Shown piece after piece: positions 1-64,000 of a DNA stretch of 64,000 nucleotides. A program made the position numbers and the translations under genes. Positions within the stretch are counted from its first letter, which is position 1. Each line of letters begins with the position of its first letter. The DNA is from an uncultured Trichococcus sp. (GTDB lineage Bacteria > Bacillota > Bacilli > Lactobacillales > Aerococcaceae), in NCBI RefSeq assembly GCF_963667775.1, contig NZ_OY764015.1, positions 2,469,001-2,533,000 on the forward strand, written 5' to 3'. The notes beneath the pieces are model-generated. The model was not told the DNA's origin, searched no databases, and saw nothing but the letters and a program-made list of their open reading frames with translations.

Positions 1-338
1 TGCACGACGGCTCCGTCCTGGAATACAGCCGCATTTCGGATATGACGATCCAACCATGGTCGCCGTTCCAAGCCGGAAACGGCAAAAAAGGCCTGTTCTT
101 CGATCATCCCGATTATCCGGAGCTGAATGAAAAAATCGAAGCGATGGCGGAAGACAAGGGTGTATCCCGCGAAGCGATCGCAATCGCTTGGTTGTTGCGC
201 CATCCGGCCAAAATGCAGCCGATTGTCGGCAGTATGAATCCGGAGCGCATCGCAGCTATCTGTAAAGCTTCCGATGTGGCGTTGAGCCGCACCGAGTGGT
301 ATGATCTTTACAAAGCTGCCGGCAAAAAGTTGCCTTAA
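1..338 (+). CDS. Aldo/keto reductase, C-terminal part (5' end outside window)
   Basis: The frame is open from the first bases of the window (codons from position 3) to TAA at 336-338, so only the last ~112 residues are present. The visible part has the end of the TIM barrel of YdhF-type NADPH-dependent aldo/keto reductases: a beta-strand ending in IQPWSPFQ, then AIAWLLRHP and the cofactor-phosphate-binding stretch PIVGSMNPERI. The catalytic tetrad lies upstream of the window. Expected role: cytosolic reduction of small carbonyl compounds, substrate unknown. The gene ends just before a bidirectional terminator and converges on the ABC-transporter operon. Family assignment is firm; the specific activity is not. 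Confidence 0.85.
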   Translation, partial: HDGSVLEYSRISDMTIQPWSPFQAGNGKKGLFFDHPDYPELNEKIEAMAEDKGVSREAIAIAWLLRHPAKMQPIVGSMNPERIAAICKASDVALSRTEWYDLYKAAGKKLP

Positions 339-362
339 ACAAAGTCAACCTCTGTTAAAGCG

Positions 363-403
363 AAAAAAGAACAAGACTCCATTCGGAATCTTGTTCTTTT
401 TTG
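363..403. terminator. Bidirectional rho-independent terminator
   Basis: An inverted repeat with arms AAAAGAACAAGA and TCTTGTTCTTTT is flanked by A and T runs. It sits between two convergent genes and can serve both. Confidence 0.85.
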
Positions 404-404
404 T

Positions 405-1577
405 TTACGGTTCATAGACAATCCTCTCGAAGTAGAGCATGTCGATTTCTTTGGTATCGCCGAATGAACTGGTTATTTCTCCGCTGTAAAGCATTTCACC
501 GGTCGCGACAGCGAATGCCGCCACTTGCGCATTCCGGGCAGGTTCCAGATAAGATTGTGTCAGTATTGCCTGGTCACCAGAAACAAAAATCTGCCAATCG
601 CTATCGGGCCTGCGTTTCCACTCAGCGGTGCCCTGAAGCGGGATGCTGTCCAACACTTCATCGTTCACAAGGTCAAGAGCTTGGAGCGTCCAATCATCTT
701 CTGATTGATGCAGCTGATAGAAGATGCCGTCCTCGATCGCATACGGCAGGGCATCATTCGAGAAGTCAGCGCTGTTGCTAAGGTCCGTCCATTGCTTCGT
801 GTCCCAGTCGTAGCGCTTGAACGCAATTGAGATAACCGGGGGGACATATTCGGTCGCTTCCAAATCGTTTTCTTCGGTGCGGACCATCACGAAGATACCT
901 TTTTGATCATCCTGCGTCAAGATAGCTGTCGAAATGCTCTGGTAGCCGGAGAGACCTTCAGGCATCTCGAAGACAAAGTGCTCTTCCAAAGAGCCGCTGG
1001 TCGGGTCATAGATTGCGATATCGCTGCCGAGATAATCAGAATAGTTCCCATACCGACTGTATTCGATGATTACTTTACCGTCCAGAAAATAAGTGCGGCT
1101 CACGGAATAATAAGTCTTTTGCGTTTTTTCCGGATAGGCAAGCAGCATTTCCGAAACGCTTCCGCTCGCTTTGTCCAAGATCTCCAACGAAAAGCCTTGA
1201 TTTTCTTCCACTGCATAATACAAGTGGTCTGCCGTCTCTGCGTAATTCCCTGAGAAGGAACGTTTTCCGCGCATAAAGGAACGGTAGTCGGCACGCCATG
1301 CCAGTACGGAGCTATCTGCGTAATCTTGGAAGAATGTGTCCTGGCGTTTCGTTTCGGAATGGCGCAAGCCGGAACGGTCGAAGCTTAGGGTAGTCGTTTT
1401 CCATTGCGAGTGTGCTGTTCCGTAATAGATCAAGCCATCCAAAGCTGCATCGTCACCGGAAGTTGTCTCGATATCGATGCGCAAAGAATCTTCCTTTGCC
1501 CAAAGCGGCTGGGCATAGAACCCCCCGAGAACGACAAGCAGGAGGAGGCTCAGCAATAAAATCGTTTGTTTTCTCAT
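405..1577 (-). CDS. Membrane-anchored extracytoplasmic protein of the YtrA-type ABC operon
   Basis: 390 residues. An N-terminal hydrophobic segment (about residues 5-26) acts as an uncleaved anchor or signal sequence; the rest is polar and rich in Trp/Tyr with repeated short beta-strand-like stretches, so a beta-propeller-like extracytoplasmic domain is possible but unproven. There is no lipobox Cys and no enzyme motif. The start is ATG with an AAGGAGG site 4-5 nt upstream. It is the last gene of a four-gene operon (GntR, ATPase, permease, this gene), 12 nt after the permease, which suggests a role beside that transporter. I do not recognise a characterised homologue. Confidence 0.7.
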   Translation of the reverse strand: MRKQTILLLSLLLLVVLGGFYAQPLWAKEDSLRIDIETTSGDDAALDGLIYYGTAHSQWKTTTLSFDRSGLRHSETKRQDTFFQDYADSSVLAWRADYRSFMRGKRSFSGNYAETADHLYYAVEENQGFSLEILDKASGSVSEMLLAYPEKTQKTYYSVSRTYFLDGKVIIEYSRYGNYSDYLGSDIAIYDPTSGSLEEHFVFEMPEGLSGYQSISTAILTQDDQKGIFVMVRTEENDLEATEYVPPVISIAFKRYDWDTKQWTDLSNSADFSNDALPYAIEDGIFYQLHQSEDDWTLQALDLVNDEVLDSIPLQGTAEWKRRPDSDWQIFVSGDQAILTQSYLEPARNAQVAAFAVATGEMLYSGEITSSFGDTKEIDMLYFERIVYEP

Positions 1578-1589
1578 TTTGTCCTCCTT

Positions 1590-2417
1590 CTATACGCTGA
1601 TGCGTTTTTCAAGCAACCGATAATTGGCCCATGTCCCGGAAAGGAAAAGCATAAGGCTCACGGCAATCGTCACCCAGTACTTCTCTTCCGCATACAAGCC
1701 TGTTGTGAGGCCGGTACGCAGGAAGAGAAGCATAGTGGCAATAAGGCCGATCGCGAGAGCAGTTGCCAAGAATACCCCTTTCCAACGTCCGCTCAAGTGC
1801 ATCAGGATGAACGTGTACGCTAACGTGAGCGCGGTATAGCCGATAGTGTAAAAAAGCAGATAATTGGAAAAGAGACTGGGTAAAGCCAAGGCTAATGGAG
1901 AAGAGCTGGTTGATGCCATCTGCAAAGGAATGTCCTGATAGATGTCCGTAGGAATGAGTCCGGAAAAGACCAGCTCCTCCAGATACAAAAGCCCGATCTG
2001 CCAAACTTGCAGTCCCGTGATCAGGAGCCAAATGGTCGCGAATTTTGCTGCATACACGGCAAAGCGGCTGCCCGGCAGGCTGAGCAAACGGAAAGAGAAG
2101 CGATTTTTTCCAGTCCAATCCTGGTACCAGATAAAGACGGCATAGAAGAGCAGACCGAAGACGGCCGTCATGACCGAAAAGACAAAGAATGAATTGCTTG
2201 TAACAGCCGCGACCGTGAGGTTCCCATAGTCCTGCAGATATTGTTCGGGCATTGCAGCGTAGCCCTGTTGCCGATAATTTTCATATCCATCTTTCCAGAA
2301 ATTGTATTCGTGGAAGACTGCATAAGCCTGTAAAGCCGTCACAAAAGCCAACAGGAAGCCGTAGAACCGTTTTGCGCGATTCCATTCAAATGTCCATAGT
2401 TCCATAAATTTTTTCAT
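1590..2417 (-). CDS. ABC transporter permease (ABC-2 type)
   Basis: 275 residues with about six hydrophobic segments typical of ABC-2-type membrane subunits that pair with a single-domain ATPase. Its ATG overlaps the TGA of the ATPase gene (ATGA), so the two are translationally coupled. Context (YtrA-like repressor, ATPase, extracytoplasmic protein) resembles the Bacillus ytrABCDEF-type systems that respond to cell-wall stress. The transported substrate cannot be read from the sequence. Confidence 0.75.
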   Translation of the reverse strand: MKKFMELWTFEWNRAKRFYGFLLAFVTALQAYAVFHEYNFWKDGYENYRQQGYAAMPEQYLQDYGNLTVAAVTSNSFFVFSVMTAVFGLLFYAVFIWYQDWTGKNRFSFRLLSLPGSRFAVYAAKFATIWLLITGLQVWQIGLLYLEELVFSGLIPTDIYQDIPLQMASTSSSPLALALPSLFSNYLLFYTIGYTALTLAYTFILMHLSGRWKGVFLATALAIGLIATMLLFLRTGLTTGLYAEEKYWVTIAVSLMLFLSGTWANYRLLEKRISV

Positions 2418-3103
2418 GGTTGATACACCTCCCGCATCACATCGATGATTGCCTTGCCTTCGTTTTGGCGGATGTCTTCTGCGTAAAAATCTTTGACGAC
2501 ACGGCCGCTGCGCAGCATCACGATCCGGTCCAACAACATTTCGACTTCATCCATATGATGAGTGGCGATGAGGACGCCCTTGTCCGTCACGAATTTGCTC
2601 GTGAAGACTTCCAGGATATCCTCCCGGGCAAAGACATCGATGCCGGAAAACGGCTCATCCATCAAATAGTAATCCGCATCCAGGGAAAGTCCCAGCAAGA
2701 AACTCACCTTTGCGCTATTCCCTTTGGATAGTTTTTTCAGCTGCAGATCCGGTTCCAGACGGAAAAACGAAAGCAATTCATCCGCTTTTGCGGCATTCCA
2801 ATTCGGGTAGTAGGTAGCCATGAACTGCATCGATTCCGCAATCGTCATCCAACGGGGCATCGTCAGCGAGTCAGGGATATAGGAAATCGTTTCGTACAGT
2901 TGTTGCTGGATGTCCTCCCCATCGATCGTGATCGAACCGTTATTGCGCGGAACCAAGCCCATGATGCAATTCATCAAAGTAGTCTTGCCTGTACCGTTCA
3001 TTCCCGTCAGGCAAGTCACTTCATTTTTTTTGATGGTAAAGCTGACATCTTCCAAAATGGTTCTTTTGCCGTATTTTTTTTCCAGATTCTTGATTTCAAT
3101 CAT
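2414..3103 (-). CDS. ABC transporter ATP-binding protein (YtrB-like)
   Basis: 229 residues, one nucleotide-binding domain. Walker A is GMNGTGKTT (about residues 34-42), the signature is LSKGNSAK rather than LSGGQ, Walker B is YYLMDEPFSGID, followed by the switch His in THHMDE. The LSKG signature is common in YtrB/YhaQ-type exporters. The start ATG overlaps the end of the GntR gene and follows an AAGGAGGTG ribosome-binding site. It energises the neighbouring permease. Confidence 0.88.
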   Translation of the reverse strand: MIEIKNLEKKYGKRTILEDVSFTIKKNEVTCLTGMNGTGKTTLMNCIMGLVPRNNGSITIDGEDIQQQLYETISYIPDSLTMPRWMTIAESMQFMATYYPNWNAAKADELLSFFRLEPDLQLKKLSKGNSAKVSFLLGLSLDADYYLMDEPFSGIDVFAREDILEVFTSKFVTDKGVLIATHHMDEVEMLLDRIVMLRSGRVVKDFYAEDIRQNEGKAIIDVMREVYQP

Positions 3104-3476
3104 TCACATGCACCTCCTTCAAGCGCGTTTTGATCAAATCCAGGACCGCTTCATCTTCCAGTCCGATTGTCCGTACCGTTTCGATGAATGCCTGCAAGGC
3201 CTCGTCCAATAGCTCTTGTCTCAATGTCTGGATCTTCGATTGACTGTCCGTTATTTTGCTGAGAGAATTTCCATCTGTATAAATCAAACCAAGCCCCTCC
3301 ATTTCCTTATAGGCACGCTGTACAGTATTCGGATTCACTTTTAATTGTGTAGCCAATTCCCGGCGCGAGGGTATTTCCTGCCCCGGCTGGAAATCACCGC
3401 TGACGATTTTTTGTTTGTGCATTTCGATAATCTGTTCATAGACCGGACTTCTTTTGTCAAAAATCACTTTTCCCAC
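3096..3476 (-). CDS. GntR-family (YtrA subfamily) transcriptional regulator
   Basis: 126 residues: an N-terminal winged HTH (about residues 10-75, with PSRRELATQLKVNPNTVQRA) and a short helical tail, the short form typical of the YtrA subfamily. The start is GTG at 3476; a second in-frame GTG at 3467 (VIFDKRSPVYEQI) is an alternative. It is the first gene of the ABC operon. Two GTGTATTA...TAATACAC palindromes upstream, one over the -10 box, make it a probable autorepressor released by an unknown envelope-stress signal. Confidence 0.85.
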   Translation of the reverse strand: MGKVIFDKRSPVYEQIIEMHKQKIVSGDFQPGQEIPSRRELATQLKVNPNTVQRAYKEMEGLGLIYTDGNSLSKITDSQSKIQTLRQELLDEALQAFIETVRTIGLEDEAVLDLIKTRLKEVHVND

Positions 3477-3493
3477 CTGCCTTTTCCGATCTC

Positions 3494-3515
3494 GTGTATT
3501 AATTGGTTAATACAC
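3494..3515. promoter_or_regulatory. Palindromic operator 1 of the YtrA-like regulator
   Basis: The half-sites GTGTATTA and TAATACAC are separated by 6 nt, just upstream of the GntR start. An equivalent site lies 46 bp away. GntR/YtrA proteins bind such dyads; assignment to this regulator is inferred from position. Confidence 0.65.
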
Positions 3516-3539
3516 TTAGGGTAAAAAATATATGCATAG

Positions 3540-3572
3540 GTGTATTATATGGGTAATACACTCACAAGTCAA
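3540..3572 (-). promoter_or_regulatory. Promoter of the GntR/ABC operon with overlapping operator 2
   Basis: On the minus strand TTGACT (3572-3567) and TATAAT (3549-3544) are 17 nt apart. A second GTGTATTA-N6-TAATACAC palindrome (3540-3561) covers the -10 box, so a bound repressor would block RNA polymerase. Confidence 0.7.
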
Positions 3573-3735
3573 CCAACATCCTGAAGCGGGTGACTGATCG
3601 CCCGGAAGTCGAGTTCAGTTTGGGATCAGTTTTTCCTGCGGTATTGGTTTGGTTTTTTCTCTATAATGGAGAGGAGTAAGATGATCCTTAGCCGATGGGA
3701 AATAGGGAGAAAATAGGACAGGGGATGAACATGCA

Positions 3736-5253
3736 ATGAAAAAGAAAGTATTTATCACAGGCGCTTCCGGCGGCATGGGGCAGCAAAGCCTGAAGCAGAT
3801 GATCAACGACAGGGATCTGTATGACATCACCATTCTATCCGTTGATTCTCCGAAAGATCGGCAAGCGCTGGAGCCTTATGCTGCCTATAAAGAAGTCACG
3901 ATCCACTACGGGGATCTGTTGGATTACGAATTGGTCAAGGAATGCATCAAAGGGGCGGATCTGATCCTGCATATAGCGGCATTTGTCTCTCCAGCTGCGG
4001 ATTATTATCCGAAAAAAGCGATGGAAATCAACTACGGATCGGTACGGAACATCGTTAAGGCGATTTTTGAAATGGGCCAGGAAGAGCGCACGAAATTGGT
4101 TAATATCGGGACTATCGCAGAAACGGGCGACCGCATGCCGCCGATCCATTGGGGACGAGTCGGTGATCCGATCAAGCCAAGCATATTCGATTACTATGCC
4201 GTCTCCAAGATAGCGGCGGAGCGGCTGGTCATCGAATCCGGATTGAAGTGCTGGGTCAGCTTGCGCCAGACCGGCATCATGGGGCCGGCGATGAGTAAAA
4301 TCGTCGATGCCATCATGTTTCATAATTGTCTCGACAATGTGCTGGAGTATGTATCAGACCGTGATTCCGGAAGGCTGATGGGCAACCTTTGCCGCTACGA
4401 GTTCAACGGAGAACTGCCGGAGCATTTCTGGAACCATGTCTATAACATCGGCGGAGGGGAAGCGTGTCGGGTCAGCACCTATGAAATGTACCAGGTCATT
4501 TACGGCGCAATAGGCTTCAAAAATCTTGACCATATCATCGAGCCGAAGTGGTATGCGACCAGGAACTTTCATGGTCACTATTATTTGGATTCCGACAAAT
4601 TGGAGGACTATCTGCATTTCCGGCAGGACGGAATGGAGTACTTCTACAGATGCTATCTTGAGAATTTGGGGATGCAGGCTACGGCAGCCAAGATTCTGTG
4701 CAGCCTTCCCGGCGGTGAAAAGCTGATGGGAAGCATCATGAAAAAGATGCTGAGGAAGCAGGCCACCAGCGAGCATGGAACGGTGCGCTTCATCGAGGAA
4801 AATGTGGAAGACCACATCGATGCCTACTGGGGCGGCAAGAGCAAATGGGAAAAAATCCCTGCCAAGCTCAGCGCGTGCCAGCATTTCACGGATTGGGACC
4901 ATGTCATAAAGCTGGATCATGGATATGACGAAGAAAAGGAACCGGAACTGCTCGACTTGTATGATGTCAAAGGCGCAGCTGTATTCAGGGGCGGCAGCTG
5001 TCTCTCGACTCAGATGGATGCTGGTGATTGGCAGAAAAAGCTGACTTTCCGCTGTGCATTCGGGCATGTATTCGAGGCGAGCCCCAAGCTGGTGCTTGAA
5101 GCCGGCCATTGGTGCCCGGATTGCGAAAGAAAGAGCTGGAACTATGCCGAACGCGCAAAAATGGATCCTTTTTTTGCCCAAGTCTGGATACCGCTGCATG
5201 ACGAGTCCGAGACGAGGGTGTACCCCAAAGTCGTGACCGAACTGGAAGTGTGA
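3736..5253 (+). CDS. NAD(P)-dependent epimerase/dehydratase (extended SDR) with zinc-ribbon-like C-terminus
   Basis: 505 residues, longer than a normal extended SDR (~310-350). Residues 1-~330 form the Rossmann domain: TGASGGMG at about 8-15 binds NAD(P), and DYYAVSK (~153-159) supplies the catalytic Tyr and Lys. The remaining ~170 residues include C440-x3-H444 and C460-P-x-C463, the pattern of a small zinc ribbon. The reaction cannot be predicted beyond redox or epimerisation of a sugar or polyol-type substrate. An AGGGG site lies 11 nt before the ATG. The gene is monocistronic apart from a tiny downstream reading frame. Confidence 0.8.
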   Translation: MKKKVFITGASGGMGQQSLKQMINDRDLYDITILSVDSPKDRQALEPYAAYKEVTIHYGDLLDYELVKECIKGADLILHIAAFVSPAADYYPKKAMEINYGSVRNIVKAIFEMGQEERTKLVNIGTIAETGDRMPPIHWGRVGDPIKPSIFDYYAVSKIAAERLVIESGLKCWVSLRQTGIMGPAMSKIVDAIMFHNCLDNVLEYVSDRDSGRLMGNLCRYEFNGELPEHFWNHVYNIGGGEACRVSTYEMYQVIYGAIGFKNLDHIIEPKWYATRNFHGHYYLDSDKLEDYLHFRQDGMEYFYRCYLENLGMQATAAKILCSLPGGEKLMGSIMKKMLRKQATSEHGTVRFIEENVEDHIDAYWGGKSKWEKIPAKLSACQHFTDWDHVIKLDHGYDEEKEPELLDLYDVKGAAVFRGGSCLSTQMDAGDWQKKLTFRCAFGHVFEASPKLVLEAGHWCPDCERKSWNYAERAKMDPFFAQVWIPLHDESETRVYPKVVTELEV

Positions 5254-5277
5254 TACGAGTTCGGGAGGAGAATCGTG

Positions 5278-5346
5278 ATGAATAAACTGTTGTATCTGTT
5301 CCAAAGCCCTAGCCTGGATTCCATCACAATTAATGGAAATAAGTAG
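5278..5346 (+). CDS. Possible 22-residue small protein or gene remnant
   Basis: ATG at 5278 follows a strong GGGAGGAG site at 7-nt spacing and reads MNKLLYLFQSPSLDSITING plus two residues before TAG. It starts 25 nt after the SDR stop, as a second operon gene would. The peptide has no recognisable motif; it may be the truncated start of a lost gene. Confidence 0.35.
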   Translation: MNKLLYLFQSPSLDSITINGNK

Positions 5347-5416
5347 TCGCTGTTTGATGGAACGGGCAAAATAGGCCTCCTAAAGAACTGATCAGGCCCA
5401 AATGAATGATTGTATG

Positions 5417-6178
5417 TCAAAACGAAGAGTCTGCAGTCTCGGCAGTCGTATCCAGGGAATCAAAATCAGGCGCAGTCTTCAATTTTTGGGCTTGATCATA
5501 CAGATCGAACTCGCCGGTCAGTTCCGTCGTGACGGTCGTTTTTTGGTCCGGATGAATGGCTGTGGAACGGTAATGGAAATCGGTCAGATAGAAGCTTTCG
5601 GCGTCCAAATGGATAACGATCTTGTAATCGGTCAGTTCCGTCGGCAGGGTTTGGAACAGGTAGTTGATCTCTTTGTTCAACGCATCATCGCTGCCGGAAA
5701 AGCTCAGCAAATACGTGTCCCCTTCCAGTTCGAGGGTGCCGTATGCTTCGATGATTTGGCTCAGTTCGATGAACTTCTCCAGCGGATAGACCTGCAGGCT
5801 GGCCAACGGGACATCGGGTGTGGCATAAGCGGTCCAATCGGCATCGTCGGTCCGGACATAGCCCACTTCAGGGGTCACGTAGAATTCGGATTTGGTTGCG
5901 GGATAGTTGCTGTTTTTGTCGATCCGTTTTCCGTAACCGGTCTTTTCTTCCGGGAACAGTGTCGCGTCAGCGGTTGTGTACTGCTCGTTCACGGTTGTTA
6001 CGCCATTCAGATCCTCTTTGGTGGTTGTTGTACTGAAAGCGACGAACTGGTGGTAGCTCTCGAGGTCGGCGGAACGGTTGACCAGGTTCTGTAGGACTTC
6101 TTCCCCAGGCAGTGGGGTCGCGCAGGCGGAAAGCAGGAAGAGCGGAAAGAGCAGCGCGGAAAGGATGGTTTTTTTCAA
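5417..6178 (-). CDS. Putative lipoprotein (DUF6612/LppX-like)
   Basis: 253 residues from the TTG at 6178, which lies 8 nt after a GGAGG site; a further in-frame TTG at 6193 overlaps that site and is less likely. A signal peptide ends in the lipobox LLSAC near residue 18, so it is a lipid-anchored extracytoplasmic protein. The body is beta-strand-rich and resembles the LolA/LppX-like fold of small Gram-positive lipoproteins (DUF6612-type), with no enzymatic motif. It is divergent from the AraC regulator and probably monocistronic. Function unknown. Confidence 0.65.
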   Translation of the reverse strand: MKKTILSALLFPLFLLSACATPLPGEEVLQNLVNRSADLESYHQFVAFSTTTTKEDLNGVTTVNEQYTTADATLFPEEKTGYGKRIDKNSNYPATKSEFYVTPEVGYVRTDDADWTAYATPDVPLASLQVYPLEKFIELSQIIEAYGTLELEGDTYLLSFSGSDDALNKEINYLFQTLPTELTDYKIVIHLDAESFYLTDFHYRSTAIHPDQKTTVTTELTGEFDLYDQAQKLKTAPDFDSLDTTAETADSSF

Positions 6179-6330
6179 GGATGGTGCCTCCAAATCTATA
6201 GTAAAGGTATGGGATTATTCAGGTTTTTAGGGACTCAATGATTCAGCCCGGCTTTTCCCATTGTACAAAACAATCGCTGAATGCGAAAGGACGGATTTTT
6301 ATCAAGAGAGTTGTTGGGGCAAGTAGGGGT

Positions 6331-6359
6331 TTGCCATTGCCGAAGGGGCCTCCTATAAT
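6331..6359 (+). promoter_or_regulatory. Promoter of the AraC-family regulator
   Basis: TTGCCA and TATAAT are separated by 17 nt, about 40 nt before the regulator start. Confidence 0.65.
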
Positions 6360-6400
6360 GGGAGTAACAGAAAAAATAATAATGGACCGAGGTGATGGAA

Positions 6401-7237
6401 ATGGATGAGGATTTTTTCAAGGAAGAAATCTATTATAAGGACCTTTACTACACGACCAAAGGCAAAGAGCAGTGCGCGCCCAACCACAGTTTCGGGCCGA
6501 CCGTCCGGGAATATTTTTTGATCCATATCATCATGAAGGGAAAGGGCTACTTCGAGATCGGCAACAGCCGCTTCAACCTGAAAGAAGGCCAGTTCTTCAT
6601 CATCTATCCGAACGTGATGACCTATTATCAAGCCGATGAAGAGGATCCTTGGGAATATTACTGGATCGGCATGAGGGGCGAGCATCTGGAGGCGTTGCTG
6701 ACGGCCATCGGTTTCCAGGTTTCGCATCCGGTGGGGAACGTGAAGAACTTCGGGCAAGTGAAGGCGATGCTCCAGGAAATCATGGCGGCCAACCCGTTCG
6801 ATACGTTGTCCCGGCTGCGTCTGCAAGGGCAGCTGTACCTCTTTTTGAGCATGCTCGCACATGACTTGGACGGCACCGAAATCAAACAGATCGAGAAAAT
6901 CAACAAAGGTGTCGAGTACACGAAAAGGGCCATCGAAATCATCAAAGACAGGTATCAGGACAGCGAATTTCTGATCGGTGACATCAGCCGGGAATTGTCA
7001 CTGAACGACTCCTATTTGACCGCCGTCTTCCATAAAACGACAAACCGGACACCGCATGAATATCTGATCGATTTCCGCATCCAGAAAAGCCGGGAGTACC
7101 TGGAAACGACGGACCTCAGCATCGCTGAAATCGCCGAAAAGGTCGGCTATCAGAATCCTTTGAGTTTCACGCGCATCTTCAAGAGCAAGATGCAGCTGTC
7201 CCCGAGGGCTTACGTCAAGAAAGTAAAAACAAAATAA
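6401..7237 (+). CDS. msmR: AraC-family transcriptional regulator (MsmR/RafR-like)
   Basis: About 278 residues. The N-terminal half is a cupin-like sugar-sensing domain (FNLKEGQFFIIYPNV); the C-terminal ~100 residues hold two HTH motifs of the AraC/XylS type (DISRELSLNDSYLTAVF and SIAEIAEKVGYQNPLSFTRI). Starts at 6392 (GTG), 6395 and 6401 are in frame; 6401 is preferred because CGAGG lies 8 nt upstream. In streptococci an AraC-type MsmR activates the multiple-sugar operon, and here the next genes are msmEFG-gtfA-aga, so this protein is the likely alpha-galactoside activator. The symbol rests on that context. Confidence 0.82.
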   Translation: MDEDFFKEEIYYKDLYYTTKGKEQCAPNHSFGPTVREYFLIHIIMKGKGYFEIGNSRFNLKEGQFFIIYPNVMTYYQADEEDPWEYYWIGMRGEHLEALLTAIGFQVSHPVGNVKNFGQVKAMLQEIMAANPFDTLSRLRLQGQLYLFLSMLAHDLDGTEIKQIEKINKGVEYTKRAIEIIKDRYQDSEFLIGDISRELSLNDSYLTAVFHKTTNRTPHEYLIDFRIQKSREYLETTDLSIAEIAEKVGYQNPLSFTRIFKSKMQLSPRAYVKKVKTK

Positions 7238-7257
7238 GCCAATCAGGTGTTTCAGTC

Positions 7258-7320
7258 GAAAAAAGGCCTGGCCGCTTGGAACCGTTGTTGCATCGGTTCC
7301 GGGTAGGTCCGGCCTTTTCT
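7258..7320 (+). terminator. Terminator after the AraC regulator
   Basis: AAAAAGGCCTGGCC and GGTCCGGCCTTTTCT form a long stem followed by T residues. Confidence 0.75.
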
Positions 7321-7371
7321 CGTTTATTCGGCATCCAACATTTTGACTGATATTAAAAACATCGCACTATA

Positions 7372-7398
7372 TGGAATGCGCTTTCAAGTGCCTATAAT
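7372..7398 (+). promoter_or_regulatory. msmE promoter with upstream motif shared with msmK
   Basis: TGGAATGCGCTTTCAA (7372-7387) overlaps where a -35 box should lie, and TATAAT follows at 7393-7398. There is no good -35 hexamer, as expected for an activator-dependent promoter. The same motif with one change occurs before msmK. It could bind the AraC regulator, or CcpA, since its TGAAAGCG half resembles a cre site. If this is the start region, msmE has a ~290-nt leader, in which I see only a small stem (7524-7546) and the operators below. Confidence 0.5.
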
Positions 7399-7581
7399 TT
7401 AAAACAAGTCAGCTTACCAAAAACGAAAGGAGTTGGAAAGCCGGGAAGGGCTGATCTATAGCTCGGTACCCGTATAGTCTTTATCGATAGCTATTTAAAA
7501 TCAACAAAAATGTATGTTTTTGTATGGCTGAATATCTATCAGCCATCTGCTGTATTTGGTATTATTAAGACATCAAAACAA

Positions 7582-7593
7582 GTAAACGTTTAC
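7582..7593. promoter_or_regulatory. LacI-family-type palindrome upstream of msmE
   Basis: GTAAACGTTTAC is a perfect 12-bp palindrome with the central CG typical of LacI/GalR/CcpA operators. A related GAACGTTTACAAA sequence lies upstream of msmK. A second palindrome, CATGTCACATG, is at 7612-7622. No LacI-family gene is in the window, so the binding protein would be encoded elsewhere. Confidence 0.5.
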
Positions 7594-7698
7594 AAATCGA
7601 TTGTTTTTGAACATGTCACATGTGTTTGCTCAGGTGATTGGAAGTTCCTTTGTTTCCGACTATACAATATTATTGATTAAAGAAAAGGTGGAGAAGAG

Positions 7699-8973
7699 AT
7701 GTTAAAGAATTGGAAGAAAGTATCATTGGCTACAGTATTGTTATCAGGACTTGTTTTAGGTGCATGCGGAAACGGTTCCGATGGGGAAGGCGGTTCCGGT
7801 GATGTGACCATCACTTACAGCATTTGGGACAAAATCCAACAACCGGGAATGGAAGCGATCGCAGAAGCATTCGAAGCGGATAACCCAGGCATCGATGTAA
7901 AAGTGGAAGTGACGCCTTGGGATCAATACTGGACCAAATTGGAAGCGGGCGCAAAAGGCGAGAGTATGCCGGATGTATTCTGGATGCATTCTAATGAAAT
8001 CGCGAAATATGCGGAGGGTGGCGTCCTGATGGATTTGTCGGAAACCTACGCAAACAGCGAAGTGACTTCATTGGATCATTTCCCGGAAGAATTGGTCGAA
8101 TTGTATTCTGCTGACGATGCAGTCTACGGCATCCCGAAAGATTACGATACGATTGGGCTATGGTACAACAAAACATTGTTCGACGCAGCGGGAGTTGCTT
8201 ATCCGAATGAAACCTGGACTTGGGACACGATGCTGGAAGCTGCTCAAAAACTGAACGATCCCGACAACGGCGTATATGGTATCTTGGCTCCTTTGAACAG
8301 ACAAGAAGGCTACCACAACTTCATCTTCCAGAATGGTGGCTACGTACTGTCCGATGACAAGACCGAATCCGGCTTCCGTTTGGACGAAACGATCGAAGCG
8401 GTGCAATGGTATGCCGATCTGAGCGTGAAACATGGCGTTTCGCCGACCCAAAGCCAATTTGCTGAAAACACAAACGTATCCTTCTTCCAATCAGGACGCG
8501 GCGCAATGGGCTTCTTCGGATCTTGGATGACAGGCGAAATGGCGAACAACGAATATACGGCTGCAAATACTGATGTTGCGCCACTGCCAAAAGGCAAACA
8601 AGCGGCGACAGTGTTCAACGGCTTGGCGAACTCCGTTGCGGCTTCAACCGAAAATGAAGAAGCGGCTTTGAAATTCGTGGAGTTCTTGGGAACGGAGGAA
8701 GCGATGCGTCTGCAAGGCGAGAATGGTGCAGCGATTCCGGCTTATATAGGAACTGAAGAATCATTCGTAAATGCCTACAGCCAATTCAATATCCAGGTCT
8801 ACGTGGATCAAATGGAAAATGCGTACATCAAGCCTTACTCCAAAGAGACAGCACGTTGGGAAGATATCGAAAATACTGCTTTGATGTCGGTATTTGACGG
8901 CAAGGGTTCCGTCGCAGATGTTGCTGCAGAAATCGTAGCCGGTGTTGAAGAAGTTTTGGCGAACGAAAAATAA
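7699..8973 (+). CDS. msmE: Sugar ABC transporter substrate-binding lipoprotein (MsmE-like)
   Basis: 424 residues. The signal peptide ends in the lipobox VLGAC (Cys about residue 23), followed by a Gly/Ser linker and a cluster B/family 1 solute-binding fold (ITYSIWD at the start; GIPKDYDTIGLWYNK and WTWDTMLEAA in the body). It captures oligosaccharides outside the membrane and delivers them to MsmF/MsmG. Location before sucrose phosphorylase and alpha-galactosidase points to raffinose-family sugars or melibiose. A GGTGGAG site precedes the ATG. A stem-loop after the stop may keep its mRNA more abundant than that of the permeases. Confidence 0.9.
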   Translation: MLKNWKKVSLATVLLSGLVLGACGNGSDGEGGSGDVTITYSIWDKIQQPGMEAIAEAFEADNPGIDVKVEVTPWDQYWTKLEAGAKGESMPDVFWMHSNEIAKYAEGGVLMDLSETYANSEVTSLDHFPEELVELYSADDAVYGIPKDYDTIGLWYNKTLFDAAGVAYPNETWTWDTMLEAAQKLNDPDNGVYGILAPLNRQEGYHNFIFQNGGYVLSDDKTESGFRLDETIEAVQWYADLSVKHGVSPTQSQFAENTNVSFFQSGRGAMGFFGSWMTGEMANNEYTAANTDVAPLPKGKQAATVFNGLANSVAASTENEEAALKFVEFLGTEEAMRLQGENGAAIPAYIGTEESFVNAYSQFNIQVYVDQMENAYIKPYSKETARWEDIENTALMSVFDGKGSVADVAAEIVAGVEEVLANEK

Positions 8974-8980
8974 CAAAATA

Positions 8981-9019
8981 GAAGGCCGCTTATGGGGAAT
9001 ATGCTCATAAGTGGCTTTC
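8981..9019 (+). other. Intercistronic stem-loop between msmE and msmF
   Basis: GAAGGCCGCTTATG pairs with CATAAGTGGCTTTC with an 11-nt loop and no U-run. Such hairpins after binding-protein genes commonly protect the upstream mRNA or partly terminate transcription; which applies here is unknown. Confidence 0.6.
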
Positions 9020-9037
9020 AATATATAGAGGTGAATT

Positions 9038-9979
9038 ATGATGAAATCGGATGTAGCAATCCCTAAAGAAAAAACGGTAAGTACGGTGACACCTGCGCAA
9101 CGCAAAAGAAAAATGGCGCTGTGGGGCTGGTTTTTCATCGCTCCGACTTTGATCGGGCTTTTGATCCTGAACGTCATTCCGTTGTTCCAGTCGCTGTACA
9201 TGAGTTTCCAGAGCGTGAGTACGTTCGGCACTTCGACTTTCGTCGGGCTGGACAACTACCTGCACATGCTGCAAGATCCTGAATTCTGGCAATCATTGAA
9301 GAATACCTTCTTCTACGCCGCCATCCAAGTACCCGTTACCATCATCCTGTCGCTGTTTTTTGCGGTATTGATGAACACGAAAATCAAAGCGGTCGGACTG
9401 TACCGGACGATTTTTTTCCTGCCGATGATCGCAGCTCCGGCTGCCGTCGCGATGGTCTGGCGCTGGCTGTTCAACTCGGAATACGGCTTGCTGAATGCGG
9501 TGCTGGATAAACTCGGTTATACCGGAAATATCTTATGGATCACCGATCCGGAAGTGGCGATCTGGTCGATCATTATTGTCGGCATCTGGACGAATGTCGG
9601 TTACAACATGATCCTGCTGTTGGCGGGGCTGAAGGAAATACCGAAAGAATATTATGAGGCGGCTGTCGTTGACGGCGCCGGACCGTTGAAACAATTTTTC
9701 TCGATCACGCTGCCGTTGCTGTCGCCGCAACTTTTCTTCGTTTCGGTGACGAGTGTCATCGGTGCGCTGCAGGTGTTCGATATCATCTTCATGATGTTCG
9801 ATCGCACGAACTTGGCGCTGAAGAGCACGCAATCATTGGTATACATGTTCTTCAATGAATCGTTCGTGCTCAACGATAAAGGTTACGGTTCGGCTATCGC
9901 CATCTCGTTGGTGCTGATCATCATGGCGATCACCGGCATCCAGCTGCTGGCACAGAAAAAATGGGTCACCTACGACTAG
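9038..9979 (+). CDS. msmF: Sugar ABC transporter permease (MsmF-like)
   Basis: 313 residues, six predicted membrane spans in the MalF/UgpA arrangement, with the cytoplasmic EAA loop YYEAAVVDGAGPLKQFFSIT (about residues 205-225) that docks onto the ATPase. The N-terminal ~25 residues are polar. It forms the membrane channel with MsmG. An AGAGGTGA site precedes ATG 9038. Confidence 0.9.
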   Translation: MMKSDVAIPKEKTVSTVTPAQRKRKMALWGWFFIAPTLIGLLILNVIPLFQSLYMSFQSVSTFGTSTFVGLDNYLHMLQDPEFWQSLKNTFFYAAIQVPVTIILSLFFAVLMNTKIKAVGLYRTIFFLPMIAAPAAVAMVWRWLFNSEYGLLNAVLDKLGYTGNILWITDPEVAIWSIIIVGIWTNVGYNMILLLAGLKEIPKEYYEAAVVDGAGPLKQFFSITLPLLSPQLFFVSVTSVIGALQVFDIIFMMFDRTNLALKSTQSLVYMFFNESFVLNDKGYGSAIAISLVLIIMAITGIQLLAQKKWVTYD

Positions 9980-9991
9980 GAGTGAATAAAC

Positions 9992-10816
9992 ATGCAGACA
10001 AAAATGAATAAAACGACAGCACTGATCCACATCGTGCTGATCATCGGATCTTTGCTGATGGTCGTGCCGTTCTTATGGATGGTCCTGACTTCCGGAAAGA
10101 CCATCAGCGAATCAACGCAGATTCCCCCGCAAATTTTCCCGGAAGTGTTCCAGATCGAGAACTACAAAGCGGTATGGAATTCCTTGCCGTTCGTCAGTTT
10201 TTACATCAACACCGGTTTGATGATTGTCTTCAGGGTGTTGACTTCGACGCTCTTCAGCGCCATGGCGGCCTTTGCGGTTGCGAAACTGGATTTTCCCGGA
10301 AAAAACCTGTTTTTCGGTATCGTCCTGACGCAGATGATGATCCCAGCGCAGATCTATCTGACGCCGCAATATTTATTGGTCCAGAATCTGGGTCTTTTGA
10401 ACTCAATCCCGGCTTTGGTTATCCCGGGTATCGTTTCCGCGTTCGGGACCTTCCTGTTGCGCCAATTCTTCATAAAATTGCCTGACGAACTGATGGAAGC
10501 TGCCACGATTGATGGTGCGACGACCTGGCAAGTGTTCTACCGCATCTATATGCCGCTGGCGCGTTCCGGCTTGGTGGCTTTGGGCATCTTCACGTCGCTC
10601 TTTGCTTTCAAAGATCTGATGTGGCCTTTGGTCGTCAACATGTCCCAGGATAAAATGACGCTGTCGGCCGGTTTGGCCAGCCTGCAAGGGCAATTCACGA
10701 CAAACTATCCGCAGCTGATGGCCGGTTCGGTCATCGCGATCATCCCGATGGTTATCCTATATATCCTGTTCCAAAAACAATTTATCGAAGGCATCGCCAC
10801 AACCGGCGGAAAATAA
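9992..10816 (+). CDS. msmG: Sugar ABC transporter permease (MsmG-like)
   Basis: 274 residues, six spans, MalG/UgpE type, with the EAA loop EAATIDGATTWQVFYRI. It begins 12 nt after msmF with a strong TAGGAGTG site and completes the MsmEFG importer. No ATPase gene is in this operon; msmK lies about 7 kb downstream on the opposite strand. A short stem-loop (10823-10842) separates it from gtfA. Confidence 0.9.
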   Translation: MQTKMNKTTALIHIVLIIGSLLMVVPFLWMVLTSGKTISESTQIPPQIFPEVFQIENYKAVWNSLPFVSFYINTGLMIVFRVLTSTLFSAMAAFAVAKLDFPGKNLFFGIVLTQMMIPAQIYLTPQYLLVQNLGLLNSIPALVIPGIVSAFGTFLLRQFFIKLPDELMEAATIDGATTWQVFYRIYMPLARSGLVALGIFTSLFAFKDLMWPLVVNMSQDKMTLSAGLASLQGQFTTNYPQLMAGSVIAIIPMVILYILFQKQFIEGIATTGGK

Positions 10817-10884
10817 AGAAAAGCTGAAAGGGTTCGTTCAGCCATCAAGAAAACAAAACGATATTTGAAAATGAGGTAACTGTA

Positions 10885-12324
10885 ATGAAAATCAAAAACG
10901 AAGCAATGCTCATCACCTATCCGGACAGTCTGGGCAATAACCTGCAAGATCTGGAACAGGTGCTGGACACCCATCTGAAAGGGGTCGTCGGCGGCGTGCA
11001 TATCCTGCCGTTCTTCCCGTCATCCGGCGACCGCGGCTTTTCGCCGATGGACTACACAAAAGTGGATGAGCGGTTCGGTGGCTGGGAAGACATCAAGCGC
11101 ATCAGCGAAAAATACTACATGATGTATGAGTTCATGCTCAACCACATTTCCGCGCAATCACCTTATTATTTGGACTTCCTGGAGAAAAAAGAAGAGTCTC
11201 CTTACAAGGACTACTTCATCCGCTACAATGACTATTGGCCGGAGAACCGACCGACTGAAGCGGATATCGATCTGATCTACAAACGCAAACCGAAAGCGCC
11301 TTTCGTGGACGCTCACTTCAAAGACGGCACATCGGAAAAAGTCTGGTGCACGTTCTCGGAAGAGCAGATTGATCTGAACGTGAAGACCGAAGCGACACGC
11401 CAATTCATCAAGGATACACTTAGTTTCTTGGCGGATAAAGGAGCTTCGATCATCCGCCTGGATGCGTTTGCCTATGCCATCAAGGAATTGGATACGAACT
11501 GCTTCTTCGTAGAGCCCGAAATTTGGGAGATGCTGGATTACGCAGTGGAAATCTTGAAGCCCTATGGTGTGACGGTCCTTCCCGAAATCCATGAGCATTA
11601 CACGATCCAACAAAAAATCGCGGAAAAAGGCTATCCGGTCTATGATTTTGCTTTGCCGATGCTGGTGCTGCATGCCCTTTACAGCGGAAAAGCAGAGAAG
11701 CTGTTGCACTGGCTGGAAATCTGCCCGCGCAACCAGTTCACGACTTTGGACACGCATGACGGCATCGGTGTCGTCGACGTGAAGGATCTGCTGACCCAGG
11801 AGGAAGTGGATTTCGCGGTCGAAGCCCTTTACGAAAAAGGCGCCAACCTGAAGCGGATCTACAGCTCGGAAGCCTACAACAACCTGGACATCTATCAGAT
11901 CAACTGCACATACTATTCGGCTTTGGGCAACAATGATGCCGCCTATCTGTTGGCGCGGGCGATCCAGTGCTTCACGCCGGGAATTCCGCAGATCTATTAC
12001 GTAGGCTTGCTTGCCGGCGAAAACGACCTGGAATTGCTGGAGAACAGCAAGGAAGGCCGCAACATCAACCGTCATTACTACAGCTTGGACGAAATCGGAC
12101 AAGAAATCGAACGTCCGGTCGTGAAGGACCTCTTCCGTCTGCTGACTTTCCGCAATACGGCGAAAGCGTTCGACGGAGACTTGGAGATAACGATGCTCGA
12201 CGAAGGGGCCTTCACTTTGACGTGGGCCACTGCCGAAGAATCGGCCAGTCTGACGGTCGACCTGCCTACGAACAAATTCTCGATCCTGCACCGGACTGCG
12301 GCAGGAGAAGAACAAATATTTTAG
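10885..12324 (+). CDS. gtfA: Sucrose phosphorylase (GH13)
   Basis: 479 residues, normal length for GH13_18. It converts sucrose and phosphate to alpha-D-glucose 1-phosphate and fructose in the cytosol. Catalytic residues are readable: nucleophile Asp193 in IIRLDAFAYA, acid/base Glu234 in LPEIHEHY and the transition-state Asp292 in LDTHDGIG. The opening YPDSLG and HILPFFPSSGDRGFSPMDY are family signatures. Together with the downstream alpha-galactosidase it degrades raffinose: galactose is removed, then the sucrose is phosphorolysed without spending ATP on the glucose moiety. Confidence 0.93.
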   Translation: MKIKNEAMLITYPDSLGNNLQDLEQVLDTHLKGVVGGVHILPFFPSSGDRGFSPMDYTKVDERFGGWEDIKRISEKYYMMYEFMLNHISAQSPYYLDFLEKKEESPYKDYFIRYNDYWPENRPTEADIDLIYKRKPKAPFVDAHFKDGTSEKVWCTFSEEQIDLNVKTEATRQFIKDTLSFLADKGASIIRLDAFAYAIKELDTNCFFVEPEIWEMLDYAVEILKPYGVTVLPEIHEHYTIQQKIAEKGYPVYDFALPMLVLHALYSGKAEKLLHWLEICPRNQFTTLDTHDGIGVVDVKDLLTQEEVDFAVEALYEKGANLKRIYSSEAYNNLDIYQINCTYYSALGNNDAAYLLARAIQCFTPGIPQIYYVGLLAGENDLELLENSKEGRNINRHYYSLDEIGQEIERPVVKDLFRLLTFRNTAKAFDGDLEITMLDEGAFTLTWATAEESASLTVDLPTNKFSILHRTAAGEEQIF

Positions 12325-12354
12325 AAAAATGAAGAGAGCCAAGGAGTGATGACT

Positions 12355-14547
12355 GTGACGATAACATTTGATGAAACAAAAAAATATTTTCATTTACAGA
12401 ACGAATCAGTGAGCTATGTGATCGCACTGGAAGAAGAAAAATATGTGTCCCATCAGTATTGGGGAAAGCGGCTCAACAGCTTTTCGCAAGTGGCGGATTA
12501 CCCGCGCCAAGACAATGCCTTTGCGCCCAATCCGTTCGAGGTGCCTGGCCGTGTGTTTTCGCTTGCGACCTTGCCACAGGAATTTCCGGGCAACGGCAGC
12601 GGCGATTTCCGCGAATCAGCATTCGAGTGTCTGTATCCGGATCAAACGACTGTCAGCCTGCTGACTTATAAGAGCCATGAAATCGTGACCGGCAAACAGC
12701 CATTGCAAGGCTTGCCGCAGACTTACGAAACAAAAGAAGAGCCGGCGGACACGCTGCTGCTGACGATGGAAGACACCGTCACAAAAGTCGAAGTCGTTCT
12801 GAGCTATACCTTGTTCCGCGACTATCCGGTACTCACACGTTCAGCAAGTTTCCGCAACAACGGAGCCGAAGACATCCATCTGAACAAAGCGTTGAGCATG
12901 TCCATCGATTTCCCGGATGCTGATTTTGACATGATCCAGTTGCCGGGTGCTTGGGGAAGGGAACGCCAAATCGTGCGTACGCCGCTTGTCCGCGGCATCC
13001 ATACGCTTGACAGTAAGCGCGGGACCACGAGCCATGCTTATCAGCCGTTTGTGGCGTTGGCCGATAAAACGGCGACCGAAGACCAGGGAGCGGTCTACGG
13101 TTTCCATTTCGTCTACAGTGGTGAATTCCGAGCCAATGTCGAAGTTGATACTTACGCGCAGACACGCGTCCAGATGGGCATCAATCCAACCCACTTCCAA
13201 TGGCATTTGCCTGTTGGAGAGGCGTTCCAGACACCGGAAGTCGTATTGGTATACAGCGAAAACGGGTTGAATGGCCTGTCCCAGACGCTGCATCCGTTCT
13301 ACCAGAAACATCTGATCCGCGGCCAGCATCAGTTTGCGGAGCGCCCGGTTCTGATCAACAACTGGGAAGGTACCTACTTCGATTTCACAGCCGAAAAAAT
13401 CGAGGCGATGGCCGATGAAGCGTCCACTTTGGGGATCGAACTATTCGTGCTGGACGATGGTTGGTTCGGCAAACGTGACGATGATTACTCTTCGCTGGGT
13501 GATTGGCATGTCCATACCGCGAAATTGCCGTCCGGCTTGAAGCAGCTCGCTGAGAACATCAAGGCGAAAGGGATGCTGTTCGGGCTTTGGTTCGAACCGG
13601 AAATGATTTCCGAGGACAGCGAACTTTTCCGCGCCCATCCGGATTGGTGTATCCATACGCCGGGCCGGGAAAAATCGCTCAGCCGTAGCCAATACGTGAT
13701 CGACTTCAGCCGCAAGGAAGTCCGCGACAACATCCTGGCGCAGATGATGTCGATCCTGGATGACGTACCGGTCGACTACATCAAATGGGACTACAACCGC
13801 AACATGACCGAAATCGGTACGGCGGCTCCAGGCGCATTGCCGGGGGAAGTGCTGCACAAGTACATGCTGGGTCTTTATGAAGTGATGGAGGCATTGGTGA
13901 CGAAATATCCGCAGATTCTCTTCGAAAGCTGCTCAGGCGGCGGCGGACGCTTCGACCCGGGTATCCTTTACTATATGCCGCAGACTTGGACCAGCGACAA
14001 CACCGATGCGGTGGCGCGTCTGGAGATCCAATACGGCACCAGCCTGATCATGCCGATTTCGAGCATGGGTTCGCACGTCTCAGCTATCCCGAATCATCAG
14101 ACGCACCGTAAGGCTTCGATGAAGATGCGCGGGGATGTGGCGATGGCCGGAAATCTTGGCTACGAACTGGACGTCACGACGCTATCCGAAGCCGAGAAGC
14201 AGGAGATGAAGGAGCAGATCAGCTTCTACAAGGAACACCGCAAGCTCGTCCAATACGGTGTCTTCCATCGCATCCTCAGTCCTTTCGAAACGCAGAACGA
14301 AGCGGCTTGGATCTTCGTCAGTCCGGAACAGGATGAGGCGCTTTATTTCTACTACCGCGTCCTCGATCGGGCCAATCTGAAGAAGAAAAAAGTGCTTTTC
14401 AAAGGCTTGGATCCCGCCAAATACTACACCGTCAGCGGCTACGAAGGGGCAATCGGCGGGGATGAACTGATGAACCGCGGACTCTATCTGAAGGATGCCC
14501 TGCAAGGGGATTACCAGAGTGTTTGTCTGGTGCTGAAGGAAGCATAA
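12355..14547 (+). CDS. aga: Alpha-galactosidase (GH36)
   Basis: About 730 residues. It hydrolyses terminal alpha-1,6-galactose from melibiose, raffinose and stachyose. The nucleophile Asp (~479) lies in YIKWDYNR; the acid/base Asp (~547) lies in SDNTDA, after the CSGGGGRFD loop typical of GH36. There is no signal peptide, so it acts in the cytosol on imported sugar. Candidate starts are GTG 12346, ATG 12349 and GTG 12355; the AAGGAG site at 12341-12346 favours 12355 at 8-nt spacing. Last gene of the msm operon, followed by a strong terminator. Confidence 0.93.
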   Translation: MTITFDETKKYFHLQNESVSYVIALEEEKYVSHQYWGKRLNSFSQVADYPRQDNAFAPNPFEVPGRVFSLATLPQEFPGNGSGDFRESAFECLYPDQTTVSLLTYKSHEIVTGKQPLQGLPQTYETKEEPADTLLLTMEDTVTKVEVVLSYTLFRDYPVLTRSASFRNNGAEDIHLNKALSMSIDFPDADFDMIQLPGAWGRERQIVRTPLVRGIHTLDSKRGTTSHAYQPFVALADKTATEDQGAVYGFHFVYSGEFRANVEVDTYAQTRVQMGINPTHFQWHLPVGEAFQTPEVVLVYSENGLNGLSQTLHPFYQKHLIRGQHQFAERPVLINNWEGTYFDFTAEKIEAMADEASTLGIELFVLDDGWFGKRDDDYSSLGDWHVHTAKLPSGLKQLAENIKAKGMLFGLWFEPEMISEDSELFRAHPDWCIHTPGREKSLSRSQYVIDFSRKEVRDNILAQMMSILDDVPVDYIKWDYNRNMTEIGTAAPGALPGEVLHKYMLGLYEVMEALVTKYPQILFESCSGGGGRFDPGILYYMPQTWTSDNTDAVARLEIQYGTSLIMPISSMGSHVSAIPNHQTHRKASMKMRGDVAMAGNLGYELDVTTLSEAEKQEMKEQISFYKEHRKLVQYGVFHRILSPFETQNEAAWIFVSPEQDEALYFYYRVLDRANLKKKKVLFKGLDPAKYYTVSGYEGAIGGDELMNRGLYLKDALQGDYQSVCLVLKEA

Positions 14548-14561
14548 TCCGTTTAAAACGC

Positions 14562-14611
14562 AAAAAAAGCAGGAGTTGTCTCGTTGATTCGAGACGGCCC
14601 CTGCTTTTTTT
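14562..14611. terminator. Bidirectional terminator between aga and the dioxygenase gene
   Basis: AAAAAAAGCAGG and CCTGCTTTTTTT arms, with an inner GTCTCG/CGAGAC stem, separate two convergent genes. Confidence 0.85.
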
Positions 14612-14613
14612 GA

Positions 14614-15603
14614 TCAGTCCAAATATTCTTTTTCGAAAGTCTTCGTGCTGCGCACGGTATCGAATTGGCGGACCAAACCTTCGATTTCTTCGCGGGAATC
14701 CCGGAATTTAGGCGGCAAGGCCAAGCGTTCGCCCAATGTTTCGTAAGGCTCTTCATCATCGATGAAGCCGGGGCCGTCCGTCGCGAACTCGAGGAGAATC
14801 CCTTGGGCAATGTTGGCGTAAAGCGATTCGAAGTAGAAACGGTCAACATAGCCGGAGATCGGGAAGCGATAGGCTCCCATATGCGCGATCCATTCTTCCA
14901 ATTCTTTGCGGTCCTTCACGCAGAAAGCCATGTGGTGGACGCTACCGAAACCTTGCTGCGCCTGCCCCATCGAAGTGTTGTGCTCCACGATCATACGGGC
15001 GCCGTTCCCACCATCGCCCACTTCGAAGAGATGGGTTTCGTCATCGGAAGCAACGTGGCGGAAACCAAGGACAGTCTCCAGCACTTGCCTGTAGAAATTG
15101 AAATCAGCGATGCGGACGAAAATCGGCCCCAAACCGCGGATGCCGTACTCATTCGGAACCGGGCCTTTTTGCCACGGAATCCCGGGAGCCACGCCGATAT
15201 CCGATTCATCGGAAACCAACTGATAGAGCTGCTCGTCAAAGTCCTGGAAATCGATTACCCGGCGGCCGAACTGCTCATAAATGCCGGAATGAGTGACATT
15301 GTATTTGTCGAAACGTTTCACCCAGTAGTCCAGTGCTTCATCCGATGGAACACGCAGACCGGTCTTGAAGATTTCGTTGGTCCCTCTGACGGCTTTCGGG
15401 ATGCCCGGGAAATCGAAGAAAGTAATATCCGTCCCGGCACTGCCGCGGTCATCGGCGAAGAATAGGTGATAAGTCTGGATGTCGTCCTGGTTGACGGTTT
15501 TTTTGACCAAGCGCATACCCAGAATATTGGTGAAGAAGTCATAGTTCTTCTCGGCGCTGCTTGTGATGGCGGTGACGTGGTGGATTCCTCTTAATGTGTT
15601 CAT
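14614..15603 (-). CDS. Ring-cleaving dioxygenase, glyoxalase/VOC superfamily (MhqO-like)
   Basis: 329 residues from ATG 15603 (GAGGA site 9 nt upstream); the frame continues upstream but without a ribosome-binding site. Two VOC modules are visible: GIHHVTAI at the N-terminus and GSVHHMAFCVKD near residue 210, with the late metal-binding Glu in ILLEFATDGPG. This is the pattern of the PcpA/LinE/MhqA-MhqO group of Fe(II)- or Mn(II)-dependent hydroquinone dioxygenases; in Bacillus such proteins detoxify quinones. Quinone protection is a reasonable role for an organism that makes demethylmenaquinone, but the substrate is inferred. Confidence 0.8.
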   Translation of the reverse strand: MNTLRGIHHVTAITSSAEKNYDFFTNILGMRLVKKTVNQDDIQTYHLFFADDRGSAGTDITFFDFPGIPKAVRGTNEIFKTGLRVPSDEALDYWVKRFDKYNVTHSGIYEQFGRRVIDFQDFDEQLYQLVSDESDIGVAPGIPWQKGPVPNEYGIRGLGPIFVRIADFNFYRQVLETVLGFRHVASDDETHLFEVGDGGNGARMIVEHNTSMGQAQQGFGSVHHMAFCVKDRKELEEWIAHMGAYRFPISGYVDRFYFESLYANIAQGILLEFATDGPGFIDDEEPYETLGERLALPPKFRDSREEIEGLVRQFDTVRSTKTFEKEYLD

Positions 15604-15796
15604 GGATCGGTTCCTCATTTCTTTATGTATTCTGTTTCGTATATTCCTAATTCGAGATATATAACCAAAAAAAGAAATCAGCAATCAGCTAACTTACTGC
15701 CAGTATACCGGCGCCCGATTCAAGATGCAAGCATTTCGTCCTGGCGGCAAGAAATGCGGTGCCCCGGAGCCGTCCCGAAAGGCAAACGCAAGGCGA

Positions 15797-15808
15797 GCAT
15801 GTATAATG
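15797..15808 (+). promoter_or_regulatory. Extended -10 promoter of the amylase gene
   Basis: ATGTATAATGG has a TGTATAAT-type extended -10 box about 65 nt before the amylase start. No convincing -35 hexamer is visible. Confidence 0.4.
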
Positions 15809-15872
15809 GGTTTATCAAAAAACGTTTTGTGCACCACAACAAATCCAGAGTGAGATGAAAGGCAGTGATCGC

Positions 15873-17399
15873 ATGGCAGGAAATGGATTGATGATGCAAT
15901 ATTTTGAATGGTATTTGGATGATGATGGTCAATTATGGAATCGCCTGAAGGAGGATGCCAAGCATCTGAAGGGATTGGGCATCACGGCTGTCTGGACTCC
16001 TCCGGCCTACAAAGGTACCGGAACGAACGATACAGGCTACGGCGTCTATGATCTCTACGATTTGGGCGAATTCGACCAAAAAGGGGCCGTCCGTACAAAA
16101 TACGGAACCAAGGAAGAATATTTGGCAGCGATCGAAGCCTTGCATGCGGAAGGGATCGCCGTCTATGCCGACGTCGTCCTGAATCATAAAGCCGGCGCGG
16201 ACGAGACGGAACGCTTCCTTGCTTATGAAGTGAATCCCGACAATCATCAGGAGAAGGAGACGAAATCCTATGAAATCGAAGGCTGGACGAAATTTACATT
16301 CCCTGGCCGCGGCGACAAATATTCCGACTTCAAATGGTCATGGGAACATTTCACCGGCACCGACTTCAACAATGAGAACGGCAAAGAAGCTATCTACATG
16401 ATCAAAGGCTTCAAAAAAGGCTGGGCCGAAAATGAGAGCGTCGACAGCGAGTACGGCAATTACGATTACTTGATGTATGCGGACATCGATTACAGCCATC
16501 CGGCAGTCGTCGAGGAAGTCAAGAAATGGGCGGATTGGTACATCAAGGAAACCGGCGTCGACGGCTTCCGTTTGGATGCCGTCAAACACATCAATGACCA
16601 GTTCGTGCAGGATTTCGTTGAGACGATCCGCGCGCAGCATGGCGATGATTTTTATGTGGTCGGCGAATATTGGAAGTACCGTTACGGGGCGATCAAGGAA
16701 TACCTGGAAGCGACCGACTTCACCTTCGATCTTTTTGACGTAGCCCTGCACCAAAATTTCTACGTTGCATCCCAACAAGGCAAGGATTACGATCTGCGTG
16801 AGTTGTTCAAGCAGACGCTGATCGCCAAAAATCCGACCCATGCGGTCACCTTTGTCGATAACCACGATTCGCAACCGGGTCAAGCTCTGCAGTCCTATGT
16901 GGAGCCTTGGTTTACGCCCTTGGCATACGGGGTGACGCTCTTGCGCGAACAAGGCTTCCCATGCTTGTTCTATGGCGATTATTACGGAATCAAGGGCTCG
17001 CATCCGGTCGATGGCCAGCAAACGTTCCTGGATAAACTGCTCTATCTGCGCGCCAATCATGCATACGGCGAACAGCGCGACTACTTCGATCACGGCAACT
17101 GCGTCGGCTGGACCCGTCTGGGGAACGAGGAGCATCCCTACGGTTTGGCGGCAGTCCTTTCCAACAGCGAAGAAGGTTTCAAGGACATGTATGTCGGCGA
17201 ACAGTATGCCGGACAGACTTTTGCTGACTACACGGGCAACCGCGAAGACAAAGTCGAAATCGCTGAGGACGGCAGCGGACGTTTTCCTGTCAATGCCGGT
17301 TCGATTTCGGTCTGGGTGAAGGAAGGCATCTCTCCGGAGGAAGCATTTGATGCATCCGCGGTCGAACAGATTGAAGAGAAGACAATAGCTGCACAATGA
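15873..17399 (+). CDS. Cytoplasmic alpha-amylase (GH13_5)
   Basis: 508 residues from ATG 15873; an upstream in-frame ATG at 15855 is possible. It hydrolyses alpha-1,4 links of maltodextrin or glycogen-type glucans. The family opening NGLMMQYFEWY is present, with nucleophile Asp ~235 (GFRLDAVKHI), acid/base Glu ~265 (VVGEYWKY) and Asp ~332 (FVDNHDSQ). There is no signal peptide, so the substrate must be imported or stored glucan. It has its own promoter and ends inside a 14-bp stem. Confidence 0.92.
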   Translation: MAGNGLMMQYFEWYLDDDGQLWNRLKEDAKHLKGLGITAVWTPPAYKGTGTNDTGYGVYDLYDLGEFDQKGAVRTKYGTKEEYLAAIEALHAEGIAVYADVVLNHKAGADETERFLAYEVNPDNHQEKETKSYEIEGWTKFTFPGRGDKYSDFKWSWEHFTGTDFNNENGKEAIYMIKGFKKGWAENESVDSEYGNYDYLMYADIDYSHPAVVEEVKKWADWYIKETGVDGFRLDAVKHINDQFVQDFVETIRAQHGDDFYVVGEYWKYRYGAIKEYLEATDFTFDLFDVALHQNFYVASQQGKDYDLRELFKQTLIAKNPTHAVTFVDNHDSQPGQALQSYVEPWFTPLAYGVTLLREQGFPCLFYGDYYGIKGSHPVDGQQTFLDKLLYLRANHAYGEQRDYFDHGNCVGWTRLGNEEHPYGLAAVLSNSEEGFKDMYVGEQYAGQTFADYTGNREDKVEIAEDGSGRFPVNAGSISVWVKEGISPEEAFDASAVEQIEEKTIAAQ

Positions 17400-17432
17400 A
17401 GGAGGTGTCTCATGGAGGCACCTCCTTCATTG
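17394..17432. terminator. Hairpin at the amylase 3' end
   Basis: CAATGAAGGAGGTG pairs perfectly (14 bp) with CACCTCCTTCATTG; the stop codon is inside the stem. A T-run is missing, so it is a stem-loop that may terminate weakly or stabilise the 3' end. Confidence 0.6.
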
Positions 17433-17461
17433 TTGGTAGAGAACGGGTAGAGAGTTCTCTC

Positions 17462-17589
17462 CTCCCGTGAACGGAGATTTCGCCGGAGTTCGGACCGCAT
17501 TCTGCCTATGTTCTCCGATGAAGGCAGCTTCGTCGTAGTTGAATGCGACTATTGCCGGCGTGCTCCGGTCGCAAGGTCCTTCGCCGGAG
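17462..17589. repeat. Three-hairpin intergenic element, copy A
   Basis: Three imperfect palindromes with 10-nt arms lie at 17462-17488, 17513-17538 and 17563-17589, separated by exactly 24 nt. The arms are variants of CTCCGGCGAA and TTCGCCGGAG; unit 2 has CTCCGATGAA. Copies B and C elsewhere have the same geometry. No protein-coding signal fits. The rest of 17433-17652 shows only a degenerate left arm near 17610. Confidence 0.7.
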
Positions 17590-17652
17590 CTGCGCCCGCA
17601 TTCCGAGTATTCCGGTGCCCTCCTCCGATCAAAATACGCAACTGCATCCATA

Positions 17653-17688
17653 AGAAAAAGGCGATCCGACAACGGATCGCCTTTTTCT
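17653..17688. terminator. Strong bidirectional terminator of msmK
   Basis: AGAAAAAGGCGATCCG pairs perfectly (16 bp) with CGGATCGCCTTTTTCT around an ACAA loop. Confidence 0.88.
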
Positions 17689-17748
17689 ATAGGGGGAGGG
17701 TAGGTTAGAACTGGAAAGCGTAATTAAGGTGATGCCTCCATCCTCTGG

Positions 17749-18858
17749 TTAAGGGATGGCGATCACATCTTGGGATTGCATGTCGAAGAAGTGGGACTTG
17801 TTCATGTTGAAGGCCAAATCAATGACCTCGCCTGGCGAGTGGAAATCGCGCGCGTCCACACGGGAAATGAATTCAGTGCCGCCGACTTTACTGTAAAGCA
17901 TCGTTTCAGCACCCAATAATTCGGATACGACCACTTCCGCTTTTACGGCCGAAGTCGGGTTAGTATCAATAATGATCTGCTCGCTCTGAATGTCTTCCGG
18001 ACGGATGCCGAAGATCAATTCTTTGCCGTTGTAGCCACGTTCTTCCAAAACTCTGCGTTTTCCGGCCGGTAAAGTCAATTTAAGACCCTCGCCGTTCGTG
18101 ATGACGCCATCCTGCAAAGTTACGTTAAAGAAGTTCATGGCAGGCGATCCGATAAATCCGGCTACGAACACGTTTACTGGCGTATCGTAGACTTCTTTCG
18201 GGCTGCCGATCTGTTGCACAAAGCCGTCCTTCATGATGACGATACGGTCTGCCATGGTCATCGCTTCGGTTTGGTCATGGGTTACGTAGATGGTTGTTGT
18301 GTTCAGGCGACGGTGCAATTTTGCGATTTCGGCACGCATGGCCACACGCAATTTTGCGTCCAAGTTGGATAACGGCTCATCCATCAGGAAGACTTTTGCA
18401 TCACGTACGATTGCGCGACCCAAGGCGACACGCTGTCTTTGACCACCGGACAAAGCTGCCGGTTTGCGGTCCAAGTACTCCGTCAAGCCCAGGATGTCAG
18501 CTGCGTTATCGACGCGTTTCTTGATTTCATCTTTAGCGTATTTTCTCAATTTCAGACCGAAAGCCATATTGTCGAATACGGTCATATGCGGGTATAGGGC
18601 ATAGTTCTGGAATACCATCGCGATGTCGCGGTCTTTTGGCGCTACATCGTTCATCAAGGTATCGCCGATGACCAATTCACCTTCGGAAATATCTTCCAGG
18701 CCTGCGATCATACGCAGTGTTGTTGACTTTCCGCAACCGGAAGGACCGACAAAGACGATGAATTCACGATCTTGGATATGCAAGTTGAAATCTGTTACTG
18801 AATAATTGGAAGCATTGTCATATTTTTTGTGGATGCTGTTTAACTGGATCTCTACCAT
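17749..18858 (-). CDS. msmK: Sugar ABC transporter ATP-binding protein (MsmK/UgpC type)
   Basis: 369 residues, normal length. The NBD has Walker [10 protein letters not shown] (~39-47), signature [14 protein letters not shown], Walker [13 protein letters not shown] and switch THDQTEAM; residues ~235-369 form the TOBE/OB regulatory domain seen in MalK/UgpC. Such ATPases serve several MsmEFG-type importers in streptococci. It is monocistronic, and the promoter region carries motifs also found before msmE, which supports co-regulation with the alpha-galactoside importer that lacks its own ATPase. Confidence 0.92.
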
Positions 18859-18911
18859 TTATTTGTACCTGCCTTTGATTTTTTTGGTTTTCTTTTATGT
18901 CCTTATCTTAT

Positions 18912-18927
18912 TTGAAAGCGGATTCCA
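18912..18927 (-). promoter_or_regulatory. msmK promoter motif shared with msmE
   Basis: On the msmK strand this reads TGGAATCCGCTTTCAA, 15 of 16 bases identical to 7372-7387, followed by a TAAGAT -10-like hexamer. Further upstream are an AAAGCGCC/GGCGCTTT inverted repeat (18951-18958 and 18982-18989) and a GAACGTTTACAAA operator-like sequence (19001-19013). The rest of the msmK-dut gap (to 19200) shows nothing else. Confidence 0.55.
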
Positions 18928-19204
18928 CGGCCACGGGAAACTGCCCAAAAAAAGCGCCGATTTTTTGTGCACTTTGCCGAAGGCGCTTTCGGGCCAAAGG
19001 GAACGTTTACAAAACCCTCAGGAATGGGTCATGAAAAAGTCTCAATTCTTTGCTATAGTCTGCACAGCGCCTGCTCCTGCAAGGTCAGTAAAGAGTAGGT
19101 GCACAACTAAACCGTGAAAAACAGCCGTTGTTTTGGTAAAATGGTTCTTTGATGCATGAAAAATTGCTGCAGCGATACTAGAGAGAAAAAAGGGGTTTTG
19201 ATTG

Positions 19205-19750
19205 ATGAGCAAAAGAGGGTTTGAAGTAATCAGCAGTTATGCCGATAAAAACATCCAATTACCCAAGCGTGCGACGAAACACGCAGCGGGATACGATTTT
19301 GAAGCAGCCGAAGAAATCGTGCTGCCGGCGATCTGGAAAACGATCGTAAAAAGCGCGGGTTTGCAGCTTGGGGAACTGTTCGGGAGCGACAACGATGAGG
19401 CGATCGAAAAGAAAGAGCAGCTTTTGCGTCCGCGGTTGGTGCCTACCGGAATCAAAGCTTACATGCAGGAAGATGAATACCTCCAATTGACGAACCGTTC
19501 CAGCAATCCACTGAAGAATTTCATCGTGCTGCCGAACGGCGTAGGCATAGTCGATGCGGATTATTACAATAACGAGGGCAACGAAGGGCACATCTACTTC
19601 CAGTTCCTGAATTTTGGCTTGCGCGACAAAGTTATCCATAAGGGCGACCGCATCGGACAGGGCATCTTCCTGCAGTTCCTGAAAGCCGACCAGGATGAAG
19701 CGGAAGGATCGGAACGCACAGGCGGTTTCGGCTCGTCAGGCCAGGCCTAA
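19205..19750 (+). CDS. dut: dUTP diphosphatase family protein
   Basis: 181 residues from ATG 19205 with AAGGGG upstream. It hydrolyses dUTP to dUMP and pyrophosphate, keeping uracil out of DNA. Trimeric dUTPase motifs are recognisable: HAAGYDFEAAE (motif I), NRSSNPLKNFIVLPNGVGIVDADYYNN spread over ~100-130 (motifs II-III, with catalytic D), GDRIGQGIFLQF (motif IV) and a C-terminal RTGGFGSSG (motif V). An insert of about 40 residues after motif I makes it longer than the bacterial norm, as in several Lactobacillales homologues. Confidence 0.88.
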   Translation: MSKRGFEVISSYADKNIQLPKRATKHAAGYDFEAAEEIVLPAIWKTIVKSAGLQLGELFGSDNDEAIEKKEQLLRPRLVPTGIKAYMQEDEYLQLTNRSSNPLKNFIVLPNGVGIVDADYYNNEGNEGHIYFQFLNFGLRDKVIHKGDRIGQGIFLQFLKADQDEAEGSERTGGFGSSGQA

Positions 19751-19853
19751 AAAGAAAAGTCGAAACCGCGGGTATTTGCGTATTGTTATACGTAGAGCAG
19801 GCTTTTTGTGATAAAATAAGATAAGTTGGTTCATACTTGAAGGAGAGATTCAT

Positions 19854-21236
19854 TTGGCAAAAAAAAATGCAGTGAAATACGTTTGTCAGGCTTGCGGATA
19901 CGAGTCCCCGAAATGGCTGGGACGTTGCCCGAACTGCAACACTTGGAACCAAATGGAGGAAGAAAAGGAAGCGACAAAAGCTGTAAAGCAACAGCAACGT
20001 TCCAATTTCAGCGGGAACGTACCTGAAGCGATCGCCATCCAGGACATCAAGACCGAGAACCTGCCGCGCGTCAAAACGCAGATGGAAGAAGTCAACCATG
20101 TGTTGGGTGGTGGGATCGTGCCTGGTTCGCTGATCCTGATCGGGGGCGACCCGGGAATCGGCAAGTCCACCTTGCTGCTGCAGGTTTCAGCGCAGATCAA
20201 CCAAGGCGGGCACCGTGTTCTGTACATCTCCGGAGAGGAAAGCGCGAGCCAGATCAAATTGCGGGCGGAAAGGCTTGGGGTCAAGGGCACCGATTTCTAT
20301 ATCTATCCGGAAACGGATATCGATGCTATCCGCAGCACCATCGAACGGATCAAGCCGGAATTCGTCATCGTGGACTCGATCCAGACGATGATTCATCCGG
20401 ACAACACGAGCACAGCCGGTAGCGTGTCGCAAGTGCGCGAATGCACGGCCGAATTCATGCGGATCGCGAAGAGCAACGACATCGCCATCTTCATCGTCGG
20501 ACACGTGACGAAGGAAGGCGCCATCGCCGGACCGCGGATGCTGGAGCATATGGTGGATACGGTGCTGTATTTTGAAGGCGACCGGCATCATGCCTTCCGG
20601 ATCCTGCGCGCCGTCAAAAACCGTTTCGGATCGACCGACGAGATCGGTGTTTTCGAGATGATCGAAGGCGGTTTGCGCGAGGTGCGGAATCCTTCCGAAC
20701 TGTTCCTGGAGGAGCGGCTCGCCGGAGCATCCGGATCGGCGGTCGTTGCCTCGCTCGAGGGCACGCGCCCGATTTTGGCTGAGATCCAGTGTCTGATCAC
20801 GCCGACGGTCTTCGGGAATGCCCGCCGGACCGCGAGCGGACTAGATTACAACCGGGTGTCGCTGATCATGGCCGTGCTGGAAAAACGGGCGGGTTTGCTG
20901 CTGCAGAACCAGGATGCCTACTTCAAATCGACAGGTGGCGTGAAGCTGGATGAGCCGGCCATCGACCTGGCCGTAGCCGTCAGCATCGCCTCAAGTTATT
21001 GGGACAGCGAGACTTCCGCGACCGAGTGCTTCATCGGCGAAATCGGCCTGACCGGGGAAATCCGCAGGGTCAGCCGGATCGAGCAACGCGTCAACGAAGC
21101 GCAAAAGTTGGGCTTCACAAAGGTATATCTGCCGAAGAACAATCTTTCCGGCTGGAAGCATCCGGAAGGCATCCAGATCATACCTGTCGCAACGCTACAA
21201 GAAACGCTGCGCAAAGTATTTCCGAATAAAAATTGA
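19854..21236 (+). CDS. radA: DNA repair protein RadA
   Basis: 460 residues. It is a RecA-like ATPase and helicase that helps process recombination intermediates. In order: a zinc finger C11-x2-C14 and C25-x2-C28, Walker [11 protein letters not shown] (97-106), the KNRFG motif near residue 260, and a Lon-protease-like C-terminal domain. The start is TTG, with AAGGAGAG upstream. The stop overlaps the next gene. In Bacillus disA and ispDF follow in this cluster; here yacL and gltX come directly, as is usual in Lactobacillales. Confidence 0.95.
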
Positions 21237-22357
21237 TGACAGAAGGAAAGAGAGGGAAGCCTTTGAAACGGAAAATCATTACGGCCGTCTTCCTGATGGT
21301 GGGCGGCAGCGCCGGTATTACAGCTCTGCCTTACCTGTGGGAATTAGCGGGCATACGAAACAATCTTTTCAATAATGTTTTTGTTAATTTTGGGGTTGGA
21401 GCACTTATATTTTATTTATTGTCATTCTTATTGATGAAATTGATTTTGGATATCATGCAAAAGATAGAAAATTATTTCAGCACCTTATCGGTCAGCTACA
21501 TGCTGTTCGGTTCGATCGGAACGATCATCGGGCTTGTGTTGGCTTGGCTGATCGGTATCCCGTTGACATCACTGAGGATTCCGGTCGTCAACGACGTGCT
21601 GCCGGCTATCCTGTCCCTGATCCTGGCTTACCTGGGCTTCCGCGTGGGGACGACCCGGACCGAAGAATTCCGCAAATTGTTCGCATCGAAGCCGAAAAAG
21701 CAGGAAGAAACGCAGATGCTTGATCGCAAAGCGGACGACACTTTCCGCAAGTATAAGATTTTGGATACGAGCGTCATCATCGACGGACGCATCTACGACA
21801 TCGCCAAAACCGGCTTTCTGGAAGGCGTCATCGTCATCCCGAACTTCGTATTGCGCGAACTGCAGTATATCGCGGATTCCTCCGACAGCCTGAAGCGCGT
21901 CAGGGGCAGACGGGGATTGGACATCCTGAACAAACTCCAAAAAGAAGAGGACATCGTTGTCGAAAGCTATGACGGCGAATTCGAAGAGATTCCTGAAGTC
22001 GACAGCAAGCTGATCCGTTTGGCGAAACTGATCGATGGCATCGTCGTCACGAACGATTACAATCTGAACAAAGTCTGCGAGTTCCAGAATGTGCCGGTGT
22101 TGAACATCAACGCCTTGGCCAATGCCGTAAAACCGGTCGTCATACCCGGCGAGTACATGGTCGTCACCGTCATCAAAGTCGGAACGGAACGCAACCAAGG
22201 AGTGGCCTATCTGGACGACGGCACGATGATCGTCGTCGAAGAGGGACAGCACTACATGAACGAAACGATCGAAGTCGTCGTCACAAGCGCCTTGCAGACC
22301 GCTGCCGGCCGCATGATCTTTGCCAAGCCTGCGCATTCACAAAAAGGCATCAAGTAG
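21236..22357 (+). CDS. yacL: PIN/TRAM domain protein YacL
   Basis: About 373 residues: four membrane spans (to ~residue 130), a PIN nuclease-like domain beginning KYKILDTSVIIDGRI with conserved acidic residues, and a C-terminal TRAM domain (VTVIKVGTERNQGVAYLDDG). The biochemical role is not established; PIN domains are usually ribonucleases. ATG 21236 overlaps the radA stop but has no ribosome-binding site; TTG 21263 (LKRKIITAVF), with AGAGGG upstream, may be the true start. Conserved neighbour of radA. Confidence 0.88.
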   Translation: MTEGKRGKPLKRKIITAVFLMVGGSAGITALPYLWELAGIRNNLFNNVFVNFGVGALIFYLLSFLLMKLILDIMQKIENYFSTLSVSYMLFGSIGTIIGLVLAWLIGIPLTSLRIPVVNDVLPAILSLILAYLGFRVGTTRTEEFRKLFASKPKKQEETQMLDRKADDTFRKYKILDTSVIIDGRIYDIAKTGFLEGVIVIPNFVLRELQYIADSSDSLKRVRGRRGLDILNKLQKEEDIVVESYDGEFEEIPEVDSKLIRLAKLIDGIVVTNDYNLNKVCEFQNVPVLNINALANAVKPVVIPGEYMVVTVIKVGTERNQGVAYLDDGTMIVVEEGQHYMNETIEVVVTSALQTAAGRMIFAKPAHSQKGIK

Positions 22358-22405
22358 GAAATCCAGCACGACAAAATCAGCTTTACAGAAAAGGGGATAC
22401 TTCAT

Positions 22406-23875
22406 ATGACAAAGAAAATCCGCGTACGTTATGCACCAAGCCCAACCGGTAACCTGCATATCGGGAACGCTCGTACCGCATTGTTCAACTATCTGTTTGC
22501 CCGCCATAACGACGGCGAGTTCATCATCCGTATCGAAGACACGGACCAAAAACGCAATCTTGAACACGGCGAAGAAAGCCAACTACAAAATCTGAAATGG
22601 CTAGGGATGGACTGGGATGAAGGCCCGGACAAACCAGGTAGTGTCGGACCGTACCGTCAATCCGAAAGACAGCACATCTACGATCCGTTGATCGATCAAC
22701 TGCTTCTGTCCAACCGCGCCTACAAGTGCTACTGCACCGAGGAAGAATTGGAAACGGAACGCGAACAGCAAAGAGCACGTGGCGAAATGCCTCATTATGG
22801 CGGCAAATGCGCAAACTTGACGCCTTCCCAACAAGCAGAAAAAGAAGCACAAGGCATCACGCCGGTCATCCGTTTCCGTGTGCCGATCGAAAACACCTAC
22901 ACTTTTGACGATATCGTCAAAGGACCGATCACATTCGAAGCCAGCAGCGTCGGCGGGGACTACATCATCCGCAAACGCGACGGTTTCCCGACCTATAATT
23001 TTGCCGTTGCGGTGGATGATCACATGATGGGCATCACCCACGTCCTGCGCGGGGATGACCACATCGCCAATACACCGAAACAAATGATGATCTACGAAGC
23101 GTTCGAATGGAAAGAGCCCGTTTTCGGACACATGACATTGATCATCAACAGCGAAACCGGCAAAAAACTGAGCAAGCGCGATGAAACGATCCTGCAGTTC
23201 ATCGAACAATACAAAGACTTGGGCTACCTGCCGGAAGCGATGTTCAACTTCATCACGTTGTTGGGCTGGTCACCGGTCGGAGAAGACGAAATCTTCTCGA
23301 AAGAGGACCTGATCAAGATGTTCGATCCGGAACGTCTGAGCAAATCGCCTGCCGCTTTCGACCAGAAGAAACTGGAATGGATCAACAACCAGTACATGAA
23401 GAGCGCCGACCTGGATGCAATCGTTGCTTTGGCCGCCCCTCACTTGGTGGCTGCCGGCAAATTGCCGGAAAACCCGAGCGAAGCCGACAGCGAGTACGCG
23501 AAAAAGCTGATCGGTCTCTATCACGAGCAAATGAGCTATGCCGCTGAGATCGTTTCCCTGTCGGAAATGTTCTTCGCTGATGAACTCAACCTGGATGCAG
23601 AAGCGAAGGAAATCTTGGCTGCCGAAACAGCGCCGATTGTGCTTGCCGCATTCAAAGAACAATTGCTTGCCATCGAGCCGTTCGAAGAAGCCGAAATCCT
23701 GGGCGCCATCAAAGCAGTCCAAAAAGAAACCAAGATCAAAGGCAAGAACCTGTTCATGGCCATCCGTGTCGCCGTCAGCGGCCAAATGCACGGGCCTGAA
23801 ATCGGCAAGACCATCGAAGTGCTGGGCAGAGAAAAAAGCTTGGCCCATCTGAACAGCGTATTGGAAAAAATGTAG
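22406..23875 (+). CDS. gltX: Glutamyl-tRNA synthetase
   Basis: 489 residues, class I aminoacyl-tRNA synthetase that charges tRNA-Glu (and, in organisms of this group, tRNA-Gln before amidation). The HIGH motif appears as [14 protein letters not shown] (11-24) and KMSKS as KLSKRDE (~254-260). A zinc-binding-like CYCTEEE stretch is near residue 110. The AAAAGGGG site is well placed. First gene of the gltX-cysE pair. Confidence 0.96.
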
Positions 23876-23952
23876 GACCGACAAAAAAGTATAGCAAAAA
23901 TGAGCTGATTCTATATAATAGATGGATAATCCAAAAAGGAGCATGAAATGAC

Positions 23953-24483
23953 TTGAATAGATTACGCGAAACAATTCAAACCATAAAAGATCATGATCCG
24001 GCTGCAAGGAGTACGTTGGAAGTCGTTCTGACGTATCCGGGGCTACATGCCATCCTTATATACGATATCGCTCATTTTTTTTATAAGCGAAAATGGTATA
24101 CCTTCAGCCGGATGATTTCGCATCTGGGGCGTTTCTTGACCGGGATTGAAATCCATCCTGGAGCGACAATCGGCCATCGTCTGTTCATCGACCATGGCAT
24201 GGGGATCGTCATCGGGGAGACAGCCGAAGTCGGCGACGATGTCATGATTTATCATGGCGTGACGCTGGGCGGCACCGGGAAAGACACCGGCAAGCGCCAT
24301 CCCACCATCGGGAACAATGTGCTCTTGTCCGCCCATGTGCAGGTATTGGGACCGATCAAAATCGGCGACAATGCCAAAATCGGGGCATCCGCAGTCGTCG
24401 TCAGCGAAATTCCGCCTGACGTCACAGCGGTCGGCATCCCGGCAAAAATCGTCCGTTACCACAATCATAAGCTGAAAGACTAG
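23953..24483 (+). CDS. cysE: Serine O-acetyltransferase
   Basis: 176 residues, the short CysE form. It makes O-acetylserine from serine and acetyl-CoA for cysteine synthesis. Left-handed beta-helix hexapeptides run from [20 protein letters not shown] onward, with catalytic His in [10 protein letters not shown] and the [10 protein letters not shown] acetyl-CoA loop. The start is TTG 23953; AAGGAG lies 11 nt upstream, and the mini-frame ATG-AAA-TGA lies between them, a possible translational brake. Order gltX-cysE-cysS is as in Bacillus. Confidence 0.92.
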
Positions 24484-24507
24484 AAAACAACCGAATAATC
24501 AGCAAAC

Positions 24508-24532
24508 GAAAAAGGGCGTCAGCCCTTTTTTC
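24508..24532 (+). terminator. Terminator between cysE and cysS
   Basis: GAAAAAGGGC and GCCCTTTTTTC surround a 4-nt loop, so cysS probably depends on read-through or its own promoter. Confidence 0.8.
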
Positions 24533-24553
24533 GAAGCTGGAAAGGAGTGCGCA

Positions 24554-25966
24554 ATGTTAAAAATCTACAATACCCTGACGCGCGAAAAAGAAGAATTCCA
24601 ACCGATCCAAAAGAATAAGGTGGCCATGTACGTCTGCGGTCCGACCGTCTACAACTACATCCACATCGGCAACGCGCGCAGCACCGTGGCTTTCGATACC
24701 GTCCGCCGCTACCTGGAGTACCGCGGCTATGATGTGAGTTTTGTTATGAACTTCACTGACGTGGACGACAAGATCATCCGCGCCGCAAAAGAGATGGGCA
24801 TTTCCGCTAAGGAAGTCGCCGAAAAGTTCATCGCGGCCTTCCATGAAGATACCGCGGCGCTGCATGTCGAAAAAGCGACGCTGAATCCGCGCGTGATGGA
24901 AAACATCCCTGACATCATCGCCTTCATCGGTGAGCTGATCGAAAAAGGCTATGCCTACGAAGCTGACGGGGATGTCTACTACCGCACCGGCAAGTTCAAG
25001 GACTACGGCAAACTGAGCGATCAATCAATCAAGGATCTGATCGTCGGCGCCAGCGAGCGCTTGGATGCGGAAGAGAACGTCAAGAAAGAGGATCAGCTTG
25101 ATTTCGCGCTTTGGAAAGCAGCCAAGCCGGATGAAGTCTCCTGGGAATCGCCTTGGGGTCCGGGACGCCCGGGCTGGCACATCGAATGCTCGGTGATGGC
25201 CACCAAATATTTGGGTGACACCATCGATATCCACGGCGGCGGCCATGACCTGACTTTCCCGCATCATGAAAACGAGATTGCGCAGAGCGAAGCCAAGACC
25301 GGCAAAACGTTCGCGAACTACTGGATGCACAACGGGTTTGTCACGATCGGTGAGAGCGCCGAGAAGATGAGCAAGTCGCTCGGAAACTTCGTGACGGTGC
25401 ATGATATCCTGAAGGAAGTCGATGCGCAAGTACTGCGTTTCTTCCTTGGTACAGCGCATTATCGCCGTCCGCTGAAATTCAGCGACAAAGCTATTGAAGA
25501 AGCCAAAATCAACCTCGAGAAAGTCAAAATCGCTTATCAGAACGCCCACTACCGCCTGCAGGATGCTGCTGCGGCACTGCTGGAAGATGCCGAAAAATTG
25601 GCTTTATTCCAGAATCTGCAGCAACAGTTCGTCACCGAAATGGACGACGATTTCCAGGCGGACAATGCCATGTCGATCGTTTACCAGTTCGCCAAGGAAT
25701 TGAACATCTACGCGGAAGGCGAAGCCGTTTCCGCAGCAGTCATCACCGAGGCACTGGCTTTGTACAAGGCAATGATCGGCGTCTTCGGCGTCGTACTCGG
25801 TGAAGAAGCACTGCTGGATGACGACATCCAGACTTTGATTGATGAACGGACACAAGCCCGAACAGACAAAAATTTCGCCCGCAGTGATGAAATCCGTGAT
25901 TACCTGAAGGATCAGGGCATCATCCTGGATGACACCGCCCAAGGCACCAGATGGAGAAGAGCCTAG
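24554..25966 (+). CDS. cysS: Cysteinyl-tRNA synthetase
   Basis: 470 residues. [16 protein letters not shown] (28-43) holds the first zinc ligand and the HIGH motif; GWHIECS and HHENEI supply further zinc ligands; KMSKSLGN (~269-276) is the KMSKS loop. The AAAGGAG site is strong. The stop codon overlaps the start region of mrnC, so the two are coupled. Confidence 0.96.
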
Positions 25967-26376
25967 TGACAGAACAGAATTGGAGCTTATTGAACGGTCT
26001 TGCCTTGGCCTATGTCGGCGATGCCGCTTATGAGACCTATATCAGAACGCATTTATTAGAAAAAGGACACACCAAACCCAACCAACTCCACCGGCGCGCG
26101 ACTTTTTTCATTTCCGCCAAGGCCCAAGCGAAGCTGATGCATGCGATGCTGGAAAAAGAGGGCTTCCTGAGTGAAGCAGAAATGGATATGTACCGTCGCG
26201 GCCGCAACAGCAAGAGCCATACGATCGCCAAAAATGCGGACGTAACGACCTACCGCATCGCGACCGGCTTCGAGTCGTTGATGGGCTATCTGCATCTTTC
26301 CGGCCAGAAGGAACGTCTCGAAGAGTTGATCCGTTGGTGTATCCAAGAAGTCGAGGAAAACAATTATGAAAAATAA
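25966..26376 (+). CDS. mrnC: Mini-ribonuclease III
   Basis: 136 residues from GTG 25966, which overlaps the cysS stop (TAGTG); an in-frame ATG at 25951 is the alternative. RNase III catalytic domain only, without a dsRNA-binding domain, as in Bacillus MrnC, which matures 23S rRNA ends. ALAYVGDAAYE carries the catalytic Asp, and RRGRNSKSHT and FESLMGYL are family blocks. Overlaps rlmB by 11 nt. Confidence 0.93.
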   Translation: MTEQNWSLLNGLALAYVGDAAYETYIRTHLLEKGHTKPNQLHRRATFFISAKAQAKLMHAMLEKEGFLSEAEMDMYRRGRNSKSHTIAKNADVTTYRIATGFESLMGYLHLSGQKERLEELIRWCIQEVEENNYEK

Positions 26377-27208
26377 ACCGAACCGCGCGTTCAAAGACAG
26401 CCGTAATGCACCGAAAAAGGGCAGACCGGAACCGAAACCAAGACGACGCGATGACGCAGAAAAAGAAACACCCGAAAACGAAGACTTCGTGATGGGACGC
26501 CACCCGGTACTGGAATTGCTGCGCTCCGATCGCGACGTCAACAAACTGTTCATCCAGGACGGCTTGGGCGGAGAAAAATTGGGCGACATCATCCAGCTGG
26601 CGAAGGACCGCAAGATCCAGATCCAAGCGGTACCGAAAAGCAAGCTCGACACGTTGTCCGATAACGCCGTCCACCAGGGCGTCATCGCCGCTACGGCCGC
26701 TTTCCAGTATGCCGTGCTCGATGATCTCTTCGAAGCGGCCGCCGCCAAGAACGAAGATCCTTTCTTCATCATCCTGGATGGTGTCGAGGATCCGCATAAC
26801 CTTGGTTCCGTGCTGCGTACCGCGGATGCCTGCGGTGCCCACGGAGTCATCATTCCGAAGCGCCGCGCAGTCGGCTTGACGGCGACCGTCGCCAAAGCTT
26901 CGACAGGCGCCATCGAACATGTCCCGGTCGTGCGCGTAACGAACCTGCACCGCACAGTCGAAGAACTGAAGGAACGCGGTGTCTGGATCTACGCCACCGA
27001 CATGAAAGGGCAGGACTACCGCCAGTGGGACACAACCTTGCCATTGGCGATGATCATCGGAAACGAAGGCAAAGGCGTTTCGCGCCTGTTGAAGGAATCC
27101 GCTGACGGCCTGTTGACCATCCCGATGGTCGGCCATGTCCAGAGCCTGAACGCCGGCGTTGCAGCCGGACTGATGATGTACGAAGTTTTCCGCAAACGCC
27201 ACGTTTGA
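26366..27208 (+). CDS. rlmB: 23S rRNA (guanosine-2'-O-)-methyltransferase RlmB
   Basis: 280 residues, SPOUT/TrmH family. The N-terminal ~40 residues are a basic tail rich in Lys, Arg and Pro, then a substrate-binding domain (GRHPVLELL), then the knotted SAM-binding domain with LDGVEDPHNLGSVLRTADA, GNEGKGVS and IPMVGHVQSLN. It methylates G2251 of 23S rRNA in the peptidyl-transferase region. Co-transcribed with mrnC. Confidence 0.93.
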   Translation: MKNKPNRAFKDSRNAPKKGRPEPKPRRRDDAEKETPENEDFVMGRHPVLELLRSDRDVNKLFIQDGLGGEKLGDIIQLAKDRKIQIQAVPKSKLDTLSDNAVHQGVIAATAAFQYAVLDDLFEAAAAKNEDPFFIILDGVEDPHNLGSVLRTADACGAHGVIIPKRRAVGLTATVAKASTGAIEHVPVVRVTNLHRTVEELKERGVWIYATDMKGQDYRQWDTTLPLAMIIGNEGKGVSRLLKESADGLLTIPMVGHVQSLNAGVAAGLMMYEVFRKRHV

Positions 27209-27253
27209 TCCGATTCGTAGCGTCTGCGTACCAGAAAAAGCGAGGTGAAGACC

Positions 27254-27772
27254 ATGTTGAAGAAAGAAATCCTGATAGTGGACGGCTACAATATGATCGG
27301 CGCCTGGCCGGAACTGGTGAAGCTGAAGAACCAGGACCTGATCGAAGAGGCCAGGGATCAACTGCTGCAGGCGCTGTCCGATTATCAGAACTATGAAGGG
27401 AATGAAGTCTGGTGCGTCTTCGACGCCCAGTTCGTTCCCGGCATCACGAAAGAATACTCCAAGTACCGCGTGAAGGTCATCTTCACCGCACAAGGGGAGA
27501 CCGCCGACACCTATATCGAAGGCGTCGTCAAAAAACTGCGCAACGTGCTGACCGAAGTCTACGTCGCCACCAGCGACCTGGCCGAACAGCAGCTCGTCTT
27601 CTCGAAAGGCGCCCAGCGCATCTCCGCCATGGAACTCTACAAGGACATCAAACGCTCCAAAAAAGCCTTGGAGACCGAAAGCCGCCGCTTCCGCGACCAA
27701 CGCCAGCGCGGCAGCTGGTCGGATGACCAACTGGAGATCCTGCGCGAAATCTATAAGGATATGCTGGAGTGA
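27254..27772 (+). CDS. yacP: NYN-domain ribonuclease YacP (Rae1-like)
   Basis: 172 residues from ATG 27254 (GAGGTGA just upstream). NYN/PIN-like fold: ILIVDGYNMIGAWPE with the metal-binding Asp, then TADTYIEG and VATSDLAEQQLVF. In Bacillus this protein is Rae1, an A-site endoribonuclease that enters the ribosome. sigH does not follow here; a sigma factor of that type lies at 53.9 kb. Confidence 0.9.
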   Translation: MLKKEILIVDGYNMIGAWPELVKLKNQDLIEEARDQLLQALSDYQNYEGNEVWCVFDAQFVPGITKEYSKYRVKVIFTAQGETADTYIEGVVKKLRNVLTEVYVATSDLAEQQLVFSKGAQRISAMELYKDIKRSKKALETESRRFRDQRQRGSWSDDQLEILREIYKDMLE

Positions 27773-27795
27773 AGGCAATCTGGTAGTGAACAATA

Positions 27796-27838
27796 CAAAG
27801 AAGAGGCCGCTTCGCTTAATTACGAGGCGGCCTCTTTG
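27796..27838 (+). terminator. Terminator after yacP
   Basis: AAGAGGCCGC and GCGGCCTCTTTG form the stem closing the gltX-yacP cluster. Confidence 0.8.
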
Positions 27839-27884
27839 CGTGCGGAATGGCATTTACAATAGCGGTCTCGAAATCCGCCCTTAA

Positions 27885-28012
27885 CTCCGGCGAAGAGACC
27901 GCCCACCGGAGCCGGTATCCTACAATCAATCTTAACTTCTGTGAAGGCTGTGTCATCGGAGGATACAAGAAAAATAGGGGCTAAAATCCGGCGAAGCCTC
28001 CGCTCGCCGGAG
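27885..28012. repeat. Three-hairpin intergenic element, copy B
   Basis: Palindromes lie at 27885-27911, 27936-27961 and 27986-28012, again separated by exactly 24 nt. Arms: CTCCGGCGAA/CCCACCGGAG, CTTCTGTGAA/GTCATCGGAG, ATCCGGCGAA/CTCGCCGGAG. It lies just past the yacP terminator. The following stretch to 28196 holds a probable promoter (TATACT near 28149) and nothing else I can identify. Confidence 0.7.
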
Positions 28013-28196
28013 GAGAAGATTTTGGCATGATCGTATGTCTGGAAAAGGGGAGGAAATGAGAGGTAGGCATGCAGAATTACAGGAACTGCTCACGACACTC
28101 TCTAACAGAAACGGTATATGTTGGATATGTTCGCTTTGGGTGAGGTATACTGTATAGAGGCTTTAAATAATTTCTCGAGGATGCAGAAAGTGGGTA

Positions 28197-28436
28197 ATGC
28201 TATTGAAAAAACAAACGAAAAAAATGATTGCTCCAATAGTGATTACAGTTTTGGTCATTTCCTATTTTATGTTCTACATGTGGTTGGGATTTGCTGAGTC
28301 TGGGGACATCCCTTTGCTGCTGAAAATACTACTGATCGTTGTCCCCAGCGGATTGATTGTGCTGATGGTGTACTTGTTAATAGAAAGAGTGAATGAAATC
28401 AAGGAGGATGATGACGATGATCTTAGTCAATACTGA
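28197..28436 (+). CDS. Small two-span membrane protein
   Basis: 79 residues: Lys-rich start, two hydrophobic helices (about 11-31 and 40-62), then an acidic Asp-rich tail. The ribosome-binding site is weak. The end overlaps the YbjQ-family gene by 20 nt, so the two are co-translated and probably work together. No family recognised. Confidence 0.65.
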   Translation: MLLKKQTKKMIAPIVITVLVISYFMFYMWLGFAESGDIPLLLKILLIVVPSGLIVLMVYLLIERVNEIKEDDDDDLSQY

Positions 28437-28728
28437 TTATATAAGCGGAAAAGAATTTGAAATGTTGGGGCTGGTTAAGGGGAGTACGATTCAGTCCAAA
28501 AACTTAGGGCGCGATATTTCACAAGGGCTCAAAACGCTGATCGGCGGAGAGCTCAAAGCCTACAACGAAATGATGAATGAGGCCAGGGCTCTAGCAACAA
28601 AGCGGATGGTAGAAGAAGCGACCACATTAGGAGCGGATGCAGTTGTAAACATTCGGTATGCTTCCTCTGCAATCATACAAGGCGCAGCTGAGGTGATCGT
28701 ATATGGGACCGCTGTTAAATTCAAATAA
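28417..28728 (+). CDS. YbjQ/UPF0145 family protein
   Basis: 103 residues from ATG 28417, 9 nt after AGGAGG; upstream in-frame ATGs at 28408 and 28411 crowd that site. The whole protein is the YbjQ (UPF0145/DUF74) pentamer-forming fold, with GLVKGSTIQSKNLGRD, ATTLGADAVVNIRYASS and IVYGTAV. The function is not established, although the family is sometimes labelled heavy-metal-binding. It overlaps the small membrane protein gene. Confidence 0.85.
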   Translation: MILVNTDYISGKEFEMLGLVKGSTIQSKNLGRDISQGLKTLIGGELKAYNEMMNEARALATKRMVEEATTLGADAVVNIRYASSAIIQGAAEVIVYGTAVKFK

Positions 28729-28800
28729 GACAGCGTAGGAACGGATATTTTGGGTAAACATGCTGAAGGAGTCATCAAATTTCTCAACAGGTTACTTTCA

Positions 28801-28837
28801 GGAACGCAAATGACAGCTTTCATTTGCGTTCTTTTTG
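28801..28837 (+). terminator. Terminator after the YbjQ-family gene
   Basis: GAACGCAAATGA pairs with TCATTTGCGTTC, followed by TTTTT. Confidence 0.85.
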
Positions 28838-28889
28838 TGTTCATCTACCGGTTTCCGCAGTACTTCCTGCACAAAACATACTTCGAATG

Positions 28890-28902
28890 AAATCCGAACG
28901 AA
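28890..28902 (+). promoter_or_regulatory. PurBox-like site upstream of purC
   Basis: AAATCCGAACGAA matches 11 of 13 positions of the PurR box AWWWCCGAACWWT. A poorer inverted half lies just upstream (TTCGAATG). A TATTAAAAT -10-like sequence follows at about 28979. The remainder of the gap before purC shows nothing else. Confidence 0.45.
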
Positions 28903-29067
28903 AAGATACATAAGCTTGTTTTTCGGTCGACTTTTAAACTGATTTATAACTGAATATGAACTTTATTCAGAATTTTTGTATTAAAATCCGGAAAAAACCT
29001 CGACAACAACAATATCAAATGGTATCATTTTTGAAAACACTGGATATTTCAGAGAAGGCGGGAAAAC

Positions 29068-29754
29068 ATGAAAGAATTGTACGACGGCAAAACAAAAACA
29101 GTCTTATTGGATGAAGCGAATAAGGAAGTTTACTTATTGTTTAAAGATAGCGCAACCGGCGAAGATGGCGTCTTCGATCCAGGCTCCAACACAGTTGGCG
29201 GCAGTGTTGCCGGCAAAGGGAAAATTGGCTTGACTGTTTCCAAATACTTTTTTGAATTGATGGAAAAAAATGGCATTCCTACGCACTACCTGGATGCGGA
29301 TATCGAAAAAGGTGTCATGAAAGTTCGCCAACTGACGGTACCGAATCTGGAATTTGTTTTACGCTATTTCACGGCTGGCAGCATGTGTCGCCGTTTTACC
29401 TTGCCTGAAGGCTTGCCTTTTGACCCACCATATTTGGAAGTGACGTTGAAAGACGATGAACAAGGCGATCCATTGATTACCGACCGCTTATGCCAAATGA
29501 AAGGTATTTTACAACCTGGGCAATACGATGAAGCGCTCGATATCTTAACGAAAGTCGGCGCAGTTCTTAGAGAGGCTTTAGCCGAAATGAACTTGACCTT
29601 AATCGATTTCAAAATTGAAATTGGTTATGACAATGACGGAAAAATGTACGTCGTGGATGAAATCACCCCCGATATTTGGCGCGTCAAAGATGAAGCGGGC
29701 AATATTCCCAACCAAATTGACTGTGCGCAATTGATTTTAGAAAAAATTCAATAA
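29068..29754 (+). CDS. purC: Phosphoribosylaminoimidazole-succinocarboxamide synthase
   Basis: 228 residues. ATP-dependent joining of CAIR and aspartate in purine synthesis. The family opening LYDGKTKTV is followed by an atypical spacing before VAGKGKIG, then LEFVLRYFTAGS, a short form of the substrate-binding block, and VVDEITPDIWRV near the C-terminus. It is alone here, outside a pur operon, with its own terminator and a possible PurBox. Confidence 0.88.
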   Translation: MKELYDGKTKTVLLDEANKEVYLLFKDSATGEDGVFDPGSNTVGGSVAGKGKIGLTVSKYFFELMEKNGIPTHYLDADIEKGVMKVRQLTVPNLEFVLRYFTAGSMCRRFTLPEGLPFDPPYLEVTLKDDEQGDPLITDRLCQMKGILQPGQYDEALDILTKVGAVLREALAEMNLTLIDFKIEIGYDNDGKMYVVDEITPDIWRVKDEAGNIPNQIDCAQLILEKIQ

Positions 29755-29756
29755 GC

Positions 29757-29793
29757 AAAAGGTGAGGTCCCAATACGGGATCTCACCTTTTTT
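29757..29793 (+). terminator. Terminator after purC
   Basis: AAAAGGTGAG and CTCACCTTTTTT arms with a TCCC/GGGA inner stem, ending in a T-run. Confidence 0.87.
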
Positions 29794-29810
29794 ATGCGTT
29801 CGAAAAACCT

Positions 29811-29880
29811 GCTAAGCCCCTCCTCCCGTGTCTCCGAAGGCAATAGCCTTAGCATGGCAATGGTGCTGCGGGCGCTTAGC
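29811..29880. other. 70-nt cloverleaf-like structured segment
   Basis: GCTAAGC (29811-29817) pairs with GCTTAGC (29874-29880), enclosing two stems: AAGGC/GCCTT (29837-29850) and AGCA/TGCT (29851-29867). A further hairpin GAGCGGA/TCCGCTC follows at about 29892-29915. It lacks the T-loop and anticodon features of a tRNA. It lies between purC and the converging AraC gene. Confidence 0.4.
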
Positions 29881-29924
29881 GTCGTCTTTTTGAGCGGAAA
29901 ATTCGCCATCCGCTCGAAAATAGG

Positions 29925-31139
29925 CTACTTGGCAATGTCCTTCCGATAGTCGCTAGGCGTTACGCCCCTCTCTTTTTTGAACACCTTCGTGAAGTAATTA
30001 TAGTCAGGGATGCCAACATATGCTGCGATGTCTTGAATACTCATAGAACTGGAGTCGAGTAATTTTATGGCGTCATTGATGCGTAATTGATTAATGTATC
30101 GAATCACAGTAGTTCCGACTTCTTTTTTGAACTGGCTGGAAATGTAGGGAGTGGATAAGTTGAATTTCTCGGAAATACTGTTCAGCGTCAAGGGTAAATT
30201 CAGGTTGAATTCAATATAGTCCAATATTTTCCTAACGGATAGAGAGTAAGTATTTCTGGATTTACTTTGCACAAGCAAGCAATATTCCCGGATCATTTGT
30301 TCATATAATTTATTTAAAGCACTTTCTGAGGTGGTAAGTTCAATCATATGCAGAAACTTGCTTGATATTTCATGTAAGTATACAGGATGTATCTCATTTC
30401 CTTCGACAGCTTTACGAAATAAGGTGTTTGCTGAAGTCAAGTGGGATTTTTGATCCCTGAGTGTGTTTTTTAGGCGAGGTTCAATAGGCGAACTCATGAA
30501 CCGCTCTGCTTCAACTAATGCTTTTTCCCAATCCCCGTTACGAATGTGGTTGAGAAGCTCTTTTTCTATCTTATAGCGATCGAATACAGCGTCGAAATAA
30601 GCTTCAAAATTATCTTTAGGAGTATAAATATAATGATCTTTACTTGAATTCGAAAAATCATGATAGTTGATGGAGAACGGAGTGATGTCCTCTTTATTGA
30701 TATAGGAGACGATATTTGAAATGATTGAAATAAGATGCAAGTTATTGTCTATCTGAGGAATCCCGAACAGGAATCCTTTTATATTTTGGATATCTGCTGC
30801 AGTCAGGTGATTGTTTTCAGTGATTTCATGCCAATAATCATCATTAATCGGATTGTTGAAATAAGGACCTATGGCAACGATATCCTGTTTATCTACGAAC
30901 GGAAAGAAAAAAATATAGTTGATTGAATAATTATCCGTTACAAAATAGAAAGTGTTTTTTTCCATAGTCAACAGAAACTCCTGCACTTGTCTGTATAAGG
31001 TTTCAGAATCTTCAAGACTTTCTCGGAGAGATTGATCAAAAGCGGATAGATTAGGGTATGGAGCTATGAAATAATGAAAATTTAAATGCAGTGTATCCGA
31101 GAGAAGCTTTGTAATAAAATCGATCGTTGATGAATTCAT
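29925..31139 (-). CDS. AraC-family transcriptional regulator
   Basis: 404 residues from ATG 31139 (AAGGAG upstream); the frame runs further but without a start signal. Residues ~1-300 form a large helical sensor region of unknown ligand; the last ~100 residues are an AraC DNA-binding domain with two HTHs (LNSISEKFNLSTPYISSQF and SIQDIAAYVGIPDYNYFTKV). This layout resembles YesN-type regulators without a receiver domain. It is divergent from the GH3-ABC-GH2 genes and is their probable activator. Confidence 0.82.
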   Translation of the reverse strand: MNSSTIDFITKLLSDTLHLNFHYFIAPYPNLSAFDQSLRESLEDSETLYRQVQEFLLTMEKNTFYFVTDNYSINYIFFFPFVDKQDIVAIGPYFNNPINDDYWHEITENNHLTAADIQNIKGFLFGIPQIDNNLHLISIISNIVSYINKEDITPFSINYHDFSNSSKDHYIYTPKDNFEAYFDAVFDRYKIEKELLNHIRNGDWEKALVEAERFMSSPIEPRLKNTLRDQKSHLTSANTLFRKAVEGNEIHPVYLHEISSKFLHMIELTTSESALNKLYEQMIREYCLLVQSKSRNTYSLSVRKILDYIEFNLNLPLTLNSISEKFNLSTPYISSQFKKEVGTTVIRYINQLRINDAIKLLDSSSMSIQDIAAYVGIPDYNYFTKVFKKERGVTPSDYRKDIAK

Positions 31140-31233
31140 TTTATTTCTCCTTAAAATCAAACTGTAACAGTAGTTTACTCCAGAATAGGGGATAAATAAA
31201 CAAAAAAAGAAAATCACCTTAAAAACGTGCTAA

Positions 31234-31248
31234 TTGAAACCGTTTTAT
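31234..31248 (+). promoter_or_regulatory. cre-like site in the AraC-GH3 divergent promoter region
   Basis: TTGAAACCGTTTTAT fits most of the CcpA cre pattern (TG-N4-CG-N4-CA) but ends in AT. A TATAGT -10-like hexamer lies downstream at about 31273, before the GH3 gene. Confidence 0.4.
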
Positions 31249-31313
31249 TCTAATTGTATAGAAAATAACATGCTATAGTATGGGAAATAAATGAATAATA
31301 GGTGATTAGATAA

Positions 31314-33053
31314 ATGATAACCAATCTTAAGGGCATGCCATATGGGTTAGCGGATAAAGACATTGAGTGGGTAGAAGACACAATAAACAAGATGTCGATT
31401 GAAGAGAAAATTGGACAACTTTTTATTGTTCTAGGGAAAAGCAGTAATGAAGAATACATCAGAAACTTGGTGGAAAAATACCATATAGGGGGAGCTCGCT
31501 ATACTGAAAGGGATCCTCTTAAAATCTTACATCAAAATCGAGCGTTCCAGAAGTACAGTACAACGCCTATGTTTATTGCAGCAAATTGCGAGGATGGCGG
31601 CAGCAGTCTCTGTCAAAACGGCACACAAGTGGCAACACAAGCGCAATGTGGAGCGACTGCTACTCCGGAAGCTGCGTATCAAATGGGAAATATCGGTGGC
31701 ATAGAGGCTACTGCCTTGGGATGCAATTGGACCTTTTCGCCAATCGTGGATATCCTCTTTAATTGGCGCAACACAATCGTGAATACCAGATCTTTTGGGA
31801 ATGAAGCGGACCAAGTTTTGGAATTGGCCAAAGCAAATATCAAAGGCTTAAAAAACAGCAATATACTGGCAAGCGCGAAACATTTTCCGGGAGATGGCGT
31901 TGAAGAAAGAGATCAACACTTGGTGATGGGAATCAACGATTTGACCTGTGAAGAATGGGATGCCAGTTTCGGAAAGGTGTATCAGTCACTCATAGAAGAT
32001 GGACTGGAAACAATTATGATTGGACACATTGCACTTCCTGCATACAGTAGAAAGTTACGACCAGGCATTCTGGATGAAGACATTATGCCGGCTACGCTAG
32101 CGCCTGAAATCACAACTGATTTATTGAGAAAACAATTAGGTTTCCAAGGGCTAGTAGTAACCGACGCTTCTCATATGGGGGGCTTACTGAGTGCTAGACC
32201 AAGAAACGAACAGCTTCCGCATGCGATTGCAGCGGGATGCGACATGTTCTTGTTCATGCATGATGAAGAAGAGGATTTCCAATACATGCTGGATGGGTAT
32301 GAAAAAGGCATCATTTCTGAAGAGCGATTACAGGAAGCCCTTGAACATATCTTAGGGATGAAGGTAAAGCTAGGCTTGCACGAAATGAAAGCGGAGTCTC
32401 TTGAAGAGGCGACGGAGAAATTGGCGCAAATCGGCAGTACAGAGCACTTAGCAACGGCAAAAAAAATTGCCGATGAAAGCATTACGCTTGTAAAAGATAC
32501 ACAAAGCTTGCTACCGATCGATGTGCGTGAGAAGAAACGAGCCATGCTGTATTTTCTCGAAAGTGCTCCCGTTTCTTATGCTGATGGCACAGACAAAGCC
32601 AAGAAAATCGTGGTTGAAGAACTGGAAAAAGCTGGATTTCAGGTTGACGTGAATGATTCGTTTTATGACCTTGAGCAAAGAGAACGCTCACCATTCAATA
32701 AATTTAAGATTATGGCTATGCCAACAGTTGAATCTTTCAAAAAGCAATACGATGTTGTTTTCGTGTTTGTCCATATGAAAGGTTATGCCCAAGAAAATAA
32801 TGTACGGGTGAAATATTCTGCGCCGCATTCCAATGAATTGCCTTGGTGGATCAACGAAGTTCCTACGGTTTGTGTTTCTTTAAGCTATACCAATCATTTA
32901 TATGATTTACCAATGATGAAAACATTCATAAATGCTTATGGACCAACCAGAGCATGCATTCGAGCCACAGTTGAGAAGATAACGGGTCAGTCGGAATTTA
33001 AGGGCAAATTTAATGAAACCGTATGGTGCAACAGTTGGGACACGAGATATTGA
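31314..33053 (+). CDS. Glycoside hydrolase family 3 protein (NagZ-like group)
   Basis: 579 residues, no signal peptide. The GH3 (beta/alpha)8 domain contains KHFPGDGVEERDQH (~188-201), which resembles the His-Asp acid/base loop of NagZ-type beta-N-acetylglucosaminidases (KHFPGHG...DSH), and VVTDASHMGG (~281-290) with the nucleophile Asp. In this family the loop marks enzymes that cleave beta-N-acetylglucosaminides or act as phosphorylases; the replacement of the second His (GDG for GHG) leaves the substrate open. It begins the operon with the sugar ABC importer and GH2 enzyme, so it probably cleaves the imported glycoside in the cytosol. Confidence 0.82.
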   Translation: MITNLKGMPYGLADKDIEWVEDTINKMSIEEKIGQLFIVLGKSSNEEYIRNLVEKYHIGGARYTERDPLKILHQNRAFQKYSTTPMFIAANCEDGGSSLCQNGTQVATQAQCGATATPEAAYQMGNIGGIEATALGCNWTFSPIVDILFNWRNTIVNTRSFGNEADQVLELAKANIKGLKNSNILASAKHFPGDGVEERDQHLVMGINDLTCEEWDASFGKVYQSLIEDGLETIMIGHIALPAYSRKLRPGILDEDIMPATLAPEITTDLLRKQLGFQGLVVTDASHMGGLLSARPRNEQLPHAIAAGCDMFLFMHDEEEDFQYMLDGYEKGIISEERLQEALEHILGMKVKLGLHEMKAESLEEATEKLAQIGSTEHLATAKKIADESITLVKDTQSLLPIDVREKKRAMLYFLESAPVSYADGTDKAKKIVVEELEKAGFQVDVNDSFYDLEQRERSPFNKFKIMAMPTVESFKKQYDVVFVFVHMKGYAQENNVRVKYSAPHSNELPWWINEVPTVCVSLSYTNHLYDLPMMKTFINAYGPTRACIRATVEKITGQSEFKGKFNETVWCNSWDTRY

Positions 33054-33074
33054 TACAGAAAGGAAGTTGCAAAA

Positions 33075-34577
33075 ATGTCCATACAAGGAGAAATATTGCT
33101 GAAAGTTAAAAATATGTTTAAAAGCTTTGGGCCTACGATTGCCTTAAAAGATGTAAATCTGACTATAAAAAGAGGCCAAATCCATGGTCTAGTCGGTGAA
33201 AATGGAAGCGGTAAGAGCACCGTGACCAGTATTGCATCCGGATTGCAGGATTGCGATAGCGGGGAAATGATTTATCTTGGGAAATCATGGCATCCGGAAA
33301 GTATGATTTATGCACGCGAGCAAGGCATGAGCATGATCCTTCAGGAAGCAAATACGATCAGTGATGTGACTGTTGCAGAGAATTTATTTGCGGGAAAAGA
33401 AGCGGAATTCACTAACTTGGGTATGGTGTCCAAAAAGAAAATGGTTCAAGCGGCTGATGAACTCCTGCAAAAATTTGGTGTCGAGCACATCAAGGGCGGT
33501 GACAGCATAAACAGATACAGCTTTGAAGACCGAAAACTGATTGAAATATGCCGTGCGGTAACGGATGATACACAGCTGTTAGTTGTTGATGAAACAACTA
33601 CAGCCTTAAGCCATATCGGGAGAGCGTTAATCTACAAGCTCATCAACAAAATGGCGGCTGAAGGAAAAGCGGTCATATTCATCAGTCACGATATGGATGA
33701 AATCATTGAAGTATGCAATATTTTGACGGTATTGAGGGACGGAAACATCATAGGGACGTTAGAAAAAGAAGATATGGATCCCAAAAAAATCCGTTATATG
33801 ATGGTAGGGCGTGAAATTGGAGAAGCTTACTACAGAGACGACTACGATCCATCCCACTCCGGTGAAGTTGTATTGGAATTTAAGAATGCATCCTTTAATG
33901 AAATAAAAAACTTTAATCTGAAATTGCATAAGGGTCAAATCTTAGGCCTGGGCGGATTATCCGGCAGCGGCATGCGTGATGTAGGGAGAGCAGCTTTTGG
34001 ATTGGAAAGGCTGAAAGAGGGTGCCATCGAATGTAAAGGAAACCCTATCGAAGGTATTATGTCCGCAATCGACAATAATATGGGCTACATCTCAAAAAAT
34101 CGCGATCGGGAAGCGCTGATTGGTGAAGGCTCAATCCGAGATAACATCATTATGCCAAGTATTCGGGGACTGTCCGGAAAGATGATGTATTTATCAAAAA
34201 AAGCATCCACAAAAGTTGCCCAACACCAAATTGATGCTTTCAGCATAAAATGCAACAACGAGAACCAATACGTTTCAACTTTATCTGGCGGTAACAAGCA
34301 AAAGGTTTCCTTCGCAAAATGGATGGCAAAAGACAGTGACATCTTCATCATGGATTGCCCGACTCGCGGAGTGGATATTGGTGTTAAACAATTTATGTAT
34401 CAATTGATTAGCCAAATGAAAGCGGATAATAAGGCGATATTGATGATCAGTGAAGAATTGCCGGAGCTGATCGGAATGTGCGATCAGATCATAATCATGA
34501 AAGACAATGAAGTCAGCGCCAACATTACACGGGATAAGGATCTGAAACAGACAGATATCATTGAGTACATCATTTAA
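33075..34577 (+). CDS. Sugar ABC transporter ATP-binding protein (RbsA/MglA type)
   Basis: 500 residues with two fused ATPase domains. The N-terminal one has Walker A GENGSGKST (~38-46); its signature reads RYSFEDRK and is degenerate. The C-terminal domain has GLSGSGMRD in place of a Walker A and the good signature LSGGNKQKVS, the usual asymmetry of the RbsA/MglA class. It energises the two permeases that follow. Confidence 0.9.
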   Translation: MSIQGEILLKVKNMFKSFGPTIALKDVNLTIKRGQIHGLVGENGSGKSTVTSIASGLQDCDSGEMIYLGKSWHPESMIYAREQGMSMILQEANTISDVTVAENLFAGKEAEFTNLGMVSKKKMVQAADELLQKFGVEHIKGGDSINRYSFEDRKLIEICRAVTDDTQLLVVDETTTALSHIGRALIYKLINKMAAEGKAVIFISHDMDEIIEVCNILTVLRDGNIIGTLEKEDMDPKKIRYMMVGREIGEAYYRDDYDPSHSGEVVLEFKNASFNEIKNFNLKLHKGQILGLGGLSGSGMRDVGRAAFGLERLKEGAIECKGNPIEGIMSAIDNNMGYISKNRDREALIGEGSIRDNIIMPSIRGLSGKMMYLSKKASTKVAQHQIDAFSIKCNNENQYVSTLSGGNKQKVSFAKWMAKDSDIFIMDCPTRGVDIGVKQFMYQLISQMKADNKAILMISEELPELIGMCDQIIIMKDNEVSANITRDKDLKQTDIIEYII

Positions 34578-34611
34578 TGGCGTCTTTTGGGAATAATGAA
34601 AGGAGATAATT

Positions 34612-35616
34612 ATGGAAAAACCAGTAAATAAATCGAGTGGAGAAAATCATATCGAATCGGCGGATTTTCTTGGTCTGATGAAAAAAATCAAAAAGTGGGA
34701 TTGGCTAAGTATTGTTCCTTACTTAGGCTTAGTATTAATCCTGATCGTTTTTAGCTTTACTTCCAATGGGAACCTGTTTGGAGCTTATAACGTCAGCATT
34801 GTGGTCCAACAAACGGTGGCTTTGGCTATTGTATGTCTGGGAGGAGTATTTGTATACTCAATGGGAAATTTGGACATCTCGATTGGAGCCACAATCGGTC
34901 TCTGCACACTGATTCAAGCGATTGTTTTAAATGCCACAGGAAATCTTTTGCTAGCGTTTATGGCCGCATTGCTCTTAGCGCTGTCTTTTGGATTAATCAA
35001 TGGGGCGGTGAGTTCTTGGTTAGGTCTCCCTTCTGTCATCACTAGTTTGTTCCTGATGTTTATCGGAACAGGCGTTCAAACGATTATAACTCTGAAAACT
35101 AATACAATCAGAACCAGCTTTGATTTTTCATTCTGGAAAAACATGTATGTTCAAATTGGAGCATTGGTAATTATGTTTTCTGTCGTGTATTACTTATTCA
35201 ATTATACGCGTCTGGGTAAATATACAAGTAGTATTGGTGCAAACTTGGAATTTGCCAAACAAAGTGGTGTGAATGTATTCAGAAACAAAATATATGCGTA
35301 TCTCATCATGGGAACCTGCGTAGCGATAGCGAGCCTGTTCATTTTAGCCCGGTCGGGAAGCTCTTCCCGTGTCACGGGTGCAGGGTATCATATGGATGTT
35401 ATGGTGGCGTTGATCCTCGGCGGAATGCCTTTGTCAGGAGGAATGAAGAGTAAAGTCAGTGCTGCTCTGATCGGTTCATTTTCCTATATTCTTTTGACAA
35501 ATGGGCTTACGCTATCCGGGGTTGCTGCAAGTAATGTTCCGCTGGTAAAGGCATTGATTTTTGCGGTCATCGTGATCATAACCAGCCGCAAGAAAGGAGT
35601 CGTGTTACCTAGATAA
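34612..35616 (+). CDS. Sugar ABC transporter permease (RbsC type), first copy
   Basis: 334 residues; a ~30-residue polar N-terminus, then about nine to ten membrane spans of the BPD_transp_2 family (GVFVYSMGNLDISIGATIG and VMVALILGGMPLSGG). It forms the channel with the second permease gene 1.3 kb downstream. AAAGGAG precedes the ATG. Base composition is noticeably A+T-richer than in the msm region. Confidence 0.88.
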   Translation: MEKPVNKSSGENHIESADFLGLMKKIKKWDWLSIVPYLGLVLILIVFSFTSNGNLFGAYNVSIVVQQTVALAIVCLGGVFVYSMGNLDISIGATIGLCTLIQAIVLNATGNLLLAFMAALLLALSFGLINGAVSSWLGLPSVITSLFLMFIGTGVQTIITLKTNTIRTSFDFSFWKNMYVQIGALVIMFSVVYYLFNYTRLGKYTSSIGANLEFAKQSGVNVFRNKIYAYLIMGTCVAIASLFILARSGSSSRVTGAGYHMDVMVALILGGMPLSGGMKSKVSAALIGSFSYILLTNGLTLSGVAASNVPLVKALIFAVIVIITSRKKGVVLPR

Positions 35617-35674
35617 GCTGCCCCTATTCAATGTTTGGAATGTTTCATAAAAAATATATCAGGAGATGATCAGG

Positions 35675-36841
35675 ATGAAAAAAATGATAAAACTACTTAT
35701 GAGTGCAACAATGTTATTAGGCTTGGCAGCGTGTGGTGGAGCAGGTGAACAACAAGGGTCCGACTCGACTGCGGCAGGCAACAGTACAGCTGAGGAAGCC
35801 TCATTTGATTATGCGGATGTAAAGATTGGCGTACTCGGTCATATGCAGAGCGGAGAGACGCTCGATGCACTGACCGTTTATATGGACGCTTTGTCGGAGG
35901 AAGTGGGTTTCTCATATGAGTATGTCGTAGGAAGCAGCTACGATGAGCAGACCAACATAACAGCCGTGCAGAATTTGATTGCATCTGGAGTGGACGGGAT
36001 TATTCTGGCGATAGACAGCGGAACACCGGCGATTTTGCAGGAGTGTGAGGCTGCAGGTGTATTCCTATCCGCATTCATCACAGACATGGATAGCAGTTTT
36101 GATGAGTTAAAGTCAAGTGACTATTATTTGGGAAATGTGAATGATGGCCTGTACGATACTTCCTCAATTGGAGAAAAAGCTGCCGAGTTAGTAATCGAAG
36201 ATGGTAATACGACCGTAGGCATCGTAACCTTCCCATTACTATACTTCCCACAGAAAAGTGCGGCAATCCAAGCGTTTACGGAAACAATTGAAAGCCATAA
36301 TGACACTGCGACCGAACCTATTGAAATCTATGAGACTCAGGAGTTAAGTTTTAGTGCATTGGAAGATACATATTTTAATAATTATCCTGAATTAGACTCT
36401 ATTTTTAGCTTAGCGAGTGGTTTTGTGCATCCGACTATGGTAAGCGCAGATAAGACAGATGTTGATTTGTATACCACAGGATTTAAAAAAGATGATTTAG
36501 ACGCATTTGAAAATGGCGAAATGAGAATGATGACGTTATCGAATGTCGAAGTTGTAGCCCTTCCTGTTGCGATGATTCTTAATGCTGTGGCAGAGAAACC
36601 CTTTGCTGATCAACCAGAAGAAGCAGAGCGTATCGATACTTCAGTGGTTTTTGTAACCAACGATGAAGAGTTAACAGCTCTGGAGGAAAAATGTTTCTAC
36701 TTCACCGCAGATATAGACCAATCTTTCATTTCTCCGGAAGACTTCACGCAATATCTTACTGCATATAATCCAGATGCAAGCTATGAGGAGCTCAAAGAAG
36801 TACTTGTGAACATGTCTATGGAAGATTTGATGGCCAAATGA
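35675..36841 (+). CDS. Sugar-binding lipoprotein (RbsB-type periplasmic-binding fold)
   Basis: 388 residues from ATG 35675 (AGGAG 9 nt upstream). Lipobox LGLAAC puts the lipidated Cys near residue 20, then a Ser/Thr/Glu linker and a type I periplasmic-binding fold (VKIGVLGHMQSGETLDAL and LIASGVDGIILAID). It delivers sugar to the flanking permeases. Its position between two permease genes is unusual for RbsABC systems. Confidence 0.88.
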   Translation: MKKMIKLLMSATMLLGLAACGGAGEQQGSDSTAAGNSTAEEASFDYADVKIGVLGHMQSGETLDALTVYMDALSEEVGFSYEYVVGSSYDEQTNITAVQNLIASGVDGIILAIDSGTPAILQECEAAGVFLSAFITDMDSSFDELKSSDYYLGNVNDGLYDTSSIGEKAAELVIEDGNTTVGIVTFPLLYFPQKSAAIQAFTETIESHNDTATEPIEIYETQELSFSALEDTYFNNYPELDSIFSLASGFVHPTMVSADKTDVDLYTTGFKKDDLDAFENGEMRMMTLSNVEVVALPVAMILNAVAEKPFADQPEEAERIDTSVVFVTNDEELTALEEKCFYFTADIDQSFISPEDFTQYLTAYNPDASYEELKEVLVNMSMEDLMAK

Positions 36842-36886
36842 GAATAGTAAGACGATTAGTCACAAGGAAATGCTGGGGTGAAATTT

Positions 36887-37882
36887 ATGAATAGTAAAAC
36901 AATGGTCAGGAATATATTGATAACAATATGCTTGCCCATTCTGATGTTCGTGGTTATGTACACTATCACAAAATCGAATGGGATAGACTATTATGGGCAA
37001 TCGGCCATGTGGAAAACTATTTTCAGGAATTTGGGGATGGCTGTCACGATGGGCTGTGGGTTAGCCATGCAATTACGTCATGGAAGATTTGACTTTTCAG
37101 GTGGGGCTACGATGGTGTTGGCTGGAACTCTAGGTGTCTATTATACGCAACAGTTTAATGGTGGACCGATGATGCTACTGGCACTATGTGTTGTTTTCTC
37201 AGTAATCATCAGTATGATTACTGCCACAGTCTATGTCACTTCAAAATTGCCGATCATCATTTGTACAATTATGTTAGCGTTAGTTTATGAAGCATTGACT
37301 CTTGTTCTTGCAGGAGGCAATGGTGTAAATATTATGGCGAATGTGGGCTTGAATATTTTTGGGAGAGAACCCTACACAATATATATTATGGTGTTCGCCA
37401 TGATTTTGTATCAAATTATTCTATCGCTTACGCCTTTTGGGTATAGAGCAAAACTATTGAGACATGGTCAGCATGTCTCGGTAAACATTGGAATCAATGA
37501 GAGAAAAAATGTTATTACAGCCTATGTTTTTTCTGGTATTTTATTTGGACTCGCGGCAACTATCTTTGTATCTCAAAATAAAGTAGAAACATTATCCAAT
37601 TTATCTTCTACAGGGATTTTGTTCAGTTATATCGCTTCTGTCTACATAGGGATGTTCCTAGGGAAACTTACCCTTGAGATTGTTGGACTTACCATTGGAG
37701 CATTAACCATCCAGTTGATGAATTATGGTTTGGGTGCAATGGGTTATGACAGCGGTGGTTGGAATAACATATTCTTCGGAATATTTATGATGACATTCTG
37801 GATCATAACCAGTAAGGCTGGTCAGATTGAGATTTTTCTATCGAACCTATCCAAGAAGAAAGAAATGGGACAGAAGACTTAA
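36887..37882 (+). CDS. Sugar ABC transporter permease (RbsC type), second copy
   Basis: 331 residues from ATG 36887 (GGGGTG 6 nt upstream); GTG 36878 is in frame but overlaps that site. Multiple spans of the BPD_transp_2 family, with a degenerate version of the conserved loop (GLAMQLRHGRFDFSGGATM). Paired with the first permease it would make a heterodimeric channel, whereas ribose and galactose systems usually use a homodimer. Confidence 0.86.
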   Translation: MNSKTMVRNILITICLPILMFVVMYTITKSNGIDYYGQSAMWKTIFRNLGMAVTMGCGLAMQLRHGRFDFSGGATMVLAGTLGVYYTQQFNGGPMMLLALCVVFSVIISMITATVYVTSKLPIIICTIMLALVYEALTLVLAGGNGVNIMANVGLNIFGREPYTIYIMVFAMILYQIILSLTPFGYRAKLLRHGQHVSVNIGINERKNVITAYVFSGILFGLAATIFVSQNKVETLSNLSSTGILFSYIASVYIGMFLGKLTLEIVGLTIGALTIQLMNYGLGAMGYDSGGWNNIFFGIFMMTFWIITSKAGQIEIFLSNLSKKKEMGQKT

Positions 37883-37903
37883 TTTTTTAGCATAATACCA
37901 ATC

Positions 37904-37947
37904 ATAGGCCTGAGCATTACTCCTTTTTGTAGTATGCAAAGGCCTAT
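37904..37947 (+). other. Long imperfect hairpin between permease and GH2 genes
   Basis: ATAGGCCT pairs with AGGCCTAT and an inner GCAT/ATGC stem extends it. There is no U-run after the right arm. It may stabilise the upstream mRNA or partly uncouple GH2 expression. Confidence 0.5.
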
Positions 37948-38005
37948 CCGTATGTATAAATGAAGCGTATGTGAGTCATAAATTAAAAAGGTTGGAGGTT
38001 TACCA

Positions 38006-40219
38006 ATGCGGAACACTTATTCATTAAATGAGGGCTGGATATTTAAGAAAAGAGATTTCAGCTTAGAAAAAACAATACCCAAATCTGTATTGGAAGAGCG
38101 GATAAATTTACCGCATACATGGAACAATGAGGTAAATAATAGCAGGGAAGAGTTTTCCTATCAGAGAACAATCACTCTCTCAGAAAATCATAGGGACGAT
38201 AATCTGTATTTAGAATTTTTAGGTGCGAATAGTGTATGCAAAGTCTATTTGAATGACCTATTTGTAGGAGAACATCGCGGGGGGTATTCGGCCTTTCGAT
38301 TTGATATTACGGAATTGTATGATTGGGATAAGGAAAATGTAGTCACTGTGTTTGTGGATAATAGTCAAACGAAGGATGTGTCCCCTCTTAATGGGGACTT
38401 TACAATATACGGGGGCCTGTACAGACCTGTAAATCTGATTTGCGTTGGTAAAGAGCATTTCTCTTTAGATTTTTGGGGAACAGATGGCGTCATCATCAGG
38501 AGTGAAGTCAAAGAGGACAAATCAGGTGTCGTCAATTTAGAGGTACATACAGTTTGCGCACCAGATGCTGCAGTAAACATAACGATACTGGATGAAGGAG
38601 ATCATATCATTTATTCGGAAACGATCCCATCGGACCAAAAAAATGTTGTCATTGAGCTGGATGGACCGAACCTTTGGGAAGGTCAAGAAAGCCCGTATTT
38701 ATATACTTTAGAAGCAACCTTGCAGAAGAATGGAACGGCTGTCGATCAAGTCAAGAAAACATTCGGCTTCAGAAGGTGCAGCTTAACCCCTGATCGTGGC
38801 TTCTTTTTGAATGATAAACACTTGCGGATAAATGGCGTTGCCAAACATCAAGATTTTGAAGAGGTCGGGAATGCCGTTAGGAACGAACACATCGAAAAGG
38901 ATTTTGAGATCATAAGAGAGATTGGCGCCAATGCAATCCGGCTTTCTCATTATCAGCATAGTCAATCTGTTTATGATTTGTGCGATAAAGAAGGATATGT
39001 GGTTTGGGCTGAGATACCGATGATGTCCTTGCCGGATAGGGAAGGCGTATTGGAGAATGCGGCCGACCAATTAACCGAGCTGATCCTACAAAACTGTCAC
39101 CATCCTTCGATATGTTTCTGGGGTATTCAAAATGAAATTGCCATGGACGGAGAATCCATTGCAATGTACCAAGCAGTAAATACTTTGAATGACCGTGTGC
39201 GGGAATTACTGCCCACTGCCTTAACGGCCAGTGCAAATATGAATGAAGTCAAAAACAACAGTCCATTAAACTTTATTACTGACATGATGGGGTATAATTT
39301 ATACTTTGGTTGGTATTATGACAGCATGCAAGACTTGAATGCTTGGATTGAAAATTTCCACACAGAAAATCCGCAAGTTTCGTTGGGTATTTCTGAATAC
39401 GGGGCCGATTCTAATCTGGCTTTCCACTCTGATACTCCAAAAGTGAAGGACTACAGTGAAGAGTTTCAAGCAATCTACCATGAACAAACCTATCCCATCA
39501 TCAAGGTAAAGCCCTATATGTGGGGAAGTTTTGTTTGGAACATGTTTGATTTTGGAAGTAGCGTCAGAAACGAAGGCGGCACGAAAGGGAAAAACTGCAA
39601 GGGGTTAGTCAGCTTTGATCGTAATACTAAGAAAGATGCTTTTTACTATTACAAAGCGAACTGGTCTCAGGAACCCTTTATTCATATATGCGAAAAACGT
39701 TTTATTAATAGGGACAAAGATAGGATTGACATCAAGATATATTCGAACCTGAAACAAGTTTCTTTAATAGTCAATGAAACAGATATGGGGACCGTTGCGG
39801 GTGAAACCGTATTTTCATTTGAAAATGTTCTTTTACAGCCGGGAGAGAATAAAGTCAGGGCGTATTCCGATAGTCACGAAGACAGTGCAGTCTTCAGGAA
39901 GGTTGACGCTCCAGATCAATCTTATATTTTTGTAGATCCGAATCCTGAGATAAATGTCAAAAACTGGTTTACACAAGAACGCGGTGAGGTTGACCTTTTC
40001 CCGAGCAATGCTTATTCGGTCCTGGACACATTAGGGACTTTAATGGAAAATGAAGAGGCGTGGAATGTAGTTAAAGAATCAGCACCAGACATCGCAGAAC
40101 GCTCTGTGCCTGGCGCGCCTGTCACCTTGCTATGGGTTGCGAACAAGATGAAGAATTACTTCTCTGAAGAAGCGGTTAAAGAGATCAATAATAAATTGAT
40201 AAAAATTACGAAAAGCTGA
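38006..40219 (+). CDS. Glycoside hydrolase family 2 protein (beta-galactosidase/beta-glucuronidase-like)
   Basis: 737 residues, no signal peptide. Domain order is the usual jelly-roll (to ~170), Ig-like domain (~180-265) and TIM barrel (~270-560), plus a C-terminal tail. The acid/base Glu is in WGIQNEIAMDG (~375) and the nucleophile Glu in GISEYGADS (~465). GGAGG precedes ATG 38006. Together with GH3 and the importer it forms a route for a beta-linked glycoside; beta-galactoside or beta-glucuronide are equally possible from the motifs seen. Confidence 0.87.
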   Translation: MRNTYSLNEGWIFKKRDFSLEKTIPKSVLEERINLPHTWNNEVNNSREEFSYQRTITLSENHRDDNLYLEFLGANSVCKVYLNDLFVGEHRGGYSAFRFDITELYDWDKENVVTVFVDNSQTKDVSPLNGDFTIYGGLYRPVNLICVGKEHFSLDFWGTDGVIIRSEVKEDKSGVVNLEVHTVCAPDAAVNITILDEGDHIIYSETIPSDQKNVVIELDGPNLWEGQESPYLYTLEATLQKNGTAVDQVKKTFGFRRCSLTPDRGFFLNDKHLRINGVAKHQDFEEVGNAVRNEHIEKDFEIIREIGANAIRLSHYQHSQSVYDLCDKEGYVVWAEIPMMSLPDREGVLENAADQLTELILQNCHHPSICFWGIQNEIAMDGESIAMYQAVNTLNDRVRELLPTALTASANMNEVKNNSPLNFITDMMGYNLYFGWYYDSMQDLNAWIENFHTENPQVSLGISEYGADSNLAFHSDTPKVKDYSEEFQAIYHEQTYPIIKVKPYMWGSFVWNMFDFGSSVRNEGGTKGKNCKGLVSFDRNTKKDAFYYYKANWSQEPFIHICEKRFINRDKDRIDIKIYSNLKQVSLIVNETDMGTVAGETVFSFENVLLQPGENKVRAYSDSHEDSAVFRKVDAPDQSYIFVDPNPEINVKNWFTQERGEVDLFPSNAYSVLDTLGTLMENEEAWNVVKESAPDIAERSVPGAPVTLLWVANKMKNYFSEEAVKEINNKLIKITKS

Positions 40220-40263
40220 CAGCGAACTTTTGCTTAAAGGATCTGTCAGGATAAAAAGTTAAG

Positions 40264-40312
40264 CGAAAAAGGCAGGAATTCACCCAGTTGCGGGGAGTTC
40301 CTGCCTTTTTCT
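40264..40312. terminator. Bidirectional terminator after the GH2 gene
   Basis: GAAAAAGGCAGGAA and TTCCTGCCTTTTTC flank an inner loop between convergent GH2 and MFS genes. Confidence 0.87.
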
Positions 40313-40339
40313 TGTCCTTAAGCTATTCTCAAATCAAGT

Positions 40340-41491
40340 TCAAGGATATTTCCTCATCGAAACCACTTGGATCAGGATGAGTGCTAGACTGGTCAGCAAG
40401 GTGACGAAGACGATGCTATGAATGCCGCTGAGGTTGATGACGACGGCAGCCAAGCTGGCGCCGAAAGCGCCGCCCAATTGGATCAAGGAACCATTGATGC
40501 TGAGCATAAAGCTGGATTTGTTCTCGGTCACCTGGGCGATGCCGGTGTTAAGCTGTAGGCCGGTGAACCAGGCGCTCATCAGCCAGCCGATGATGAAGAG
40601 CACGCTTAACCATTTCGACGGTTGGAAAACCAAGATCAGCAACATTGCTGCTGTTTGGAGCACCGCCCCGAGCATCATCGACTTGGCATATCCGATGGCA
40701 TCCGATACGTGGCCGCCGAGCAGGTTGCCCGTGAAACTGGCAAGGCCAAGCGCAACCAGTATCAGGCTCATCAGCGGCTCGATGGAAGGGAAAAGCAACA
40801 GCAAGTACGGTGTCGCATAGGTGTAGAAGGCGTTGTATCCCATGAACATCGTCAACGTATAAGCAAGTAGCAGCAACGTTTTCCCGTTCTTAAAGAACTG
40901 CAGCTCATTTTTCAGATCCAATTTTGTGGATGCATGGTCCGCTTTCGGCAAATATTTCAGGAAATAAGCGAGCGACAACAGCATCATGCCGTTCAGTATC
41001 CAAAAAATGCTGCGCCAATCCAGGACAGCGGACAAGGCGCGCGTCAACGGGATGCCGATGACAAGCGCCAAGGAACTGCCCATGATATAGAAAGCCAAGG
41101 AACGCCCTTGCCGATCCTTGGGCGAGAGCGCCAAGATCGTCGAAATGGCCAACACGCCGTAGCTGTTGGCGGAGATCCCCATCAGCAACCGGACGATCAG
41201 CAACTGCACAAAATTTTGGGCATAGATGAGCGCGAAGGTCGTCAAAATCGTCGCAAACAACATCAGCTTCAGCATCTTGCTGCGCTCGACCTTCCGGAAC
41301 AGGATCAAAGTGATCGGCACCCCGAACGCCGCCCCATAGGAGTACATCGTGTTCAGCAACCCGGAATCGGCCACCGAGATACCCAAAGAAACTGCCACCT
41401 TGTCCAGGATACCGCTGAAGACAAAAGCCGTCATAGCAAGGACAAAACTCATCAAACTGAAGACCAGTAACATCATGTTTGGTTTTTTCAT
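40340..41491 (-). CDS. MFS transporter (sugar/drug efflux, AraJ-like)
   Basis: 383 residues from ATG 41491, which follows AAGGAG; the upstream ATG at 41506 contains that site. Twelve hydrophobic spans of the major facilitator superfamily, DHA1/AraJ-like group, with motif A-like GGHVSDAIGYAKS between the halves. Substrate unknown. G+C content rises again compared with the preceding island, so it probably marks the edge of the transferred segment. Confidence 0.83.
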   Translation of the reverse strand: MKKPNMMLLVFSLMSFVLAMTAFVFSGILDKVAVSLGISVADSGLLNTMYSYGAAFGVPITLILFRKVERSKMLKLMLFATILTTFALIYAQNFVQLLIVRLLMGISANSYGVLAISTILALSPKDRQGRSLAFYIMGSSLALVIGIPLTRALSAVLDWRSIFWILNGMMLLSLAYFLKYLPKADHASTKLDLKNELQFFKNGKTLLLLAYTLTMFMGYNAFYTYATPYLLLLFPSIEPLMSLILVALGLASFTGNLLGGHVSDAIGYAKSMMLGAVLQTAAMLLILVFQPSKWLSVLFIIGWLMSAWFTGLQLNTGIAQVTENKSSFMLSINGSLIQLGGAFGASLAAVVINLSGIHSIVFVTLLTSLALILIQVVSMRKYP

Positions 41492-41723
41492 TTCATTCTC
41501 CTTCATAATAAGTGATTATTGATTGCGGTTACAAAAGGCCGCACCCGGATTATCCGATCAGCTTTTCCGCATATATGTAACCAGTATACAGGTTAAACTG
41601 GACTTCAAGTCAAGGAGATTCGTGAAAATATCTGTTACGGCAACAGGAAGGCAGGGGATTCCTGTTTTTGCAATGGTAACGTTCATACATCTTTGTGCGC
41701 ATCGGTCCGTTTGTCGCCGCCGC

Positions 41724-42578
41724 TTACGCTTGCTTATCGTAGTTCAAGCGTGCCAGCAAAAACAGACGGTGCATCCATTTTGGCAGATTGAGGAAGCGTT
41801 TGCCTTTATCTAGTTGGGCGATTTGCTCCAAGTCAGCCGCTGTCAGTTCAAAATCAAAAATATCCAGATTACTGTCTATGTGAGCCGGATTTTTAGAGCC
41901 TGGAATGACAATATTTCCTGTTTGGACATGCCAATGCAAGATGATTTGAACAACGGATTTATTGTATTTACTTGCCAATTCGGTAAAAATCGGTTCGGCA
42001 AGCAAGTCTTTGTCAGCTGAACCAAGTGGGTACCAAGCTTCAAGCGCAATATTGTCCTTAGCAAGTTTTGCTTTTAACTCTTTTTGTTGGAAATAAGGGT
42101 GGCATTCCACCTGCACAACAGCAGGTTTGATGGTTCCTTCAGCCAGCACCTTGTCCAACTCAGGTCCTGTAAAGTTAGAAAGACCAATAACCTTAATTTT
42201 CCCATTGCTTACAGCCTCTTCCAGAGCTTTCCAAGCGCCTAGATAATCACCTGCTGGTTGATGCAACAGCATGAGATCAAGGTAATCGACGCCCAACCGG
42301 TTCAGGGTATCCTCAATGGCTTGCTTCGCTTTTGCATATTTATATTCTGTCGGCCAGATTTTGGAGGTCAGGAAAATTTCGCTTCGATTGATGCCTGATT
42401 TTTCAATAGCACGACCAACAGCTTTTTCATTCAGATAAATATTTGCCGTATCAATCAATTGATACCCGTTTTTCAAGGCATGTTCCACGGAATGTTCTGC
42501 ATCTGTTGGACGGATCCGATAAGTCCCGATCCCAAGGCTTGGAATAATCTCATTATTATTTAAAGTTGTATATCGCAT
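41724..42578 (-). CDS. Aldo/keto reductase (AKR5, 2,5-diketo-D-gluconate reductase-like)
   Basis: 284 residues from ATG 42578 (AAGGAGGAAAC upstream). Catalytic tetrad visible: Asp in DTANIY, Tyr in the same block, Lys in LTSKIWP and His in LLHQPAGD; the usual LIHWP is LLHQP. The C-terminal IPGSKNPAHIDSNLDIFDF binds NADPH phosphate. It reduces small aldehydes or ketones. A stem-loop lies directly upstream. Confidence 0.9.
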   Translation of the reverse strand: MRYTTLNNNEIIPSLGIGTYRIRPTDAEHSVEHALKNGYQLIDTANIYLNEKAVGRAIEKSGINRSEIFLTSKIWPTEYKYAKAKQAIEDTLNRLGVDYLDLMLLHQPAGDYLGAWKALEEAVSNGKIKVIGLSNFTGPELDKVLAEGTIKPAVVQVECHPYFQQKELKAKLAKDNIALEAWYPLGSADKDLLAEPIFTELASKYNKSVVQIILHWHVQTGNIVIPGSKNPAHIDSNLDIFDFELTAADLEQIAQLDKGKRFLNLPKWMHRLFLLARLNYDKQA

Positions 42579-42603
42579 TGTTTCCTCCTTATTTAGTAAA
42601 AGC

Positions 42604-42630
42604 GCCGCTATTTTTCCAAAAAATAGCGGG
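42604..42630 (-). terminator. Stem-loop between the NTF2-like and aldo/keto reductase genes
   Basis: CCGCTATTTTT and AAAAAATAGCGG form a strong stem on either strand. Read on the minus strand it could end the NTF2-like transcript. Confidence 0.5.
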
Positions 42631-42741
42631 AGCATATTGTAAATGTATTCTTGAAAGTAAAAATTGGTCTTTTGCGCATCTCCTCCACATAGTTTAACAC
42701 TTTCGCAGTAACGAACAGCATCGTAAGCCTATCCGAGTTCC

Positions 42742-43128
42742 TCACATTTTATACGTATCAAAATCAGTGGCTACTCGTGTATAGGTTTCGGCAGCTAATT
42801 TCCAGCCATCCTCAGTCTTTGTGAAGACTTCCGAGAGGACAAAAGGATTCTGTACTTCATTTCCCCCGATTGCTGCTGTCAGGATCATTTTTTTGAAAAT
42901 AATGGCGGTGCTGCCGTAGTCCACAACGTATTCTTCTGCAATATCAACTACTTTGAAGATAAAGATTTTGTCATTAAATACTTCCAGTTCCCCAGCCTTA
43001 TCAAAAGTGATGCCCATATGAACAAAGCGCGCGTTGTCGGCTATGAATCCTGCAACTGCGGTCATATCATTTGCTAGCTTTGCATCCCAAATTTGTGCGG
43101 AAATGCGTTGAATATCGTGTGTTGTCAT
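42742..43128 (-). CDS. NTF2-like/SnoaL-type protein
   Basis: 128 residues from ATG 43128 (GGGGAG 7 nt upstream; ATG 43134 also possible). A single NTF2-like cone fold of the DUF4440/SnoaL group: N-terminal helix, AGFIADNARFVHMG and a final beta-sheet with WKLAAETYTRV. Such proteins are small hydrolases, isomerases or binding proteins; no catalytic residue can be named with confidence. Adjacent to the reductase on the same strand. Confidence 0.75.
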   Translation of the reverse strand: MTTHDIQRISAQIWDAKLANDMTAVAGFIADNARFVHMGITFDKAGELEVFNDKIFIFKVVDIAEEYVVDYGSTAIIFKKMILTAAIGGNEVQNPFVLSEVFTKTEDGWKLAAETYTRVATDFDTYKM

Positions 43129-43384
43129 AATCATTCTCCCCTATCATTAATAAGTGTAATCAGGAATCAAGAGTTACATGTATTCTTGATTTTATTGATA
43201 AACCTATTCTAAACCGTGGAGTTAAGACCATAGCAAGTATTTACTTATTAATATATTTCTTGCCTTGAGGGGGGTTACACTTTCAACTCCCTCTCCGTCT
43301 TTGTAAGTAGAGACCAAGATGGCGATTCACCTTCAAGGTGTCAGCGGTACGGTCGAAACATAGAAACGGAAAGCAGGGAAAATA

Positions 43385-43702
43385 ATGGATATGACAACAC
43401 AGGTGGTTGATGTACTTTCGATGGGATATGGAACGGTTCATGCAAGCGTGATGAGTGACCGGAAGCTGACGGTCGAGGCGAAGGCGATCTATGCGTACTT
43501 TGCCGCATGCATCGGGGCCGGGGACACAAGCTTCCCCAAGGTGGGCGAAATCTGCAAGGATCTGAATATGAGCGAGGAACGATTCCGGAAGCATCAGAAA
43601 AACTTGATCGAAAGAGGATATCTGACAATCCGAAAAAGTGCAGCGGCAAACGGAAGGTACAGCACGAACGTGTATGTGATTCAGAAGTTAAGTCCTCTAT
43701 AA
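43385..43702 (+). CDS. Orphan helix-turn-helix protein (HTH_36-like)
   Basis: 105 residues. A central HTH (SFPKVGEICKDLNMSEERFR, about 55-75) is followed by a wing (RGYLTIRKSAAANGRYSTNVY). This winged-helix type forms the N-terminus of plasmid and phage replication initiators, but here it stands alone and has a perfect terminator behind it. AGGG precedes the ATG. It could be a small regulator or a remnant of a mobile element. Confidence 0.65.
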   Translation: MDMTTQVVDVLSMGYGTVHASVMSDRKLTVEAKAIYAYFAACIGAGDTSFPKVGEICKDLNMSEERFRKHQKNLIERGYLTIRKSAAANGRYSTNVYVIQKLSPL

Positions 43703-43725
43703 TACAGTTAAATACATTACAATCT

Positions 43726-43765
43726 AAACTCAACAAGGAGTAAGTCTTCTTGTTGAGTTTTTTTT
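43726..43765 (+). terminator. Terminator after the HTH protein
   Basis: AAACTCAACAAG and CTTGTTGAGTTT form a perfect 12-bp stem followed by TTTTT. In the remaining 43766-44165 I see only an isolated TATAAT (43942-43947) and a CAACATGTTG palindrome (44028-44037). Confidence 0.87.
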
Positions 43766-44165
43766 CTGTTTAAAAAATCATTCAAATCAATTTGAGCAGA
43801 AAGCAACAGTCTTATGAACGCAAATTTGAAGAAAAAATAAAATAGCTGCAACGAGCTACGATCTTTACCAGTCAGTTTAGGATCTAATAACCTGCAACTC
43901 CTAGTTGACCGAATTAAAGAATTGTCCAACTAAAAAGGTGATATAATCAAGGCCGTATCAACGATTGTATGGACCGAATTGATGAACGTTCAGTAGACAT
44001 AATCAACATATTTCAGAGGTTGTTTTGCAACATGTTGAAAAATGAAGCGCTATCATTGTTGCAGGAACTTGTCATATTCAGTTGCTGCAATGGAATCTAT
44101 AATCATAAGTGTAGTTTGATAACGCTAACAAAATGAAAACTCGAGTTAAGGAAGTGCTTATCAGA

Positions 44166-45686
44166 ATGCTTAGCAAAAGACAGAAAAAATTATTGGATCT
44201 TCTGATCCACCAAGATGGTTTTCAGACGGTGGAATTTTTTTCAAAGAAATTAGGTGTTTCAAAAAGGACAATACATTCCGAAATTAAGATAATCGAGGAT
44301 TATGTAAAAAGTTCAGGCGAATACATCGAAAAGAGGAGGGGAGTCGGAATTGCCTTAAGAAAGGCGAGTGAAGAAATGAGTCCGGTGGGAATGGATGAGA
44401 GTGCGGATGTGTACTCGACCGTTTCCAGAAGAATCGAAATCATGATGTACTTGCTTTTTGAAGAGAAGGTCAGCTTCAGCGGCCTCTCCAATCACTTCAT
44501 GGTCAGTAAAACATCAATTAAGAATGATTTGACATTTGTAATGAAGATACTGAGTGATGGAAACAGCATCAAACTCCAAAGGGATGTTCATGGTACCAGG
44601 GTAATGGGAGCTGAAGAGGATATCCAAAAGGCATTCCTTCAATTCAATCGATATGTGCTGAGCAACTCGGAATATTACGTCCAAGATGAAATTCCTAAAA
44701 AGATGAAGTTACTCGAACCTTATTATGGAGAACCGTTAATCAGTGTTTGTTCCAACATTTTATACAACTATGTTAGAAACCATGCGAATGCTATTTCAGA
44801 TTATTATGTCCAAAACGTATTGAATATTTTCGTCATCTTGATGTTTCGAATAAAAAAAGGGCATCACGTCAGCTTGGATACGATACCCCATCATTCGGGA
44901 GATGATTTGTTTTTTGAAGAGAGTGCGAATGAATTATTGAATAAAGCAGCGCTCAGGCTTGATTTATCGTACACGCTTGAAGATGTGGAATATCTTTCCC
45001 ATCATTTGATTTTGAATCGATTTGAATCACTGCCAGAGCAAAGAATCGATGTTTCGATAGTTGATAACTTACTGTTCCGCGTTTCGGAAGCACTAGACAT
45101 CAATTTTTCCAAGGATGAGAAGTTGGGGAATCAGCTGAGGAACCATATTCCGCCGATGATCTATCGTCTGCGGGCGAAGAATAAGATTGAGAACCCATTT
45201 GCTTCCCGCATCAAAACTGAATTTTCCCTTACCTTCAACATGATTTGGGTGGTGCTGAGCGAATACGAAAAAGAACTTGGAATTACCTTCAATGAAGACG
45301 AAATCGCTTTTCTTACGATTTATTTTCAAGCAGCTATCGAAAGGGCAAAGATGAACCGCAGAATACTGGTTGTCTGTCAAATGGGAATTGCAACTTCGGA
45401 ACTATTGATCAACAGGATTAAAAACGTTCTTCCCTCGCTGGATACCTTAGAAGCTGCATCAGTAATGGAACTGGATGAGATTGATCTAGACTCTTTTGAC
45501 TTGATTCTTTCTACTATCAATATCGATCTGCCAAATAAAAAAGTCATTTATGTCTCGCCTTTCCTGAATGATGAAGACATATCGAAAATCAGCAATGAGT
45601 TGTATAGACCAACTAAGCAAGTTATGGAGAAACCTTTTTCGGGATTTGATAATTTAACAAAATATATAAATGCAGAGTTTCACTAG
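44166..45686 (+). pseudogene. MtlR/BglG-type PTS-controlled activator, 5' part, interrupted by an IS
   Basis: Start at ATG 44166 (AAGGAA upstream) or 44133. Domains in order, counted from 44133: two HTH regions (SKKLGVSKRTIHSEIK and MVSKTSIKNDLTFVM), two PRDs (~200-400, with HHLILNR) and a GatB-type EIIB domain with the phosphorylatable Cys415 in VVCQMGIATSE. The frame reads into the IS after AEF and stops two codons later, so the C-terminal EIIA domain is detached. Intact proteins of this type activate adjacent PTS operons when dephosphorylated. The fragment could keep partial activity. Confidence 0.85.
45672..45680 (+). repeat. Target-site duplication, left copy
   Basis: GCAGAGTTT occurs directly before the IS left end and again directly after its right end. 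Confidence 0.9.
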
Positions 45687-47082
45687 TGTTGCATTAATAA
45701 AATAAACAAACCGAATTTTTAGACAAAAACAAAAAGTCCTTTACAATGGTTGGTAAGATGACTTATCCAAGACCACTTTAAAGGACCTACAACTATGGAT
45801 AAGCATAAACAAAAAACTTCATTTTGTAAATGGATTGCACCTGTCTCTTTTGAGAATCTACCGTTAAGACTACAAGAACAAATTGGACAGACAAATACCT
45901 ATGTCAAGAAGCTCTATTTTGATCGTTTCCTCAAGCTGATGCTCCACGCAGTCTCGAGCCAAAAAGCCAGTCTTCGGGATATCGAAGCTTCCCTTTTAAA
46001 TCCAGACCTTCAAGCTGAACTTGGTTTTGACTCTCTTAGCAGCTCGCAGATATCGCGGAAGATCCGAGGGATCAAACCCATTATTCTGGAGGAGATGTTT
46101 CACTTCCTAGTATCTTTAGCCAACCAAGGCAAGCGTAACGGCAAGCTTCCGAAAGCATTCATCGTAGATTCGACGACGGTCTCTCTGAATAAAACACGAT
46201 ACCCCTGGGCAGAGTTCCGTACCACTAAGTCAGGCATAAAACTGCATCTCCGTCTTGCCTATATAGGGAAAGGCGATGCCTATCCAGATAGAGCGATCAT
46301 CACGAACGCTTCCGTTCATGATGTCAACCGACTGGAAATCGTAGTTGACGAGAAGCTGGCCACCTATATCTTTGACCGAGGTTATCTGGACTTTGAGATG
46401 TTTGATAAATTTTCCCATGACGAATTTTTCTTCGTATCTCGCATCAGAAAGAACACCCTTGTGAAGGTAATGGAGGAATACGAAGTCCCTTCGGGAGGCT
46501 CCATTCTCCAAGACCAGATGGTCGTTCTGGGTGGCAAAAATGGGTATCTGACAGATCCTTATCGCTTGGTTGAAGTAACGGATACACAGGAGAATAGGCT
46601 GCGCATCATTACCAATCGGTTTGATCTGTCAGCAGAAGCGATCAGCCAAATGTACCGTTCCCGCTGGGAAATCGAACTCTTTTTCAAGCAATTGAAGCAG
46701 CAGACTACCATCAAAAAATTCTTCAGTCGTGACGAGGACGGCTTAACAAACCAGGTCTATCTTGCTTTGATTGCACAACTTCTCACCTATCTGGTCAAAC
46801 TGGAAACACAATCTGTTCTTTCTAGCCTGACAATCCAACGCTACCTATTCGCTTCCCTATGGGAAGCTAGTGAACTTTGGGAGACAAGGATACGGGGGAA
46901 ACCGACCGAATCAAAATGAACGGAAGCTTGACGCAAGTAGAGGAAATGAAGATAAATTGATATAGTTCATAATTGTTACAATCTGGAGAAAGTCGTCTTT
47001 CTGCGTGAGCATGGGAATTTTTTTGCTTTTTTTCAGAAAACAGTTTAGATGAGGACCTACAAATGTTTATGCAACACTAGTG
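45681..47082 (+). mobile_element. Complete IS4-family insertion sequence (1402 bp)
   Basis: The ends are inverted repeats, both starting CACTAGTGTTGCAT when read inward (14 identical bases, then similar A/T-rich positions). A 9-bp GCAGAGTTT duplication flanks it. It encodes one transposase. A subterminal inverted repeat (AGTCCTTTA near 45743 and TAAAGGACC near 45778) lies over the transposase leader and could block read-through transcription. All ends and the transposase appear intact, so it is recent and may be mobile. Confidence 0.92.
45795..46919 (+). CDS. IS4-family transposase
   Basis: 374 residues, full length. DDE residues are recognisable: Asp in FIVDSTTVS, Asp in YIFDRGYLD and Glu in the YREK signature YRSRWEIELFFKQLKQ (Y-x2-R-x3-E-x6-K). 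No frameshift or stop interrupts it. It cuts and reinserts the element through the terminal repeats at 45681 and 47082. Confidence 0.93.
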   Translation: MDKHKQKTSFCKWIAPVSFENLPLRLQEQIGQTNTYVKKLYFDRFLKLMLHAVSSQKASLRDIEASLLNPDLQAELGFDSLSSSQISRKIRGIKPIILEEMFHFLVSLANQGKRNGKLPKAFIVDSTTVSLNKTRYPWAEFRTTKSGIKLHLRLAYIGKGDAYPDRAIITNASVHDVNRLEIVVDEKLATYIFDRGYLDFEMFDKFSHDEFFFVSRIRKNTLVKVMEEYEVPSGGSILQDQMVVLGGKNGYLTDPYRLVEVTDTQENRLRIITNRFDLSAEAISQMYRSRWEIELFFKQLKQQTTIKKFFSRDEDGLTNQVYLALIAQLLTYLVKLETQSVLSSLTIQRYLFASLWEASELWETRIRGKPTESK

Positions 47083-47520
47083 GCAGAGTTTATTTATCTG
47101 AATACCAATTTTACTTCCAAAGAAGAGCTGGTTGAATGGGTAGGTGATGACTTGATTCAGTTGGGATATGTCACATCTGAGTTTATCAAGAGTGTGAGTA
47201 ACCGTGAGACGGTAGGCGGAACCGATTTGCCGTCTGGGGTGGCTGTACCCCACGGTAATTCCCAATATGTGAAGAAAACCATTGTTGCAGTCATCAAAAA
47301 TGCCAAGAAGTTCAAGTGGAACAATTACTTCGTTGATATTGCCTTTATGATCTGTATTTCTAAACAAGACACGAAGGAAACAAGAAACATTCTTTCCGAC
47401 ATCTACAACATTATAGATAGTCCGGAGAGACTCAAAGGAATCAGAGAAGCTTCTTCTACAGATGATTTACTAATAGGATTTAGGAGTGAGGTATATGGAA
47501 CAAACGCAGGAGAAAGGTAA
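47083..47520 (+). pseudogene. 3' part of the interrupted MtlR/BglG-type activator (EIIA domain)
   Basis: Begins with the second GCAGAGTTT copy (A-E-F) and continues IYLNTNFTSKEELVEW, exactly where the 5' part breaks off. It encodes a PTS EIIA type 2 domain with the phosphorylatable His in VAVPHGNSQYV. Removing the IS and one duplication restores one continuous frame. ATG 47080 in the IS end could start a separate EIIA-like polypeptide, but no ribosome-binding site is visible. It overlaps the next gene's start. Confidence 0.87.
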
Positions 47521-47968
47521 TAGTGTCATTTCGGATAAGTTGGTTTTTATCGATGAGGAGTTCTCAACAAAAAACGAGGTCATCGAATTTATTGTCGACG
47601 AAGCTGAAAAATCAGGGTATATAAGTGATTTCAAGAATTTTTACGTCTCAGTTCAAAAAAGGGAAGAGGAGGTCCCAACGGCGATCGGCTATCAGATTGC
47701 AATCCCTCATGGGAAGTCTGAAGCGGTCAATCATCCCTTCATAGCCTTCATTCGGACGAAGGATGAGTTCCAATGGAGTGCGGATAATGAGGAAATGGTC
47801 CGATTAATATTTCTGATAGGCGTGCCACAAGAGAGTCCAGGTAAATTGCATCTGAAATTTATTTCGCAGTTAAGTAAGAAATTGCTGGATGATGAATTCA
47901 GAGAGAATCTATTGATCCAAAACGATAAGACTAAAGTTTTCGAACAATTGAGTTCAATTGAAATTTAG
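47495..47968 (+). CDS. PTS fructose-family EIIA component
   Basis: 157 residues from ATG 47495 (AGGAG 8 nt upstream). PTS_EIIA_2 domain, with the active His in YQIAIPHGKSEAV receiving phosphate from HPr. It hands phosphate to the adjacent EIIB. Overlaps the end of the activator frame, so the two were originally coupled. Confidence 0.9.
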   Translation: MEQTQEKGNSVISDKLVFIDEEFSTKNEVIEFIVDEAEKSGYISDFKNFYVSVQKREEEVPTAIGYQIAIPHGKSEAVNHPFIAFIRTKDEFQWSADNEEMVRLIFLIGVPQESPGKLHLKFISQLSKKLLDDEFRENLLIQNDKTKVFEQLSSIEI

Positions 47969-47980
47969 GGGGAAAAGAAG

Positions 47981-48295
47981 ATGAAAGTAGTAGCGGTTAC
48001 AGCATGTCCAACCGGAGTAGCACATACTTATATGGCGCAAGAGGCAATCGAAAAAGAGTGCAGAAAACGTGGTTACGAAGTCAAAGTAGAAACGCAAGGC
48101 AGCATGGGAATTGAAAATGAGTTGGAGCAAGAAGAGGTGGATGCAGCAGATGTAGTAATTTTAGCGGTGGCAATCAGCATTGAAGGTGAAGAGCGTTTTG
48201 AGGAAAAAATGGACGCCGGAAAAGTGATTCAAATCGATCCGGGTGAAGTGATTAAACATCCTGCAAGCTTACTGGATAAAGCTGAGAAACTATAA
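47981..48295 (+). CDS. PTS fructose-family EIIB component
   Basis: 104 residues, the full length of a separate fructose-type EIIB. The phosphorylated Cys is in TACPTGVAHTYMA (residue 9). It transfers phosphate from EIIA to the sugar bound by EIIC. Confidence 0.93.
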   Translation: MKVVAVTACPTGVAHTYMAQEAIEKECRKRGYEVKVETQGSMGIENELEQEEVDAADVVILAVAISIEGEERFEEKMDAGKVIQIDPGEVIKHPASLLDKAEKL

Positions 48296-48333
48296 AACAT
48301 TGTACTTATTAACTAATGAGGAGATGAAGTATT

Positions 48334-49431
48334 GTGAATAAGGAAAATAAGGTATTCAAGGATTTGCAGAAAGCTTTTAATACAGGTGTTTCATTCATGT
48401 TACCTGCGGTTGTTGTGGGAGGGATCTTCCTGGCTGTTTCACTGGCATCCGGTGAAGCTGGTGAGACCGGTATGGTTGTCACGAACCAATTCATGAAAAA
48501 TCTACTTGACCTCGGTGTGGCCGGCTTTACGATTATGATCCCACTTCTTGCAGGTTATATCGCAAACTCCTTGGCAGGTAAGCCTGCTTTAGCTCCTGCA
48601 ATGATTCTTGGTTATGTAGCAAACACGCCTATCGGTGAAGGACAAGTTAAGACTGGTTTCTTAGGTGCAATGATCATGGGTGTACTAGTGGGTTACTTCG
48701 TCCGATGGATAAAGACTTGGAAAGTGCCGGCAACGATCCGGACAATCATGCCGATTTTGATTGTGCCTATCGTAACCGTCTTTACGCTTGGAATGTTCTA
48801 TATCTATGTTATCGCTGTTCCAATTGGGGCCGCAATGGACTGGCTGGTTACTGCCTTAGGGGAAATGCAAGGTGGCAGTGCAATTGTTTTAGGCTTGATC
48901 ATCGGGGCCATGACTGCGATTGATATGGGTGGCCCAATCAACAAAACGGCTACGGCATTTACATTGGCTTTAATGGCAGAAGGAATTTATGCACCAAACG
49001 GGGCTCACCGGATTGCAGTAGCAATTCCGCCGTTGGCAATGGCCATCTCTACGTTCATTGATCGTAAAAAATATACCTCTGAAGACAAAGACTTAGGTAT
49101 TTCAGCATTCTTCATGGGCTTGATCGGTATTACTGAAGGTGCGATTCCTTTTGCAGTCAAAGACATCAAACGAGTATTACCGGCGATTATTATTGGTAGC
49201 GCTATCGGAGGCGCGTTAGGTATGGCAAATGGAGTTGAAGCATTGGTTCCTCACGGTGGACTAATTATTCTGCCGGTAGTAAATGGTAAGTTATGGTACT
49301 TCTTGTCTATGCTAATCGGTACGCTGGTATCAGTTGCTATCCTGCACTTTACTAAACCAGATTTGGTTGAGGAAGCACAAAAAAATAATGATTTCAAAAT
49401 TAATGCCGAAGAAACACAAATTGTAAAATAA
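48334..49431 (+). CDS. PTS fructose-family EIIC component (permease)
   Basis: 365 residues from GTG 48334 (GAGGAG upstream). About nine to ten spans; conserved loops include GFLGAMIMGVLVGY and DMGGPINKTATAF, typical of fructose/mannitol-type EIIC. It imports and phosphorylates the sugar with EIIA and EIIB. The substrate is probably a ketose or polyol, judged by the following genes. Confidence 0.92.
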   Translation: MNKENKVFKDLQKAFNTGVSFMLPAVVVGGIFLAVSLASGEAGETGMVVTNQFMKNLLDLGVAGFTIMIPLLAGYIANSLAGKPALAPAMILGYVANTPIGEGQVKTGFLGAMIMGVLVGYFVRWIKTWKVPATIRTIMPILIVPIVTVFTLGMFYIYVIAVPIGAAMDWLVTALGEMQGGSAIVLGLIIGAMTAIDMGGPINKTATAFTLALMAEGIYAPNGAHRIAVAIPPLAMAISTFIDRKKYTSEDKDLGISAFFMGLIGITEGAIPFAVKDIKRVLPAIIIGSAIGGALGMANGVEALVPHGGLIILPVVNGKLWYFLSMLIGTLVSVAILHFTKPDLVEEAQKNNDFKINAEETQIVK

Positions 49432-49464
49432 TACATAAAAAAGAATACTTAGGAGGAATATAGG

Positions 49465-50760
49465 ATGACTAAATTACCAATCAAAAGCGTTGTAGAAGGA
49501 TTACTGGAACTACAAAAAACAGGTGAAAGTGCCACTATCTTAGGAATCGGACCGATGTCCAAAAACTGCGTGCAAGCGACCCTAGAACTATCAAAAGAAG
49601 ACGACTATCCTGTCATGTTTATTGCAAGCCGTAATCAGGTAGATGCGGATGAACTGGGTGGGGGATATGTTAATGGCTGGAACCAGTTTACATTTGCTGC
49701 TGCAGTAGAAGAGGTAGCGAAGGAAATCGATTATGATAACTTATACTATCTATGTCGTGACCACGGTGGTCCATGGCAGCGTGACCAAGAAAGAAACGAT
49801 CATATCCCAACAGAGGAAGCAATGATATTAGGGAAAAAATCTTATGTTGCCGATATCGAAGCAGGCTTCGACTTATTGATGATCGATCCGACAAAAGATC
49901 CATTCGAGGTAGGTAAAGTAATCGCGTTGGATACAGTTTTGGAAAGAACAGTGGATTTGATTGAATTCTGTGAAAATGAACGTAAGGCAAGAAATCTTCC
50001 TGAAATCGGCTATGAAGTTGGTACAGAGGAGACGAATGGTGGATTGACGTCTACTGAAACGTACGAAACATTCATCTTGCGTCTGAAAGATGAGCTAGAA
50101 AAAAGGGGCTTGCCTATGCCGACTTTCATCGTGGGACAAACAGGTACACTGATCCGGAAAGGTCAGCAAGTAGGGACATTCAACTTCAAAAATGCTTATG
50201 ACCTAGCGCAAATGGCTAAAAAATACGGCGTAGGCTTAAAAGAACACAATGGAGATTATTTGGATGATGTGACTTTGTTGGAACATATCCCTTCGCAGAT
50301 TACAGCCACAAACATTGCTCCTCAATACGGAACAGAAGAAACACGTGCCTACATGAACTTGGCCAAAGTGGAAGAAAAATTGGTGGAATACGGTCTAGTC
50401 CTTGATCAATCAAACACACGCAACATCATACTGGTCAATGCCATTAAGAGTGGGCGTTGGAAAAAATGGATGGTCGGAGATCAAAAGAATTTGACGGCTG
50501 ATCAAATCATGGCGGATGCTGAGTTGACTGAAGAAATCTTGGATGTTGCTGGACACTACACTTTTAACGATGATGAAGTAAAGGTTGAAATCGAGAAGAT
50601 GTACAATAATTTGGCTGCACACAATATCGACGGACAACGTTATGTCATCGACCACATCAAGAGACCAATCCGTGACTATGCAGAGTGTTATAACCTGAAG
50701 GGTGCTACTTCCCGCATCAAGAAAGTTGCTGTACAAGGTCCGTTAGTGTCCGTTCAATAA
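49465..50760 (+). CDS. GatZ/KbaZ-like sugar-phosphate protein
   Basis: 431 residues of the GatZ_KbaZ family, classically called the non-catalytic subunit of class II tagatose-1,6-bisphosphate aldolase. Visible blocks: ASRNQVDADELGGGYVNGW, CRDHGGPWQRDQE, EVGTEETNGG, VGQTGT, KEHNGDYL and NIAPQYGTEETRAYM. Its catalytic partner GatY/KbaY is not in the window, so it may be an enzyme itself; some members of this superfamily act as sugar-phosphate 4-epimerases. Cotranscribed with the PTS genes; AGGAGG precedes the ATG. Confidence 0.82.
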   Translation: MTKLPIKSVVEGLLELQKTGESATILGIGPMSKNCVQATLELSKEDDYPVMFIASRNQVDADELGGGYVNGWNQFTFAAAVEEVAKEIDYDNLYYLCRDHGGPWQRDQERNDHIPTEEAMILGKKSYVADIEAGFDLLMIDPTKDPFEVGKVIALDTVLERTVDLIEFCENERKARNLPEIGYEVGTEETNGGLTSTETYETFILRLKDELEKRGLPMPTFIVGQTGTLIRKGQQVGTFNFKNAYDLAQMAKKYGVGLKEHNGDYLDDVTLLEHIPSQITATNIAPQYGTEETRAYMNLAKVEEKLVEYGLVLDQSNTRNIILVNAIKSGRWKKWMVGDQKNLTADQIMADAELTEEILDVAGHYTFNDDEVKVEIEKMYNNLAAHNIDGQRYVIDHIKRPIRDYAECYNLKGATSRIKKVAVQGPLVSVQ

Positions 50761-50780
50761 TTAGTTGAAGAAAATAAATA

Positions 50781-50830
50781 GAGTATCTTAATCAGGGATC
50801 AGAAGGGTCTTTGGTTGGATACTCTTTTTT
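50781..50830 (+). terminator. Terminator-like stem between the GatZ-like gene and tkt
   Basis: GAGTATC and GATACTC are followed by TTTTTT, with a 30-nt loop. It would reduce read-through into the transketolase gene. Confidence 0.65.
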
Positions 50831-50849
50831 AAAAAGGATGAGTGAAAAA

Positions 50850-52847
50850 ATGTTTGAAACAATAGATGCAAAAGCGATAAACACAATCCGCACTTTAAGT
50901 ATCGATGCAGTTGAAGCAGCCAACTCAGGACACCCGGGCTTACCTATGGGGGCTGCCCCGATGTCCTATGTACTTTGGTCCAAATTTTTGAAAATCAATC
51001 CGCTCACATCCAGAAATTGGACGGACCGGGATCGGTTTATACTGTCGGCAGGACATGGATCCGCGATGTTGTACAGTTTGTTGCATTTGTCAGGGTATAA
51101 AGTCTCAATTGAGGATTTGAAACAATTCCGGCAATGGGCTTCAAAGACTCCTGGGCATCCGGAAGTTAACCATACGGATGGTGTAGAAGCGACCACTGGA
51201 CCATTGGGGCAAGGGCTTGCGATGGCTGTCGGTATGGCGATGGCGGAGGCGCATCTAGCAGCTATATATAATAAAGAGGGGTTTCCGATCGTAGACCATT
51301 ACACATACAGTCTGTGCGGCGATGGGGATCTGATGGAGGGCATCTCGCACGAGGCGAGCTCGTTAGCTGGCCATCTCAAGTTGGGCAAATTGATCGTACT
51401 GTATGATTCAAATGACATCTCGTTGGACGGGCCGACTGATAAATCCTTTACAGAAAATGTAGGGAAAAGATTTGAAGCGTACAACTGGCAGCATATTTTG
51501 GTGGAAGACGGCAACGATCTGGATGCTATCTACGCGGCCATCGAGATTGCCAAAGCAGAAAAGGACAAACCGACCTTGATCGAAGTGAAGACAGTCATCG
51601 GTTATGGTTCCATCAGTCAAGGCACTTCCAAAGTACATGGCTCCCCATTAGGGAAAGAGGATGCTGAAAATGTCAAAGCCTTTTATGGGTTTGAGAAGGA
51701 TGAAAAATTCTTTGTATCTGCGGAAGTGCAAGAACACTTCCGGAATGAGATAGTAGTAAGGGGAGAACAGGCACAAAAAGAGTGGGAAGACCTGTTTGCT
51801 GATTATCAAGCAGCCTATCCTGAATTGGCCGAACAATATGCAGTTGCCCACTCAAGCGAACTACCGGAGCATTGGGACCAGGATCTCCCTGTGTATGAAT
51901 TCGGTTCGAGTGCTGCCAGCAGGGTCACCAGCAAGGAGACGATCCAGGCCTTGGCAAAATCAATTCCGTTCCTATGGGGCGGATCCGCCGATTTGTCATC
52001 GTCGAACAATACCATGATAGCCGGAGCAGCCGATTTTGAGCCGGTGCAGTTTGCAGGGAGAAACATCTGGTTCGGTGTACGCGAGTTTGCTATGGCCGCC
52101 GCTATGAATGGGATCCAACTTCATGGTGGAACAAAGGTTTACGGGGGAACGTTTTTCGTATTCCTCGACTATCTGAAAGCAGCCGTACGCCTGAGCGCCA
52201 TCCAAAAAGTCCCGGTTACCTATGTACTGACCCACGATTCCGTGGCGGTCGGGGAAGACGGTCCGACCCATGAACCGATTGAACAACTAGCCAGCCTACG
52301 CTGCATGCCGAACGTCCATGTCATCAGACCGGCCGATGGAAATGAGACAGTCGCGGCATGGAAAATCGCGATGCATTCGAAAGAAACCCCAACCGTCTTG
52401 GTGCTGAGCCGACAAAACCTGCCGGTCATTCCACAAACGAAGGAACTGGCTGAGGTCGGTGTCGCAAAAGGCGGCTACGTCCTCTCCAAACAACAGGGCG
52501 AAAAACCAGAAGGCATCCTGATTGCGACCGGATCGGAAGTAAACCTTGCGATCAAAGCCCAGAACAGCCTGTGGGAACAAGGAAAGGACGTCTCCGTCGT
52601 GTCCATCCCAAGCTTCGATCTGTTCAACCGACAGTCATCGGAATATAAAGAATCTGTGTTACCGAAAGACGTGAAGAGGCGCGTGTCGATTGAGATGGGC
52701 TCCAGCTTCGGTTGGGAACGCTATGTAGGGGACCACGGTGCTATGATTGCAATCGATACATTCGGAGCAAGTGCACCAGGAGAGACGGTCATCAGAGAAT
52801 ACGGATTTACTATCGAACACGTCATCTCTGTTTTTAATGCGTTGTAG
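50850..52847 (+). CDS. tkt: Transketolase
   Basis: 665 residues from ATG 50850; ATG 50838 is an alternative close to AAAAAGG. It moves two-carbon units between ketose and aldose phosphates with thiamine diphosphate. Signatures: [15 protein letters not shown], the TPP motif CGDGDLMEG to SNDIS, and the pyrimidine-domain block [16 protein letters not shown]. Its place directly after the PTS genes suggests that the imported sugar phosphate enters the pentose phosphate pathway. Confidence 0.94.
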
Positions 52848-52854
52848 CAAAGCG

Positions 52855-52890
52855 AAAGGGATAAGACTCGATGGAGTTTTGTCCCTTTTT
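52855..52890 (+). terminator. Terminator after tkt
   Basis: AAAGGGATAAGACTC and GAGTTTTGTCCCTTT around GATG, then T residues. Confidence 0.88.
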
Positions 52891-52933
52891 ATTCTATTGT
52901 TAAGATAATCGATTACACCTTAGGAGGATCATC

Positions 52934-53653
52934 ATGATGGTGAAAACATTTATATTCGATGTCGATGATACACTGTACGACCAATTGGAACCCTTCGAAC
53001 GGGCTTTCCAAAAGCATTTTAGCCGATTCAAGGATGAAGTGAAGATAGAAGAATTGTATAAGCTGAGCAGGAAATACAGCGATGAGGCTTTTGAAACGAC
53101 GGGATATGAAATCACAAACATGAGAAAGATGCACATTTACCGTATTTCGAAGGCATTCGAGGAGCTAGGTATCGGGATAACGGAAGAAGAAGCGTTAGCT
53201 TTCCAACTGGACTACGAAGCATTTCAGAACGAAATCAAATTGATCGAAGAAATCCCGCAGATTTTTGAACTGCTGCTCCAAAGAGGCGCCAAGCTCGGTG
53301 TCATCACGAACGGCGCCAACGACAACCAACTCAGGAAAATCAAACAATTGGGTCTCGAAAAATGGATTGCTCCCGAAAATATGCTGGTTTCTGAAGGAGC
53401 TGGTGTCGCCAAACCCAGTAAAGAAATCTTCGCAGCGATGGAAAGGAGAATGGGTTTCGCGAAAAAAGACGTATACTATATTGGAGACAATTTTGACAAT
53501 GATGTGGTTGGGGCAACGGCAGCGGGATGGAAGACAATCTGGGTGAATTTCCGGAACCACACAATAATCGGTCAGGACATTTCGGCAACGTATGTGGTGG
53601 AGACACCGGAAGAATTGTTGCGATTGGTTGATGGACTTGCGAGAGGATTTTAG
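52934..53653 (+). CDS. HAD-superfamily hydrolase (YjjG/nucleotidase-like)
   Basis: 239 residues. HAD motif I FDVDDTLYD (~8-16), motif II VITNGAN (Thr/Ser), motif III Lys in GVAKPSK and motif IV GDNFDNDVVGA. The helical cap between motifs I and II is of the type seen in YjjG and phosphoglycolate phosphatase relatives. It likely dephosphorylates a nucleotide or small phosphate ester; the substrate is unknown. AGGAGG precedes ATG 52934; ATG 52937 is equally possible. Confidence 0.85.
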   Translation: MMVKTFIFDVDDTLYDQLEPFERAFQKHFSRFKDEVKIEELYKLSRKYSDEAFETTGYEITNMRKMHIYRISKAFEELGIGITEEEALAFQLDYEAFQNEIKLIEEIPQIFELLLQRGAKLGVITNGANDNQLRKIKQLGLEKWIAPENMLVSEGAGVAKPSKEIFAAMERRMGFAKKDVYYIGDNFDNDVVGATAAGWKTIWVNFRNHTIIGQDISATYVVETPEELLRLVDGLARGF

Positions 53654-53784
53654 GTTATTTGGGTGATTAGTATCACTACCACGCACTTGCTCAGTCAAGT
53701 GAGCAAGCATGTGGGAATTATTAAGGATTTCAAAGTGTTAAAATATGGGAACTAAATTTAATGAATAAAAATTCAAACTAATGT

Positions 53785-53812
53785 TTGACAGCGCTTTCTT
53801 TATCAGTATAAT
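53785..53812 (+). promoter_or_regulatory. Promoter of the SigH-like gene
   Basis: TTGACA and TATAAT are separated by 16 nt, about 75 nt before the start codon. Confidence 0.8.
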
Positions 53813-53888
53813 AGGTATTAGGCAATATGTAACGCATTTTCTAGAGATGTATTATATAATTGCCAAAAATTATCTTGGGGGATTGAAA

Positions 53889-54494
53889 ATGAACGAAGAA
53901 ATGGAACTGTCGGAACACAGCCCGGAACAATTGGTGGCACTAATCCAGCAAGGGCACTCTATGCACTTTGAAGAACTATTCTATAGGTTTTTACCACTAG
54001 TCAAGAAGTTCAACAGAGCCTACTACTTGAAGTCTTTGGAACAAGATGACTTCTGGCAAGAGGCTCGGATGGTATTGCACAAGGCTGTTCAGTCTTATGT
54101 TCCCGAGAAAGGCTTGCAGTTTGCGAGTTTTTATAAACTAACTCTCAAACATCACATTTTCAGCTTGATCAGGAAAGAGAGTGCAGTCAAGAGAAGGATC
54201 GACAAAGGCGCGGTATCTTTAGATGCAATTCTGGAAAATCAGTACAGTAACCATACGGAACATTCGTTTGAAGGTGTTGTGTCGATGAGCTTCTCTCCTG
54301 AGGAAATCGTTATGGTGAAGGAAAGTGCATCGGGTTACTTCGAAAGTCTTTCTGATTTCGAACAAGCTGTGTTCATCCGTTTTCTCAATGGATCGGATTT
54401 CCTGAGCATCGCGGATGAATTGGACTGCGAGGTGACATCCATCAAGAACGCTTATGATAGATGCCACCGAAAAATGAAGCGTTTGTTGGAATGA
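53889..54494 (+). CDS. Alternative RNA polymerase sigma factor (SigH/ComX-like)
   Basis: 201 residues from ATG 53889 (GGGGG site upstream); the frame extends further upstream through the promoter and is not translated there. Region 2: FYRFLPLVKKFNRAYYLKSL, then EQDDFWQEARMVLHKAVQSY and FASFYKLTLKHHIFSLIR. Region 4 has the final HTH (FLSIADELDCEVTSIKNAY). This is the SigH/ComX type that in Lactobacillales directs late competence genes and in Bacillus follows yacP. Here it is about 26 kb from yacP. Confidence 0.86.
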   Translation: MNEEMELSEHSPEQLVALIQQGHSMHFEELFYRFLPLVKKFNRAYYLKSLEQDDFWQEARMVLHKAVQSYVPEKGLQFASFYKLTLKHHIFSLIRKESAVKRRIDKGAVSLDAILENQYSNHTEHSFEGVVSMSFSPEEIVMVKESASGYFESLSDFEQAVFIRFLNGSDFLSIADELDCEVTSIKNAYDRCHRKMKRLLE

Positions 54495-54508
54495 TATCCA
54501 AATAAAGC

Positions 54509-54541
54509 GGGGCCGTCTCCCTTTGGAGGCGGTCTTTTCTT
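54509..54541 (+). terminator. Terminator after the sigma factor gene
   Basis: GGCCGTCTCC and GGAGGCGGTC around CTTT, then TTTTCT. Confidence 0.78.
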
Positions 54542-54614
54542 CGTGGCAAGCAGCAGTGGAGCGAAGAAAGGACCGGGCTGCTAGACGGAGGACAGCGCTC
54601 GGGTGAATGCGTAG

Positions 54615-54741
54615 CTCCGGGCAGCGGTCGCTCGTCGGAGGACAGAGGTAACTTTCAACCTCAACTCCGATGAGGCCTAGCTTATCGGAGAACGAAGAGG
54701 AAATGTTGGACGAACTGCGGCGAAGCTTCCGTTCGCCGGAG
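54615..54741. repeat. Three-hairpin intergenic element, copy C
   Basis: Palindromes lie at 54615-54640, 54665-54690 and 54715-54741, separated by exactly 24 nt. Arms: CTCCGGGCAG/CTCGTCGGAG, CTCCGATGAG/CTTATCGGAG, CTGCGGCGAA/TTCGCCGGAG. A right arm alone (CTAGACGGAG, 54581-54590) lies exactly 24 nt before the first unit, so there may be a fourth, eroded unit. It lies between the sigma-factor terminator and eetB. The rest of the gap to 54876 shows nothing else. Confidence 0.72.
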
Positions 54742-54876
54742 GAGAGGAAGAACGGGGCTGGCTCTTTGTGAGGCATTCCTGTTTTTTTCTTTTAGTAAAT
54801 ACAGGTCCTGAGTTCATTTCCTTGTCCCGATTGTGCTACACTAAAACTACGAATTTTAAGAAGCAAGGACATACTT

Positions 54877-55464
54877 ATGAATAAAAATAAACGTTTGATC
54901 TATATTTCATTATTGGCGGCGCAGGGTGTGGTCATCACGCTGCTGGAGCGGGCGATTCCGTTTCCGTTCGCGTTTGCGCCGGGTGCGAAGCTGGGGTTGG
55001 CGAACATCATTACATTACTGGCGATCTTTACGCTACCGTACAAAGATAGTTTCAAGGTTGTGTGGATGCGGTTGTTGATTTCGACGTTGTTGGGTGGGAC
55101 GTTATCGACCTTCCTGTACAGTTTTGCGGGGGCCTTTTTGAGTTATGGCGGGATGCTTTTGGTCCGGCTTTTGGGGCCGAAGCGGGTCAGCATGATCGGC
55201 ATCAGTGCGACCGGTGGGATTCTGCACAATGTCGGCCAGTTGGCGATGGCGAGTCTGATTGCGCAATCGTTCAGCGTGATGCTCTACTTGCCGATCCTTT
55301 CCGTGACCGGCATCTTCTCGGGAATCGCGGTCGGGGTGGCGGCGAATTACTTGTTGGAGCACGTTTCGACGATCCGTCAGTTCCAATCGGAGGAGGCCGC
55401 TAAAAGTAAATTGACGAAAGCGTGGTATGAGGCTTCACTGGTCTATCGGAAAGAGCATGACTAG
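54877..55464 (+). CDS. eetB: EetB-like membrane protein (Gx transporter family)
   Basis: 195 residues, about five to six spans with Gly-rich helices (GAKLGLANIITLLA and ISATGGILHNVGQLAMA), the Gx_transp family sometimes labelled heptaprenyl diphosphate synthase component I. In Listeria EetB works with EetA in flavin-based extracellular electron transfer, probably passing electrons from demethylmenaquinol to the surface flavoprotein. The symbol follows from family and from eetA, ndh2, dmkA and dmkB nearby. AAGGAC precedes the ATG. Confidence 0.85.
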   Translation: MNKNKRLIYISLLAAQGVVITLLERAIPFPFAFAPGAKLGLANIITLLAIFTLPYKDSFKVVWMRLLISTLLGGTLSTFLYSFAGAFLSYGGMLLVRLLGPKRVSMIGISATGGILHNVGQLAMASLIAQSFSVMLYLPILSVTGIFSGIAVGVAANYLLEHVSTIRQFQSEEAAKSKLTKAWYEASLVYRKEHD

Positions 55465-55532
55465 CGTTTTGTTGCGGGTACCTCTCCAATGCGAAAGGTT
55501 TTGCGATGCTGCCTGAGGAAGAAAATAAGGTG

Positions 55533-55580
55533 AACAGGATGGGGAAATGCTCATAGAGGCACTTTCCCCATCCTGTTTTC
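55533..55580 (+). terminator. Terminator after eetB
   Basis: AACAGGATGGGGAAA and TTTCCCCATCCTGTT form a long stem ending in TTTTC. The rest of the gap to rnfC has an A+T-rich promoter-like stretch (about 55650-55680), not assignable with confidence. Confidence 0.88.
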
Positions 55581-55801
55581 AGGTTCTGGACGGGCAAGGA
55601 TTCACAAATGGCTGTACGCCCCTTTTTCGCATAGGGCTCATAGTTGAATTGTGCTTGTATTTACGTTAATATAAGAATAAAAGAAAGCCCTTTCAAAACG
55701 CTTGTGTTTTTATTAACGAAGTCGGATTTGTAAGGTAGGCGGAATGCTGTTGGGTAACGCCAAAGGATCATCCATTTTGCCGGACAGAGAGGAGCATATT
55801 T

Positions 55802-57127
55802 ATGTGGTTTTCCATTAAACGAACCTTGAAAGGCAGTCATCCTGACCCAGAAAAATCACGGACTGAAAACAAGGGGATCGAAGTGGCGTCCGTTCCGCGG
55901 ACGTTAGTCTTTCCTTTGAATATGCATATCGGGGCTCCTGCGAAGCCTGTTGTAGCCGTTGGTGAACCCGTCAAAGCCGGAACGTTGATTGCAGCCGGAG
56001 TTGAAGGCATCTCGGCCCATGTGCATGCCTCCGTATCGGGGATTGTGCTGGCCATCGAAAAGCGCTTGACTGTCAAAGGTATGGCCGATTGTATCGTCAT
56101 CAAGAATGATGAGGCCTATGAAGCGGAAGCCTGGCCGGAACGTACGGAGGAATCCTTGACAAAAGCGGATATCCTGAAAGCGGTCAAAGATGCAGGCATC
56201 GTCGGTATGGGCGGCGCGCAGTTCCCGACGCACATAAAGTACGCGGTCGATGATCCTGGCAGCATCCATACCCTCATCTTGAATGGTGCAGAGTGTGAAC
56301 CCTATGCCACAGCCGATGATCGGCTTATGAGGGAACATCCTCAGGAAATCCTGCAAGGGATGACTCTGATCAAGCGCTTGTTCCCGATAGAGCAGGCCAT
56401 TGTCGGGATAGAAGCGAATAAACCGGATGCGATCCTGAGCATGGAGGAAGCGGCAAAAGGATTCGACGGCATCGTCATCCAGTCTTTGCCGGAGCTTTAT
56501 CCGCAAGGGGATGAAGAAACGCTCATTGCCACCATCACCGGGAAGCAAGTCCCTGCAGGCAAGCTGCCGAAAGATATCGGTGTCATCGTTTCGAATGTGG
56601 CGACCGCTTTCGCCGTCCAGCAAGCTGTATATGCCGGCAAGCCGCTCATCACAAGGGTAGTGACCGTTACCGGGACCCCGCTCAAAGAACCGAAAAACCT
56701 TCTGGTGCGCATCGGAACCCCGATCGAATCAGTGCTGGAGGACTGTGGAGGGTTCGCTGCAATTCCTGGTGCGATCATCCATGGCGGTCCGATGATGGGT
56801 CATGCTGTCGAAAATACTTCGGTTCCGATAGTGAAAGGGACTTCCATCATCCTGACGCAAACCGCTGAAGAGGCTGGTCTGGAAGAGAGGATGCCCTGCA
56901 TCCGCTGTGCCCAGTGCCTGGAAGTTTGTCCTGTCAAGTTACAGCCGGTATTGATCAGTGAAGCGTATGAACGCGGGGATATCAAACGGGCAGAGGAGCT
57001 TGGCGCCATGGACTGTATCGAATGCGGGAATTGCAGCTATATCTGTCCATCGAAGATTCCTTTATTGGATCATATTCGGGGAGCTAAACAGCGCATTCGT
57101 GAACAGCGGAAGGCAGGTGTGAAATGA
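55802..57127 (+). CDS. rnfC: RnfC-like electron-transport protein
   Basis: 441 residues, close to RnfC without the long C-terminal repeats of enteric homologues. In order: N-terminal barrel-sandwich domain (HIGAPAKPVVAVGEPVKAG), the FMN/NADH-binding region like complex I subunit 51K (GMGGAQFPTHIK, LNGAECEPYATADDR), SLBB domain and two [4Fe-4S] motifs, C366-x2-C369-x2-C372-x3-C376 and C405-x2-C408-x2-C411-x3-C415. It would oxidise NADH in the cytosol at the membrane. GAGGAG precedes the ATG; the stop overlaps rnfD. rnfA, B, E and G are absent here. Confidence 0.92.
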   Translation: MWFSIKRTLKGSHPDPEKSRTENKGIEVASVPRTLVFPLNMHIGAPAKPVVAVGEPVKAGTLIAAGVEGISAHVHASVSGIVLAIEKRLTVKGMADCIVIKNDEAYEAEAWPERTEESLTKADILKAVKDAGIVGMGGAQFPTHIKYAVDDPGSIHTLILNGAECEPYATADDRLMREHPQEILQGMTLIKRLFPIEQAIVGIEANKPDAILSMEEAAKGFDGIVIQSLPELYPQGDEETLIATITGKQVPAGKLPKDIGVIVSNVATAFAVQQAVYAGKPLITRVVTVTGTPLKEPKNLLVRIGTPIESVLEDCGGFAAIPGAIIHGGPMMGHAVENTSVPIVKGTSIILTQTAEEAGLEERMPCIRCAQCLEVCPVKLQPVLISEAYERGDIKRAEELGAMDCIECGNCSYICPSKIPLLDHIRGAKQRIREQRKAGVK

Positions 57128-58191
57128 TGGGAAACACAAAATTGCAAGAAGAAAACTTGGTCGTCAAAATGTCTCCGCATATCCGGGCAAAGAACACATC
57201 GCAATGGATCATGCTGCAAGTGATCATCGCGCTCCTGTTCCCGACGGTTGCCGGAACCATTATCTTCGGTCCGAAAGTGCTTGCTTTTGTTTTGGTTGGC
57301 GCGACAGCAGCGGCTTTTTCGGAATTTGTGTACCAAAAGCTGTTTGGCAAACAGGTGACCGTCAGTGATTTGAGTGCAGCTGTAACAGGCATGCTGATCG
57401 GATTGACGATGCCCTATGCTGCCAAGCTGTCGACGACCGCACTGCTGTCTGTTTTGGCGATCGTTATATTCAAGCAACTCTTCGGAGGCATCGGCCGCAA
57501 TGTCCTGAACCCAGCAGTAGCTGTCAGGATGGGATACCTTTTGCTTCCTTGGATTTGGCTGGAACTTTTCCCTCAATATGATGTCATCACCACGGCTAGC
57601 TCCAAAGATGCTGTTTTGGCGAAGTTTGTGACGACCGGTGCAACAGATGCAGTTGATGCCGTATCCAGTTCGACACCCCTTTACCATATCGGTGGTGGCG
57701 CTACGGCAGTGAAAGAGGGATTGCCGGACTTGCAAAGAATCTTCTTCGGCTACGAGATGGGCGGGTACGGTGGAGCTGTTGGTGAAACATGCAAATTTGC
57801 CATTTTGATTGCCTTGTTGTATCTGATTCTCCGCCGCATCGTCAATCCGAAGATTCCTTTGTTGTACTTTGCGACCTGCGCCGTCATTGCGCTTTTGAAA
57901 TCCGGATTTGATTTCGAGTTCATGCTCTATCATCTGTTTACAGGGGCCATCATTTTCGGCGGAGTCTTCATGATTACCGATTATACGACGGGTGGACTCA
58001 CGCCTATGGGGCAGACGATTTTTGCTGTAGGGTGCGGTATCCTTACGATGGCATTCCGCTTTGGGGATTACTCTCCGGGAGGGGTCGGTTTTGCGATTTT
58101 GATCATGAATCTGTTGATTCCGGTTATAGATCGGTTTACGTCTCCGAAAATCGTTGGCCACGAAAAAAGGCCGAAAGCTTTCAGAAGTTGA
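57124..58191 (+). CDS. rnfD: RnfD-like membrane flavoprotein
   Basis: 355 residues, about ten spans, RnfD/NqrB family. Family blocks: MLIGLTMPYAAKLS and GGIGRNVLNPAVAVR. The expected covalent-FMN site appears as AVSSSTPL with Thr184; the usual RnfD/NqrB form has Ala-Thr, so SST is a variant to verify. It shares ATGA with rnfC. With RnfC it could carry electrons from NADH across the membrane to an external flavin. ApbE encoded 5 kb downstream could attach its FMN. Confidence 0.92.
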   Translation: MMGNTKLQEENLVVKMSPHIRAKNTSQWIMLQVIIALLFPTVAGTIIFGPKVLAFVLVGATAAAFSEFVYQKLFGKQVTVSDLSAAVTGMLIGLTMPYAAKLSTTALLSVLAIVIFKQLFGGIGRNVLNPAVAVRMGYLLLPWIWLELFPQYDVITTASSKDAVLAKFVTTGATDAVDAVSSSTPLYHIGGGATAVKEGLPDLQRIFFGYEMGGYGGAVGETCKFAILIALLYLILRRIVNPKIPLLYFATCAVIALLKSGFDFEFMLYHLFTGAIIFGGVFMITDYTTGGLTPMGQTIFAVGCGILTMAFRFGDYSPGGVGFAILIMNLLIPVIDRFTSPKIVGHEKRPKAFRS

Positions 58192-58289
58192 CGCGCTAAG
58201 CGCTGGCTTTATCATTGAACCTATTCCGAACAGTCTGCCAGAAGTTATTTTTGGGGGACTGTTTTTTATTTGTGGAAAACTCTCAGGTT

Positions 58290-58318
58290 TTGCATGGACA
58301 ATTATTCACAAGTACACT
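58290..58318 (+). promoter_or_regulatory. Promoter of ndh2
   Basis: TTGCAT and TACACT are separated by 17 nt. A half Rex-like sequence, TTCACAA, lies in the spacer, but no matching second half is present. Confidence 0.5.
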
Positions 58319-58396
58319 ATACTTATAAAAGTGGTTATTTTAAATAAGTGAATAGGCGCAGGGATGCGCTGGACATAGAAAAAAGGAGACTACCTA

Positions 58397-60265
58397 ATGA
58401 GTAAGAAGAATATTGTGGTTGTGGGAGCAGGTTTCGCCGGTGTGGCCGCCGCGAAGAAATTGTCCCGACATTTCAAAAAAAATCCGGATGTCTTGATCAC
58501 TTTGATCGACAGACATTCCTACCAGACATATATGACCGAGTTGCATGAGGTGGCGGCGGGACGTGTGCAGCCCGATGCGATCCAATACGATCTGCAACGT
58601 CTGTTCAGCCGTAACCGGAACGTGGACATCGTCACTGACGAAGTGACCCATGTGGACCGTGAGAAGAAAGTCGTGACGACCAGCAGCCACAGCTTCAGCT
58701 ATGATTACCTGATCCTGGCAATGGGCGGAGAACCGAATACGTTCAACGTACCGGGCGTTGACGAGCATGCCTTCACGATGTGGTCTTGGGAAGATGCGAA
58801 CAAAATTCGCCGTCATATCCAGGATACGGTCGAAGCAGCCGCAAATGAACATGATGATGCGAAGCGCAAAGCGATGCTGACGGCAGTAGTCAGTGGGGCT
58901 GGTTTTACCGGCGTGGAACTGGTCGGCGACTTGATGGAATGGAAAGACTATCTGGCAAAAGCCAACAAGTTGGATCCGGCTGAATTCAGCCTCTATCTGG
59001 TTGAAGCTGCACCACAGATTTTGGGCGTCGTAACCGAAAAGGAACAACAAAAAGCTGAGAAATACATGCTGAAAAAAGGCATCCAGATCATCAAAGGCAA
59101 TGGGGTCGCCAACGTCAAGAAGGACAGCGTCGAGTTGTCTGACGGAACGGTGATTCCGACACACACGCTGATCTGGACGGCAGGTGTAAAAGCCAACACG
59201 GATGCAGCGGCTTACGGCATCGAGCAAGCAAGAGCGGGCCGTTTGGTAGCCAACAAATACATGGAAGCGAAAGATTCCGAAGGCGTCTACTTGGCGGGTG
59301 ACTTGGTCTACTACGAAGAGCCTGACAAAGACAACGCACCGGTCCCGCAAATCGTTCAATCCGCGGAACAAACAGGGCACACAGCCGCAGCCAACATCAT
59401 TGCCTCCATTGAAGGTACTGAGAAGCACGAACACAAAGGCACCTACCAAGGATTCATGATTTCGATCGGTTCCCGTTATGGCGTTGCCTACTTGATGGAC
59501 AAAATCCATTTGAGCGGTTTCTTCGCGATGCTTGTGAAGCACATCGTGAATTTATTCTACTTCATGACGATCGGCTCAGGCTATTATTTCGTGCAATACA
59601 TCTATCATGAATTCTTCCATATTAAAGACAAACGCAACATTTTCCGTGGGCACTTGTCCCGTTTGGGCAATGTACTCTGGGCACTGCCGTTGCGCGTCTT
59701 CTATGGCAGCATGTGGACATGGGAAGCGCTCAAGAAGATCTACGGCCTGTACGGTACGACTTCTTGGTTCGGCGATGATGTCGTCCTGCCGTTCGCTTGG
59801 CTGAAGGAAGCGACGACCGGTGCATCCGAAGCTGTAACGGAAACAGTCAGTCATCCTGTCTTCGGTTTGAGCTATGCATACGGTGAAGAACCGATGATGA
59901 TCTTCAAAGAAGCACCTGAGTGGTTCAACAGCATCATGAAAATCATGATCCCGAACGTGGAAATGGCTTTGTTCTTCCAGAAATTCATGACAATCGTCGA
60001 GTTGCTGATCGGTTTGGCGATCATCGCGGGCTTGTTCACGTTCTTGGCGAATGCCGCAACAATCGCATTGGTGATTTCGTTCTCCTTATCCGGCATGTTC
60101 TACTGGGTGAACATGTGGTTCATTCCGGTGGCCATCGCCTTGATGAACGGTTCAGGCAGAGCCTTCGGGTTGGACTACTATGTGATTCCGTGGATCCAGA
60201 AGAAACTTGACAACTGGTGGTACGGTAAGACAAAATCAATCTATAGACCGGGCGTCGGTCAATAA
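58397..60265 (+). CDS. ndh2: Type II NADH dehydrogenase with C-terminal membrane extension (Ndh2)
   Basis: 622 residues against ~400 for ordinary NDH-2. Residues 1-~385 are the two-Rossmann flavoprotein: FAD-binding VVGAGFAGVAAA (~8-19), NADH-binding VVSGAGFTGVELVG (~170) and the second FAD block GVYLAGD. Residues ~385-622 have several hydrophobic spans (around 385-405, 535-590) of DoxX-like character. This two-part form is the EET-specific Ndh2 known from Listeria, which reduces a separate demethylmenaquinone pool. AAAAGGAG precedes the ATG. Confidence 0.93.
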   Translation: MSKKNIVVVGAGFAGVAAAKKLSRHFKKNPDVLITLIDRHSYQTYMTELHEVAAGRVQPDAIQYDLQRLFSRNRNVDIVTDEVTHVDREKKVVTTSSHSFSYDYLILAMGGEPNTFNVPGVDEHAFTMWSWEDANKIRRHIQDTVEAAANEHDDAKRKAMLTAVVSGAGFTGVELVGDLMEWKDYLAKANKLDPAEFSLYLVEAAPQILGVVTEKEQQKAEKYMLKKGIQIIKGNGVANVKKDSVELSDGTVIPTHTLIWTAGVKANTDAAAYGIEQARAGRLVANKYMEAKDSEGVYLAGDLVYYEEPDKDNAPVPQIVQSAEQTGHTAAANIIASIEGTEKHEHKGTYQGFMISIGSRYGVAYLMDKIHLSGFFAMLVKHIVNLFYFMTIGSGYYFVQYIYHEFFHIKDKRNIFRGHLSRLGNVLWALPLRVFYGSMWTWEALKKIYGLYGTTSWFGDDVVLPFAWLKEATTGASEAVTETVSHPVFGLSYAYGEEPMMIFKEAPEWFNSIMKIMIPNVEMALFFQKFMTIVELLIGLAIIAGLFTFLANAATIALVISFSLSGMFYWVNMWFIPVAIALMNGSGRAFGLDYYVIPWIQKKLDNWWYGKTKSIYRPGVGQ

Positions 60266-60277
60266 TAACGATCTAAC

Positions 60278-60317
60278 AGGGTTAAGGTGGGGAGACTTGC
60301 CTTAACCCTTTTCTTTT
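60278..60317 (+). terminator. Terminator or attenuator between ndh2 and eetA
   Basis: AGGGTTAAGG and CCTTAACCCT, 12-nt loop, followed by TTTCTTTTC, directly before the eetA ribosome-binding site. Confidence 0.75.
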
Positions 60318-60337
60318 CGAAGGAGAGGGATGGGGAA

Positions 60338-60763
60338 ATGAGAAAGTACCTGAGAATGATCCGCAGAGGCGATCTGCTCATCATCCTTTTTTTGATGGCG
60401 GCTTCCTTCCTGCCGTTGGGAGTCTTCAGCTATCATCAAGCCAACGCAGAGAGCGCGGATAAAATTGCGGTCGTCAGCGTTGACGGAAAAGTGGTGAAGG
60501 AGTTTGTCCTGAAGGATGATGGAAAAACGGAAACGTTTGTTTTCCATGATGACCATGGGCATGAGAACGTGATCGTGCGCGAAGGGGATCAAATCCGGAT
60601 TGATTCCGCCGATTGCGATGACCAATTGTGTGTGCGCATGGGCGCTAAGGATGACATCGGGGAGACGATCATGTGTCTGCCGAACCGTGTGCTGGTGGAA
60701 GTTCGCGGCGCTGATGGAGCTTCCACTGATGAAGATGAAGAGGCCCTCGACATCATCTCCTGA
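60338..60763 (+). CDS. eetA: EetA-like protein (NusG domain II)
   Basis: 141 residues from ATG 60338 (AGGAGAGGG upstream). One N-terminal span (~12-30), then an extracytoplasmic NusG_II beta-domain with DSADCDDQLCVRMG, where two Cys are five apart as in the family, and a Ser/Asp/Glu tail. In Listeria EetA is needed for ferric iron reduction together with EetB. It is followed 34 nt later by the polyprenyl synthase gene. Confidence 0.87.
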   Translation: MRKYLRMIRRGDLLIILFLMAASFLPLGVFSYHQANAESADKIAVVSVDGKVVKEFVLKDDGKTETFVFHDDHGHENVIVREGDQIRIDSADCDDQLCVRMGAKDDIGETIMCLPNRVLVEVRGADGASTDEDEEALDIIS

Positions 60764-60797
60764 CAAATACCTAAGGGCAGAACAAAAGGAGTTTTGT

Positions 60798-61778
60798 ATG
60801 AAAATTCATTCGATGTGGGACCAATATCCGCTGTTGCAGTCGGAATTGGTCGCCACCAATGAGCTGTTGGAAAAAAACATAACGCTCAAGAACCAGGCGG
60901 TCAGGGAAGCGATTCTGGCTAGGCTGCTTTCGGGCGGAAAAATGCTGCGTCCGGCCTATTGCCTGCTGTTTTCCCACTATTCCCCGCAACGGGATGCGGA
61001 GCGGGCGCAGGCGATTGCGGCCGCGGTTGAGCTTTTGCATACCGCAACGCTGATGCATGATGATGTGATTGATGAAGCCGGCACCCGCCGAGGCCAGGAG
61101 ACGATGAACCGGGCATTCGGCAATCAGATTGCCGTCTATTCGGGGGATTACCTCTTCACGGTCTGCTTCCGGCTACTGTCCCAGTATGCCGGCAACGCCG
61201 ATGTGCTGAAGCTCGATACGACCGGGATGGAGAGCATCCTGATCGGCGAGCTGAACCAGATGGATATGCGCTACAATCCGAACATGCGCATGCGCGATTA
61301 CTTGCGCCAGATTCAGGGAAAGACGGCCCAACTGTTCGCGCTGAGCTGCTATGCCGGGGCCTATGGTTCGGACGAGGACGAGAAGTTTGCGCAGTTGGCC
61401 TACCGAATCGGTCACGATATCGGCATGGCCTTTCAGGTCATGGATGATGTTTTGGACTACACGCAGGACGAAGAAACATTGGGTAAACCGGCTTTGAGCG
61501 ACTTTCGCAACGGCATCTACACCGCGCCTGTGCTGTATGCGATGCAGGCCGACCGGAAGGTGTTTGCTCCTTACATCGCAAAGGGGGCGGATGTGACAGA
61601 GGAGGAACTTGCGAAGATCCATGCTTTGGTGGAACGCTATGGCGGTAATCGCGCCGCACAGGCTTTGGCCAAGAAGTACACAACCAAAGCGCTGAAACTG
61701 ATCAAAAAATTGCCGGACCATCCCGTAAAGGAAACGCTAACGAAATTAACTGAGCAATTGCTTTATCGCAATATGTAG
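60798..61778 (+). CDS. dmkB: Polyprenyl diphosphate synthase (DmkB/HepT-like)
   Basis: 326 residues from ATG 60798 (AAAAGGAG 6 nt upstream). All-helical trans-isoprenyl synthase: first Asp-rich motif HDDVIDE (D88, D89, D92), GGKMLRP and second motif MDDVLDY (~216-220). It builds the isoprenoid tail for demethylmenaquinone, the lipid carrier of EET. Chain length cannot be read from the sequence here. Confidence 0.9.
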   Translation: MKIHSMWDQYPLLQSELVATNELLEKNITLKNQAVREAILARLLSGGKMLRPAYCLLFSHYSPQRDAERAQAIAAAVELLHTATLMHDDVIDEAGTRRGQETMNRAFGNQIAVYSGDYLFTVCFRLLSQYAGNADVLKLDTTGMESILIGELNQMDMRYNPNMRMRDYLRQIQGKTAQLFALSCYAGAYGSDEDEKFAQLAYRIGHDIGMAFQVMDDVLDYTQDEETLGKPALSDFRNGIYTAPVLYAMQADRKVFAPYIAKGADVTEEELAKIHALVERYGGNRAAQALAKKYTTKALKLIKKLPDHPVKETLTKLTEQLLYRNM

Positions 61779-61924
61779 CGAATCTGTAAGGGCACATTTC
61801 GTGGAGGTAGCCTCTCGTTTAGAGATAAATATTAGAAAATAATAGTTTTTGCTAAATATACGGCTTTTATTTGGCTAAAGATGTAACAAATGGTATGATA
61901 AGTAAGTGGATAGATATAGGGGGC

Positions 61925-61958
61925 TTGTGATTGGTATCACATATCTAGCCATTATAAT
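61925..61958 (+). promoter_or_regulatory. Promoter of the FMN lipoprotein with Rex/FNR-like operator
   Basis: The palindrome TTGTGA-N6-TCACAT (61925-61942) matches the Rex box TTGTGA-N6-TCACAA except at the last base and contains a perfect TGTGA-N6-TCACA (Crp/FNR family). It covers a TTGGTA -35 (61931-61936); TATAAT is at 61953-61958, 16 nt away. Repression by Rex until NADH rises would be logical; which regulator binds is not known. Confidence 0.65.
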
Positions 61959-61983
61959 AAAAAAGAACAGGGTGGGATAGATT

Positions 61984-62529
61984 ATGGAATTAAAGAAAAC
62001 GTTATCTACAGCAACTCTTTTGTTGGCATCAACTTTCGTATTAGCAGCTTGCGGAGGTGCCGATACAGACACAGAAACTGAATCTTCAGAAGTGGCTTCA
62101 TCCGAAGTTGTAGCTGAGTCTTCTTCAGAAGCTACTTCAGAAGCGGCAGCTGAATTACAGGACGGCACGTACACATTGGTTGAAAAGAACTTCGACACAC
62201 GTGGCTGGAAAACTGAATTCTCGATCACTGTCGTGGACGGCAAAATCACAGAGTCAACTTTTGACAACGTGAACGAAGCCGGCGTGAAAAAATCCGAAGA
62301 TGCAGACTACCAAGCGAACATGTCAGAAAAAGTTGGCGTAGGCCCTGCTGACTACTTCCCAGCATACAACAGCCAATTGGTTGAAACACAAGATCCTGAA
62401 GCGGTGGAAGTCGTTACTGGCGCTACAAGCTCTTATGATGCATTTAAAGAGTATGCTCCATTGTTGGTTGAAGCAGCTGAAGCTGGCGACACAACTACAA
62501 TCGAAATCGATAACGTAGTCGCAGAATAA
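61984..62529 (+). CDS. FMN-binding surface lipoprotein (PplA-like, single domain)
   Basis: 181 residues. Signal peptide with lipobox FVLAAC, lipidated Cys23. Residues 24-60 form a Ser/Glu/Ala/Thr linker likely to span the wall; ~62-170 is one FMN_bind domain starting LQDGTYTLVEKNFDTRGW. The ApbE target motif VVTGATSSYDAF puts the FMN on Thr148. Listeria PplA has two such domains; one here is also the RnfG arrangement. It is the expected terminal carrier to outside acceptors. GGTGGG precedes the ATG. Confidence 0.9.
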   Translation: MELKKTLSTATLLLASTFVLAACGGADTDTETESSEVASSEVVAESSSEATSEAAAELQDGTYTLVEKNFDTRGWKTEFSITVVDGKITESTFDNVNEAGVKKSEDADYQANMSEKVGVGPADYFPAYNSQLVETQDPEAVEVVTGATSSYDAFKEYAPLLVEAAEAGDTTTIEIDNVVAE

Positions 62530-62548
62530 GCTGGTTTTCTGCTTTTTT
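62519..62548 (+). terminator. Terminator after the FMN lipoprotein gene
   Basis: GCAGAA and TTCTGC pair around the stop codon, followed by TTTTTT. A second stem, GACAGGTAGG/CCTGCCTGTC plus TTTTT (62581-62620), follows before apbE. Confidence 0.75.
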
Positions 62549-62643
62549 AGGCGGAATCAGGAATAAAAAAGATTATAATAGACAGGTAGGGACAGCGTTC
62601 TTGTTCCTGCCTGTCTTTTTAAATGCAGATATGGGGTGAATCG

Positions 62644-63699
62644 ATGAAGAAATATATAAATATGGCCGGAGTGGCGAGTGTGCTATCGCTGGCGCTGCTT
62701 TTCGGAGGCTGCGGCAATGGGGATGCGCCGGGGCTTTTGAAAGAGCCGTACGAGAAAACGGAATTCCTGATGGGGACCTATGTGACGGTGCGCGTCTACG
62801 ATGAAGGGAAGGAGGCTGTGCTGGAAAAGGCCTTCGACCGCGTAGAGGAGCTGGCGGATAAAATTACAGTGAATGAACCGGGATCGGAGATCGATGCGAT
62901 CAATGCTGCGGCAGGTGCGGAGGTGGAGCTGTCGGAGAGTGTTTATCCGTTGGTACGGAGCGCTTGGGATTACAGCGAAGCATCCAATGGTAATTTTGAT
63001 CTGTCGATCGGGCCGATCACGGAGCTGTGGCATATCGGCTTCGAAGATGCCCGCAAGCCGGAGCAGAGCGAAATCGATGCGGCGTTGCCGTTGGTTGATT
63101 ATGAGCGCGTCGTGCTGGATGATGCGGCAAAGACTGTTCAGTTGATGGATGAAGGGATGCTGATCGACTTGGGCGCCATCGCCAAGGGCTACATCACCGA
63201 CGAAGTGAAGGCGTTGCTGGTGGAGGAAGGTGTGACGACCGCCATCATCGATCTCGGCGGCAACGTCTATGTGTTGGGTGGATCACCGCTGCGCGAAGGG
63301 GAGTCCTGGAACGTGGGCATCCAGGATCCATTGGCAGTGCGCGGGGAAACCATCGGAAAGACGAAGCAAAAGAATCGTTCGATCGTGACTTCGGGCATCT
63401 ATGAACGCTACATCGAAGTGGATGGGGTCAGCTACCACCATCTGATGGATCCGGAAACGGGCTATCCGTTCGATAACGACATCGCCGGCGTGTCGATCTT
63501 ATCCGAAAAATCGATCGACGGGGATGCTCTCTCGACGCTTGTGTTCGGTCTAGGTGTCGAAGCGGGGCTGGCCTACGTCAACGAACGCGGCGATATTGAA
63601 GCCGTTTTTGTCACAAAGGACAAGAAAGTCTACGTTTCTGAAGGGTTGACGGATAATTTTGAACTGACGAATGACGATTACGTTTGGGAAAATGAATAG
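62644..63699 (+). CDS. fmnB: FAD:protein FMN transferase (ApbE/FmnB)
   Basis: 351 residues from ATG 62644 (GGGGTGA upstream). Lipobox LFGGC anchors it outside. The ApbE fold has MGTYVTV at the start, LDLGAIAKGY-like IDLGAIAKGYITDE (~180), HHLMDPETGYP (~260) and DGDALST (~295), which bind Mg2+ and FAD. It attaches FMN to Thr in (S/T)GAT(S/A) motifs, such as that of the adjacent lipoprotein, and possibly RnfD. It is followed 11 nt later by dmkA. Confidence 0.93.
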   Translation: MKKYINMAGVASVLSLALLFGGCGNGDAPGLLKEPYEKTEFLMGTYVTVRVYDEGKEAVLEKAFDRVEELADKITVNEPGSEIDAINAAAGAEVELSESVYPLVRSAWDYSEASNGNFDLSIGPITELWHIGFEDARKPEQSEIDAALPLVDYERVVLDDAAKTVQLMDEGMLIDLGAIAKGYITDEVKALLVEEGVTTAIIDLGGNVYVLGGSPLREGESWNVGIQDPLAVRGETIGKTKQKNRSIVTSGIYERYIEVDGVSYHHLMDPETGYPFDNDIAGVSILSEKSIDGDALSTLVFGLGVEAGLAYVNERGDIEAVFVTKDKKVYVSEGLTDNFELTNDDYVWENE

Positions 63700-63710
63700 G
63701 GGTGAAAGAG

Positions 63711-64000
63711 ATGAATGTACCTGGATTTTTGGAATTTGTGGAAATCAAGACAAAATTGGCGAGTTTGTTTCCGTTTGTGTTGGGGACTTTGTTTACGCTC
63801 TACCGTTTCGGCAGCATCAATGCGCTGAATACAATTTTATTCTTCATCGCCATGGTCGTTTTTGATATGGCGACGACTGCCATCAACAACACGATGGACT
63901 ATGTGAAGGCGAAGAATCTGGTTTATCGTGATGAGGAAAACATCCTCGGGAAAGCTGGGATTTCCGTCGGACAGGCTGCGAAAATAATCATTTCGATGAT
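63711..64000 (+). CDS. dmkA: DmkA-like UbiA-family prenyltransferase, 5' part
   Basis: ATG 63711 follows GGGGTGAAAGAG, and the frame stays open to the window end (96 codons). The visible part has membrane helices and the first Asp-rich site INNTMDYVKAKN of UbiA/MenA enzymes. It likely prenylates 1,4-dihydroxy-2-naphthoate to give the demethylmenaquinone used in EET, with the tail made by DmkB. Confidence 0.85.
   Translation, partial: MNVPGFLEFVEIKTKLASLFPFVLGTLFTLYRFGSINALNTILFFIAMVVFDMATTAINNTMDYVKAKNLVYRDEENILGKAGISVGQAAKIIISM

Follow-up and report, generated by a model that had tools for sequence, protein, structure and literature searches.

Flavin-based extracellular electron transfer (EET) of the Listeria type relies on Ndh2, demethylmenaquinone and PplA, the last of which has two FMN domains. 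In the available part of PMC9973259, EetB is described as the FAD exporter subunit and deletion of eetA in Listeria as giving no EET phenotype, and the accessible text of PMC7074142 proposes that the PplA orthologue cAD1 is evolutionarily or functionally linked to RnfG. Structures of the Rnf complex (RnfABCDGE), as far as presented in the text available, show the RnfC cofactors aligned towards RnfD, which routes electrons outside (PMC11889175, PMC9588780). In NQR/RNF-like two-subunit systems RnfD forms a fusion with an NqrF-type NAD domain and no longer has its flavinylation Thr; the accessible parts of PMC8238504 and PMC10979944 propose for them a one-way path that takes NAD(P)H electrons to an FMN protein outside the cytosol. 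Among the matches listed in the open-licence PMC literature, none describes RnfCD as a stand-alone unit.

The window analysed here is a 64,000-nucleotide stretch of DNA from an uncultured Trichococcus sp., in which rnfC and rnfD lie inside an EET locus with the following features:

54877-55464, + strand: eetB, ECF-S-like FAD export subunit (PF07456, Pfam 162.6 bits)
55532-55578, + strand: terminator-like hairpin after eetB, 15-bp perfect stem (55525-55590 folds at -32.1 kcal/mol)
55610-58278, + strand: rnfCD unit, an insert relative to sister species (blastn)
55639-55691, + strand: possible promoter region, common to the stretch upstream of rnfC in a related species, G234 (77% over 53 nt)
55802-57127, + strand: rnfC (TIGR01945, 512 bits against a cut-off of 246), with NADH/FMN domain, SLBB and two 4Fe-4S clusters
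57124-58191, + strand: rnfD, membrane subunit (TIGR01946, 214.7 bits against a cut-off of 207)
58228-58264, + strand: hairpin followed by a T-rich stretch after rnfD, intrinsic-terminator-like (folds at -19.8 kcal/mol)
58397-60265, + strand: EET-type ndh2 with C-terminal membrane part (Pfam/NCBIfam)
60287-60763, + strand: eetA, NusG_II domain (Pfam)
60798-61778, + strand: dmkB, polyprenyl diphosphate synthase (Pfam/NCBIfam)
61984-62529, + strand: PplA-like lipoprotein, single FMN_bind domain (22.9 bits against a cut-off of 22)
62623-63699, + strand: apbE/fmnB, FMN transferase (Pfam 281.7 bits)
63702-64000, + strand: dmkA, UbiA (Pfam/NCBIfam), continuing to 64652 past the window (L001 9702-10652)

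The Listeria-like EET genes named in the original prediction (eetA, eetB, ndh2, dmkA, dmkB, an FMN lipoprotein and apbE) are all called at this locus by Pfam/NCBIfam, so that the set, with the lipoprotein as pplA, is complete; their order is identical in 8 sister loci, and the EET-type ndh2 shows 88-98% identity to copies in 9 other genus members. The predicted overlapping rnfC and rnfD between eetB and ndh2 were likewise confirmed by TIGR01945/TIGR01946 and by the coordinates, the overlap being 4 bp. The PplA-like lipoprotein scores 198.5 bits with the NCBIfam PplA model, under the cut-off of 325 and covering 177/302 positions, and its flavinylation motif EVVTGAT (residue 142) has E in place of the D of D-x-x-[ST]-x-x-T.

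Our preferred reading, to which we assign a probability of roughly 0.58, is that rnfCD encodes a half-Rnf that would send NADH electrons to an extracytosolic flavin without quinone. The pair would represent the stand-alone NAD(H)-to-extracytosolic-flavin arm of Rnf, devoid of the ferredoxin arm. NADH would be oxidised at the RnfC FMN, and electrons would cross the two RnfC 4Fe-4S clusters, reach riboflavin and move on to the outward-facing covalent FMN of RnfD, with the RnfD flavin presumably supplied by EetB (FAD export) and ApbE. The acceptor in this species would most likely be the PplA-like lipoprotein, whose FMN domain resembles RnfG and would be flavinylated by ApbE; in other genomes this role may fall to soluble acceptors or to different flavinylated proteins. 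In the window species rnfCD would provide a second, quinone-free entry to EET beside Ndh2/demethylmenaquinone, and it could be the main entry in genomes without EET-type Ndh2. Gene content, lack of RnfA/E, kept cofactor residues, purifying selection, insertion as a unit and a broad distribution are observed; cofactor binding, electron direction, acceptor and EET role are what we infer for the pair.

Imperfect 35-nt direct repeats (55575-55609 and 58279-58313, 25/35 identical) flank the rnfCD unit. Sister loci are collinear with the window up to 55609/55610 and again from 58279-58286 according to blastn, these insert borders being drawn from three of 8 pair-less sister loci (G361, G357 and G060). 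As to a shared rnfCD-eet order in relatives, the pair is absent from 8/8 sister loci read, but G234 carries rnfCD at a different spot of the same EET locus. Synonymous divergence between the window genome (G000) and G234 (dS 0.52 for rnfC, 0.62 for rnfD) falls within the 0.33-0.80 range of seven other locus genes, and in the EET-gene tree the branches bearing on one versus two rnfCD acquisitions in these genomes have 51-58% support.

Transcription likely terminates at the two hairpins bounding rnfCD; a consensus terminator scan listed neither (55532-55578, 58228-58264), and a hairpin is also found 3' of rnfD in G234 (-16.3 kcal/mol). The region 55639-55691 is possibly a promoter, and the consensus scan gave no + strand site within it. 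Membership of rnfCD in the eet operon was rejected, given hairpins on both sides and the absence of the pair from 8 sister loci. The original prediction's reading of the locus did not include the insertion relative to sister species or the unit's own bounding hairpins.

The claim that RnfC has both 4Fe-4S clusters and a complete flavin/NADH region agrees with the motifs found (GxGGAxFP, ECEP and two CxxCxxCxxxCP sets), and NADH/FMN and 4Fe-4S motifs are present in 70/70 RnfC. The window RnfD contains a flavinylation site, DAVSSST at residue 178, that matches D-x-x-[ST]-x-x-T with predicted covalent FMN on T184, as well as a predicted riboflavin site at N129/D286. Of 77 RnfD matches, the alignment took in the 69 stand-alone copies plus L049 from a complete operon; six further complete-operon copies and a broken copy in G339 were left out. 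The Thr for covalent FMN, T153 in the C. tetanomorphum structure and T184 in the window, occurs in 69/69 stand-alone RnfD, as do the equivalents of Asp248 and Asn124. The NADH-to-outside arm of Rnf thus looks intact, as far as kept cofactor residues can tell. The pair is under purifying selection, with dN/dS between the window genome and G234 of 0.10 for rnfC and 0.11 for rnfD.

It is hardly credible that rnfCD is a vestige of a lost Rnf complex. Patchy occurrence and one broken RnfD copy (G339) would fit a vestige, as would an Nqr-origin model in which RnfB loss renders RnfC non-functional (available text of PMC4014512), but cofactor residues are retained in 69/69 RnfD and 70/70 RnfC, and two rnfCD pairs occur within one locus in 8/9 RnfD genomes of genus g35. 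With dN/dS of about 0.1, a vestigial pair is contradicted by purifying selection and was rejected. Electron uptake, in which reduced flavin outside would deliver electrons to NAD+, is a very improbable alternative. Ferredoxin-driven Rnf does move electrons via RnfD and RnfC to NAD+, as the accessible parts of PMC11889175 and PMC9588780 describe, but a pair that lacks the ferredoxin arm would have to draw on a surface flavin, whose potential is likely higher than that of NAD+/NADH, and electrons moving in would oppose the membrane potential (general bioenergetics).

The window genome bears out the predicted lack of rnfA, rnfE and rnfG. It gave no PF02508 match for RnfA/E, in a search that detected control matches in 4/14 genomes and could overlook a strongly diverged copy, and a single PF03116 match for RnfD. 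An FMN_bind search of this genome hit nothing beyond the PplA-like protein and, near 481 kb, a broken flavinylation locus, hence no RnfG candidate. There is no rnfB among the genes read in the window locus. For RnfA/E, the PF02508 search excludes an rnf operon elsewhere in the genome that lacks its own C and D, and a complete Rnf split over the genome was rejected since RnfA/E are absent.

In clade B, a degenerate RnfA-like protein is encoded 3' of rnfD in 11/16 loci, and the PF02508 search did not report this gene in those genomes. A similarly diverged partner could therefore escape in clade A, which lends some weight to the idea that RnfCD, together with diverged or unlinked partners, still forms an ion-pumping complex. 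The equivalents of RnfD Glu185, Asp248 and Asn124 are retained, and sub-cut-off PF02508 matches of about 21 bits occur in three RnfD genomes (G037, G084 and G351). We nonetheless consider a pump improbable: no cysteine is conserved across nine aligned copies of the RnfA-like protein, 59/69 RnfD have Ser or Thr at the position equivalent to Asn90, and a profile of the RnfA-like protein gave no match when run over those clade A stretches that were read. A remnant of this kind in clade B is what would be expected if the other Rnf arm was lost.

Among 395 Lactobacillales genomes, 61 encode RnfD; rnfC lies directly upstream of rnfD in 61/61 loci, and RnfA/E over the cut-off is missing in 54/61 of these genomes (PF02508). 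A class-level survey gave PF03116 matches in 29/259 genomes, 27 over the cut-off, with scores >200 bits only in G000 and G002, both Lactobacillales; the other 27 genomes contained stretches of <50 bits, with frame totals of at most 88. ApbE is found in 61/61 RnfD genomes versus 292/334 others (Fisher p 0.001) and FMN_bind in 55/61 versus 217/334 (counted by eye; Fisher p 3.8e-5), statistics that ignore shared ancestry and were not taken as decisive.

The pair sits inside the EET locus in the window, but it is usually located elsewhere: EET genes adjoin rnfCD in 4/61 loci, and none was recognised in the stretch read around rnfCD in 57/61, weak Ndh2 matches (23-25%) near rnfCD in L045, L062 and L077 being left out of the count. 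This distribution, along with a convergent chromate-transporter pair beside rnfCD in 19/61 loci, suits an alternative in which RnfCD is a transmembrane NADH oxidoreductase whose extracytosolic acceptor is a different one (a flavinylated reductase, free flavin, or an envelope/oxidative-stress partner); two species would then have it in their EET locus through a shared need for EetB/ApbE flavinylation or by chance insertion. EetB adjoins ApbE in genus g35 both with RnfCD (9/9 genomes) and without it (3 read), and G092, which lacks EET-Ndh2 and a PplA match, encodes three other flavinylation-motif proteins of 175, 599 and 400 aa. Against this, the four EET-linked loci come from three lineages of the RnfC tree, including apbE-eetA-eetB-rnfC-rnfD in G223, a genome without EET-type Ndh2; a Lachnospiraceae MAG (L135) has eetA-eetB-lipoprotein-apbE-rnfC-rnfD; and in two related species rnfCD occupies different positions within the same EET locus. 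We regard this alternative as unlikely on balance, though the strongest competitor. Given the FAD-exporting role of EetB and the eetA deletion result, part of the EET linkage could reflect shared flavinylation need rather than a common electron path.

The half-Rnf reading agrees with the absence of EET-type Ndh2 from 13/61 RnfD genomes, nine of them from one genus including Alkalibacterium, as this fits an entry that bypasses Ndh2. The predicted Ndh2/quinone bypass is backed to this extent, its role in EET staying conjectural. Conversely, 8/10 members of the genus that have EET ndh2 in full carry no rnfCD in the EET locus, so EET does not require the pair. The lipoprotein proposed as acceptor is less well matched: PplA occurs in 46/48 RnfD genomes with EET-Ndh2 versus just 5/13 Ndh2-less RnfCD genomes, and G069, G099, G165 and G223 have neither PplA nor any FMN_bind protein at the cut-offs used.

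If the half-Rnf reading is correct, the NADH-oxidising arm of an ion pump acts alone as electron exporter, illustrating Rnf modularity, and EET gains a second, quinone-independent entry; it would also directly answer how Ndh2-less Alkalibacterium sends NADH electrons outside. With rnfCD found alone in relatives, sometimes without the usual entry enzyme, it may be a simpler, separate NADH-to-outside route. More tentatively, and with the odds somewhat against it, RnfCD might be an autonomous quinone-free transmembrane NADH:extracellular-acceptor reductase, common in Lactobacillales and present outside them, that spreads as a self-contained unit, is able to join EET loci and took over from Ndh2 in some lineages, including a genus with indigo reducers (Alkalibacterium). 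The available text of PMC10572741 treats Alkalibacterium pelagium as an EET organism with an ndh-2-like gene and no PplA, and correlates the RnfC orthology K03615 with dyeing (0.93, PICRUSt2 inference). In contrast, A. pelagium as analysed here has two RnfCD pairs as well as a gene for a PplA-like protein, and gives no EET-type Ndh2 match at E 1e-50. RnfD is named in general terms as an electron-transfer protein, and rnfD noted in a relative of the studied strain, in the accessible part of PMC12501876.

Compared with the Rnf complex, RnfC and RnfD of the window are full-length homologues that retain the residues for NADH/FMN, both 4Fe-4S clusters, the riboflavin site and covalent FMN, but RnfA/E, an RnfG candidate and an rnfB among the locus genes read are lacking; with no ferredoxin arm seen, the electron path here would not be U-shaped. 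The one-way path proposed for NQR/RNF-like systems resembles the one suggested here by cofactor residues. However, the window pair has its NADH module as separate RnfC and retains the RnfD Thr, and its RnfD (355 aa) contains PF03116 only, with no C-terminal PF00175 domain of the kind that marks NQR/RNF-like proteins in the available text of PMC8238504. Because Rnf is recognised there by its RnfB and an NQR/RNF-like system by the fusion (accessible parts of PMC8238504 and PMC10979944), an RnfCD pair as such fits neither definition. According to the text available of PMC7074142, cad is associated with apbE only where a genome has no rnf genes; in the window, by contrast, pplA-apbE lies in the same locus as rnfCD. 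The same gene set links this locus to Listeria-type flavin-based EET; it differs in the single FMN domain of its PplA-like protein versus two in PplA, as profile length also suggests, and in adding a second NADH-oxidising membrane pair.

The Listeria-type flavin-based extracellular electron transfer (EET) locus starts at 54877 of the window (G000:C1:2469001-2533000, on the single contig of a 3.32 Mb genome), and the EET gene names of the original prediction were borne out by Pfam and NCBIfam calls.

55802-57127, + strand: rnfC, 441 aa, between eetB and ndh2, 4-base overlap with rnfD
57124-58191, + strand: rnfD, 355 aa, between eetB and ndh2, 4-base overlap with rnfC
end at 64652, past the window end: dmkA

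The isolation of this pair from rnfA, rnfE and rnfG held across the genome: a profile search gave no PF02508 (RnfA/E) match, with its control positive in 4 of 14 known genomes, and the window's RnfD is the sole PF03116 match. FMN_bind is confined to the PplA-like FMN lipoprotein and to another locus, near 481 kb, that is broken, and there is therefore no RnfG candidate. This second flavinylation locus (C1:481.1-482.5 kb; 5066-6500 of fetched region L036) has a decayed appearance: an ApbE remnant interrupted by several stops lies beside a frame of 208 aa that carries two FMN_bind domains. In five genus members the FMN_bind frame measures 552-553 aa instead.

With the window's Ndh2 as query, 10 of 13 genus members showed a full-length protein, and eight of these ten (L097-L104) have the order eetB-ndh2-eetA-dmkB-pplA-apbE-dmkA with no rnfCD. 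Alignment of the window to three of the eight is collinear up to 55609-55610 and again from 58279-58286, indicating therefore an insert of ~55610-58278. Its flanks are imperfect direct repeats (25/35 identical), and to its right the stretch upstream of ndh2, including a promoter-like site, is intact. Hairpins lie 3' of eetB and 3' of rnfD, neither of them in the consensus terminator scan, which is limited to loop sizes of 3-8. Among relatives, the eight sister loci lack the pair, whereas genome G234 carries it in its EET locus (88-90% protein identity to the window's pair) but upstream of eetB. A 53-nt stretch upstream of rnfC shows 77% identity between the window species and G234, and between these two species both genes are under purifying selection (dN/dS 0.10 for rnfC, 0.11 for rnfD).

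RnfD was detected in 61 of 395 genomes drawn from Lactobacillales (own genus, 2/11). RnfA/E exceeds the cut-off in seven of the 61, leaving 54 without, one of which (G339) has a broken RnfD; matches of ~21 bits in G037, G084 and G351 fall below the cut-off. In all 61 loci read, i.e. 60 fetched RnfD regions (one, L049, a complete rnf operon) plus the own locus, rnfC lies directly upstream of rnfD. Two RnfCD pairs share one locus in eight of the nine RnfD genomes of g35, the genus including Alkalibacterium, and in G147; two pairs are on separate contigs in G077 and far apart in G092. Outside the order, the best 80 of 583 loci found with an RnfD profile were queried with RnfA/B/E/G from L049 (E 1e-4), and 24 of these 80 hold RnfC and RnfD with no RnfA/B/E/G match within the stretch fetched. 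Excluding L125, L163 and L174, which stop soon after rnfD, leaves 21, of which 10 belong to genomes that the order set also contains. The remaining 11, again for the stretch fetched only, include Amphibacillus, Proteiniclasticum, Acetoanaerobium and Anaerococcus. In the rest of the class, beyond this order, 27 genomes show weak PF03116 matches (e.g. G571:C108:55277-55924); these are stretches below 50 bits, two genomes lying below the cut-off, and appear to represent an RnfD-like family.

Eleven of the 16 stand-alone rows in clade B, the Enterococcaceae-type clade of the RnfC tree, have an extra protein gene 3' of rnfD on the same strand, within 28 bases of it in 10 of the 11. The product is 184-200 aa long (135 aa in L079).

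L042 9025-9591: RnfA-like gene behind rnfCD
L045 8824-9399: RnfA-like gene behind rnfCD
L083 10397-10951: RnfA-like gene behind rnfCD
L090 8806-9378: RnfA-like gene behind rnfCD
seven further loci: RnfA-like gene behind rnfCD

None of five copies scanned has a Pfam match. Besides its own 11 members, a profile of the protein matches only RnfA of complete operons (50 at E ≤1e-3), and hhalign against three RnfA gave 96.6% with E 6.8e-10. The three RnfA keep two cysteines, C26 and C114, which we take to bind the [2Fe-2S] cluster; nine aligned copies of the clade B protein share no conserved cysteine. This membrane protein looks like an RnfA retained as a scaffold with its redox part lost, a trace of the missing Rnf arm.

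The original prediction of complete 4Fe-4S and flavin/NADH motifs in RnfC extends to the wider set: GxGGAxFP and both CxxCxxCxxxCP sets are present in 70/70 proteins (one from a complete rnf) and ECEP in 66/70. Residues named for the C. tetanomorphum Rnf (PMC9588780) were transferred to RnfD via alignment. All 69 stand-alone RnfD keep the covalent-FMN threonine, Glu185, Arg130, and Asp248 and Asn124, the latter two described as the riboflavin and Na+ site (PMC9588780). Asn90, the proposed Na+ exit (PMC9588780), is retained in 10 and replaced by Ser or Thr in 59; the FMN-contact residues Ser284 and Gly237 are variable. The flavinylation site reads D-x-[VI]-[ST]-x-A-[ST]-Y-F in seven complete Lactobacillales RnfD (L006-L012), with T-P-L in 69/69 stand-alone proteins versus [ST]-Y-F in these seven. 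Ser replaces Thr in the motif of three of the seven. In the A. woodii structure the cofactors of RnfC form a line towards RnfD, and RnfD in turn directs electrons to periplasmic RnfG (PMC11889175). The NADH-to-outside arm thus has its residues in place, and no ferredoxin arm was seen in the RnfA/E searches. According to an evolutionary model, RnfC should lose its sites once RnfB is gone (PMC4014512); such loss appears absent here, where isolation is judged on RnfA/E and RnfG.

EET genes adjoin rnfCD in 4/61 loci, from three lineages on the RnfC tree: the own locus, G234, G223 (apbE divergent, then eetA-eetB-rnfC-rnfD) and G092 (eetA-rnfC-rnfD). The proposed second EET entry is favoured by these four and by the arm residues kept; against it count the dispensability of rnfCD for EET in its own genus and the 57/61 loci with no EET gene within ~10 kb (a shorter span near contig ends). 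In a MAG of the Lachnospiraceae (L135), eetA and eetB occur together with a lipoprotein gene, apbE, rnfC and rnfD, and the remaining 3 kb of the stretch contain no further rnf gene; its lipoprotein shows DLASSAT and DLAASVT stretches by eye and no Pfam match over a cut-off. L126 and L139, both clostridial, each have a complete rnf operon with eetA, eetB and apbE behind it, a known linkage (PMC9973259). EetB is a FAD exporter, and 572 clostridial genomes combine eetB with Rnf (PMC9973259); the linkage of rnfCD with EetA/EetB/ApbE may therefore reflect only the need to flavinylate RnfD. ApbE is present in 61/61 RnfD genomes (353/395 overall). For RnfCD itself, we infer both electron direction and partner.

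Two short chromate-transporter genes form a pair convergent to rnfCD in 19/61 loci, from both RnfC clades.

L045 7568-8677: chromate-transporter pair, PF02417 for the two genes scanned
L047 6105-7246: chromate-transporter pair
L059 8189-9309: chromate-transporter pair
16 further loci: chromate-transporter pair

With the window's Ndh2 as query (E 1e-50, match reaching the C-terminal part), EET-type Ndh2 was found in 48 of the 61 RnfD genomes, in pieces in some (e.g. G089, G232). It was not found in 13 at this threshold, 11 of which gave no match and two (G165, G223) a shorter NDH-2 only. These 13 are nine g35 genomes, including Alkalibacterium pelagium, A. thalassium and A. subtropicum, plus G092, G147, G165 (eetA-eetB adjoining apbE, apart from rnfCD) and G223. 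PplA tracks Ndh2, not RnfCD: of 51/61 RnfD genomes with PplA, 46 are among the 48 with EET-type Ndh2 and five among the 13 without (in fragments in G037). The window's PplA-like protein matches FMN_bind at only E 8e-5, and that of G234, overlooked by the Pfam model, was recovered by protein search. Eight genomes gave neither EET-type Ndh2 nor a PplA match; some FMN_bind match occurs in G077, G092, G147 and G175 and none in G069, G099, G165 and G223, where RnfD would be the sole ApbE client seen, unless a weak FMN domain escaped detection. A PplA-like gene lies in one conserved neighbourhood (L202-L205) in four of nine g35 RnfCD genomes; no PplA match was found in three RnfD-less g35 genomes (G021, G107, G115).

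For A. pelagium, PMC10572741 describes an EET gene search giving a ndh-2-like gene and no PplA, and a correlation of RnfC orthology with dyeing intensity (0.93, PICRUSt2). In its genome G084, RnfCD occurs as two pairs and EetB together with ApbE; a PplA-like gene (L202 6467-6955) is present, and there is no EET-type Ndh2 match at E 1e-50. A PplA orthologue has been proposed to link to RnfG, with cad-apbE occurring only in the absence of rnf genes (PMC7074142); the window's locus differs, having pplA-apbE and rnf genes together. NQR/RNF-like systems fuse an RnfD-like protein to an NqrF-type NAD domain, have lost the flavinylation site and are proposed to act in one-way export (PMC8238504, PMC10979944). 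RnfCD would share the one-way-export idea, but its NADH module is RnfC and the flavinylated threonine of RnfD is kept; the pair misses defining features of both Rnf and the NQR/RNF-like class.
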